In this document: in pieces, positions 1 to 38,187 of the stretch
Layout of the letters: each line of letters opens with the position of its first letter
Position numbering within the stretch: position 1 is the stretch's first letter
Origin: a virus
Virus record (IMG/VR): IMGVR_UViG_3300035182_000643
Coordinates: 1-38,187 of that record
DNA length: 38,187 nt
Reading direction: 5' to 3' (one strand)
Position numbers and translations under genes: made by a program
The notes under the pieces: generated by a model
What the model was told of the DNA's origin: nothing
Seen by the model: only the letters and a program-made list of their open reading frames with translations
The model's database searches: none

Positions 1-363
1 ATCGGTGCTTATCGTTGTAGCAGTTAATGTATTAGTCATATTGGCAGCGATGTATCCAACTGTTAAGGCTGTAATAATAGATTGAGCATCCGAGTCTATC
101 GGTACTTGATAGACTACCCCGTTAAGAGTATATGGTATACCAATAGCTTTAAGCTCTGAATCAGTTAGTGGAACTGGAACTTTATATACCCATTTAGAAC
201 CATCATAAATATAATCTTCTGATGGTTTATCCACAATTAATACATAATCAGGATCAAGTCCAATATTTACCTCTGTCATCTCATTAGTTACTTCATCAAT
301 TACACTCTCAGTAATATTTGGTTGAGTTAGTGCGAAGTTTCCCGTTTTTTCATTGTAATACAT
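1..363 (-). CDS. Tail-fibre-associated protein, DUF4376-like (3' end outside window)
   Basis: Reading from the ATG at 363 gives 121 codons open to the window edge, so the C-terminus is missing. The start has AAGGA eight bases upstream. The N-terminal half is acidic, and around residues 77-100 it reads YTLNGVVYQVPIDSDAQ, which resembles the DUF4376 region found in phage tail-fibre and fibre-assembly proteins. It is the last gene seen of the leftward fibre cluster and follows the fibre gene at 374 with an 10-bp gap. Role in fibre attachment or assembly is inferred; the family call is from pattern memory only. Confidence 0.6.
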   Translation of the reverse strand, partial: MYYNEKTGNFALTQPNITESVIDEVTNEMTEVNIGLDPDYVLIVDKPSEDYIYDGSKWVYKVPVPLTDSELKAIGIPYTLNGVVYQVPIDSDAQSIITALTVGYIAANMTNTLTATTISTD

Positions 364-373
364 AATTATATCC

Positions 374-1408
374 TTATACTATTTCTGTACTAAGTATTTT
401 TGCCATCCAATGGATAGTGGTTGATGCTGCACCTGTTACAGTTACAGCCAAAGCCCCATTTGTCGTATCGGCAGTTATAGTAATAGCTCCAGCAACTATC
501 CAAGCCTCATTATCCGCATTTGTAAGCGTAACTGTAGGAGTTCCGACTAAAGCAGTGGTAGAAGCATTAGCTCCACGTTTTATAAGCCCCTTAGCTTCCC
601 ATCTACCAGCCATTCCCGTTGATGTATTCCTAGCTACTACTTCGACAGTAAATGCTATTGCATTATTATTTTGGAGCGTGCATTGTGTAAAAGATGAAAC
701 TGCAGCAGTATCTGACTTTAGAACTGTGGCTGTTGCATCCGTAGTTATGGCTCCAACTCCTAGCTGCCCCATTTGGTACGTACCACTAGATCCACTATAA
801 GAAGTACCAATTACTAACTTTGAAGATATGCCATTTGTGTGACCTTTAGTTCCTAATGCTATAGAATAATCACCTGTTGCTATACTAGATAATCCTAATG
901 CTACAGAAAAAACACCTGATGCGGTACTGCTAGAGCCCAATACTATAGACTGAATACTTGATGAAGTATTAGTGTTACCCATAGCTACAGACTGATTACC
1001 TGAGGAGTTATTATTAACTCCCATAGCTACAGAACAAGAACCAGATGAAGTATTATTGAACCCAGAAATTATAGAATAATTTCCACTAGCTATTTGTGTA
1101 GCATAAAGTCTTGAAGTCTGGAAGTCAACTGCCCCCATTCCTCTAGTATTACCACCTTTTGCTGTACCATCTGGCATATTAAGAGATAAAGCCCCTGAGC
1201 CTACATATACACCATTATTATACATCATCGGCATTTGTAAGATTAAATCAGTAGCAGACTGTGTGCTTCCGTAATTTACTTCATCATCATTAGTTCCTAT
1301 AAGCACCGCATCTCGCACTACCTGATTAGAACCTTGACCAACTTTATAAGTTATCCTAGTAGGGCTTATAACAGCTCCATAGCTATTTCCCTCAATTCCT
1401 GCATTCAT
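374..1408 (-). CDS. Tail fibre with YadA-like head repeats
   Basis: 344 residues. Residues about 108-193 carry at least six 14-residue repeats of the form SxSVAMGxxxxSSG, the pattern of the left-handed beta-roll of trimeric autotransporter (YadA/Hia) heads. The C-terminal ~120 residues are Thr/Ala/Val-rich beta sequence resembling a trimer-forming fibre tip. No signal peptide or membrane anchor is present, so this is a virion fibre rather than an adhesin. Its ATG overlaps the stop of the gene at 1408. It is likely a receptor-binding or fibre-shaft trimer; the receptor is unknown. Confidence 0.7.
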   Translation of the reverse strand: MNAGIEGNSYGAVISPTRITYKVGQGSNQVVRDAVLIGTNDDEVNYGSTQSATDLILQMPMMYNNGVYVGSGALSLNMPDGTAKGGNTRGMGAVDFQTSRLYATQIASGNYSIISGFNNTSSGSCSVAMGVNNNSSGNQSVAMGNTNTSSSIQSIVLGSSSTASGVFSVALGLSSIATGDYSIALGTKGHTNGISSKLVIGTSYSGSSGTYQMGQLGVGAITTDATATVLKSDTAAVSSFTQCTLQNNNAIAFTVEVVARNTSTGMAGRWEAKGLIKRGANASTTALVGTPTVTLTNADNEAWIVAGAITITADTTNGALAVTVTGAASTTIHWMAKILSTEIV

Positions 1409-1791
1409 TATAAACTTCCAGCTCTAGTGATAACTACGTTAAATGACTCTGCTTTCTCCGTAGAGAACTTTAAAGACCATCCACTTTGTAAAACTAGTCC
1501 TTTGTTGTTAATAGGCTGAGACCAAGCTGGATTTGTTGCAGATACTGTATTTGCTGAAACAATTAGTTCTTGAATAAGATAGTTTGTGGTTCCGTTAGAT
1601 AGAAATATTCTAACCGTTCCAGCCGTTGTAGTACCAGTTGCTGTTACATAGATATCATCTACTCTCATACCATTTCCTGATGCTGTGATAAGTGTTCCTA
1701 ATGTTCCAGAGCCATCTCTAGCTGTATTTGCTGTTGCTATATTTACTGCACTGTTTATCGGTGTTGCTGCGTATTGTGGTGCTAATGCCAT
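1408..1791 (-). CDS. Small virion/fibre protein, unknown family
   Basis: 127 residues with no signal peptide, membrane segment or cysteines. It is rich in Thr, Ala and short beta-type stretches (for example GTVRIFLSNGTTNYLIQEL near the middle), as in phage structural accessory proteins. It sits between the YadA-like fibre and the collagen-like protein, with single-base stop/start overlaps on both sides, so it is translationally coupled with them. A decoration or fibre-accessory role is inferred from context. Confidence 0.6.
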   Translation of the reverse strand: MALAPQYAATPINSAVNIATANTARDGSGTLGTLITASGNGMRVDDIYVTATGTTTAGTVRIFLSNGTTNYLIQELIVSANTVSATNPAWSQPINNKGLVLQSGWSLKFSTEKAESFNVVITRAGSL

Positions 1792-2492
1792 TATATTACT
1801 CCTATAAGTTGATTAAGTTGATTGTTTGTTGATGCTGGTGCATCTATCCATTGCGTATTGAAGTCAGTATTATCTATTTTTGATAATAATTGCCCAGCCG
1901 TTCCACCTACTACTACGCCCTGACCAGTAGCTCCAGTTGCGCCAGTAGGCCCTTGTATACCTTGAGGCCCTTGACTTCCAGTAGCACCAGTTAAGCCAGT
2001 TAGCCCAATAGGTCCTTGAACGCCTTGTGGTCCAGTTGCTCCAGTGTTGCCTATTGGACCCTGTTGTCCTGTTAATCCAGTTGCACCAATATCTCCAGTT
2101 AAGCCTTTAGACCCAGTTAAACCAATAGGTCCTTGTGGTCCTTGTACCCCAGATGGTCCAGTTAAACCAATAGGTCCTTGTGGTCCAATAGGTCCTATAT
2201 CTCCATTTTGTCCCTGAACACCTTGCGGTCCTATAGATCCAACTGGACCAGTATTTCCTATAGGTCCAATAGGACCAGTAATCCCCTTGATATTACATTG
2301 AAGTTGCCATACTCCTGATACTTTTTTATATAAATTATAGGCTATGGTATCAAGATACAAACTATCATCTGAACCTTGTGTGGTAGGTGGAATAATTCCA
2401 GATAATACAGGATATCCAGTTGCTCCAGCTAATCCCTGAATACCAACTGGCGATAATGTAATAGTATTTGTAGCTGTATTTAATGTTATCAC
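1791..2492 (-). CDS. Collagen-like tail fibre protein
   Basis: 233 residues. About 41 uninterrupted Gly-X-Y triplets run from residue 70 to residue 192 (GPI, GPQ, GLT and GAT repeated), framed by a ~69-residue N-terminal domain and a ~40-residue C-terminal tail. Phage collagen-like proteins form trimeric stalks in tail fibres or head fibres. The triplets lack the Lys/Glu-rich pattern of vertebrate collagen and use many Thr, typical of bacterial and phage collagens. The last four bases overlap the start of the downstream small gene region, and the start overlaps the stop of the gene at 2489. Confidence 0.8.
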
Positions 2493-2791
2493 GGCGTTAC
2501 TCCTTTATTTATTGTAAATATACCGCCGAATAAGAATTTATTGTTATCTGCATCTATTTCTAAAATAACATCGTATTGAAAAGTACCAATTCCAATTGAC
2601 GTCATTTTAGAAGCGTTTATATTAAGAACAAAAGTATTCGCACCTGTAATAACAAAATATGACGACATATCAATAGAACCTATAAACATCTTTGGAATAC
2701 GTGAACCAATTGGCTCTCCTACATCGATAGATAGCGTAAAATCATCATTAGTTCTACCTAATAATGGCACGCTATTTTCATCATAATTCAT
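2489..2791 (-). CDS. Small structural protein, possible baseplate/fibre component
   Basis: 100 residues, beta-rich, no membrane segment. The sequence alternates hydrophobic strands and turns (for example [20 protein letters not shown]) like phage appendage domains, but I do not recognise a family. It is coupled by 4-bp ATGA-type overlaps to the o-spanin gene on one side and the collagen-like fibre on the other. The function is unknown; the location suggests a virion component. Confidence 0.5.
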
Positions 2792-3051
2792 TTACAAACC
2801 TCCTGAGATGATAATAACTTCTCAGCATATTTTTTCATTGCTTCGTAGTTCAGTATTGCTTTCGCAATTACGTCTTTACTTCTTGTGTAGCTAGTGTTAT
2901 CGATAACTGGCTCATCTACTAAAGGAATAATGCACTTTTGAGGTACATATATAATCTTTTGCTCTGGTTGTGGCTCACTGCACCCAGTTAAATTAAAACT
3001 GATAATTATTAATGTAGCTAATAGAGTCATTACAATCGTTTGATGTTTCAT
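2788..3051 (-). CDS. Outer-membrane spanin lipoprotein (Rz1-like)
   Basis: 87 residues from the ATG at 3051, chosen over the one nine codons upstream because GGAGGG sits 7 bases before it. The N-terminus is a lipoprotein signal (hydrophobic stretch ending in the lipobox LTGC, Cys24). The mature part is short and contains proline and charged residues, then a helical C-terminus. Its first 59 bp lie out of frame inside the end of the inner-membrane spanin gene, the classic overlapping Rz/Rz1 layout. Together the pair would fuse inner and outer membranes at the last step of lysis, which implies a Gram-negative host. Confidence 0.75.
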   Translation of the reverse strand: MKHQTIVMTLLATLIIISFNLTGCSEPQPEQKIIYVPQKCIIPLVDEPVIDNTSYTRSKDVIAKAILNYEAMKKYAEKLLSSQEVCK

Positions 3052-3349
3052 TATTATCCCTCCATTTTTCAATTTCAATAGTTTTAGTTATGTACTTAGT
3101 ATCTATCTTATGTAACACAGTTGGAAGCTTTGCGATAGATGCGTTATAGTCAGCTTGATTTGCAAGTATAGTAGCATTTTGAACGTGTAAATAAGCGTCA
3201 CTTTCACTTAGTTTACTTTGTAATACTGACTTGTCTTTATTAAGAGATGATATTTCATTGTTTAACTGTTTTATATATGCAAGTAAAACACTAGCTACTA
3301 AAACGATTGTAATTTCTAACCAATATTTTCTAATAAACAATAGATACAT
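2993..3349 (-). CDS. Inner-membrane spanin (Rz-like)
   Basis: 118 residues. One N-terminal membrane helix (about residues 8-26) is followed by a charged, heptad-like coiled-coil region (about 28-60) and a polar C-terminus, the N-in/C-out architecture of i-spanins. It lies directly after the endolysin gene and overlaps the lipoprotein gene 2788-3051 in another frame. It would span the periplasm and pair with that lipoprotein. The assignment rests on topology and gene order, as spanins share little sequence. Confidence 0.72.
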   Translation of the reverse strand: MYLLFIRKYWLEITIVLVASVLLAYIKQLNNEISSLNKDKSVLQSKLSESDAYLHVQNATILANQADYNASIAKLPTVLHKIDTKYITKTIEIEKWRDNNETSNDCNDSISYINNYQF

Positions 3350-3359
3350 TTATTCTCCT

Positions 3360-3935
3360 TTACCAATATTTAAAATTTCTAGATTCAACTTTTGCATATT
3401 GTTCTCCATATTTGAAAATTCTTTGTGAGTAATCATAGTTGATATCGCAATTACTTCTACAAGTCGTAATACCTTTATAAGTAAAACAACTTTTACCCCT
3501 GAGACACTGCTCTTTAGCTTTATCCCACTGCGCTATTTTAGCACGATTAATTTCTTTTATAACTAATCCGCCACCATTATATATTTGATACGTTACCCAT
3601 AATCCATACTGAGGCTTATAAACGGAATGCATAATAATAGCTTGTGCTTTGAGCTGGTCTGGTATTGCAGTAATACTTTCTACGCCTTTGGCTCTAAGAG
3701 GTTTTTGCCAAACACGATATGTAATTTGAGGTAAGCCTTCAGACCCAATACCGTCATTAGATATTATATTTCTGCAACCTGACTCTTGTTGCAATTGACC
3801 TACTCCGTATTGGTATGGAAAGTCTACCCCAAACTGAGAGTAATGTGCTTTTCGTACTTCTTGAATATATAACTCACATCTTTGTGCATAAGCAAACGAC
3901 ATTATTACAATAAGAAGTACAATAGTTTTCATCAT
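3360..3935 (-). CDS. Secreted endolysin, lytic-transglycosylase-like
   Basis: 191 residues starting at 3935, where ATG overlaps the stop of the holin gene (ATGA) and GGGTGG lies just upstream. An alternative ATG is the next codon. The N-terminus is a signal sequence ending AYA-Q at about residue 17/18, or a signal-arrest-release anchor. The catalytic region shows GQLQQESGC (Glu51 as likely acid) and GSEGLPQIT about 14 residues later, the ES...GLxQI signature of GH23/SLT lysozyme-like enzymes. Four or more C-terminal cysteines suggest periplasmic disulfides. It would cleave peptidoglycan glycan strands at lysis. Confidence 0.75.
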   Translation of the reverse strand: MMKTIVLLIVIMSFAYAQRCELYIQEVRKAHYSQFGVDFPYQYGVGQLQQESGCRNIISNDGIGSEGLPQITYRVWQKPLRAKGVESITAIPDQLKAQAIIMHSVYKPQYGLWVTYQIYNGGGLVIKEINRAKIAQWDKAKEQCLRGKSCFTYKGITTCRSNCDINYDYSQRIFKYGEQYAKVESRNFKYW

Positions 3936-4204
3936 CCACCCATTGCAAAGCAGTAGATAACTATTAAATAGAACGCTATAACTGCGCTTGTAAGTTGCCA
4001 TTTATAGTCATTATCCCAATTCACTTCTGGAAGTATAGATTTCCTAATTATATGAGCAGTTAATACACCAGACGTTACTAATAAGAACTTAGATAGTACA
4101 AGCTGAATTACAGCAGGAAAACTCTCATAATATCCACTCACAAATACATATACCAATACTAAAGTTACAGCTAAAATAAACCAAACTCGTTTTAATTCTT
4201 TCAT
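3932..4204 (-). CDS. Holin, three predicted membrane segments
   Basis: 90 residues with three hydrophobic segments (about 8-24, 33-51 and 69-87) separated by short charged loops, as in class I holins. It lies immediately upstream of the endolysin and overlaps it by 4 bp. It would form the inner-membrane lesion that triggers lysis. If the endolysin is exported through Sec, the holin may act as a pinholin-type depolariser; this is inference. Confidence 0.65.
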   Translation of the reverse strand: MKELKRVWFILAVTLVLVYVFVSGYYESFPAVIQLVLSKFLLVTSGVLTAHIIRKSILPEVNWDNDYKWQLTSAVIAFYLIVIYCFAMGG

Positions 4205-4455
4205 TTATCTGCCTTTCTATCTAATTTTTCGCTAATTACATCAAGCTTTTTAAATAGTGCATTAGTTATTTTTTCTAAGTCTGTTTTCTGTACATAGTTC
4301 CCAGCAACTAACAACTCAATACCTTGTACTTTTATCGTAATACTCTCAATTAGTGTATCTTGTTTCTCCATATCTTTACGAATATTTGCGGATATTATTC
4401 CCAACAACGCCCCTACCACAATAAATAACCCATCTGCTAGCCATTGCCAATCCAT
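4201..4455 (-). CDS. Single-span membrane protein with coiled coil; holin partner or second holin
   Basis: 84 residues. A single N-terminal membrane helix (about residues 7-22) is followed by a long charged amphipathic helix (DMEKQDTLIESITIKVQGIE...) ending in a Lys-rich tail. Such proteins often sit next to holins and are annotated as class III holins or antiholins. It overlaps the holin start by 4 bp. The lysis-timing role is inferred from position and topology only. Confidence 0.5.
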   Translation of the reverse strand: MDWQWLADGLFIVVGALLGIISANIRKDMEKQDTLIESITIKVQGIELLVAGNYVQKTDLEKITNALFKKLDVISEKLDRKADK

Positions 4456-4457
4456 TT

Positions 4458-4859
4458 TTATTCCTTACTGTTTATTTGTACAAATTTCATCATATCTGTT
4501 GTATCTTTTCTCCAATGAGAACCACCGAATAGTCTCACTGCATAATAAATAAAATACGCTTTCATTTTAGATGTTCCATTAAATAATAGCATCTCTCTTA
4601 ATAGTTTATCACACTCTAATCTTTTTAATTGCATAAGATTGTATAAACCATCGTGAATGATTGCAGGCTTAAGTAAATCGTTTTCTAACGGATTACCTAC
4701 AACGCTCCAAAATACTTTAGGAATTGATGCACCATCCGTTACGAAGTCAGATTTAACGGCTACTTGAATAGAATCATTTTCATAACTAAAATAATCTTGT
4801 AATTTCCAAGATCCATTACCTAGTTCTTCTAGTATTACATCGCCGTTAAACTGTTTCAT
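4458..4859 (-). CDS. DUF1353 family phage protein
   Basis: 133 residues carrying the DUF1353 signature: DFVTDGASIPKVFW (residues 38-51), AxxHDxLY (66-73) and a following Arg/Asp helix. This family is common near lysis and tail genes of podo- and siphoviruses. Its biochemical function is not established; the conserved His/Asp have led to suggestions of a hydrolase. It starts within the end of the gene at 4846 and precedes the membrane protein 4201-4455. Confidence 0.75.
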   Translation of the reverse strand: MKQFNGDVILEELGNGSWKLQDYFSYENDSIQVAVKSDFVTDGASIPKVFWSVVGNPLENDLLKPAIIHDGLYNLMQLKRLECDKLLREMLLFNGTSKMKAYFIYYAVRLFGGSHWRKDTTDMMKFVQINSKE

Positions 4860-5499
4860 TTTGGTTCGCCTGTATTAATAAATTTGCTATACTTAGAGTT
4901 TCTTGAACACTTAATGGAATACTATTAAGGTTAATACCATTTGCTATTATACTACCTTTATTTTCATCATTATCAGGTAATAACATTGCAGTAGCTGTAT
5001 TTAATAATTGTATTCGCATTTTAGGTATTCTCATAGCTTCTTCAGCAGTTGCTTGTGAAATACATAATGTTCTAGCTACTTGTTCAGTTTCAATCTTTTT
5101 TAGGTTTCTAATATAAACTTCAGTATCCATATTCAATTGATACATCTCATCATCAGTTTTGCCATCAATTCTAGATTGTTCTGCAACGATAGCTAATTCC
5201 GCTTCATATTTTATTAAGAATGCAATTTCGTCATCTAGCTTTTTATAACCATCTTGTTGTTGGTCTTGATGAGCTTCAAATTCTTCTAACTCTGCTTGAG
5301 CAAACAATCTTTCTGATTCTTTAGTAGCTTCTTGAACCTTAGCAAGATGTGCTTTATGCTTTAATTCTTGTATAGTTTGTAGCCTCTTAGCTATGGTTCT
5401 ATCTTCTATGAAGTTACGAACTATTCTTAATCTTTCCCATATAGTTTCCCCATTAATTAGGTTGATATATGCGAATTGTGAGTTTACTTGTGATGCCAT
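4846..5499 (-). CDS. Helical phage structural protein, unknown family
   Basis: 217 residues, mostly long charged helices (about residues 25-150 look like continuous coiled coil, rich in Glu, Lys, Gln and Ala), with no signal peptide. The N-terminus mentions INGETIWERLRIVRNF, a pattern I associate with phage virion accessory proteins without a defined function. It lies between the kelch-like fibre gene and DUF1353. The ribosome site is a weak AGAAG. No function is assigned. Confidence 0.5.
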   Translation of the reverse strand: MASQVNSQFAYINLINGETIWERLRIVRNFIEDRTIAKRLQTIQELKHKAHLAKVQEATKESERLFAQAELEEFEAHQDQQQDGYKKLDDEIAFLIKYEAELAIVAEQSRIDGKTDDEMYQLNMDTEVYIRNLKKIETEQVARTLCISQATAEEAMRIPKMRIQLLNTATAMLLPDNDENKGSIIANGINLNSIPLSVQETLSIANLLIQANQNETV

Positions 5500-5543
5500 T
5501 TAATCTTCTTTCATTTTTAATATATTTATAACTCTACTAGAAT

Positions 5544-6497
5544 CTATAATGATGCTCCAGCTAAACCACCTCTGGCTTTACCTACTGATGTTTCCACTTG
5601 AACAAGAGTAGCTGTGGGAGATAGTAATGTAGTAGTATTTAATGGACCATTTCCACCATAGAATAATGCATTATTTCCTACACTTGCACCTGATAGTTGT
5701 GCTCTAGCAGTACCTATATTTGTTTCAGCTTGAACAAGAGTAGCTGTGGGAGATAGTAATGTAGTAGTATTTATGTAATTTGAAATATATCCACCATAGA
5801 ATAAAGCATTTCCTACAACATTTGCACCTCCTATCCAAGACCTTGACGTACCTAATGCAGTTTCAGCTTGAACTAAAGTAGCAGTAGAAGATAATAAAGT
5901 AATAATATTTACATAATTTGAAACATATCCACAATAGAATAAAGCATTTGTTCCAACATTTGATCCTCCACCACTTATATCACGTCTACCTGTACCTACA
6001 TTGGTTTCAGCTTGAACTAAAGTAGCTGTTGGGGATAGTATAGTAGCTTTGTTTATATTTGCTGAAGTATATCCTGCATAAAACAATGCATTTATTCCTA
6101 CATTTGCTCCAGCTAATCTACTTGCAGCTGTTCCAATATTTGTTTCTGCTTGGACTAGAGTAGATGTAGGAGACAATATAGTGGCTATAGAAATATTTGT
6201 TGAAGTATAACCAGCATAAAATAATGCATTGATTCCTATGTTTGCACCAGCCAAATTGCTTCTAGAAGTACCTACTGAGACTTCTGATTGTAATAATACA
6301 GCTGTTGTAGATAACAGTGTAGCTGTGGAAATAGGTCCTGCATTATCTCCTGCATAGAATAATGCTTTAGTAAAACCTGAATATTGAGTCCATACTATTA
6401 TACCATTAGCTATTACTTGCGTGATATTAACACCGTTTACAATTAAGTTATTTGCTACATTTTCAGGAATTAGTATTCCATTAGCATATAGTGGCAT
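5544..6497 (-). CDS. Kelch-like repeat tail fibre/receptor-binding protein
   Basis: 317 residues. After a ~44-residue N-terminal domain, six repeats of 41-48 residues begin with ALFYxG, each followed by TTLLSPTATLVQAET, an Arg/Gly-rich patch and a GA(N/S)VG turn. This resembles the beta-propeller kelch motif, so a six-bladed propeller is the likely fold. Such propellers occur in phage fibre tips that bind host surfaces. The repeats are near-identical at DNA level, so copy number could change by recombination. The final repeat ends abruptly at GASL, which may close the propeller with the N-terminal strand. Confidence 0.7.
   Translation of the reverse strand: MPLYANGILIPENVANNLIVNGVNITQVIANGIIVWTQYSGFTKALFYAGDNAGPISTATLLSTTAVLLQSEVSVGTSRSNLAGANIGINALFYAGYTSTNISIATILSPTSTLVQAETNIGTAASRLAGANVGINALFYAGYTSANINKATILSPTATLVQAETNVGTGRRDISGGGSNVGTNALFYCGYVSNYVNIITLLSSTATLVQAETALGTSRSWIGGANVVGNALFYGGYISNYINTTTLLSPTATLVQAETNIGTARAQLSGASVGNNALFYGGNGPLNTTTLLSPTATLVQVETSVGKARGGLAGASL
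5547..6365 (-). repeat. Six tandem ~138-bp coding repeats in the kelch-like fibre gene
   Basis: The repeats encode ALFYxG-type units. The most similar neighbours share long stretches of nucleotide identity, for example the block encoding LLSPTATLVQAET in repeats 5 and 6. The array is in frame throughout. Confidence 0.75.
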
Positions 6498-6715
6498 TAT
6501 GCATCCGCCCCATTATTTGTAATATATAGTGTACTTCCATTAATACGCATTTTTATTGTTCCACCTACCGTACTAGTTGCATATACAGTTGATATAGATT
6601 CAGTAGTAACTAATGTACCACTAGCATCTGGTATAATTATTGTTCTATTTGCTGTTGGTTGAGCTACTATGGTGGTGCTAAAAGTTCCAGCATCATTATA
6701 TTGTCTTATACTCAT
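6497..6715 (-). CDS. Short fibre-derived protein
   Basis: 72 residues. The centre reads RTIIIPDASGTLVTTES, the N-terminal fibre motif (PD.SGTL) widespread in phage tail fibres; the rest is a short beta region. It may be a mini-fibre or a separated fibre domain. Its stop overlaps the ATG of the kelch-like fibre. The same PD.SGTV motif occurs in the fibre gene at 7245, suggesting shuffling of fibre modules. Confidence 0.55.
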   Translation of the reverse strand: MSIRQYNDAGTFSTTIVAQPTANRTIIIPDASGTLVTTESISTVYATSTVGGTIKMRINGSTLYITNNGADA

Positions 6716-6725
6716 ATTTAATCCT

Positions 6726-7235
6726 TTAAAGTGATTGAACTTGCTGTACAGTTGTTGCTGTATTTATAGCTACTTTCTGTGTTTGTAAGTTGTCAAAATT
6801 TACTTGATTACGTTCAAGTAATAATACTGCTAGTCCTTGTAACTGAGTATAACTCATAGGAATTTTAGTATTAGTATAGTCCAACCAATAGAAATTAGAT
6901 GGTACTGAACCAATTGCTATAACCTTTGATAGCATGTCTTGAGAACTATAATCTGCTTGAAACGTAGTTCCCATGTATTCTATATTGCTTTGATTATAAG
7001 CATTATATGTTTCCAATACTTCTGATAGTTTAGTAGCTTGTACTTTTTCTAATGTAATAGGTTCTACATAATCAACTATAATTCCATTTACAAATTGTCT
7101 ATTTCCTTGATTATTAATACATTCTTGCCATTGCTCATCTGTAATATTAATAGCTTCTGTTGGAATATTATCGTGAATATCATCAGAATAAAATGCAGTT
7201 GGTAATCCGTTTATATCTAGTATTGCGTATTTCAT
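6726..7235 (-). CDS. Tail fibre assembly/DUF4376-like protein
   Basis: 169 residues. The N-terminus (MKYAILDINGLPTAFYSDD...ITDEQWQEC) matches the opening of phage tail-fibre-assembly proteins. The C-terminal half (YMGTTFQADYSSQDMLSK ... FYWLDYTNTKIPMSYTQLQGL) is like DUF4376. It probably helps fold or attach one of the neighbouring fibres. Start has AAGGAT ten bases upstream. It is one of two DUF4376-like genes in the window, the other being the partial gene at 1-363. Confidence 0.65.
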   Translation of the reverse strand: MKYAILDINGLPTAFYSDDIHDNIPTEAINITDEQWQECINNQGNRQFVNGIIVDYVEPITLEKVQATKLSEVLETYNAYNQSNIEYMGTTFQADYSSQDMLSKVIAIGSVPSNFYWLDYTNTKIPMSYTQLQGLAVLLLERNQVNFDNLQTQKVAINTATTVQQVQSL

Positions 7236-7244
7236 TTTTTATCC

Positions 7245-7793
7245 TTAATTCCCAATTGCAATATAATTACCACTAGTTAATGTAGCTGAAAGAACTGAAA
7301 AATTAGATACATTGTATCCACCTAATATTAATGCAGCTCCTCCATCAATGTCATATGAACCTAGAGATTGACCTCCAGCTAAAGCAATTGAAAAACAAGC
7401 ATTAGGAAAAGTAATTGGAAATGTAACAGTTCTACTAATTAATCTATTCATGCTTGGAATTGTACCCCATTGAATAATTAATCCACTTGCTAATTTTTGA
7501 TATCCATTTATACCAGCAGATACAGAAGTGCTAGAAGATACCGCACTATTAACGAAAGCAGTAGTAGCAATATTATTACTATTATCTCCTACAGTTGGCG
7601 TTGGAGAAGTAGGAATAGTAGTAAATGCTGCTAATGTACTTAATACTACCGTTCCACTAGTATCAGGAGTAGTTAAAGTATAATTAGTAGCTGTATTATT
7701 CTTAGGAGATATTGTTACACTACCACCTAAAGTATTTCCAAATACCATTGTTCCATTTGAATTTATTGTTGCCATTGAAGTTATTGTTGCCAT
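7245..7793 (-). CDS. Tail fibre with gp53-like receptor-binding tip
   Basis: 182 residues from the ATG at 7793, which shares one base with the stop of the upstream gene (TAATG); GGTGG precedes it, so the start five codons upstream is not preferred. The N-terminal region contains TPDTSGTVVLST, a fibre trimerisation/attachment motif, and IATTAFVNSAV, another common fibre motif. The C-terminal ~80 residues (GYQKLASGLIIQWGT ... FPNACFSIALAGG) match the C-terminal domain of gp53-like phage fibres. Likely a receptor-binding fibre. Confidence 0.7.
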   Translation of the reverse strand: MATITSMATINSNGTMVFGNTLGGSVTISPKNNTATNYTLTTPDTSGTVVLSTLAAFTTIPTSPTPTVGDNSNNIATTAFVNSAVSSSTSVSAGINGYQKLASGLIIQWGTIPSMNRLISRTVTFPITFPNACFSIALAGGQSLGSYDIDGGAALILGGYNVSNFSVLSATLTSGNYIAIGN

Positions 7794-8347
7794 TATAATA
7801 CCACCCATCTTGAATTACTTGATAGTGTAACTGCTACACCACCAACTATAGTAACGTTTCCATTATTATCTCCAACTGTTACAGCAGATTTTCCAGAAGG
7901 TATTACATAGTTTGTAGTAATTGTGTAATCATTAATGAAGAATACGTGGTCATTTCCACCTCCAGTAGCTCCCCCACCAACTTGACCCCAAGCTCCATTT
8001 ACATAAGCTTCCATTGCTAAAAAATCAGAGTTATATCTCATATATCCATTTATAGGAGATAGTGGTCTTTGAGCAGTTGTACCAGATGGTAGATATGCAG
8101 CACCGGTATCTGAATCTTTTATAACTGTATTTATTAAGTTTGATTTTGTAGTATCAGATGGATGTATATGGTCGTCTCTTGAAGCAGTAGTAGATATTCC
8201 AATAGTAGCAATTCCATCCATATTTGGAACAACATTTGAAAGAGCTATATTATCAGCAGCTATTGTAACATCAGTTATTGTACCATTCGTTATTACACTA
8301 TTAGCTATTGCATTTGCAACTAAATTTACGTTCTCAACAAAAGTCAT
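7793..8347 (-). CDS. Tail fibre/appendage protein
   Basis: 184 residues. Motifs ASRDDHIHPSDTTK (about residues 55-68) and GTTAQRP...GYMRYNSD...EAYVNGAWGQVGGG are typical of phage fibre and stalk proteins, where the His residues can coordinate metal ions in trimeric fibres. The C-terminus is a Val/Thr beta domain. It is coupled to the neighbours by 4-bp and 1-bp overlaps, so the fibre set is one translational unit. Confidence 0.65.
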   Translation of the reverse strand: MTFVENVNLVANAIANSVITNGTITDVTIAADNIALSNVVPNMDGIATIGISTTASRDDHIHPSDTTKSNLINTVIKDSDTGAAYLPSGTTAQRPLSPINGYMRYNSDFLAMEAYVNGAWGQVGGGATGGGNDHVFFINDYTITTNYVIPSGKSAVTVGDNNGNVTIVGGVAVTLSSNSRWVVL

Positions 8348-8619
8348 TGTATAACTCCTATATATGTATTATCTCTATGAGGATATATCATTGTAACCCC
8401 TAATGTTCCTAAAAATATATCTGCTTCAGTTGCAGTTATTAATCTTGACTGTTTTTTTTCTGACATTTCTATATATGTAGATATTGGAGGAATTTTATCT
8501 TTATCTAATGAACCAAGTGGAAATAAACTTACAGATTGAAGTCTTGTATATATAGCTCTATCTATATTTTTGTCAAAATTACATTGTTGTTCTGATGATG
8601 AATCTACTATTGAAATCAT
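8344..8619 (-). CDS. Small structural protein, unknown
   Basis: 91 residues with no membrane segment. Contains a short Lys-rich segment (EMSEKKQSRL) and a hydrophobic C-terminal strand. It is sandwiched, with 4-bp overlaps, between the gene after TerL and the fibre genes. A neck or tail-completion role would fit the position, but no family is recognised. Confidence 0.45.
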   Translation of the reverse strand: MISIVDSSSEQQCNFDKNIDRAIYTRLQSVSLFPLGSLDKDKIPPISTYIEMSEKKQSRLITATEADIFLGTLGVTMIYPHRDNTYIGVIQ

Positions 8620-9206
8620 AGGAATCCTCCTTTAATATCTTCAAATGAACTCATATCCAATGGCATACCTTGAACTCTTTTTGCTAATCTAGTATCTGCT
8701 TGTTTTTGATAATAATCTACTTTAGCAAAATCTTTTAAATACTTCCATACTTCTACATTTATAAAGTCTTTTAGTATATCTATAAGTTCATAATCAAGAT
8801 CAAAGAAACCACCTTGTTGTATATCTAAATTATAGAAATAAGAAAGAGATATGCTTTGGCTTAATGACTGAGAATATCCTTCTGGAACAGTAACTGAAAC
8901 AGTCTTATCTTCATTTTTTACAAATGTTACTTGTGTATCTGCATCTTCAAAAGTATATGTATCTACTATACGTATATCATAAACATATACAGCTTCTTTG
9001 GCAGTATTAATATCAAATTTTAATATATCTGCATTATAATATTGAGCCAAAGGATATATATCTTTAGAATAAAAACAAGTAGCTTGTGTTGATAATAATT
9101 TTCCTGCATTATTTATTTTTTTTAACACAAAACTAGATAATTGTGCAGAGATACGACTGTCTAAGTCTACTGTATATTCTACTAATTCATCTGTAGTAAT
9201 AGTCAT
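8616..9206 (-). CDS. Putative head-tail/neck structural protein
   Basis: 196 residues, beta in the middle and helical at the C-terminus (residues about 140-185, rich in Asp, Lys and aromatics). CGGAGAT is the ribosome site. It is the first gene after the terminase pair, 42 bp from TerL. No motif identifies it; a virion role is inferred from context and conservation of such genes beside terminases. Confidence 0.45.
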   Translation of the reverse strand: MTITTDELVEYTVDLDSRISAQLSSFVLKKINNAGKLLSTQATCFYSKDIYPLAQYYNADILKFDINTAKEAVYVYDIRIVDTYTFEDADTQVTFVKNEDKTVSVTVPEGYSQSLSQSISLSYFYNLDIQQGGFFDLDYELIDILKDFINVEVWKYLKDFAKVDYYQKQADTRLAKRVQGMPLDMSSFEDIKGGFL

Positions 9207-9248
9207 TTATATCTCCGTTATAATCTTCTCGCATTATATCAAACATTT

Positions 9249-10748
9249 TCAGAAAACTGTACTATCTATTATTTCTTGTTGTACTATTTCTCCATTATAA
9301 TCTTTTGAATAATCATTTGGAGTTACTACAAATCCTTCATCTAAGAAAGAAGCAAGTGTATCTATTCCATCATCGTGACCACTTGTATTTGTTTCTTTAG
9401 TTTGGCTCAATAGTTCTTTTTCTAATAATGCAAACTCATCTATTTTATCATCACTAGCAAACCACACCATTCTTTTCTTTAACTTTGGTTCAAGACCTAA
9501 TATTCTTACTTCTTTTTTTGTTGTTGAATTTAATATTAGAGAATTATAATAAAAATGAGTGTTCTCTTTCATCATTTTCTCTTCAATGAAGTGTCCTAAT
9601 ACTTGTTGTAATGCTGCTTTTTCTGCTCTTACTTCTAGTGGTTTCCATCTTCTAACTTGTTTAAATAGCATATCTAATACTTCAGTTGGAGTAAATCTTC
9701 CAAAGTCTAATCCTACAATAAACCAATGGTTATCACTATTTACTGCTATTGTCATAACACAAGTTCTATCTGCTTTTTCCTTCTTACTTACTGCTAAGTC
9801 CATAGTTGTAAAGAAATTATACTTATGTTTCTCTTTTGCAATATCACTTATCTTAAAGTGCTTTATGTATTCTTTTTTGAATATTTGTGTTTCTTCATTA
9901 ACTACTTGTAACATCATCTCTCTAAAAAATATACTCTCTTCTCCCATTGATTTATTCTCTAAATACTCTTCATATATTGCATCTGGAGTAAATCTATCAG
10001 GCCATAAAGATTTTATTTCACTCTTTGGTACTGGAAATTCTTGACATACTGGTAGTTTTATATTATGCCAACTAGAACTTTGTGCAAACATTCCAAGTAA
10101 GTCATTCTCTAATAATGGAGTACCAATCATAATCATTTTATAGTGTCTAATGTTTACTGCCTTACTTACAACTGATGAGAACCAAGTCTTTTGTTTTGCT
10201 ACTAAATCTTTGTTATAAAGAATATCATCATTGAGAATATCATCTCCAATAAAAAGTTCTGGTCTATAACCTTCCCAGTTAGAACCACGAAACGATTGTC
10301 CAGTACCTTTGCAAAAGAATCTAGTTCTATGCCCTTTATTATTTATAAATACAGTTTCTCCCTCAACAGAACGTTCTACCTTCAGGAATGACTGTAATAC
10401 GTCACTTCTATCGTAATAACTCATCATAGTCTTTCTATGTGCTTCACTTTGATCGAATGTATCACTTAATATACAACAATTATTTACTTCTCCAAAATCA
10501 GGAAGAACACCAAACGTAGCTATAAATAATGGCATACGATGAGAAATTATTGTACTTTTTGCAAAACCACGATGACATTGAGCAGAGAATCTTTTTTCAG
10601 AAGTCATAACTTCATCTGCAAAGTAATAGTGAGCTAACGGAGTAATATTATCATCATCTTCCCACATCATATTACAAAATGAAAAGAACTTAACACTATT
10701 GGCTTTAGGAACATAGTTATCTATAAAAGATATATCTATCTTACTCAT
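9249..10748 (-). CDS. terL: Terminase large subunit
   Basis: 499 residues, the usual length of TerL. The N-terminal ATPase shows a deviant Walker A (CHRGFAKST, residues 58-66), Walker B with acidic pair (LFIGDD, 165-170) and a coupling motif region MIGTPL (207-212). The C-terminal RNase H-like nuclease shows TMDLAVS (Asp317) and GHDDGIDTL near residue 465. It packages DNA into proheads at the portal and cuts concatemers. It overlaps TerS by 4 bp (ATGA). The Walker A lacks the classical GKT, as in several podovirus terminases. Confidence 0.9.
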   Translation of the reverse strand: MSKIDISFIDNYVPKANSVKFFSFCNMMWEDDDNITPLAHYYFADEVMTSEKRFSAQCHRGFAKSTIISHRMPLFIATFGVLPDFGEVNNCCILSDTFDQSEAHRKTMMSYYDRSDVLQSFLKVERSVEGETVFINNKGHRTRFFCKGTGQSFRGSNWEGYRPELFIGDDILNDDILYNKDLVAKQKTWFSSVVSKAVNIRHYKMIMIGTPLLENDLLGMFAQSSSWHNIKLPVCQEFPVPKSEIKSLWPDRFTPDAIYEEYLENKSMGEESIFFREMMLQVVNEETQIFKKEYIKHFKISDIAKEKHKYNFFTTMDLAVSKKEKADRTCVMTIAVNSDNHWFIVGLDFGRFTPTEVLDMLFKQVRRWKPLEVRAEKAALQQVLGHFIEEKMMKENTHFYYNSLILNSTTKKEVRILGLEPKLKKRMVWFASDDKIDEFALLEKELLSQTKETNTSGHDDGIDTLASFLDEGFVVTPNDYSKDYNGEIVQQEIIDSTVF

Positions 10749-11275
10749 TTTATTACTTCTGCATCTATAATTGAACCATCACGCATTAATATCTTAGCAT
10801 TATCACTTAATAACTTTAGATGAAGTTCTAGTTTATCTAGCATATCAGAACCAATGTTTATATTAATCGGAACATCAGCTTTCATATCTGGCTTCTTAGT
10901 TGCATCTATAAAACTCTTTAATGCAGATACCCTATTTTTTTCATCTTCTCCATTTATACCAATATTAAATAACTCATCTAATGCTTGATAATGTTTGTCA
11001 CAATACATAATATGGTTCGATGTAATCATTCTGTTTATGATTTCATTTATCCATTTTGTATGAACAAGTTTATTAGCTAACTTAGTAGCTTTATTCCTAT
11101 TTGGCTCATCATATACTTCCATATAACATATAGCTTTATTCTTCTTCTCACTAAGTAATAAACAGAACTCTAATGCATCAGAGAATCTTTTATCTTCAAT
11201 CTTATATCTACCCTTAATATCACTAAAGTCACTTATCATACTACTAACAATAAGGTTATTTGAACCGTCTTCCAT
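10745..11275 (-). CDS. terS: Terminase small subunit
   Basis: 176 residues. Residues about 28-75 form a helix-turn-helix-like region (DALEFCLLLSEKKNKAICYM) seen in TerS DNA-binding domains. A long oligomerisation helix follows, and the acidic C-terminus could contact TerL. It lies immediately upstream of terL with a 4-bp overlap. It would recognise the packaging site, often inside or close to its own gene. Start supported by AAGGA eight bases upstream. Family call is from gene order plus the HTH-like region. Confidence 0.7.
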   Translation of the reverse strand: MEDGSNNLIVSSMISDFSDIKGRYKIEDKRFSDALEFCLLLSEKKNKAICYMEVYDEPNRNKATKLANKLVHTKWINEIINRMITSNHIMYCDKHYQALDELFNIGINGEDEKNRVSALKSFIDATKKPDMKADVPININIGSDMLDKLELHLKLLSDNAKILMRDGSIIDAEVIK

Positions 11276-11324
11276 AGCTAATCCTTTTTGTGTAATTATA
11301 CTTTATTTTGATATACTTCGCTTG

Positions 11325-11352
11325 CCATATAGAACTGCCTTCATCTATATGG
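11325..11352. promoter_or_regulatory. 9-bp perfect inverted repeat in the terS leader
   Basis: CCATATAGA (11325-11333) and TCTATATGG (11344-11352) are perfect inverted repeats around a 10-nt spacer, 50-77 bases upstream of the terS ATG. It could be an operator for late transcription or an mRNA hairpin in the terS leader. No poly-T follows on the minus strand. Confidence 0.45.
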
Positions 11353-11385
11353 TACTTTCTTTAATACTTCCTCCTTTTCTTCTTC

Positions 11386-11414
11386 ATTCCCATTGTCTTT
11401 ATGATAGTGGGAAT
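11386..11414. other. Hairpin in the terS leader
   Basis: ATTCCCA (11386-11392) pairs perfectly with TGGGAAT (11408-11414) around a 15-nt loop. On the minus strand it is followed by a purine-rich run with an AAAGGAGG ribosome-like site (11370-11377 region) that has no convincing reading frame behind it. Confidence 0.35.
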
Positions 11415-11421
11415 ATCAATA

Positions 11422-11440
11422 CCAAAAAAGATACAAATTT
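11422..11440 (+). repeat. Copy 1 of CCAAAAAAGATRCAAATTT element
   Basis: CCAAAAAAGATACAAATTT matches two other copies at 14999-15017 and 15054-15072 with one A/G difference. Copies 1 and 2 stay similar for ten more bases. All three are outside genes, and in this window I found no coding copy. Confidence 0.6.
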
Positions 11441-11460
11441 TAAAACATATACTCTAAAAA

Positions 11461-11469
11461 GTTATAGCA
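11461..11469 (-). promoter_or_regulatory. Possible late promoter, extended -10 (TGCTATAAC)
   Basis: On the minus strand TGCTATAAC (TGnTATAAt type) lies about 190 bases upstream of terS, after an A-tract. No good -35 is visible. Transcription from it would read the two leader hairpins and then terS and terL. Confidence 0.3.
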
Positions 11470-11714
11470 TTTTTTTTAAACACAATATTCAACAAAACAC
11501 CAAAACCAAAATCCCGTCCCCCGTACCTATTGTCCATAGATAAAAAAGCAATCTCATCAAGTCCAGAGTCCATATAGGCACAACGAGAAGATGACAGCTC
11601 ATCACACACATGACGAAATAAGATTAGTGATGATGTATCTAAAGTCCCTAGTACACGGTGTTGAAGTACCCTTGACATATTTTGCTTATATGATGGTACA
11701 GCCTCAAAATTTCC

Positions 11715-11742
11715 TTGATTAAAATTTAAACTATGGTATAAT
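11715..11742 (+). promoter_or_regulatory. Sigma70-type promoter TTGATT-16-TATAAT with extended -10
   Basis: TTGATT (11715-11720), a 16-bp spacer and TATAAT (11737-11742), with TGG before the -10 (TGGTATAAT). Start of transcription would be near 11749. No gene follows for almost 800 bp, so the transcript would be non-coding or a very long leader. Confidence 0.65.
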
Positions 11743-11756
11743 GCCTTTAGGCATTA
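11739..11756. promoter_or_regulatory. 18-bp palindrome overlapping the promoter: likely operator
   Basis: TAATGCCTTTAGGCATTA has perfect 8-bp arms around a TT centre. It overlaps the last bases of the -10 and the expected start site, the position of a repressor operator. If transcribed it would also form a 5' end hairpin. Confidence 0.55.
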
Positions 11757-11792
11757 CCTTCAAATCTACCCTTTACAACATACCCCAAAACA

Positions 11793-11945
11793 CAAACATT
11801 ATTTAAGCAATCCCTATTTATAGCCATTGTTGCACTATTTACTAATATAAGATGCTTCATATATATTCGAGGTGCAACGATATCATTTTAAGACGTATAC
11901 TTATAAGGGTTAAACAATCCTAGCGCATAAGCTTATATATGATAA
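11793..11945 (+). repeat. Twin element A (paralogue of 12226-12378)
   Basis: Ungapped alignment with element B at a constant offset of 433 bp gives roughly 55% identity over ~155 positions, by my hand count. Exact shared blocks are CAAACATTATTT (11793), AATATAAGATGCT (11844), CAACGA (11875), TTATAA (11901) and CTAGCG (11920), all at identical spacing. No coding frame is kept, and the strongest helix of A is not found at the aligned place in B. Confidence 0.6.
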
Positions 11946-12078
11946 TGAGCCAAAATAGGGGATAACCTCCATTTATATTATGCACTGAGATAGTGGACTG
12001 TATAATCTAGTTTATAGTGCATTGAGATTATGCAAAGTTATATTTATCTATTGAGCTGTTATCTAATACAGATAATAT

Positions 12079-12126
12079 CTTTCTATCTGGTGAGCCAACA
12101 AGATATCAGATTATAAAGTTTTTTTT
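12079..12126 (+). terminator. Possible intrinsic terminator with T8 tract
   Basis: CTTT (12079-12082) and ATCTG (12085-12089) pair with CAGAT (12107-12111) and AAAG (12115-12118), directly followed by eight T (12119-12126). The stem is weak and broken by an internal loop, and a competing helix ATATCTT/AAGATAT (12075-12081/12100-12106) uses some of the same bases. Confidence 0.35.
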
Positions 12127-12225
12127 GCTGGATCAGATAATAAATCAATTAATAAGTTTCTCTTTGCTCATTGCTTTTTATTAAACGAAGACTATTTTAT
12201 GCAACTATAAACAAGAGTTAAAAAG

Positions 12226-12378
12226 CAAACATTATTTGATAATTGATAAAATTATATACTTTTTAACTTATTGTTAAATATAAGATGCTCTATATCTGCC
12301 CTACAATCAACGAACTGCTTTTAACGTGTACATTTATAATGGCAAAGAGTTTCTAGCGTGTATCGTTTATGCTGATAT
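12226..12378 (+). repeat. Twin element B (paralogue of 11793-11945)
   Basis: Shares blocks CAAACATTATTT (12226), AATATAAGATGCT (12277), CAACGA (12308), TTATAA (12334) and CTAGCG (12353) with element A. A 9-bp helix GTTAAAAAG (12217-12225) with CTTTTTAAC (12259-12267) brackets its left part. TTGTT (12271-12275) can pair with AACGA (12309-12313). No convincing promoter lies directly upstream. Confidence 0.6.
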
Positions 12379-12454
12379 CTCTATTTATAGATACAAGATG
12401 AATAATAAAATAACTAATCACTTCTTTTTCACTGTTTAATATATAAATGAAATT

Positions 12455-12499
12455 CTTTTATAAATTTACAAAAAAAGCTTGACAAACTTTTATAAATTT
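12455..12499 (+). repeat. Two 13-bp direct repeats over the early promoter
   Basis: CTTTTATAAATTT occurs at 12455-12467 and 12487-12499, 32 bp apart (about three helical turns). The second copy fills the spacer of the early promoter. Its core TTTATAAA is palindromic, so these look like binding sites for an early-gene regulator. Confidence 0.5.
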
Positions 12500-12507
12500 G
12501 CTAAAAT
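12479..12507 (+). promoter_or_regulatory. Consensus early promoter TTGACA-17-TAAAAT
   Basis: TTGACA (12479-12484), a 17-bp spacer and TAAAAT (12502-12507), with TG one base before the -10. It is 32 bases upstream of the first plus-strand ATG and must drive the early block. This is the best sigma70 match I see in the window. Confidence 0.8.
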
Positions 12508-12538
12508 TAGTACATCAAAAGAAAGAAGGAGTTACAAA

Positions 12539-12658
12539 ATGAGTATCACTTATGAAAGACAAGGAATCAAGAGAACGGTTAAAGTAAATCATAGCGTAGC
12601 TATTAAAACGGTAATTATGTTTATGAACTTAAAATATAGCATAATAGAAATAAAGTAA
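12539..12658 (+). CDS. First early protein, 39 residues, basic
   Basis: Thirty-nine codons with a strong ribosome site (AAGAAGGAG, 8 bases before ATG), about 30 bases downstream of the consensus early promoter. The first half is basic (ERQGIKRTVKVNHSVAIK) and the second half hydrophobic. It is too short for a domain call. First-transcribed small phage proteins often inhibit or redirect host machinery, but that is only analogy here. Two hairpins follow before the next gene. Confidence 0.6.
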   Translation: MSITYERQGIKRTVKVNHSVAIKTVIMFMNLKYSIIEIK

Positions 12659-12667
12659 AACTATTAC

Positions 12668-12713
12668 TAAAGCTCACTTTATAGTGAGCTTTATGGAGTA
12701 GTTACAAAGTAAC
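12668..12713 (+). other. Two hairpins after the first early gene
   Basis: TAAAGCTCAC (12668-12677) pairs perfectly with GTGAGCTTTA (12684-12693), a 10-bp stem with loop TTTATA. GTTAC-AAA-GTAAC follows at 12701-12713. No T-tract follows, so RNA processing or attenuation is more likely than full termination. Confidence 0.5.
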
Positions 12714-12746
12714 AAATATAAACTCTAAAAAAAAAAGGATTTCACA

Positions 12747-13058
12747 ATGCTATACAATTCAATTAATACAGCGGAACAATTACAAAGAGAGTTTATTTCT
12801 TATAATAGAGATTATTACAGTTATGAGGCGTGCGATGCAATTATTGACTATTTCGATGAACTAGGCGAAAATGTAGAGCTTGACATAATCGGCTTATGTG
12901 GAGAATTTAACGAAGACACACTAGATGAGATTATAGGAAACTATAACATAGAGATAGAGGACGAAGAAAACAAAGAAGAGGAAGTAATGGCTTATTTGCA
13001 AGACAATACTTGGGCAGTTAAAACCATAGATGATAAAATTTTATACACTGTTTTTTAA
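12747..13058 (+). CDS. Acidic early protein of a widespread phage/plasmid family
   Basis: 103 residues, strongly acidic. The pattern YYSYEACDAIIDYFDEL ... VELDIIGLCGEF ... EEVMAYLQDNT resembles a family common in phages and plasmids (FsyegaxaLfeYLeel...ieLDvIai) with no assigned function. Acidity and early position suggest a DNA mimic or antirestriction role, but there is no direct evidence. Ribosome site AAAGGA nine bases upstream. Confidence 0.6.
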   Translation: MLYNSINTAEQLQREFISYNRDYYSYEACDAIIDYFDELGENVELDIIGLCGEFNEDTLDEIIGNYNIEIEDEENKEEEVMAYLQDNTWAVKTIDDKILYTVF

Positions 13059-13070
13059 GGAGCTAAGAAG

Positions 13071-13316
13071 ATGAAAACATTATTAGAGCAATTTAACGAG
13101 ATGGAAAAATATCCTATCATTGAGATTAATCTTGCAGATTACGGACTGAGCGAAGAAGATGAATATATAATTTATAATGTAACCGCAAACGATGAATTTT
13201 TAATGACTGATAATATAAAATTATTTTGGGATGAAGATTATTCAATAGATGAAAATTTGCAATATTTATTTGATTGTATTATAGAAAGGTTATTAAATGA
13301 AAAAGAAGATAATTAA
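13071..13316 (+). CDS. Small acidic early protein
   Basis: 81 residues with about a third Asp/Glu and few basic residues; no membrane segment or cysteine pattern. AAGGAG is the ribosome site, 12 bp after the previous stop, so the two acidic genes are co-translated. No family recognised. A DNA-mimic or inhibitor role is possible by composition only. Confidence 0.5.
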   Translation: MKTLLEQFNEMEKYPIIEINLADYGLSEEDEYIIYNVTANDEFLMTDNIKLFWDEDYSIDENLQYLFDCIIERLLNEKEDN

Positions 13317-13371
13317 ATTAATAGGGCGCATTGATTACACACTCCAGAAATTAGCATATAGATATTTTTAA
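13297..13371 (+). CDS. Basic 24-residue peptide
   Basis: ATG at 13297 inside the end of the acidic gene, with AAAGG six bases upstream, giving 24 residues (MKKKIIKLIGRIDYTLQKLA...) that are strongly basic and could form an amphipathic helix. The opposite charge to the overlapping acidic protein is striking. Too short to be certain it is translated. Confidence 0.35.
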   Translation: MKKKIIKLIGRIDYTLQKLAYRYF

Positions 13372-13378
13372 TCTATAT

Positions 13379-13405
13379 AGAGCCATAAAAAAATAATATG
13401 GCTCT
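13379..13405 (+). other. 8-bp hairpin between early genes
   Basis: AGAGCCAT (13379-13386) pairs perfectly with ATGGCTCT (13398-13405) around an A-rich 11-nt loop. No T-tract follows. With the hairpin at 12668 it suggests processing sites between early cistrons. Confidence 0.45.
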
Positions 13406-13446
13406 AATATGGAATTAAATCCATAAATCAAAATAAAGGTTACAAG

Positions 13447-13695
13447 ATGAAGAAGGCAGACTATAAAACTATTCCCGAACTATTGAGGAATAAAGAGAGT
13501 TTTAGAGGCTCAAGCGTAAATGCATATAGTAGTGGTTGGGGCTATATGGTATATAGTTATGATACTCTAATTTTTAGTATAGATAATAATGAGAACATAT
13601 TTTTTGATAGTTGCAAATATAGCTCCACTACTTCAAGACTGCAAAACATAATTAATGATGTTTTTAACATAGTAAGGACAACGGAGATTAAATAA
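13447..13695 (+). CDS. Conserved small early protein
   Basis: 82 residues. The body FRGSSVNAY ... YMVYSYDTLIFSI ... KYSSTTSRLQN matches a pattern I know from many phage and plasmid hypotheticals (FrGns..a.....Y.VySY.t.I...YS.TTsrHQ). No catalytic residue is evident. Ribosome site AAAGG. Function unknown; early location suggests host takeover or antirestriction. Confidence 0.55.
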   Translation: MKKADYKTIPELLRNKESFRGSSVNAYSSGWGYMVYSYDTLIFSIDNNENIFFDSCKYSSTTSRLQNIINDVFNIVRTTEIK

Positions 13696-13928
13696 TGGAA
13701 GTTAAGAATATTTTAGAAGCGATTAATCTTGCAGATTATGACGGTATTAAGAGGATAGAAATATCTATTGACGACTTGCAAGAGCTGAGGCACGAAATAA
13801 TAAACCTATACAGCAAGGCAGAGATACATAAGAAAGAAATGGCACGACTTAGAACAGAACTAAATAAAATGTTTAGAGTTAAAAATATAAGCTTAGAGGC
13901 TTATAATAAAAAAGGGGAATTAATCTGA
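13695..13928 (+). CDS. Small coiled-coil protein upstream of nuclease gene
   Basis: 77 residues, largely helical with heptad-like spacing between residues 25 and 60 (LQELRHEIINLYSKAEIHKK). It begins on the last base of the previous stop and ends on the first base of the nuclease ATG, so it is tightly coupled to both. It may be a partner of the nuclease; no family recognised. Confidence 0.5.
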   Translation: MEVKNILEAINLADYDGIKRIEISIDDLQELRHEIINLYSKAEIHKKEMARLRTELNKMFRVKNISLEAYNKKGELI

Positions 13929-14641
13929 TGTTATTAGATGATATTGAAAAAATAGAATTTTACAGTGGTTCAAAAAACAGCTTAAATACGGTAAGCGTTT
14001 CAGAGGTTGCAGATAATGAGCCATTAATCGGCTACTTAAAACGTAAATTTGAGCCTAAAAAGTCAGGCATCAGTCAGGCTACTTTAGGGAATATTTTTGA
14101 TATAGGAATGAAACAAATCATTTTGGATCATAAAATAGGCACGTATGAAGTCGGGAAGAGGCTTAATTATAAAACCAAAAAAGGGGCAAATTTAACGGGC
14201 GAACCTGATATCATAGACCCTATAAATAAGGTTATTTATGACGTAAAACTAACTAAGGTTTATAAACACACAGTTATTTTAAAAGACCCTCTTGCTGATG
14301 CGTATGGCGTGCAAGTAAATCTATATAACCTTATGTTTGGCTGGGGTAGTGAAAGTTCCCTTTTACTTTTTATGGGATTAAAAGACCAAACAGAAGTTAA
14401 GCCAAACCAACCAAACGCTATTGAAGAAGTAAATATACCTCACATAAAAGAAGAAAAACTAATTGAAATGGTTGATGAATATTACGAAAAAGTTTTTTCT
14501 ATGTTAAATAGTGATGAAAAAATACCCATTAAATGTGAAAATACGTTTGGAAATGATATGAGATGTAAATATTATTGCGACTATAACCACGTTTGCAATT
14601 ATGGTAAAAAGTATAATTCCATAAGCTCAACTTGGTTTTAG
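13928..14641 (+). CDS. PD-(D/E)XK (RecB/Cas4-like) nuclease
   Basis: 237 residues. The core is GEPDIID (Asp94) then YDVKLTK (Asp105, Lys107), the D-x10-DxK signature of RecB-family nucleases, followed by QVNLY (129-133), the QxxxY motif of that family. Four C-terminal cysteines (203, 213, 217, 223) could hold a Zn or Fe-S cluster as in Cas4/AddB relatives, though the usual distant N-terminal Cys is not seen. It would act in recombination or DNA-end processing with the downstream SF2 helicase. Confidence 0.7.
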   Translation: MLLDDIEKIEFYSGSKNSLNTVSVSEVADNEPLIGYLKRKFEPKKSGISQATLGNIFDIGMKQIILDHKIGTYEVGKRLNYKTKKGANLTGEPDIIDPINKVIYDVKLTKVYKHTVILKDPLADAYGVQVNLYNLMFGWGSESSLLLFMGLKDQTEVKPNQPNAIEEVNIPHIKEEKLIEMVDEYYEKVFSMLNSDEKIPIKCENTFGNDMRCKYYCDYNHVCNYGKKYNSISSTWF

Positions 14642-14674
14642 TATAATAAAAAAATGAAAGATAAGGAAAACGAA

Positions 14675-14830
14675 ATGATAGTAGATATAAGCACTATATG
14701 TTTATTCTTCCATAAATGGTCAAAATGGGAAAAGATTTTTAGAGTTTATGATTTTAATTGGTATCGATTTAGATACTGTACTAAATGCGGTAAAGTACAA
14801 AGTAGCATAATAAAGAAAAATGAAAGATAA
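14675..14830 (+). CDS. Small zinc-ribbon-like protein
   Basis: 51 residues from the ATG at 14675, preferred because AAGGA lies eight bases upstream; an in-frame ATG at 14654 lacks one. Contains HKWSKWEK and a C-terminal CTKCGKVQ, a His/Cys arrangement seen in small phage zinc-ribbon proteins of the DUF1660 type. Likely metal-binding; partner unknown. Confidence 0.55.
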   Translation: MIVDISTICLFFHKWSKWEKIFRVYDFNWYRFRYCTKCGKVQSSIIKKNER

Positions 14831-14996
14831 AATTAAAAAAATTGATAGTTTGACTATCGATTTCAACAAATTCCCGCACGAAATTAGTTCCTATTCTGGA
14901 GCTAATTTTATCAAAAAATGGACTTTTTCTGATAAAAAAATAGCATTAGAAGCCTACAAGTCTATATGGAAAGAAATTCAAAAAAACAAAATTTAA
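14820..14996 (+). CDS. Small hypothetical protein
   Basis: 58 residues overlapping the end of the zinc-ribbon gene by 11 bp in another frame. The composition is ordinary for this phage (Lys-rich, helical C-terminus). The ribosome site is weak (AAAGAAAA), so coupling to the upstream gene is likely. No family recognised. Confidence 0.45.
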   Translation: MKDKIKKIDSLTIDFNKFPHEISSYSGANFIKKWTFSDKKIALEAYKSIWKEIQKNKI

Positions 14997-14998
14997 TA

Positions 14999-15017
14999 CC
15001 AAAAAAGATGCAAATTT
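14999..15017 (+). repeat. Copy 2 of CCAAAAAAGATRCAAATTT element
   Basis: Lies just after the stop at 14996 and 55 bp upstream of copy 3, with a palindrome (15031-15046) between them. Confidence 0.6.
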
Positions 15018-15030
15018 AAAAACTATGTCT

Positions 15031-15046
15031 CCGACATTGATGTCGG
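15031..15046. promoter_or_regulatory. Palindrome between the two A-rich repeats
   Basis: CCGACATTGATGTCGG has perfect 7-bp arms around TG and is GC-rich for this genome. Flanked by copies 2 and 3 of the A-rich element, in the leader of the helicase gene. It could be an operator or an mRNA hairpin controlling the helicase. Confidence 0.5.
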
Positions 15047-15053
15047 TAACATA

Positions 15054-15072
15054 CCAAAAAAGATGCAAATTT
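15054..15072 (+). repeat. Copy 3 of CCAAAAAAGATRCAAATTT element
   Basis: Identical to copy 2 and ends 23 bases before the helicase ATG, directly before its ribosome site. Confidence 0.6.
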
Positions 15073-15095
15073 TACTTTTAAAGGAAGAAAAGGTT

Positions 15096-16619
15096 ATGAA
15101 GTTAAGACCATACCAAGAGGATATCGTTAGCAAGGTGCATAAAGAAGTAGAGGACAATGGTAAAGAGAAATTGATATATTCCCCTACAGGAAGTGGAAAG
15201 TCTATAATAATTGCAAAGTTGGTTCAAGACTTTGTGAACCAAGACCTGACCGTTTGCGTACTTGTTAATATATCAAAACTAATCCCTCAACTTATAGAAC
15301 TATTTACAAGCCTAAACATAGAACATAATGTGTACAAAGCAGGAATGGATAAACACATTGGCTCAAAAGTTAGTGTAGTAATGCAACAGACTTTATATGC
15401 ACGTTCTCATATAGATTTGAAGTGCGATGTTTTAATAATTGATGAACGCCACATTAGTTTTGATACAAAAAGTATGAATGATGTAATAGATAGATTAGAA
15501 CCTAATCAAATAATAGGCTTTAGTGCCACTCCTATTGATGCTGACGGCTTTTTTATTGATGGGGTAGACATTATTCAAGGTTTAACAATAAAAGAGCTTA
15601 CAGAGCAAGGATACTTAACTAGAATAAGAACTTTTGTTGCAGGATTTAGTGAGAAACTAGATTTTAGTGAGGTAAATGTAAAAGCTGGAGAGTATAATGA
15701 AGTTCAACTATCAAAAATAATCAATACAGATGAATACAATCAATCAGTATTTGAATCTTGGAATACTTTAGCCAAAGAAAGAAAGACTATTGTTTTTTGT
15801 ACTGGTATCGAACACGCTGAAGCTATGAACCAAGTATACAATAGCAATGGTATCAAATCTGGTTTAGTACATAGCAAGATTAGTTCAAAGATTAATGATG
15901 ATACATTTAAACAATTCTCAGATAATGAATTACAAGTTTTGTGCAGTATTGGAATGATATCTACTGGATGGGATGAACCAAGTGTGAGCTGTGTTGTAAA
16001 TTGTAATCCTACTATGAGCAAGAGAAAATACTTACAACAAGTTGGTAGAGGTTGTAGACTTCATCACACAAAAACAGATACTTTATTGTTGGATTTTGCA
16101 AAAAATACAACTACTCACGGATTGTACGATGAACCTATACAAGAACATAGCGATAGAACTAACAAAAACATAGCTAGAAGCCACGATAATATATCAGGAA
16201 TAGATTTACTTGTTCCAGACAAAGAGTCAGTTATAGAGCTTAATTCACGCCTTCAAATAAAAATGATGATAGAAGAAGTTAAGGACATAAAAAGAAAAGG
16301 TAACTTGAAAGACTTAATAGAGTTATTTGAGTCGAGCCAAGATATGAGTGAGCTATGCGAACTCATCGTATTGATAGATACTCTTTATAGTGGCAGAGAG
16401 AATGGAGTTCAATTGCCAAGATGGATTTCTGATAAATGGGAAAGTAAGTTGAACCAGTGCCCAGAACACAGAAGTAGATTTACTAAAGCATTTAAGACTA
16501 GAGCCAAAGCAATAGTCCAAAGTGGAAAGACAGTTCAGCCTAAGAAGATTGCAAGTCTATTTTATTTTATTGACTTTCTAATCGAAAATGCAAACAATGA
16601 ATCTAATAGATGGTTTTAA
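15096..16619 (+). CDS. SF2 DEAD/DEAH-type helicase
   Basis: 507 residues from the ATG at 15096 (AAGGAAGAAAAGG upstream; the longer frame from 15063 starts inside the A-rich repeat). Motifs: Q-motif-like LRPYQ, Walker A SPTGSGKS (29-36), DERH in place of DEAH (116-119), SATP (143-146), GWDEPSV and QVGRGCR (motif VI). This is the ResIII/SSL2-type phage helicase used in replication, recombination or transcription. It follows the RecB-like nuclease after two tiny genes. A terminator-like hairpin lies ~115 bp downstream. Confidence 0.85.
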   Translation: MKLRPYQEDIVSKVHKEVEDNGKEKLIYSPTGSGKSIIIAKLVQDFVNQDLTVCVLVNISKLIPQLIELFTSLNIEHNVYKAGMDKHIGSKVSVVMQQTLYARSHIDLKCDVLIIDERHISFDTKSMNDVIDRLEPNQIIGFSATPIDADGFFIDGVDIIQGLTIKELTEQGYLTRIRTFVAGFSEKLDFSEVNVKAGEYNEVQLSKIINTDEYNQSVFESWNTLAKERKTIVFCTGIEHAEAMNQVYNSNGIKSGLVHSKISSKINDDTFKQFSDNELQVLCSIGMISTGWDEPSVSCVVNCNPTMSKRKYLQQVGRGCRLHHTKTDTLLLDFAKNTTTHGLYDEPIQEHSDRTNKNIARSHDNISGIDLLVPDKESVIELNSRLQIKMMIEEVKDIKRKGNLKDLIELFESSQDMSELCELIVLIDTLYSGRENGVQLPRWISDKWESKLNQCPEHRSRFTKAFKTRAKAIVQSGKTVQPKKIASLFYFIDFLIENANNESNRWF

Positions 16620-16734
16620 ATATAATTTTATAACTTTATTGGTTCAGCGTAAGCAACTCACAAAATTGTTATTTGTAATAATTTTAACTATATATTTTAT
16701 TTTAAATATATCAACAAACTCACATCCCCTCCTT

Positions 16735-16776
16735 TTACCAACACGAAGCGTAAGCGTGAGTGTTGGTAAGTTTTCA
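16735..16776 (+). terminator. Intrinsic terminator after the helicase gene
   Basis: TTACCAACAC (16735-16744) pairs with GTGTTGGTAA (16760-16769) with a GTAA-capped inner part, followed by GTTTTCATTT. A second hairpin GATACCTT-TAAC-AAGGTATC (16789-16808) follows with CCTTT after it. The stretch 16620-16734 is AT-rich and shows no gene. Confidence 0.65.
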
Positions 16777-16822
16777 TTTATACTAGGAGATACCTTTAAC
16801 AAGGTATCCCTTTAAGTAGGTA

Positions 16823-16925
16823 TATAATATAGACGTCCCAAATTTTGGGATAAGAAACTCTGAATATCCCAAAATTTGACTCTGAATATCCCAAAATTTG
16901 ACTCTGAATATCCCAAAATTTGGGA
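16823..16925 (+). promoter_or_regulatory. Promoter -10 plus four TCCCAAA operator/iteron sites
   Basis: TATAAT (16823-16828) is followed by TCCCAAATTTTGGGA (16836-16850), then three 22-bp direct repeats starting at 16858, 16880 and 16902, each containing TCCCAAAATTTG. The first and last sites are full inverted repeats (arms TCCCAAA/TTTGGGA, the last at 16911-16925); the two in the middle carry only one full arm. Spacing of sites is 31, 22 and 22 bp, about two helical turns. Most likely the operator of the RHH gene downstream; a replication-origin iteron array is the alternative. Confidence 0.7.
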
Positions 16926-17017
16926 TATGGAACATAAACAATATTTTATATTCTTTTTATATTAGTTTTATATTTAGTATGATACAATACAATACACCAA
17001 AACTAAAAGGAAACACA

Positions 17018-17179
17018 ATGGAAACAAAATTAATCAAGGCAAGTAAAGCTGTCACTTTTACATTGAACGATGATGTTCTACGTATGCTTAAAGAATTGGC
17101 TGAAAAAAACTCAAACTCTATGAGCTATGAGATAAGAAGGTTAATTAAAGATGAGTATAGCAGAACAGTTACTAACTAA
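17018..17179 (+). CDS. Ribbon-helix-helix (Arc/CopG-type) regulator
   Basis: 53 residues from the ATG at 17018, chosen for AAAAGG seven bases upstream. Beta strand KAVTFTLNDD, then two helices (VLRMLKELAEKN and SMSYEIRRLIKDEY), which is the RHH fold. RHH dimers bind repeated short half-sites, matching the TCCCAAA array about 90 bp upstream, so autoregulation or origin control is likely. A second possible -10 (TATGAT, 16978) lies just upstream of the gene. Overlaps the next gene by 29 bp. Confidence 0.75.
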   Translation: METKLIKASKAVTFTLNDDVLRMLKELAEKNSNSMSYEIRRLIKDEYSRTVTN

Positions 17180-17543
17180 CGGTTGGCAGAATGTAGGAAT
17201 TATGGTTCAATATGCAAGAAAAAATATAAATGCTAAGAATAGGAATATTTTTATATGCTTAGTTGAAGAATCATTCGGATATGGTAATGCTAAAACATTA
17301 CATAAAACTCAAGAATATTGGAGCAAATCCTTTGGAGTATCTAAAAATACATTCAATTCTCAAGTAAAAGAACTTTCAGATGATGGTCATATAAAAATAA
17401 ACCATCAGAATGGACGTGTAGAAGGTGGTGGTTCAAAGTCATATTCATACAGTCCAATATTCCCGAAGAACGCTAGGATATGGATTAAGAGTCAAAAAAA
17501 TGAACCTGAAATAATAACAGAATTAAAGGATGCACAATGGTAA
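17151..17543 (+). CDS. Winged-helix replication-initiator-like protein
   Basis: 130 residues. Residues about 45-100 (YWSKSFGVSKNTFNSQVKEL...GHIKINHQNG) form a winged helix-turn-helix similar to the N-terminal DNA-binding domain of phage replication proteins of the lambda O type. The C-terminal region is short and lacks the helicase-loader contact region. Placed between the iterated sites plus RHH gene and the helicase-primase, it is the best candidate for origin recognition. A transcription factor remains possible. Confidence 0.6.
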   Translation: MSIAEQLLTNGWQNVGIMVQYARKNINAKNRNIFICLVEESFGYGNAKTLHKTQEYWSKSFGVSKNTFNSQVKELSDDGHIKINHQNGRVEGGGSKSYSYSPIFPKNARIWIKSQKNEPEIITELKDAQW

Positions 17544-17713
17544 TAATTAATTTTATAGATGGTACATCAGAGAAATTTGGTGAATTCTCAACATTGGTAA
17601 AATGGGATACAGATGCTCAATGGGCTATATTCGATATGGGCGATGAAGCTACATATTATTATAACATAACGTTTATTAAGTCAATAGACGTATTGGAGGA
17701 TAAATATGAATAA
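17537..17713 (+). CDS. Small hypothetical protein
   Basis: 58 residues, overlapping both the initiator-like gene (7 bp) and the helicase-primase gene (8 bp). AAAGGA precedes the ATG. Acidic with several Trp and Tyr; beta-like N-terminus. No family recognised; may be a partner of the flanking replication proteins. Confidence 0.6.
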   Translation: MVIINFIDGTSEKFGEFSTLVKWDTDAQWAIFDMGDEATYYYNITFIKSIDVLEDKYE

Positions 17714-19814
17714 GCCGTTATTTATAAGACATATGGAGAACTATATAGTAGATAAATCTAGAGACTATATAGCTTACGAAATAGTTGAGAGTGCAATATT
17801 CTATCAGCTATCAGCTATTGCTAATATGGTTAAAGGTGTACGATATATACGCTATGATGATAGTGAAGATGATGTAGCTCGTATAGTAAATTACTTTAGT
17901 GTTGTGTTGGCTCCAAGTGGTAGAGGTAAAGACTTTACAATGGATAAGGCAGAAAGTATATTTAGTGATTTTTTATCAAACTATCGTAAGAATATTAAGA
18001 CTCAGTTTGATAAGGAATATTCAAAAGTAGCTGAATATACTGAAGTAGATATTACTAATCCAAACTATCTTTTGCCAAGTGGGTTCAGAACCTCTATTGA
18101 TGGTACTCCTGAGGGCTTCCAAAAGCTAATGCAAGGAATGAGTATATTGCCTACATTCAGTGTAAATATATTTCACGGAGAACTTTCAGATATATTGCTA
18201 AATGCTGATATGTTATCACGTATAAAAGAAGCTTGGACTAAAGGAACTGCAAAAGGAAAAACTACTGCATCAGGTGGATATTTTGATGTAGAGGGAGTTC
18301 CAGTAAACGTATCTCTTCACGGTGCGCCATACGGAATTATGAACATACAAAATAAACTTGATAAACTTAAAGAGGAGATAATACAAGGATTTGGGAGACG
18401 TAGTTTTTTCTTTATGCAAAGTACAGATAAGATTATTAAGAACAGCAAATATAAGACTATGAATGATTCTGATAAAAACGAAATGATGCAACTAAGTACA
18501 ATGTTCTTTGAGCTTAGTAAAGCAGGAAGAGAAATTATAATATCAGAAGAAGCATCTTTAATTCTAAGTAACTATATATTAAATCTTATTGATGAATATA
18601 ATGATGGAGACCTACATAATCAGATAAAGCAGACTATTATTGGTTCAGAAACTAAGATTGAAAGGTTAGCCTGTATTATAGCTATGGCTGATTTTAGTGC
18701 AATAGTTTCTGAGGAACATATGGAATATGCCATTGATTTTGCAAATAGAACCAATACGTGTATGGAGCAGATAGTAAAGGGATATCCTATACACATTGAT
18801 ATATTTAATAGAATATCCACATCTCCAAAAGGACGACCAGATTTAATACAAGAAATTAGAGGATTATCTAATATAAAAATGTTTAATGATTATATGGGGC
18901 TTACTAAAGAATATGCTATTTCACAAGGTTGTATAGTTATTGAAGAAGGAGATGCACTTAAAGTTTACAGAGCAGAGCCTCTTCCTTTAACAAATCTAAA
19001 TAAGATGATTATATCAATATGTGCTATCAAGCTTAATAAAATAGAACAATCAATTGACTTTAAGCCTATGAGAATTCCATTCTTAGGAGAAGGTCAATCT
19101 ATAGAAAGCCTAGTTAGATCAAATATAGGTTGTTTTACTATGGCTCATTATGAACCTACTGATAATGCACCACACGGGCATAGAAGAGCAGAAAGTTTTA
19201 TATCTGGACAAAATATGATAGCTATTGATATTGATTCAGGATTGCCTCTATCAACTGCTAAGGTACTATTGAAAGATTATTTGTGTTTAATATATACAAC
19301 TAAGAGCCATCAGAAAGAAGGTAAAGGGGATAGATATAGAATAGTAATCCCTACAAACAAAGAATATTTTGTTACATCAGAGCAACATAAAGATATGATG
19401 GATAACGTAGCAAAAATTCTTGGAGTTGAAATATATGATAGACAAACTAGAAATGTATCACGACTTTGGTATACAAATGAAACTGGAGAAGTATGGGTAA
19501 ATAAAACTAATAAGCTATTTGATATTACTAAGTGTATACCTTCAATGGAGATAAGTAAACAGCTTATGAATAAAATTGAAGATGTGGAAATTCTAAATTT
19601 AGATGATAGAGTTGCTGGTATATATAGATGGTTCTTCTTGACAACAGCAGAAGGAAACAGAAATGACTCTAGTTTTAGAATAGTTAAAATGATGCGTGAT
19701 TTAGGAATTAGCAGTTCAGACATAGAACAACATCTTGTATCAATGAACCTAATGTTAGATTCTCCATTGCCAGATAGTGAAATTCGTACAATTTTACATT
19801 CAGCACTTAAATAA
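17706..19814 (+). CDS. Helicase-primase fusion, helicase-like N-terminus and AEP primase C-terminus
   Basis: 702 residues. The N-terminal half has a Walker-like APSGRGKDF (69-77) and the layout of DUF3987-type helicase-like domains. The C-terminal third is an archaeo-eukaryotic-type primase: IAIDID (505-510), TKSHQ (532-536), RYRIVIP (543-549) and DRQTRNVSRLWY (578-589). It ends in a PriCT-like domain, with GNRN at 650-653. The order is reversed relative to most phage primase-helicases, where the primase comes first. Ribosome site GGAGG. It is the main replication enzyme visible here. Confidence 0.75.
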   Translation: MNKPLFIRHMENYIVDKSRDYIAYEIVESAIFYQLSAIANMVKGVRYIRYDDSEDDVARIVNYFSVVLAPSGRGKDFTMDKAESIFSDFLSNYRKNIKTQFDKEYSKVAEYTEVDITNPNYLLPSGFRTSIDGTPEGFQKLMQGMSILPTFSVNIFHGELSDILLNADMLSRIKEAWTKGTAKGKTTASGGYFDVEGVPVNVSLHGAPYGIMNIQNKLDKLKEEIIQGFGRRSFFFMQSTDKIIKNSKYKTMNDSDKNEMMQLSTMFFELSKAGREIIISEEASLILSNYILNLIDEYNDGDLHNQIKQTIIGSETKIERLACIIAMADFSAIVSEEHMEYAIDFANRTNTCMEQIVKGYPIHIDIFNRISTSPKGRPDLIQEIRGLSNIKMFNDYMGLTKEYAISQGCIVIEEGDALKVYRAEPLPLTNLNKMIISICAIKLNKIEQSIDFKPMRIPFLGEGQSIESLVRSNIGCFTMAHYEPTDNAPHGHRRAESFISGQNMIAIDIDSGLPLSTAKVLLKDYLCLIYTTKSHQKEGKGDRYRIVIPTNKEYFVTSEQHKDMMDNVAKILGVEIYDRQTRNVSRLWYTNETGEVWVNKTNKLFDITKCIPSMEISKQLMNKIEDVEILNLDDRVAGIYRWFFLTTAEGNRNDSSFRIVKMMRDLGISSSDIEQHLVSMNLMLDSPLPDSEIRTILHSALK

Positions 19815-19831
19815 AGGATATTTACAAAACT

Positions 19832-19861
19832 ACTTAAATTTGCAAAAAGTTTAAGTTTTAT
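19832..19861 (+). terminator. Terminator after the helicase-primase gene
   Basis: ACTTAAA (19832-19838) pairs with TTTAAGT (19850-19856), followed by TTTATT. A second hairpin GAAGAG-TCTAT-CTCTTC (19899-19915) with CTTT after it could back it up or stop transcription from the other side. Confidence 0.5.
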
Positions 19862-19939
19862 TAAAGTTTATAAATGCTACAATTTCCCTACAACAAAAGA
19901 AGAGTCTATCTCTTCCTTTGAGTTTCTTAATTTACAAGC

Positions 19940-20026
19940 CTAAGATAAAGATAGGGTTAAATAAAATTTATGGTCTTTAAATGAACCATATAATACTTTT
20001 TTAAATATTTCGATATAGTTACTCAT
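19940..20026 (-). CDS. Possible antisense 28-residue peptide
   Basis: On the minus strand an ATG at 20026 has AAAGGAAA spaced normally upstream and reads 28 codons, ending TLSLS. It would be the only minus-strand gene inside the early block and lies just after the structured region on that strand. Short and without a clear promoter, so doubtful. Confidence 0.25.
   Translation of the reverse strand: MSNYIEIFKKVLYGSFKDHKFYLTLSLS
19967..19994 (+). promoter_or_regulatory. Weak promoter candidate upstream of the structured region
   Basis: TTTATG (19967-19972), 16-bp spacer and TATAAT (19989-19994). It lies between the terminators of the helicase-primase gene and the structured stretch 20050-20340, so would supply transcription for the next gene set. 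Confidence 0.3.
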
Positions 20027-20049
20027 AACATTTCCTTTATTTTATAAGT

Positions 20050-20340
20050 GTTGGGATTGTTAGATTGAGTGCATCTATTGGCTGTAAAACTTCTGATGCC
20101 TCAATCGCCTCTATGTTACCTACTATATGTATGTTCCCCCAACCTGAACCAAGTCCCTACCTATGGGACTTCTGTTCATATTAATAACCGTTATGATATC
20201 TATATCTAAATAAATGTTTTATTGAGTACATAAAGTCATCCAACATCGCAAAATCAGTCACTAAGAACTTTTCACTTTGCGAATATTATAAGTAAATGGT
20301 AGTGGATTAGCCTTTGTACTCTATAAAGCATTTAGCTTTA
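20050..20340 (+). ncRNA. Candidate structured RNA or long structured leader
   Basis: Non-coding, with six nested or adjacent helices. GTTGGG/CCCAAC (20050-20055/20138-20143) encloses GATTGAG+GCATC paired with GATGC+CTCAATC (20063-20075/20095-20106, 12 bp, one bulged base). Next comes TGAAC+AAGTCCC paired with GGGACTT+GTTCA (20145-20178). GAGTACA+AAG pairs with CTT+TGTACTC (20224-20235/20312-20321), enclosing ATCCA/TGGAT (20238/20303) and TCGCAAA/TTTGCGA (20246/20276). TAAAGC/GCTTTA (20324-20340) abuts the next ribosome site. All pairs are Watson-Crick, so strand cannot be decided; plus is favoured by the downstream gene. Confidence 0.42.
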
Positions 20341-20351
20341 AAGGAGTAAAT

Positions 20352-20447
20352 ATGTATATAGTAAATGGAGTCGACCACGAGTTGATAGATGAAATATATC
20401 AAGAGACATTAGAACTAGAAAAGGAAAGTAAAGATGGAAGAAATTAA
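20352..20447 (+). CDS. 31-residue acidic leader peptide
   Basis: Strong ribosome site (AAAGGAG) directly downstream of the last hairpin of the structured region. Thirty-one codons with many Glu/Asp, overlapping the next gene by 14 bp. No family recognised. It may simply initiate translation of this operon. Confidence 0.55.
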   Translation: MYIVNGVDHELIDEIYQETLELEKESKDGRN

Positions 20448-20664
20448 TAAAATAAAAGAATTTGTTAAAAAACACGATAAAGATTGGGTAGCAGATTGGA
20501 ACTGTAGCTCTCAGTTTAAGTGTTACATATTCTTTGCTCACATACAAAAAGAGTATAGACTTGATTGGACAAGATCTTTAGAAGTTTATGGGGCTATATA
20601 TATGTCAGAAAGATGTGCAAAATTACTTATTAGAAAACTAAATAGAGATGAGATAACCCTATGA
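20434..20664 (+). CDS. Small hypothetical protein
   Basis: 76 residues with many Lys, Trp, Tyr and three Cys; helical N-terminus. AAAGGAAAG is the ribosome site. It starts inside the leader peptide gene and is followed by another 76-residue gene. No family recognised. Confidence 0.55.
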   Translation: MEEINKIKEFVKKHDKDWVADWNCSSQFKCYIFFAHIQKEYRLDWTRSLEVYGAIYMSERCAKLLIRKLNRDEITL

Positions 20665-20679
20665 AAAAGGAAAATAAAG

Positions 20680-20910
20680 ATGAGAAATAATTTAGATGCA
20701 AATGAGTATTATTTAAATAAGTATATGGATAAACTTGATAAAAGTGAAAGAATTGAAGAAGAATTTAATTCTGAAATCGAATATGATTTAGAACAAATAT
20801 TAGAACATTGCTGCACTATCAAGAGACTGTCAATTAATTATGAAAATGAACATAGTTTAGAGTTTAACGCTAAAGAGATAATAATTCAATTTATCTCAGA
20901 CAACCTATAA
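20680..20910 (+). CDS. Small acidic helical protein
   Basis: 76 residues, mainly acidic helices, with a Cys-Cys pair in the middle (EHCCTIK). AAAAGGAAAA precedes the ATG. Coupled to its neighbours by short gaps. Function unknown. Confidence 0.5.
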   Translation: MRNNLDANEYYLNKYMDKLDKSERIEEEFNSEIEYDLEQILEHCCTIKRLSINYENEHSLEFNAKEIIIQFISDNL

Positions 20911-20923
20911 AGGAGGACAAATA

Positions 20924-21064
20924 ATGAAAGCAATTGTAGTAGAAGATGAAATACATCATAAATTAACAACGCTAAAGGTAAAGTATAAATTTAAAACATA
21001 TACTAAGCTTTTTGAGTATTTAATTAGTATTGAAGAAGAAGTAGAAATTGAAGCAGAAGAGTAG
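20924..21064 (+). CDS. Possible second ribbon-helix-helix protein
   Basis: 46 residues with an excellent ribosome site (AAAGGAGG). A short strand (AIVVEDE), then HHKLTTLKVKYKFKTYTKLFEYLI, which fits a helix-turn-helix of the RHH or antitoxin type, and a Glu-rich tail. It lies right before the Sak4-type ATPase, so it could regulate that operon. Domain call is tentative. Confidence 0.5.
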   Translation: MKAIVVEDEIHHKLTTLKVKYKFKTYTKLFEYLISIEEEVEIEAEE

Positions 21065-21076
21065 AAAGGATAAAGT

Positions 21077-21751
21077 ATGAAAATAAAGTCATTGGCAGAT
21101 TCTATTACACATAATGGAATAAAGGTATTATTATTTAGTGGTTCAGGGAATGGAAAAACATCAATGTTAAAGACAGCTGGTAAAACACTTCTTATCTCGT
21201 TAGAGAATGGAGAGCTATCATTATCTGGTGCTAAAAATATAGATGTATTAAGTCCTAAAAGTATGGCTGAACTAAGAGAGTGCTACACGATAGCAACGGA
21301 GAATGTAGATAAGTATGATACGGTAGCTATTGATTCTCTTACGGAGTTAGGAGAGATGATTGTAGCAGAACTAGGAAAGAATCCAGAGTTTAATTCAGCA
21401 AAAGATGGGTTTAAGTTATGGGCTAAGTATAGTGAAGATATGTACGCAGTAGCAAAAGCATTTCGAGATTTAAAAGGTGTAAATGTAATTATCATAGCAC
21501 TTGCAGAAACAAGAAAAGAAAACTTTGAGGATAGATTATATCCTATGATACCAGCTCAAAAGATACAATTAAAGCTCCCTGCACTGTATGATGAAGTTCT
21601 ATATCTTGCAGTTGATGGAAGTGGAACAAGAAGTATAATTACAAATCCTACAAGCGGTATTTTAGCCAAAGACCGTTCAGCTCGTCTAGATCCTATTGAA
21701 GAGCCAGATTTTCAAGTAATCTTTAAAAAGATAAATGGAGAAATTAAATGA
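21077..21751 (+). CDS. Sak4-like RecA-type ATPase (AAA_24)
   Basis: 224 residues. Walker A GSGNGKTS (22-29), Walker B YDTVAIDSLTE (80-90), then DGFKLWAKY and a C-terminal GTRSIITNPTSGILAKDRS. This is the layout of phage Sak4/AAA_24 single-strand annealing or recombination proteins, which act with an SSB and a nuclease or resolvase. The next genes encode an SSB-like protein and RusA, which fits a recombination module. Confidence 0.75.
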   Translation: MKIKSLADSITHNGIKVLLFSGSGNGKTSMLKTAGKTLLISLENGELSLSGAKNIDVLSPKSMAELRECYTIATENVDKYDTVAIDSLTELGEMIVAELGKNPEFNSAKDGFKLWAKYSEDMYAVAKAFRDLKGVNVIIIALAETRKENFEDRLYPMIPAQKIQLKLPALYDEVLYLAVDGSGTRSIITNPTSGILAKDRSARLDPIEEPDFQVIFKKINGEIK

Positions 21752-22140
21752 AAATAGAAATGGGAAAGAAATATACTTCCAATGGAGAAGAAGTACGCAT
21801 ATTATGTACAGATAGAGAATGTACACTTGAATATAAAGTTGTTGGTGTATTTAATAATGGAAGTATAAGATATTTTGGAGTAAATGGAGAGAGTGTATTT
21901 GACTCTAGATATAATTTACAAGAAGTATTACAACCACAAGAGGTATGGGAGCCACAAGCTGGAGAATGGTGTTTATTTTGGAATAATAAGGAATCTAAAA
22001 ATGCTATTCTAGATAAATGTGTGGGGATATCAGGGTCTGGACTATTTAAAACCTCACACCGTACTGATTGGAAACATTGTGCAAAATTTAATGGAGAACT
22101 TCCAGAACACTTAAAATTAAAAAAAAAGGATATTAAATGA
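21748..22140 (+). CDS. Conserved phage hypothetical protein
   Basis: 130 residues, overlapping the Sak4 gene by 4 bp and the SSB-like gene by 4 bp. The C-terminal half (PQAGEWCLFWNN ... WKHCAKFNGELPEHLK) matches a pattern common in phage recombination operons without known function. No catalytic motif is obvious. Confidence 0.55.
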   Translation: MKIEMGKKYTSNGEEVRILCTDRECTLEYKVVGVFNNGSIRYFGVNGESVFDSRYNLQEVLQPQEVWEPQAGEWCLFWNNKESKNAILDKCVGISGSGLFKTSHRTDWKHCAKFNGELPEHLKLKKKDIK

Positions 22141-22781
22141 GTTGGTTTTTAGAAGAAAATGATGTAAAAGTTGCTGAAGAGCTATACGCACCTAAAGGTG
22201 GAAATAATAATGGAGAGAAAGTTGTAACTATTAAGTACGTGTATATCCTTGACTCAGGTTCAAGTAAAGCGAAAGCAATGGTTATTGAGTATGAACACGA
22301 AAATAAGTTTAGAGGTCAAGAGCGATATTGGTTTATCGATAAAGTTACTGGAAAGCCTAAGAAAGAAGATGGAAAGCCAACACTTGGTGCATTACAAGTT
22401 GCTAACTTTTTTGGAGCATTAAAAATTGATCCAAATTCAATTAAGCCTCAGAAAACTACAATAAAAGTTTTTGGTAAAGAACAAGAGATGCCAGTTTTTA
22501 GAGAACTTTTTGATAAGCCAGTCAGAGTAGTTATTCAAGCTAAAGAAGAGGAACATCACATTACTGGAGAGATTATGGAAGTTGATGAAGTTATTGGTTG
22601 GTATGATGTAGCAACTAGAAAGAATAAAAAAGAGTTAGCAGATGAAAAGTCAGTAGCTAAAGATATTGAAAGTGCAATTAAGCGTTCTGAAAAAGTGAGA
22701 AAACTTAAAGTTAAAAAAGTAGCAACAACTTCTAATAGTGGTAGTGAGAACCAAACTGCTGGGGATGCGTTTGGATGGTAA
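22137..22781 (+). CDS. Single-strand DNA-binding-like protein
   Basis: 214 residues. The N-terminal 130 residues are beta-rich, like the OB-fold of phage SSB/DUF669-type proteins, then a charged helix and a Ser/Asn/Gly linker ending in DAFGW. SSB tails usually end in acidic residues plus a hydrophobic tip; here only Asp and Phe/Trp remain. Position between Sak4 and RusA supports a role in recombination. Family not certain. Confidence 0.55.
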   Translation: MSWFLEENDVKVAEELYAPKGGNNNGEKVVTIKYVYILDSGSSKAKAMVIEYEHENKFRGQERYWFIDKVTGKPKKEDGKPTLGALQVANFFGALKIDPNSIKPQKTTIKVFGKEQEMPVFRELFDKPVRVVIQAKEEEHHITGEIMEVDEVIGWYDVATRKNKKELADEKSVAKDIESAIKRSEKVRKLKVKKVATTSNSGSENQTAGDAFGW

Positions 22782-23158
22782 GGTTATCCTTACCCATCTA
22801 CTATACTTATGGAAAGAAAACTGTTCTATACTCTTCTAATTGGAGTAGGAACGCAAATTTTCATATTCTAAATAAATCTAAAGTATATTATGAAACATTA
22901 GTTTCAGACAAGTTAATAGAACTTGAACCAATACAGGGTAAGTTTAGAGTTAGATATACATATTGGTATAAGAACAAAGCAAGCGATGGTTCTAATGTAG
23001 TAAGCCAGATAGAGAAGGCATTTCTTGATGCTATACAAAAGATAGGTTTAGTAGAGAATGATAATGTAATGTTTCATTATGGTTCTTGTTGGAGAGTAGG
23101 TGGGATTGATAAAGAAAATCCTAGAATAGATATAGAATTAATAGGAGAAGAAGAATGA
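22775..23158 (+). CDS. rusA: RusA-type Holliday junction resolvase
   Basis: 127 residues. Catalytic layout D71-x2-N74 ... K81 ... D85 ... D96 (DGSNVVSQIEKAFLDA then VENDN), the conserved acidic and Lys residues of RusA. It would cut four-way junctions during recombination or before packaging. Overlaps the SSB-like gene by 7 bp. Confidence 0.75.
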   Translation: MVRLSLPIYYTYGKKTVLYSSNWSRNANFHILNKSKVYYETLVSDKLIELEPIQGKFRVRYTYWYKNKASDGSNVVSQIEKAFLDAIQKIGLVENDNVMFHYGSCWRVGGIDKENPRIDIELIGEEE

Positions 23159-23385
23159 AAAATTTTTATTTGGTATATAACGTTGAAGAGAATCAAGTAT
23201 ATGGTTCATTTGATACAACAGACGAAGCTATAAAAAGTGCTAAAAAGCTAGCAGAAAACAATGCAGGAAAAAAAGAGTTCTATGTGTGTAGTGGACTTTA
23301 TGGTTACAGCTCCAGAATTATTATTACTGAACCAGAGTTTATTTGTTTAGAATCGAGCCAAGAGATTTTAAATGATGATAAATAA
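23155..23385 (+). CDS. Small hypothetical protein
   Basis: 76 residues, alpha/beta, no motifs; ends with an acidic tail. Overlaps rusA by 4 bp and the following mini-gene by 14 bp. No family recognised. Confidence 0.5.
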   Translation: MKNFYLVYNVEENQVYGSFDTTDEAIKSAKKLAENNAGKKEFYVCSGLYGYSSRIIITEPEFICLESSQEILNDDK

Positions 23386-23458
23386 AGAAGACAAGATATT
23401 CCTTGCAATATTATTTGTTACTTTGATATTCACGTATTTTATATTTTCAATTAAATGA
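23372..23458 (+). CDS. 28-residue membrane peptide
   Basis: Two adjacent ATG codons at 23372 and 23375, then a hydrophobic stretch (IFLAILFVTLIFTYFIFS) that fits one membrane helix. The ribosome site is weak (AAGAGA). It lies directly before the membrane-anchored transglycosylase-like gene, so the two may work at the membrane together. Confidence 0.4.
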   Translation: MMINKEDKIFLAILFVTLIFTYFIFSIK

Positions 23459-23464
23459 GAATAA

Positions 23465-23911
23465 ATGAAGCCAATCTACAAAATTATATTAGTTTCTTTA
23501 ATCATAGTTAGTTACTATCAAAATAAATCCATAAACGAATTGAAAGAAAGTGCGAATAAAATAGAAAACATAAATATAATCCTTCCTAAATCTTCGTTTG
23601 GAGAACTAGAACAAATACAGAAGAACCATAGGGCAATGGTTATAGCGATTGCAATGACAGAATCCAATTCTAGTTACTCTGTAAAGCATCCTGCAAGCGA
23701 TACGGTTGGCATCGGTGGGATTAAGCCTTCCGTTTGGGATTTACAGTGTAATATAAACAGCTTACGAGCTATTGATGAAGTAATTACACACCTAGAGAAA
23801 CAAGACAAATCCCCTTATGAAATAATCAAGGCTTATAAAGGTGCTAAAATTAATTTGAAGAGTACTGAACAGTGTTGGGACTTTTACCAAAGATTAAGAG
23901 GTGTACTATGA
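23465..23911 (+). CDS. Membrane-anchored SLT-like protein in the early region
   Basis: 148 residues. N-terminal hydrophobic segment (about 4-18), then a lysozyme-like SLT region: MTESNSSYS with Glu66 as likely catalytic acid, GIGGIKPSVW, and a helix ending IIKAYKGA. This looks like a short GH23 domain anchored in the inner membrane facing the periplasm. It is distinct from the endolysin at 3360-3935 and sits among recombination genes. It could modify the cell wall, block superinfection or be a defence-related enzyme; not settled. Confidence 0.55.
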   Translation: MKPIYKIILVSLIIVSYYQNKSINELKESANKIENINIILPKSSFGELEQIQKNHRAMVIAIAMTESNSSYSVKHPASDTVGIGGIKPSVWDLQCNINSLRAIDEVITHLEKQDKSPYEIIKAYKGAKINLKSTEQCWDFYQRLRGVL

Positions 23912-24207
23912 CACGAGAAGAAGCTATTAATGAAGCCTTATTTGCAGCGAGGCTTGTGCACCATAAATCGGAGAAGAAGCTAAGCAATTTGATTAATAAG
24001 ATATACGATCAACAAGAAGAAGCTAAATTTATTGCTCAGATGAAAAGAGTAAGTAGCTTATTAGTGCCTCAGAAAACATTAGAAGAGGCTAACAACTTAA
24101 TAGACGCTGTATTTATGATTATTGCAGAAGCTATTGAAAATAGTGAAGACAGAAAATTACAAAACAAAGGAAGACAAATAAAATGGGATACTTACTCATC
24201 TGTATGA
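23908..24207 (+). CDS. Helical hypothetical protein
   Basis: 99 residues from the ATG at 23908 (ATGA overlap with the previous stop; AAGAGG before it). Entirely helical, mildly basic. The start eleven codons upstream of this in the longer frame has no ribosome site. No family recognised. Confidence 0.55.
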   Translation: MTREEAINEALFAARLVHHKSEKKLSNLINKIYDQQEEAKFIAQMKRVSSLLVPQKTLEEANNLIDAVFMIIAEAIENSEDRKLQNKGRQIKWDTYSSV

Positions 24208-24344
24208 TATATACTCTTGAAGTACCACAACCAACAGTTTTTAATCAAGTGCTTGCAAATAAGGCAGATGTAGAAAAAACAATAGTTGCTCTTAAGAGTA
24301 TGGAAGAGAACACGGATTGTGTTACTTTAAAAATAAAAATATAA
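24204..24344 (+). CDS. 46-residue hypothetical protein
   Basis: Overlaps the upstream stop (ATGA) and its stop shares a base with the next ATG (TAATG), so it is translationally coupled at both ends. Short beta then helix (VEKTIVALKSMEE). No own ribosome site, no family recognised. Confidence 0.55.
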   Translation: MIYTLEVPQPTVFNQVLANKADVEKTIVALKSMEENTDCVTLKIKI

Positions 24345-24598
24345 TGGAAGTTACAAATAAAGAATTAGTATCTGCTGGTAATTTAAAGCCTAATTTTAGT
24401 GCTACAACAATAATGTATCCAATTAGATACAAGTCATTTAATAAAACACTGGTTGCTATATATTTAACTAGCAAGTTAAGAGAAGCAATAGAAGCTAAGA
24501 TTGCAAAGAATATGGACCCATATAATAAGCACAAAATGATGAAGTCATTAGCTCCCATACTAGAAGCAATAGATAAAATAGAGAAAGGTAGAGAATGA
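24344..24598 (+). CDS. Hypothetical protein
   Basis: 84 residues from the ATG at 24344, where TAATG couples it to the previous gene; the frame extends nine codons further but without a ribosome site. The middle (SFNKTLVAIYLTSKLREAIEAKI) is amphipathic. No family recognised. Confidence 0.5.
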   Translation: MEVTNKELVSAGNLKPNFSATTIMYPIRYKSFNKTLVAIYLTSKLREAIEAKIAKNMDPYNKHKMMKSLAPILEAIDKIEKGRE

Positions 24599-24882
24599 AA
24601 AAAGAATGGTTACTCACTGAAGATTTAGAAAGATTAGGATATCCCTTTCATACTGCAAATAATTTGTCTAACAAGGCTCGAAGGTATGGTATTGCAGAAA
24701 AAACATTTACTTCATATAGTAGGAATAGAACTCATATATGTCCTCGCAGAGCAATTAGTATATATGATTTAATAAGTTATTATACTAGACAGATAGAGAA
24801 GTATAAAGGAGTAAATAATATGGTTCAATTTATCCCTAAGTGGATGAAGTATAAAAATATTTTAGAGAAGGAAATAAGATGA
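24595..24882 (+). CDS. Basic helix-turn-helix-like protein
   Basis: 95 residues, basic. Residues about 5-35 (LLTEDLERLGYPFHTANNLS) could form a helix-turn-helix. Several Arg/His/Tyr in the middle (SRNRTHICPRRAI). ATGA overlap with the previous gene. A DNA- or RNA-binding role is possible but unproven. Confidence 0.45.
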   Translation: MKKEWLLTEDLERLGYPFHTANNLSNKARRYGIAEKTFTSYSRNRTHICPRRAISIYDLISYYTRQIEKYKGVNNMVQFIPKWMKYKNILEKEIR

Positions 24883-24950
24883 AAGTAAAGTTAGTAAATG
24901 TTCCAGTGCTTGACTATGTGGATATGGCTATTGGAGAATTTATGGTATAA
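24879..24950 (+). pseudogene. Truncated thyX 5' end interrupted by the HNH gene
   Basis: Good ribosome site (AGAAGGAAA) and 23 codons: M-V-L start, then VPVLDYVDMAIGE. This resembles the N-terminus of Helicobacter-type ThyX (two strands then PLDxxxxAI) and of the thyX at 25554 (MNVTLIEIG...AIDHSIG), though distantly. The frame stops where the HNH promoter begins. It is most simply the remnant of an interrupted or displaced thyX start; a small independent gene is possible. Confidence 0.45.
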
Positions 24951-24951
24951 T
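24943..24951 (+). promoter_or_regulatory. Extended -10 promoter of the HNH gene (TGGTATAAT)
   Basis: TGGTATAAT without a clear -35, 31 bases before the HNH ATG. Same ATGGTATAAT box as the promoters at 11733-11742 and (minus) 35641-35650. Confidence 0.5.
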
Positions 24952-24982
24952 TACTATAAAGGTTAGAATAAAGGTAATACAA

Positions 24983-25573
24983 ATGGATACATTTAAAATT
25001 ATAAGTGGGTTTAGTAGATATGCAATATCAGAAAGTGGAGATATTAAACGTCTTGAATATACATCAATGCAGTATCAACCATCTGCTGGTAATATGGTTG
25101 AATATACTATGCCAGAGAAGATGATAGTTCCGTGTGGTAAACAAAGATATAATAGAGTATCACTTACATCAGATGATGGAAAAAGAAAAACATTACTTGT
25201 GCATAGGTTAGTAGCTTTAACTTTTATTGGAGTAGATGAAGATAATAGTAAAATATTTGTTAATCATATTGACTCAAATACATACAATAATCATATATCA
25301 AACCTAGAATGGGTAACTCAATCAGGTAATGTTATACACGCTATTAATGCTGGTAGAAAAGTACCAACACAAAAACAAAGAGAATGTGGAGCTACTACTA
25401 TAAAACAAAATAGTAAAGTTAGAATAAAATTCAAAGATAAAAGTGTTGTTGATAATATCAAGTTAAGAATAGCTGATGGCGAGAAGATGGTTGATTTATC
25501 AAGAGAATATAATGTATCTATTGATACTATTTATAGAGTTAAAAAGGGAACAAATGAATGTTACGCTAATTGA
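24983..25573 (+). CDS. NUMOD4/HNH homing endonuclease
   Basis: 196 residues. N-terminal NUMOD4 (FKIISGFSRYAISESGDIKR), central HNH with LLVHRLVALTFIG (His74), NHIDSNTYNN (His95, Asp97) and NLEWVT (107-112), and a C-terminal HTH-like region (VDLSREYNVSIDTIYRVK). This is a free-standing homing endonuclease that cuts DNA lacking it. Its end overlaps the start of thyX by 20 bp and a thyX-like remnant precedes it, so it inserted at the thyX 5' end. Has its own promoter. Confidence 0.85.
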   Translation: MDTFKIISGFSRYAISESGDIKRLEYTSMQYQPSAGNMVEYTMPEKMIVPCGKQRYNRVSLTSDDGKRKTLLVHRLVALTFIGVDEDNSKIFVNHIDSNTYNNHISNLEWVTQSGNVIHAINAGRKVPTQKQRECGATTIKQNSKVRIKFKDKSVVDNIKLRIADGEKMVDLSREYNVSIDTIYRVKKGTNECYAN

Positions 25574-26123
25574 AATTGGTGGTGGACTCAAGGCGATAGA
25601 CCACAGTATTGGACTTTGCTACGCAAAATACGATTATACAGACCCTGAAAAGAGAGATAATCGTATTACCAAAGTAGCTTTAAAACATAAGCACTCTAGT
25701 GTACTAGAGTTTGCTACATTCACTTTTGACATATCAGCTAGCACCAAAGTATTACTTGAAATGACTCGGCATCGTATGGCTAGCTATGCTTGTCAATCAA
25801 GTAGGTACACATTAAATAAGACTGATATAGTATTTGAAAGCACAGGCGATGATACAGTAGATGCACTGCTTTCGTCTTGGAAGTTAGTCTTAGAAAATAT
25901 GATTTCAAAAGGTAAGTCAAACGAAGTGACTTCACTTATGCTTCCACAAGCGTTTCAATACAACTGGACAGTAATGTTTAATGCAAGAAGTCTAAAGAAC
26001 TTCTTAGAACTTAGAAGAAGTAAATCTGCGCATTATCACATCCAAGCGGTTGCAGAAGAAATGTATAAAGTAATACCTGATGAACTCAAATATTTATTTC
26101 AAGAAGGAAAAGAAAATGATTAA
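25554..26123 (+). CDS. thyX: FAD-dependent thymidylate synthase ThyX
   Basis: 189 residues from the ATG at 25554 with AAGGGAAC upstream, so translation does not need the longer frame that begins at 25476. The ThyX signature RHRxxSxxxxSxR is complete as RHRMASYACQSSR (72-84). KHKHSS and FNARSLKNFLELRRS also fit. It makes dTMP from dUMP with folate and FAD. It most resembles the short Helicobacter-type ThyX, which supports a Campylobacterota host. Confidence 0.9.
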   Translation: MNVTLIEIGGGLKAIDHSIGLCYAKYDYTDPEKRDNRITKVALKHKHSSVLEFATFTFDISASTKVLLEMTRHRMASYACQSSRYTLNKTDIVFESTGDDTVDALLSSWKLVLENMISKGKSNEVTSLMLPQAFQYNWTVMFNARSLKNFLELRRSKSAHYHIQAVAEEMYKVIPDELKYLFQEGKEND

Positions 26124-26568
26124 GCATATTGAAAATATAGCTAAATTTAATAAGGATCGTGGACTATTAGATAAGGGATTAAATATTGACTTAGAGAATA
26201 GTTTTCTATTGTCTGAGGAGTTAGAAACATTAGATGTATATGCTATTGGTTCAGAACTAGGATTAAATAATAAGTCACACGATGAACTAGCAAAACAGAT
26301 AGTAACTCAATATACAAAACAATTTAAAAACAGAGAGGAAGAGTTAGTTGAATACGTAGATAAGGTAATTGACCACTTCTTCTTCGGGGTAGGAGCTATG
26401 CTAAAAATAGGTCTAACACCAACACAGATAGAGTATCTTTTTGAGTACGTTGAAAGTGCAAATAATAATAAACCAAAGAAAAGTATAGATGGAAAAGTTA
26501 TAAAAGATGATAGCTTTATTGATCCAAAATCTGAAATAAATCGAGTAGTAAGGACTTTAAAAAAATGA
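26116..26568 (+). CDS. MazG/PRA-PH-like nucleotide pyrophosphohydrolase
   Basis: 150 residues from the ATG at 26116 (AAGAAGGAAA upstream; overlap of 8 bp with thyX). Helical core with SEELETL, NREEELVEYVDKVIDHFFFG (acidic metal-binding helices) and C-terminal ANNNKPKKS then DDSFIDPKSEINRV, typical of the MazG-like phage family. It would hydrolyse noncanonical NTPs or ppGpp-type nucleotides. Pairs with ThyX in nucleotide metabolism. Confidence 0.65.
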   Translation: MIKHIENIAKFNKDRGLLDKGLNIDLENSFLLSEELETLDVYAIGSELGLNNKSHDELAKQIVTQYTKQFKNREEELVEYVDKVIDHFFFGVGAMLKIGLTPTQIEYLFEYVESANNNKPKKSIDGKVIKDDSFIDPKSEINRVVRTLKK

Positions 26569-26783
26569 TAGTAGATTTAGATAAAGTAAAAGATAAAATT
26601 AGTAGTATGGGAAGAGATGAACTTTTAGAGTACGGTATAACCATATCTACTAGTGAATTGAATAGGGAGTCAAAAATAGCTATCTATCAAGAAATAGATA
26701 GTAGAATAGATTATTTAGATAGTATTGGAGATGCAATGGTAATTGATAGTGAAATTGAAAGTTTTTCGGACTTTGAATTATGA
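26565..26783 (+). CDS. Small acidic hypothetical protein
   Basis: 72 residues, rich in Asp, Glu, Ile and Ser, mostly helical. ATGA overlap with the MazG-like gene and with the next gene. No family recognised. Confidence 0.5.
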   Translation: MIVDLDKVKDKISSMGRDELLEYGITISTSELNRESKIAIYQEIDSRIDYLDSIGDAMVIDSEIESFSDFEL

Positions 26784-26977
26784 CAGCAACTAATTATAAA
26801 CTAGAAAAAAATCGTGAGAGATTTCTTGTTAAAGAAGATGGCGTAGTAGTTAGCAACGGATTTTTGAATGAAATGGACGCATTGCACAGCATTTGGGTAA
26901 TGAACAAAGAAATACCTACTCATTTCTATATAGAGCGTGATATGGATGTGTACTTAATTGATAAGGAAGAAGAATGA
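26780..26977 (+). CDS. Small hypothetical protein
   Basis: 65 residues, alpha/beta (ERFLVKEDGVVVSNGFLNE), acidic C-terminus. 4-bp overlaps on both sides, so part of a coupled series. Function unknown. Confidence 0.5.
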   Translation: MTATNYKLEKNRERFLVKEDGVVVSNGFLNEMDALHSIWVMNKEIPTHFYIERDMDVYLIDKEEE

Positions 26978-27180
26978 AAAATAATATTGAGCCAAGTCAT
27001 TACACTAGTATGAGTATTCCACCTAATGTTTATATAACAGAAAACAACTTATGTTGGGAAGTAGCTAATGTTATAAAATATGTATCTAGGTTTGAGAATA
27101 AAAATGGCTTAGAAGATTTGTTAAAAGCAAAGAAGTATATTGACCTACTAATTGAAAGAAAGTATCCAGATGGAAAATAA
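26974..27180 (+). CDS. DUF3310 protein
   Basis: 68 residues with the DUF3310 layout: SHYTSMSIPPN, CWEVANVIKYVSRF and KNGLEDLLKAKKYIDLLIE. This family is common in phage nucleotide-metabolism clusters and has been annotated as a nucleotide kinase, without biochemical proof that I can cite. Neighbours thyX and MazG-like fit that setting. Confidence 0.75.
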   Translation: MKNNIEPSHYTSMSIPPNVYITENNLCWEVANVIKYVSRFENKNGLEDLLKAKKYIDLLIERKYPDGK

Positions 27181-27610
27181 TATTACAGATACATCAAAAC
27201 TAAGGGCTATAATCGTATCTTCATTCATTATGGAACTATTACGTCATCTTGGAAAAGAAGATGCTCATAAGCTAAGCGTGATTAGATTTAGACAACTAAT
27301 ATCTAGTAAGCTATGCAAAGAACCAAAGGGATATGCAGAAATATCTAATAGGGCTTGGAAAAATGGAACAGTAGATGTTGCAGAAAAGAATTATAAATAT
27401 TCTATATCAACTATAATAGAGTCTGTTTATTATAATGCACTAAATGATATGCATAAATATCTTGGAGTAGATTCTGAACTAATGTTAGGTCGTATGATGA
27501 TGAAGCTCCCTGCATATAAAGATGGGGTAAAACATAGCTATGAACTAGCAGACGCTTTAAATAAAGCAGTAGAAAAAGAAGTGTATAGCTACATCAAAGA
27601 ACAAGGATAA
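27170..27610 (+). CDS. Hypothetical helical protein
   Basis: 146 residues from the ATG at 27170, inside the DUF3310 end. Mostly helical; sequence ISNRAWKNGTVDVAEKNYKYSI in the middle. Ribosome site weak, so coupled to DUF3310. The frame opens earlier at a TTG (27152) which I do not favour. No family recognised. Confidence 0.5.
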   Translation: MENNITDTSKLRAIIVSSFIMELLRHLGKEDAHKLSVIRFRQLISSKLCKEPKGYAEISNRAWKNGTVDVAEKNYKYSISTIIESVYYNALNDMHKYLGVDSELMLGRMMMKLPAYKDGVKHSYELADALNKAVEKEVYSYIKEQG

Positions 27611-27613
27611 AGA

Positions 27614-28384
27614 ATGATTACAAGTGAGTTTATAGATAGAAAGATGAATACTATAATACAAGGAGATTGTATTGAGATTATGAAACAAATACCAGATAAC
27701 TATTTCGATGTAATCATAACAAGCCCTCCATATAACAAAGCAGGGTTTGAGGGGTTTTTAAGAAAAAGACATAGTTCTGACTCGTGGAAACAAAGAAATG
27801 TTGATTATGGAAAGGTTATAGAAAATGACTTTATGGATGAAGAAAAATATAAAGAATGGCAGATAAATTTATTAAATGAAATGCACAGAATAATAAAACA
27901 TAATGGAAGTATTTTTTATAACCATAAAATTAGAATAGCAAATCACGGAGCATCACATCCTATAGAATGGATATTAAAAAGTAAGGCTAATTTCAGACAG
28001 CAGATAACTTGGGATAGGAGTAGTAGCCCAGCGGTAGCACCTATTAGATTTTTACCAAATACAGAACTTATATTTTGGCTAACAAAAGGAAAAGTTCAGC
28101 CTAATTTTACAAGAAATAAACAGATTGATTTTTTAGGAGAAGTTTGGAAGATAAGCGCAAAATCAAATCCAAACCACCCAGCACCATTTCCAATAGAGAT
28201 ACCTCTAAATATATTACCAAATATTAGCGGAGATATAAAAGTATTTGATCCATTTATGGGAAGCGGAACTACGGCATTAGCGTGTCAGGAGCTTGGCTTA
28301 GAATGGTGTGGATGTGAGATACATACAGATTACATAGAAATAGCAAACAATAGATTAAAAGGAGTACAAGGAAGCCTATTCTAA
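27614..28384 (+). CDS. DNA methyltransferase (N4-cytosine or N6-adenine type)
   Basis: 256 residues. Catalytic TSPPYN (36-41) comes before the SAM-binding FDPFMGSGTT (211-220), the order of beta-class amino-methyltransferases; TSPPY is typical of the N4-cytosine type and also of some N6-adenine enzymes. No restriction partner is nearby, so it is a solitary methylase that likely protects phage DNA. Last gene of the plus block; an inverted repeat follows. Confidence 0.8.
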   Translation: MITSEFIDRKMNTIIQGDCIEIMKQIPDNYFDVIITSPPYNKAGFEGFLRKRHSSDSWKQRNVDYGKVIENDFMDEEKYKEWQINLLNEMHRIIKHNGSIFYNHKIRIANHGASHPIEWILKSKANFRQQITWDRSSSPAVAPIRFLPNTELIFWLTKGKVQPNFTRNKQIDFLGEVWKISAKSNPNHPAPFPIEIPLNILPNISGDIKVFDPFMGSGTTALACQELGLEWCGCEIHTDYIEIANNRLKGVQGSLF

Positions 28385-28388
28385 AATA

Positions 28389-28418
28389 AATTAATATCCA
28401 TATTATTGGATATTAATT
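28389..28418. terminator. 12-bp bidirectional terminator between converging blocks
   Basis: AATTAATATCCA (28389-28400) and TGGATATTAATT (28407-28418) are perfect inverted repeats with loop TATTAT, flanked by A/T-rich tracts. It lies at the convergent ends of the methylase gene and the 976-residue virion gene, and the minus-strand stop is inside it. Confidence 0.6.
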
Positions 28419-31333
28419 GTTACATCTTTAGTATTTTCTTCTTTTGGTTCAAAAGAATATTTTTTGCCAAAGCTATCATTTAATACATCTATTCTATCTT
28501 GAAATCTAGTTATCTCTTCATCTTCTAAAGTACCTAAATTATATTCTTCATTTAATTCTTTCTTATTATCAGATACCCATTTATCAAGTGTTTTACTAAT
28601 ATATAGTTTTTGCTTCTCTTCAGATATATGCGCAGATTGTGTACCTAATATAGCTTTAGATATAGACTCGGCTGTACTACGTTGAAGGTCAACTCCATTT
28701 ATAGATTGTAAACCACCACTTTTAGTCAATAGGTCAGTATCATAAATTGCTGAATCTATATCCTTAACAAATACTGGAGTCATAAAGTTATCAGCAATTC
28801 CTTTATGAACATTGCCCATTGCAAATTGTTTCATAGTATCACTTTGATCCCATACATTTTTAATATATGAACCAGATAGATAAGGTAAGTTAGCTTCTGC
28901 TGAACCAGATAAGTCTATACCAGCCATTGCTTTAGGAAGTCCACCAGATAATAGTTCACTCATAAAGTCGTCTTTAGCTTTTTGTGTATCGAATACAGTT
29001 GGTTCATTACCTAATAGTTTTTGCATTTCATTTATTGCTGCAAAGAATGGAATTGATAATGCTCCACCAGTTAATCCCATATATGAGTTCATAAGTATAA
29101 AAGCCTTGAATCCACCTACTGCATCTTTAAATTCTACATCACTCATAGTTCCAGCATTATTGGCTTTTCTTACTTTTTCCATTGCATATCTTGCTGTATC
29201 CATTGCATATTTAGGGTATAAACCAAGAAGTTGATGTGATACATAGGTTTGAAATGGGAATACAGTTCTAATACCTACTGCTAATCCACCACTACCTCTT
29301 TCCATACCGCTTCTATTCGCTGCACCATACGCACCATTTACTCTTTCTGATATATGTTCTGCTAGAGCCAATGATGTATCGAGGGTAGTAGCTCCTTCTC
29401 CAATATATTGTTTATCTATTGCATCTTTTAAAACACGACCATCAGTTCTTTTTATCATATCAGCAGTAGTTAATATAGATGATATTCTATTTATTCTTTC
29501 AGAGAAAGTCATTGGCATCATACCAATATTATATATCTTACCTAATATTCCACTAGCTTTACCAATATCCTGAAACTCTTTTGTTAGTACATCAAGAGTA
29601 ACCCCATTATTAACAGATGCTTTCAACAAATCCAATGCTTCTTTATCTAGTCCATATGTATTTTTAGAATTATTTATAAAATCAGAGAAACTTTTATATA
29701 CTAATTCTCCATTTTTATCTTTAGTTCTTAATTCTTTAATATACTGAGCCATAATCTTTCCTGCAATATGGTTCGCCTTAGCTACTATCTTATGTGACTC
29801 TACTATTCCAAAACCTTTTTCTGCTGTAACTGCTAACTCATTTGAGAAGTTAAGTAGTTTATTTACTATTGCTACTTTTGCAATTCCAAAGAATTGTCTT
29901 ACACTACTTGCTGCGGCTACCTTATTTGCACTTCTTTCAAACCCAGTAGCTACCCGCATAAACTCTTCTAATTGTTCTTTTCCTTGTCCTTTAGTCCAAC
30001 TATCTTTTATTTCACTTATTGCTTCATACGCTCTTGATGCTATTTGTATATTAGAATTTGCTTTTGCAGATTGATGGCTATAATTAAGTAGTCCTTCTCT
30101 CATAGCATTCACATCTTCTTTCATACCTCCTATATAGTCTTGTCTTTGAATCGTATGTCTTGATGCAAATGAAGCAGTATCAGCTTCCTTTTTAAAATTA
30201 GCTATCATTGGGTCAAAAGTTATGTTAGCCTTATTAATCATTTTTTTTATTTTATCTTGCTTCTCTGCATCAGTTAAAGATTTACTCCAATTTATTCTAT
30301 CTGTACTAGAAGATATTACTTGTTTTTTATAGTCTGCAATATCATCTGCTGTATTATACAAACCTCTTCTGTCTGTTGGTCTTTGTTCAACCTTTTCAAT
30401 TCTCAAACTATCTGCATTTACGGTTCTACTATTTTCTTTTTTTATAAGTTCGTTAAGTAAAGAGTTCTTTATTGCTAATTTTTCTTTCATTTCAGCTGTT
30501 GCAGTTATACTTTTTTTATTATTTCTTTCAATTATTGTTTGTAGATTGCTTGTTTTATTTGCAACTTGGTCTTTTAGTGCTAATTCTGCTCCTTTTAAAG
30601 CCTCTGCTTTTATAGCACTTCTCTTTGATAATGAATCTATTACATCTATATGAGTTCTATATAGTGCTTTTCCATTCATATCTTGAACCACTACTTTAAG
30701 TCCACCATTACCTCTAAACCTTTCTATCCAACCAACTCTATAACCTTTAGCAATTTGAAGTTGAGCTATTCTTTCATCTCTGCTTAGATTTGTATCTTCA
30801 TTTATTAATCTTTTTAGATTTTTTTTGTTAGTAGCTATTTTTGCTTTTTCCATAAAAGATTTTACTGTTTTAGTATAATCTTCTAATTCTTTTCCTTTTA
30901 GTTTTAACTCAGCACTAGCCATTAACCCATCTTTAAATGTAGAATTAACTACATCTCTATACCCGTGATAAGCATCTATCATATTTTGTGAATAGCCTTG
31001 CTTTCTCATAAGCTCATCACTCATTAGAAATCCAGCTTTATCTGCCTGAATCATATCTTTATTAATTATTGTTGCTTCTTCTTTTGAAGTATCTGCATAT
31101 TTTCTAAAATCTACTTCTCTCTTAGATAATAGTTTGTGGTACAATCCTTGTGCTTCGTTTATGATAGATTGCAATTTTCTTAACTCTGGGAAATGTTCTG
31201 CAAGGTCTTTAGCTTTTACTACTGCAGCTAATGCATTCCTAAGCATATTGTTATTTTTAAGTATATCTTTTCCAGTTTCCTTGAAGTTGTCACGTAGGTT
31301 CTCTTTTAACTTTACATTACAGTCACTAGGCAT
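28403..31333 (-). CDS. Very large internal virion/ejection protein
   Basis: 976 residues, mostly helical and Lys-rich. Residues about 195-225 (GYRVGWIERFRGNGGLKVVV...) resemble the PLxRFG-type region of polyvalent proteins injected by podoviruses. A hydrophobic stretch is seen near the last quarter (GGFKAFILMNSYMGLTGGAL). It lies in the ejection-protein set (28403-35116), next to capsid genes. The role would be to form or pass the DNA channel through the envelope. No enzyme motif found. Confidence 0.6.
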   Translation of the reverse strand: MPSDCNVKLKENLRDNFKETGKDILKNNNMLRNALAAVVKAKDLAEHFPELRKLQSIINEAQGLYHKLLSKREVDFRKYADTSKEEATIINKDMIQADKAGFLMSDELMRKQGYSQNMIDAYHGYRDVVNSTFKDGLMASAELKLKGKELEDYTKTVKSFMEKAKIATNKKNLKRLINEDTNLSRDERIAQLQIAKGYRVGWIERFRGNGGLKVVVQDMNGKALYRTHIDVIDSLSKRSAIKAEALKGAELALKDQVANKTSNLQTIIERNNKKSITATAEMKEKLAIKNSLLNELIKKENSRTVNADSLRIEKVEQRPTDRRGLYNTADDIADYKKQVISSSTDRINWSKSLTDAEKQDKIKKMINKANITFDPMIANFKKEADTASFASRHTIQRQDYIGGMKEDVNAMREGLLNYSHQSAKANSNIQIASRAYEAISEIKDSWTKGQGKEQLEEFMRVATGFERSANKVAAASSVRQFFGIAKVAIVNKLLNFSNELAVTAEKGFGIVESHKIVAKANHIAGKIMAQYIKELRTKDKNGELVYKSFSDFINNSKNTYGLDKEALDLLKASVNNGVTLDVLTKEFQDIGKASGILGKIYNIGMMPMTFSERINRISSILTTADMIKRTDGRVLKDAIDKQYIGEGATTLDTSLALAEHISERVNGAYGAANRSGMERGSGGLAVGIRTVFPFQTYVSHQLLGLYPKYAMDTARYAMEKVRKANNAGTMSDVEFKDAVGGFKAFILMNSYMGLTGGALSIPFFAAINEMQKLLGNEPTVFDTQKAKDDFMSELLSGGLPKAMAGIDLSGSAEANLPYLSGSYIKNVWDQSDTMKQFAMGNVHKGIADNFMTPVFVKDIDSAIYDTDLLTKSGGLQSINGVDLQRSTAESISKAILGTQSAHISEEKQKLYISKTLDKWVSDNKKELNEEYNLGTLEDEEITRFQDRIDVLNDSFGKKYSFEPKEENTKDVTINIQ

Positions 31334-31336
31334 ATA

Positions 31337-33586
31337 TTATCCTTTACAATTTATTATTTTTTTTGCAAGATTTAAGTTGTCTGCAAACTCTTTTACTTCT
31401 TTATCTGAACCAACTTCATCTGACCAGTCTTTAACTATAATTTTATCTCTTTCAGCTTTAACATCATTTAGTTCTTTAATGCCATCATCTATTTGTCTTT
31501 GACCTTCTCCAGTCATTTCATCTGCTTTACTAATTTTATTTAAAGCAGATAATCTTCTTCTATCTAAAGTTGTATCTCCAATAGTATGTTGGTTCTCTGC
31601 ATCAAATAGCGTATTAATCTTTTTATCTACATATTCTTTTGAATGTTCTCTGCTTCTAAGTTCTAAATCGTGACTTAAATTATTTAATGCTTTAGATGCT
31701 GTATCATTCATCTTTCCATCTGTTTGTGCTTTTCTTATAGCTTTCACATCACTAGAAGTAATACCAAACCTTGCATCATAATTTGGCTCATATACAGCAC
31801 CAGTTTGATAGTCTAAATTTCCTTGTCTTTTACTTACAAGTTTTTGAGAATTAGTTATATCTTTTGCTTGTATATTTTCTCTTTCATTCAGATGCTCATA
31901 AAAATGTGGATTTTGAGATAGTTCATTTAACTTTTTCATATCTTCAGAAGGAGTAGTTTTAGCTTCTGGCTTATTTAAAGTTTCAAATGTATCAGCATTT
32001 TTACCAGCATTACGAATTGCTTGTGCATCTTCAAATGATTTATTATCCTTAAAATAATTTAGCATTTCATCTTCTGCTTGTTTATCTGATAAATTTGAAT
32101 CACTATTCTCTTTTATCTTCTGCTTCATATCTTCCATTTCTTTTGTTAAATCAGTAGCTCTTGAAAACTTCTCTTCAATAGAAGCTTCTCCAAATGGTTT
32201 TCTTTGCTCATCTAATCTGTTAAGAGCTTCATTTGTGTTTAGTAAATCATTTTTCTTGAGTACATTTGGTTCCCAATCTTTTTGAATAGAACCATCATTT
32301 ATATTTTGTTCAGGTGTTGAATTATCTTTTGTGATATCATTTACTTTATCTTCTAATGATTTAGGAGAACCATCTGCATTTACATTATTAGTTATAGGAT
32401 TATTTTGTTCATTACTTCTTTTATCTAAATAATCCCTAGCTGCTTGTTGTTGGTCTGGTGGTAGTTTAGATATTTCATCTTCCATATCAGCATTATTCTT
32501 CATATTATTGTAGATACTTGGCTCATTTTGTCTATCAGGAATAATATTACCATTCGCATCTTGCATTGGTACTGTTTCAATATTAGCTTCTGGTTGCGCA
32601 TTTAATTTATCTTCAAATGGTATAGCATCATATTGAGCTTTCTTTGCTACTTCCAATTGAACTGCATCTTGCATATCTGCTTGTTGTTGTTGTGCTTGTT
32701 GTGATGTTTGTTCTTGTTTCAACTCTTCAGCATTTTTAGCGTATTCCGCTGCATTAGCTAGAGTAGTATTGGCTTGTCCTCTTGCAGATTCGGTAGCTCT
32801 TTGTACATTACTACTATTAGCAGTATTCCAAGCATCTCCATTACCAGTTAGTTTAGAAAATGCTTTACCTAATAATGCTCCAGCTGCTCCAAATGCTGCA
32901 CCTTGTTCAGTTGATTCTAATGGACTATATTTAGTTCCCTGCATATAACTTTGTGTTGCATTATATCCATTCATACCAGCAGCACCTTCTATAATGCCAG
33001 TTGCTATTCCTCGAACAGTAGGATTAAGACTTGCAGTTACTGGATTATTTAATAGTCTTTGTGCAGCACCTAAAACAGATGGAGCAGCTTCAATTGATTC
33101 TATTCCAGTTGATAATAATCCCTTTGCTAAGAATCCGCCCATACCACCAGTAACTGCCATAGCAGCAGTAGATATTGGGTCAGCAGTCATTTCTATTGCA
33201 CCAGTTCCAAATTCTTTTAATAAGGCAGATGCTTTCGTTGTTAATGGAGCATTACTTGTGGCTCTATCAGGCTGATATAGTTCATTGCTAAGCTGTGTTT
33301 TTACATTATTTAATCTATCAGCAGCATCATCATATCCTAAGTGTCTTGCAATACCCGACATAGAACCAGAAAAACCTCTACCAGCAGCAGCTCCAATTGA
33401 ATCATACCAAGGCACTGCATTATCTTTTATGAAGTTATTTCTCAATATCTGTGTATCTTCTGGATTACTACTTCCATTATTTACATATGTATCAAAAATC
33501 CTACCAGCAACGAATTGTTTATCTTTATCATCTAATTGCTTAAATGCATCACTATTTATAAGTTGTTTTGAAAAATCTTGTGGCAT
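31337..33586 (-). CDS. Large internal virion/ejection protein
   Basis: 749 residues. A mixed N-terminal 120 residues, then a Gly/Ala-rich hydrophobic region (about 125-240: GGMGGFLAKGLL, GIIEGAAGMNG, GAAFGAAGALLGKAF) that suits membrane insertion, then a long Gln/Asn/Lys-rich coiled region. Ends 3 bp before the start of the 976-residue gene. Ejection proteins of short-tailed phages show this membrane plus coil layout. Family unassigned. Confidence 0.55.
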   Translation of the reverse strand: MPQDFSKQLINSDAFKQLDDKDKQFVAGRIFDTYVNNGSSNPEDTQILRNNFIKDNAVPWYDSIGAAAGRGFSGSMSGIARHLGYDDAADRLNNVKTQLSNELYQPDRATSNAPLTTKASALLKEFGTGAIEMTADPISTAAMAVTGGMGGFLAKGLLSTGIESIEAAPSVLGAAQRLLNNPVTASLNPTVRGIATGIIEGAAGMNGYNATQSYMQGTKYSPLESTEQGAAFGAAGALLGKAFSKLTGNGDAWNTANSSNVQRATESARGQANTTLANAAEYAKNAEELKQEQTSQQAQQQQADMQDAVQLEVAKKAQYDAIPFEDKLNAQPEANIETVPMQDANGNIIPDRQNEPSIYNNMKNNADMEDEISKLPPDQQQAARDYLDKRSNEQNNPITNNVNADGSPKSLEDKVNDITKDNSTPEQNINDGSIQKDWEPNVLKKNDLLNTNEALNRLDEQRKPFGEASIEEKFSRATDLTKEMEDMKQKIKENSDSNLSDKQAEDEMLNYFKDNKSFEDAQAIRNAGKNADTFETLNKPEAKTTPSEDMKKLNELSQNPHFYEHLNERENIQAKDITNSQKLVSKRQGNLDYQTGAVYEPNYDARFGITSSDVKAIRKAQTDGKMNDTASKALNNLSHDLELRSREHSKEYVDKKINTLFDAENQHTIGDTTLDRRRLSALNKISKADEMTGEGQRQIDDGIKELNDVKAERDKIIVKDWSDEVGSDKEVKEFADNLNLAKKIINCKG

Positions 33587-33590
33587 ATTA

Positions 33591-34415
33591 TTACTCTATG
33601 CCAAAAGGATTAGTAATACTGGCATTAGGATTTTTCATTTGTTGCACTATGAATTGGCTGTATTGTGGTGACTTTTTGTCAATAGTTTGTCCAGTTTCAG
33701 AATCTAATACTGTACCATTATTTAATACTTTAAAACGACCTTTATCTACTTGTTCCTGTTTAACACCTAACGTACTATCAAACTGATTCCCTCTTTGAGT
33801 TATTAGTCTGTTTTGAGTTATATCGCTATTATGAGCAGTATCTGCCTGAGTATCTATTCCGTGTATAGTTGCGCCAACTCCAGCCATTTTAGCATTATAG
33901 TCTAGGGCAGCAACCTTTAATTGATTGTCTGTAAGACGTTGTTGGTAATCACGAGTATTATCATCTGACCTAATATTATGGTCATTAGTATTGTTTACGC
34001 TTAGTAGATTAGTTTGTGAATTAGTAACCCCAGTTTGAGCATTAATTAAATTACTTGCTGCATTTGATGTATTAGCAGCAGAGTTTTCTCGTGCAACACC
34101 TAGGTTATTTTTATTATTAATATCAGTAGTTAACCCTTGCAATTGTGCAATCATCTGTGGAGAAGCAAACTGAGCAAGTGCTCTAATTTTAGGCATATTT
34201 ACATCATAGTTACTTGTATTAGTATTACTAAGTAAACTAGATATGTATTGGTTCGCTTGGTCTTGTTGGCTAGATACTCTTTCAGCAGCAGCATTAGCTA
34301 CTAACTTATCCACTCCACCAGTTACGGCGTTAGTTCCAAGTAAAATATCTTTTACATCATAAGGCGCATTTCTTCCAGTAAAACTTGCAACTTGTTGATT
34401 ATCATAATATCCCAT
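33591..34415 (-). CDS. Internal virion protein
   Basis: 274 residues, rich in Asn, Gln, Thr and Ser, with long amphipathic helices (residues 35-150) and no enzyme motif. It lies between the two internal protein genes and is part of the minus-strand virion unit. Probably a smaller ejection or scaffold-associated protein; inferred from position. Confidence 0.45.
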   Translation of the reverse strand: MGYYDNQQVASFTGRNAPYDVKDILLGTNAVTGGVDKLVANAAAERVSSQQDQANQYISSLLSNTNTSNYDVNMPKIRALAQFASPQMIAQLQGLTTDINNKNNLGVARENSAANTSNAASNLINAQTGVTNSQTNLLSVNNTNDHNIRSDDNTRDYQQRLTDNQLKVAALDYNAKMAGVGATIHGIDTQADTAHNSDITQNRLITQRGNQFDSTLGVKQEQVDKGRFKVLNNGTVLDSETGQTIDKKSPQYSQFIVQQMKNPNASITNPFGIE

Positions 34416-34429
34416 AATATTTTCCTTAA

Positions 34430-35116
34430 TTAAGCTGGAACATAAGTTCCGCCAGAAGCTTTAGCGAAAGCAGACTTATTTGCATTTTCAGAATTGAGAA
34501 CTCTTCTTTGCATACCTTCTTGACGTTTTTGGTATTCTGCATTTTGATATGCACCATATAGTCCTGCGATACCACCCATAACTGAACCAGCGCCACTAGC
34601 AATTCCGCCTGCTTGTTCCCAACCAGATTTCTGACCCATACTTGCAAGTGTTTGTGCTTGCTGTTCTTCGTGAGTTAAACTATCCCATTGCTGTTGTGTA
34701 CCATTAAAATTGCTAGGCATATTCTGTGAAATAACTGGATTATATGTGCTTGATTTCTTTACTCCAGCACCATTATTTCCAGCAGTTCCTAAGTCTCCAA
34801 ACATATTTTCAGTAGGTGTTTGTGGTATGGTAGGTAGTTGTGATGCTGCTTGCATAGTAGGAGCACCATCTGCTATTGTAGTTTGGTTTTGATTAAACGT
34901 ACCACTATTATTAGATGGTAAGTTAAATGGACTATTTACATTGCTATAATATTGTTCAGCAGATGGATTATTAAAGTTATTATTAGTTGGTAAGCCATAT
35001 GGATTGTTTGCAATTCCATTAGCATCTACGTATTGATTTGAAGCTTGATTATTATTCCAAGTATTAGCTTTCTTTTGACCCCAATACTTAAAGTTATTTC
35101 CGTATCCTAAATCCAT
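34430..35116 (-). CDS. Internal virion protein with C-terminal Gly/Ala membrane helix
   Basis: 228 residues. The N-terminal half is Asn/Gln/Pro-rich and disordered; residues about 165-190 (GGIASGAGSVMGGIAGLYGA) form a Gly-rich amphipathic/membrane segment, followed by a basic helix (NAEYQKRQEGMQRR). This matches the smaller internal virion (gp14-like) proteins of podoviruses. AAGGA ribosome site. Preceded by a hairpin that may end the head gene transcript. Confidence 0.6.
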   Translation of the reverse strand: MDLGYGNNFKYWGQKKANTWNNNQASNQYVDANGIANNPYGLPTNNNFNNPSAEQYYSNVNSPFNLPSNNSGTFNQNQTTIADGAPTMQAASQLPTIPQTPTENMFGDLGTAGNNGAGVKKSSTYNPVISQNMPSNFNGTQQQWDSLTHEEQQAQTLASMGQKSGWEQAGGIASGAGSVMGGIAGLYGAYQNAEYQKRQEGMQRRVLNSENANKSAFAKASGGTYVPA

Positions 35117-35144
35117 TGTTTGTTCCTTATTAGTAGAATAATAA

Positions 35145-35162
35145 TTTCCTCTAATGAGGAAA
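35145..35162. other. 7-bp hairpin between head and internal protein genes
   Basis: TTTCCTC (35145-35151), loop TAAT, GAGGAAA (35156-35162), followed on the minus strand by TTATTATTC. A partial terminator or processing site after the 35168 gene. Confidence 0.4.
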
Positions 35163-35167
35163 CTATA

Positions 35168-35611
35168 TTATACTTTAGATACTATATATTTATTTACTTC
35201 TTCTGTTTTAGCAAACCCATTTTCATCTTTTTTAAATCTAATTGTTTTAAGGTCTTTAATCATATTATATACTGGTACTGGAATTTCTATCTCTTTACCA
35301 AATATAATAAAACACTGATACTCATTAATACCAATAGCCAAGTCAATCTCATCTTCATCTCTTGTTTCAATAATACAAGCTACGGTAGGAAAGTCCTTAA
35401 TTCTTTTTCTAGGTTCTGGTCTAACCTCTAAGACAATTGGCTCATCTTCAATATCTGGAATATCTGAAAGTCCAAGTTCTTCTATCTTATCGTTAATTCT
35501 TTCCATCATACCATCTTTTGTAGATACTCTTTGATATCCTGCAATATTTAGCTGTTTAGCTACCTTCTTCATATCTCCAAGTGTTAAACTTGAAATATCT
35601 TCAATCTTCAT
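35168..35611 (-). CDS. Head-associated protein with SAP/Rho-N-like N-terminus
   Basis: 147 residues. The N-terminal ~45 residues (LTLGDMKKVAKQLNIAGYQRVSTKDGMMERI) look like a SAP or Rho N-terminal helix-extended-helix DNA/RNA-binding domain; the rest is beta-rich. It follows the major capsid gene with its own extended -10 promoter (minus, 35641-35649). Such proteins with capsid genes may bind DNA or complete the head. Inference. Confidence 0.55.
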   Translation of the reverse strand: MKIEDISSLTLGDMKKVAKQLNIAGYQRVSTKDGMMERINDKIEELGLSDIPDIEDEPIVLEVRPEPRKRIKDFPTVACIIETRDEDEIDLAIGINEYQCFIIFGKEIEIPVPVYNMIKDLKTIRFKKDENGFAKTEEVNKYIVSKV

Positions 35612-35640
35612 ACATTTCCTTTTTATTTTAAATTAATACA

Positions 35641-35649
35641 ATTATACCA
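35641..35649 (-). promoter_or_regulatory. Extended -10 promoter TGGTATAAT (minus) after the capsid gene
   Basis: On the minus strand ATGGTATAAT lies 30 bases before the ATG of the gene at 35611. Same box as at 11733 and 24942. No clear -35. Confidence 0.5.
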
Positions 35650-35666
35650 TTTATATATATGGCACA

Positions 35667-35690
35667 AGTGTATCCTCCGAAGAGGACACT
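35667..35690 (-). other. UUCG-capped hairpin after the capsid gene
   Basis: On the minus strand, AGTGTCCTC-TTCG-GAGG-AT-ACACT forms 9 bp with a UUCG loop, one of the most stable tetraloops, 14 bases after the capsid stop. It could shield the capsid mRNA 3' end or cause partial termination before the promoter 35641-35649. Confidence 0.5.
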
Positions 35691-35703
35691 AAGGACCGAC
35701 TCT

Positions 35704-36723
35704 CTAGGATTCGTACGGTACCAACGATGCAACATCCGAAGTTACAGTAGTTTCAAGACGAACCATAAATAGTTGATTAAGGATAACTGCACCAGCGTAC
35801 ATTTTCCAACCAATAGAACCAACTTGGTTTAATGCATTAGATACACCACCAGAGTTTAAAGGCTTGAAGATTGTTTCAACACCTTGTTTACCACGTACAG
35901 AAGCAGAAGCATATGCTTTATCAGAAATCAAAAGATTTAGATAGACGTTTACTGAACTTACTGGTACAATCTTAATGTTTGTATTCTCAATAAAACGAAT
36001 TTCATTATAAGAACCGATTTCTCCTTCAAGTAAATCTTTTGAGTAAGCATATTGCTCAACTGGAATATAACCAGTAAGTGCTTTTAAATCTGGAAATTGA
36101 TTTGGATGAACAAACATTACATAAGCATCACGAATTGGTTTTGTACCAATATTAACGCTACCAGTTACAACTGATTTGATCTTCTTAGCTTTAGCACTTT
36201 TTAGCTTTAGCACTGCAAGGTCTAAATCGGCAGTAGTAAGTTTTTTTGCTCCAGAAGCAGTAGTTGCTCTATCTGCAACACCACCAGCATAAACTACGTT
36301 TGTACCAGCAGAGATAATATCACGAATAACAACATCTCCAGTTTCAGCTGCTTGTGTACCAAGAATATCTGTAAATTGAGATTTAATGTTATCAACATCA
36401 AAAATATCAATCTGGTCAGTATAAGTTACGAAAGAACCAAATTGGCTTACGTTGTAAGAAACTTTTTCACGTTTAGGTACTGATTCAACTGGTAATGTAC
36501 CTTCAGTTAAAGGAGTAGTTGCTGGACGTAAGTTTCTATATCTAAATGCAAACATTTGTTTAACACCGCTATTAGCGGGTACGAAACGTGCTTCTGCAAA
36601 TTTATCAAACATCATATCTTGTGTTACACGAAGTAAGATAAGTGGGTCATATAGTTCCCCGAAAGAAACACCTGTTGTTGCTGTGTTAGCTGATGAGCTA
36701 AATCCATTATAAGTAATTGACAT
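35704..36723 (-). CDS. Major capsid protein, N4 gp56 family
   Basis: 339 residues. Pattern of the N4-gp56 family: ATTPLTEGTLPVESVPKREK, VSQFGSFVTYTDQIDIFDVD, LGTQAAETGDVVIRDIISAGTN and a C-terminal GWKMYAGAVILNQLFMVRLET. It forms the HK97-fold icosahedral shell. The scaffold gene lies 3 bp upstream. Because many phage types share this family, it does not prove close relation to N4. A promoter and hairpin follow. Confidence 0.85.
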   Translation of the reverse strand: MSITYNGFSSSANTATTGVSFGELYDPLILLRVTQDMMFDKFAEARFVPANSGVKQMFAFRYRNLRPATTPLTEGTLPVESVPKREKVSYNVSQFGSFVTYTDQIDIFDVDNIKSQFTDILGTQAAETGDVVIRDIISAGTNVVYAGGVADRATTASGAKKLTTADLDLAVLKLKSAKAKKIKSVVTGSVNIGTKPIRDAYVMFVHPNQFPDLKALTGYIPVEQYAYSKDLLEGEIGSYNEIRFIENTNIKIVPVSSVNVYLNLLISDKAYASASVRGKQGVETIFKPLNSGGVSNALNQVGSIGWKMYAGAVILNQLFMVRLETTVTSDVASLVPYES

Positions 36724-36726
36724 TTA

Positions 36727-37770
36727 TTATCCTCTCATTTGTTGAGCTTTTATTTTTATTTGCTCTATTAATTCATCTGAGCTTAGGTTCTTACTCCATA
36801 CATCAATCTCTCCACTATTAGTAGAATTTGAAATCTTTGTTGAAGATACTCCAGCTTTTGCTTTATCAATAGAATTAACAACTTGTGGCTTTTGTTCCAC
36901 TTGTTGCACCGCTTGTTGTTTGTTATACAAATCGTTAGCTACATCTCCATAATACTGATAAAATGTTTTACCAATATTATTTCTGTTAATGCTATCGATT
37001 GTCATTCTTTTGTTTACTTCTGGAATAACATTTTGTGCAACACCAGAAGAAACATCTCTCCTAAAACCATCTAGTAAATCTGCTCTTGATACAATCTCTT
37101 CAGCAATATCTTGTGGAATAGATTTAAAACTATTTTGTACTTCTTGCAATAAAACTGGGTCTGAATGTATTTCTCTTGCTATATCGTCAGCTTCATTATG
37201 CTCAATATATGCCGACTGTGGAGTAGGATTATATTTTGCATCTGCATCAATATCATATACATCTACACCATATTGTTTTGCAAGCGTTCCAAACGCTGTT
37301 TTATCTCCACGTTTAGCATCCGCAAGAATTTGTAGGTCATTTAAACTAATCCCTTGTTGATTAGCATATTCCCCTACCTTTCTTAGTGGAGCTTCCTCTT
37401 GACGCTTCTTAGTATAATCAAGTCCAGCATTTGCTAGTGTAAACAACTCACTAAGTTTTTTAGTCTTAGTTTCAAGTCCTTTACTTTTAAGTGTTAATTC
37501 ATAAGGTAGTTCATACTTATCGAGCCAATCAGCAAGGTCTATTTCCTCGTCAGGTTTAGTTTCCTCGTTATCTTCAGTAGCTTCAACATCATTTTCACTA
37601 TCTTTAGTTTCTTCACTTGATTCTTCACTTGGCTCACTATGAATACCGTTTTTCATTTGTTCAGCTAAGTTACGAACACTATCTAATAAATCATTTTCAG
37701 ATTCAAAATTGAGTTCATTGGAGTTCGTATTTTCTACCGATTGTTCCAAGTTATCTAATTTTTCTTCCAT
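36727..37770 (-). CDS. Capsid scaffold protein
   Basis: 347 residues. Very acidic N-terminal ~75 residues (SEEETKD.. repeated), helical middle, and a Gln-rich coil near residues 285-305 (QQAVQQVEQKPQV) with a basic C-terminus, the typical charge split of phage scaffolds. It lies between the portal-side gene and the capsid gene. It would template prohead assembly and be expelled or processed. Confidence 0.7.
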   Translation of the reverse strand: MEEKLDNLEQSVENTNSNELNFESENDLLDSVRNLAEQMKNGIHSEPSEESSEETKDSENDVEATEDNEETKPDEEIDLADWLDKYELPYELTLKSKGLETKTKKLSELFTLANAGLDYTKKRQEEAPLRKVGEYANQQGISLNDLQILADAKRGDKTAFGTLAKQYGVDVYDIDADAKYNPTPQSAYIEHNEADDIAREIHSDPVLLQEVQNSFKSIPQDIAEEIVSRADLLDGFRRDVSSGVAQNVIPEVNKRMTIDSINRNNIGKTFYQYYGDVANDLYNKQQAVQQVEQKPQVVNSIDKAKAGVSSTKISNSTNSGEIDVWSKNLSSDELIEQIKIKAQQMRG

Positions 37771-38054
37771 TAATTTTCCCCTTCATTTAATTCAATATTT
37801 GATTTAGCTTTTAATCCAGCAGAAATTATAGAGTCAATATATTGTTTAAAAATTCCTCTTGCAAGTAAATTTTCAACTAATAGTTGTCTGTTTTCTGGTT
37901 TAATGTTTGTAAAGTTATATCCTATTTGAACCATATCTTCTTTCATAAATCCTTCAATAAAAATCTTTTTAAAATCTTTATTTCCTAAAAGCTTATTCAT
38001 TGACTCTGCCAATGAAAGCTCTGCCTGCAAAAATTCCAACTCTTCTCTTTCCAT
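37770..38054 (-). CDS. Small conserved protein between portal and scaffold
   Basis: 94 residues, helical, acidic ends, sequence ELEFLQAELSLAESMNKLLGNKDFKKIFIEGFMKED in segments like those of small proteins beside podovirus portal genes. Its stop shares a base with the scaffold ATG, and its start overlaps the portal-side stop (TAATG). A portal-associated or head-completion role is inferred. Confidence 0.55.
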   Translation of the reverse strand: MEREELEFLQAELSLAESMNKLLGNKDFKKIFIEGFMKEDMVQIGYNFTNIKPENRQLLVENLLARGIFKQYIDSIISAGLKAKSNIELNEGEN

Positions 38055-38187
38055 TAATTTCCTCCAGTTTTTTGTGATTTAATCATATTGTTAATTAAAT
38101 CATTTTTAACATTATGCCCAAATTCTTGATTTTTTAATGCTATATCTTGTGGAATAGCCATTGTTTTAGTATCAATATTGTCTGTTT
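38054..38187 (-). CDS. C-terminal end of a probable portal (head-tail connector) gene, partial
   Basis: The last 43-44 codons are open to the window edge and end at the TAA at 38056-38054. The tail reads TMAIPQDIALKNQEFGHNVKN in part, helical and polar, like podovirus portal C-termini. Portal identity is inferred from order (portal, small gene, scaffold, capsid); the main part of the gene is outside. Confidence 0.45.
   Translation of the reverse strand, partial: TDNIDTKTMAIPQDIALKNQEFGHNVKNDLINNMIKSQKTGGN

Follow-up and report, generated by a model that had tools for sequence, protein, structure and literature searches.

The only divergent region of a little-known phage genome carries a pair of real, selected, lineage-restricted non-coding DNA elements. 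The two copies arose by duplication, continue to be conserved, keep a fixed internal spacing and have neither a conserved RNA fold nor a coding signal. Their sequence family is new to the searched databases; they belong to a known kind, the repeated cis elements of phage control regions. Among the readings weighed here we favor, tentatively, that the pair is a duplicated DNA element in the early/late control region to which proteins bind at several sites.

Results

A compact phage genome with a single divergent region

The elements are carried by the IMG/VR virus fragment IMGVR_UViG_3300035182_000643, analyzed over 38,187 bp (hereafter, the window). The phage is distantly akin to the N4-like phages: its large terminase (TerL) and its primase show ~30% and ~25% identity, respectively, to the N4-like counterparts, while its major head protein is distantly related to phrog_1357. 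We scanned IMG/VR with TerS, TerL, a TerL alignment, one early protein and four DNA patterns. Just two other contigs proved to be close relatives, both from metagenome 3300035661, and these scans revealed no other phage with the elements beyond the window and those two contigs. One contig is identical to the window in the stretches compared; the other, 3300035661_000304 (hereafter, the relative, whose matching locus is called L003), has diverged, with a TerL that is 97% identical. The scan with the TerL alignment also returned many terminases of ~30% identity, and a scan of genome contigs with that same alignment gave terminases of at most 30% identity and nothing closer. Two extra matches to the DNA patterns, both inside open reading frames, were discarded as chance, and a search of INPHARED DNA with the region gave chance matches only.

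In the orientation of the window, the start of the relative's contig is 97% identical to the window's right end. After that come 4731 bp of further leftward genes, one of which encodes a portal-sized protein of 666 aa, and the contig then runs into the left end of the window. Since it joins both ends of the window, the map closes at ~42.9 kb, and we describe the phage as podovirus-like, ~42.9 kb in size and of a little-known lineage. On the closed map there are two transcription arms: the late arm reads leftward from TerS, the early arm reads rightward from position 12539, and the two converge near 28.39 kb. The sole divergent region, 11276-12538 (1263 bp), is also the largest non-coding gap, and contains both elements (Table 1). 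The gene on its left was named TerS mainly because it is positioned before the large terminase gene, while the gene on its right shows a codon-position pattern of the coding type in its first 50 bases. No single-subunit or other phage RNA polymerase was recognized among the genes scanned. The phage proteins include an SSB. A second long non-coding gap (19815-20433, 619 bp) follows the primase gene; it starts with a promoter-like sequence and lacks direct repeats. At 5544-6497 lie the window's strongest direct DNA repeats, in a gene whose product carries a repeated unit of ~46 aa (ALFYAGY...TLLSPTATLVQAET) and is probably a tail protein.

Table 1 Features of the divergent region and its borders, in window coordinates
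Feature	Position	Strand	Remarks
Probable small terminase subunit (TerS), first gene of the leftward arm	10745..11275	-	Weak family matches
Candidate promoter P1, TTGATT-16-TATAAT	11715-11742 (with palindrome, 11715..11757)	+	Putative function
Copy 1	11784..11956	+	nhmmer; ungapped against the relative, 85% identity
Block AAACATTATTT	11794..11804 (copy 1), 12227-12237 (copy 2)	+	Identical in 4/4 copies
Block ATAAGATG	11847..11854 (copy 1), 12280-12287 (copy 2)	+	Invariant in the four copies
23-codon open frame	11852..11923 (copy 1), 12285-12356 (copy 2)	+	Judged not to be a gene
Block CAACGA	11875..11880 (copy 1), 12308-12313 (copy 2)	+	Invariant
Block CTAGCG	11920..11925 (copy 1), 12353-12358 (copy 2)	+	Invariant
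Block TGATA	11940..11944 (copy 1), 12373-12377 (copy 2)	+	Invariant
Spacer between the copies	11957..12190	.	Poorly conserved: 47% identity, 43 gap columns
Copy 2	12217..12390	+	nhmmer; ungapped against the relative, 83% identity
Candidate early promoter P2, TTGACA-17-TAAAAT, extended TG	12479..12507	+	Putative function
First gene of the rightward early arm, 39 aa	12539..12658	+	Strong Shine-Dalgarno

The two copies are old tandem duplicates

The original prediction described five short blocks shared, in the same order and at the same distances, by two stretches of roughly 55% ungapped identity, far above chance. All five blocks are present as described, and we measured 88 identical positions out of 153 (57.5%) between 11793-11945 and 12226-12378. 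Within 11276-12540, the best non-overlapping ungapped pair of 153-mers scores 89, compared with a mean of 69.1 (sd 2.0) and a maximum of 80 in 200 dinucleotide shuffles; in the real region, the next-best offset reaches 75. Profiles built from one copy find the other: in searches with the copy 1 profile, the E value of copy 2 is 1.9e-7 for the window and 4e-9 for the relative; with the copy 2 profile, that of copy 1 is 9.2e-10 and 7.7e-10, respectively. The next-best matches of these profiles have E values of ~1 to 2. The similarity is therefore well above background. No third copy turned up when profiles were run against 97 more distant loci in addition to the window and the relative.

The two copies are thus homologous, old and diverged tandem duplicates. 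Their homologous core covers ~145 bases, about 11788-11930 in copy 1 and 12221-12362 in copy 2, while the 3' parts, to ~11956 and ~12390, are copy-specific, yet well conserved in the relative. The relative holds both copies, which fits a duplication that predates the split of the two phage lineages. The offset between them, proposed to be constant at 433 bp, is so within this genome, but it is 392 bp in the relative.

Invariant blocks at fixed spacing remain under selection

Neither copy shows a single gap column when aligned with its counterpart in the relative, in contrast to the spacer. The alignment of the four copies is free of indels over its 175 columns, 76 of which are invariant and form, in order, the blocks AAACATTATTT, TATT, ATAAGATG, ATAT, CAACGA, CTAGCG and TGATA. 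The invariant columns are clustered (the observed value was reached in 0/2000 permutations), with a weak period of 10.3 bp (p=0.022, uncorrected); protein sites would give such a pattern. Moreover, the bases common to both copies are kept in the relative more often (90-91%) than the unshared ones (76-77%; Fisher p 0.007-0.022), so the copies have a common role still under selection; as there are only two genomes, few independent changes lie behind these statistics. Blocks common to both copies, fixed spacing and selection in both are the signs sought of a duplicated protein-binding DNA element, and all are present here. The presence of both copies in a related phage, with conservation of sequence without structure, likewise points to DNA, by the yardstick that came with the original prediction. 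Among the options it offered, a duplicated protein-binding region is the best supported.

Downstream of copy 2, at 12381-12400, both genomes carry a related site, ATACAAGATG, which resembles the ATAAGATG block plus its left flank. Three ATAAGATG-like sites per window were also obtained in 12/100 shuffles, and their number is not significant alone. In the spacer (11946-12110; L003 4080-4240), TGAGCCAA-type motifs occur in both genomes in differing numbers, some of them in the loops of small hairpins.

Promoter-like sequences flank the pair

The promoter-like sequence P1 lies ~50 bp before copy 1 and is overlapped by the palindrome AATGCC-TTTA-GGCATT; both its -10 and the palindrome are kept in the alignment with L003. 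P2 follows copy 2 at a distance of ~90 bp, precedes the first early gene and is wholly conserved in the relative. In the promoter scan the region was no richer than its shuffles. As both copies have been kept between the promoter-like P1 and P2, control of the two arms is their most likely role.

Closer to TerS, the stretch 11322-11413 contains two inverted repeats and folds with z -5.8. The first is a 12-bp hairpin, ATTCCCATTGTC-TTTAT-GATAGTGGGAAT, whose + strand pairs with G-U, one G-U being changed to A-U in the relative; the second is CCATATAG...CTATATGG. Next to it, a leftward frame of 74 aa (11457-11678, - strand; MDSGLDEIAF...RYGG...KKNAITF) is partly kept in the relative, with indels and no third-position bias.

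Alternative readings of the pair

The copies had also been proposed to be duplicated RNA genes; for structured RNA genes, the evidence is unfavorable. Consensus folds of the four copies, aligned without gaps, scored low on either strand (+ strand, SCI 0.09 and z -0.58; - strand, SCI 0.17 and z -2.04), and no conserved fold was seen within either orthologous pair, the consensus energy being no better than that of shuffled columns. Sliding local fold z-scores hover around zero across the elements. The exception is a stem at the 5' end of copy 2 (z -2.2 and -3.1), formed by an inverted repeat of 10-12 bp that both genomes retain; copy 1 has nothing equivalent. Rfam 15 gave no match in the window at gathering thresholds and chance-like matches only below threshold in the region. 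We thus rejected structured RNA genes by fold z-scores, by consensus folds with column shuffles and by Rfam at two thresholds. Unstructured RNA escapes the folding tests, and the copies could be two such paralogous RNAs, or could belong to a single long untranslated leader that starts at P1 and is recognized by an RNA-binding protein or pairs with targets. In favor of an RNA, a conserved promoter-like sequence precedes copy 1, and the inverted repeat of copy 2 could also be counted; against it, no fold is conserved and terminator-like sites are absent from both genomes. We regard an RNA of either type as unlikely. A protein product is more doubtful still. Contrary to the statement that no frame is conserved, 4/4 copies have an open frame of 23 codons, running from an ATG in ATAAGATG to a TAG in CTAGCG, although it is not gene-like. 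The copies might encode two fast-evolving 23-residue peptides, as start, stop and length are equal in all four and both codons fall within two of the strongest blocks. However, substitutions between orthologues are spread over the codon positions (4/6/5 and 4/9/2, with pN ~ pS), compared with 5/2/22 in TerS, a real gene; the interior of the frame is less conserved (77%) than its flanks (86-91%); and all four frames stay open by chance in 2% of permutations of all interior columns, or 19% when only the variable columns are permuted. Furthermore, no copy (0/4) has a Shine-Dalgarno at the start of the frame, while 54/55 gene starts of the phage do (at least 3 nt). With neither third-position bias nor a ribosome-binding site, and with homologous frames in the relative equally free of coding constraint, we rejected protein-coding elements, and consider the micropeptides very improbable.

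The last proposal, paired origin or packaging elements, fares differently in its two halves. For packaging, a direct terminal repeat would have one of the copies at either border, where the terminase would recognize it and cut; the repeat would be about 430 bp long in this phage and 392 bp in the relative. TerL is akin (~30% identity) to that of N4-like phages, where terminal repeats are reported to measure 390-440 bp (401 bp in IME11; PMC3896407), a range that includes both inter-copy distances, 433 and 392. The elements also lie just upstream of the probable TerS gene, and, as the rest of the circle is spanned by the relative's contig, the genome ends could be here. In contrast, the mapped terminal-repeat borders of the two N4-like phages examined, IME11 and LUZ7, do not exceed shuffles in paralogous similarity, and the size match is weak because N4-like repeat lengths vary from 397 to 1974 bp (PMC3670811). 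We keep packaging as a somewhat unlikely contender, and find it rather doubtful that each border of a ~400-bp repeat carries a diverged copy of a large, multi-block terminase-recognition element whose spacing sets the repeat length. An origin, with the elements as initiator-binding sites or as a transcription-dependent origin, is quite improbable. The cumulative GC skew bottoms out at 11868, within copy 1, and peaks at 28374, but the minimum coincides with the switch in transcription direction and the maximum with the convergent junction of the arms. There is no good DnaA-box cluster at the elements, scans of the region for DnaA and IHF sites being unremarkable, and the clustered repeats beside an initiator gene that would mark an iteron/DnaA origin are elsewhere: three perfect 22-bp iterons at 16857-16922 are a better candidate. 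As these adjoin an initiator-like gene 4.5 kb away, an origin at the elements becomes less likely. The iterons (ACTCTGAATATCCCAAAATTTG) have flanking inverted copies (16836-16933 in all) and are located upstream of a ribbon-helix-helix gene (17019-17179) and the initiator-like gene (17151-17543). A diverged set (ATATCCCAAAAATTG...) occupies the same place in the relative. This stretch is likely a replication origin or an autoregulatory site.

Discussion

Our preferred reading, held with less than even confidence, is the multi-site, protein-binding element of the control region. The location supports it: the pair sits in the sole divergent gap, with promoter-like sequences conserved on either side. 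Against it, we identified no binding protein and no known operator matches, and the invariant blocks are non-palindromic, whereas many phage operators are palindromic. We infer that the elements are bound by proteins and that their purpose is the control of transcription. Our model suggests that an ancestral cis-acting DNA element was duplicated in tandem and both copies were retained. One or more phage or host proteins would bind the elements as double-stranded DNA, at several sites of fixed spacing, and the proteins bound at the blocks would set the use of P1, P2 and the late promoter near TerS. We hypothesize that the net role of this arrangement is transcriptional control of the early and late arms, which run in opposite directions.

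Gene callers ignore non-coding signals, which are therefore seldom recognized in uncultured phages. Here, two copies in each of two genomes reveal a doubled, spacing-constrained element at the site that governs both arms. If it controls transcription, it offers an entry point to the early/late switch of this phage; if it sets the packaging ends, it would explain how the length of the terminal repeat is fixed.

Our literature searches found no described equivalent of the element pair, and several known systems share part of its layout. In the HK022 put sites, which are short, strongly structured RNA antitermination elements, two paralogous non-coding elements also lie near early promoters of one phage, but the elements described here have no conserved structure. 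The primary origin of T7 has tandem promoters, and in both phages the early region contains tandem elements with AT-rich DNA behind them; unlike T7, no single-subunit RNA polymerase was recognized here, and the iterons and the initiator-like gene are elsewhere. With the N4-like phages (Schitoviridae) the phage shares a related TerL, a similar two-arm layout and a copy spacing within the range of terminal repeats, but its genome is ~43 kb rather than ~70 kb, and the IME11 and LUZ7 borders lack paralogous elements. In the lambda OL/OR type of control, repeated operators between opposed promoters set the order of gene expression. The pair resembles this arrangement in placing a repeated, presumably protein-bound element between opposed promoters, and differs from it in having a unit of ~145-175 bp with several non-palindromic blocks and no repressor gene between the copies.
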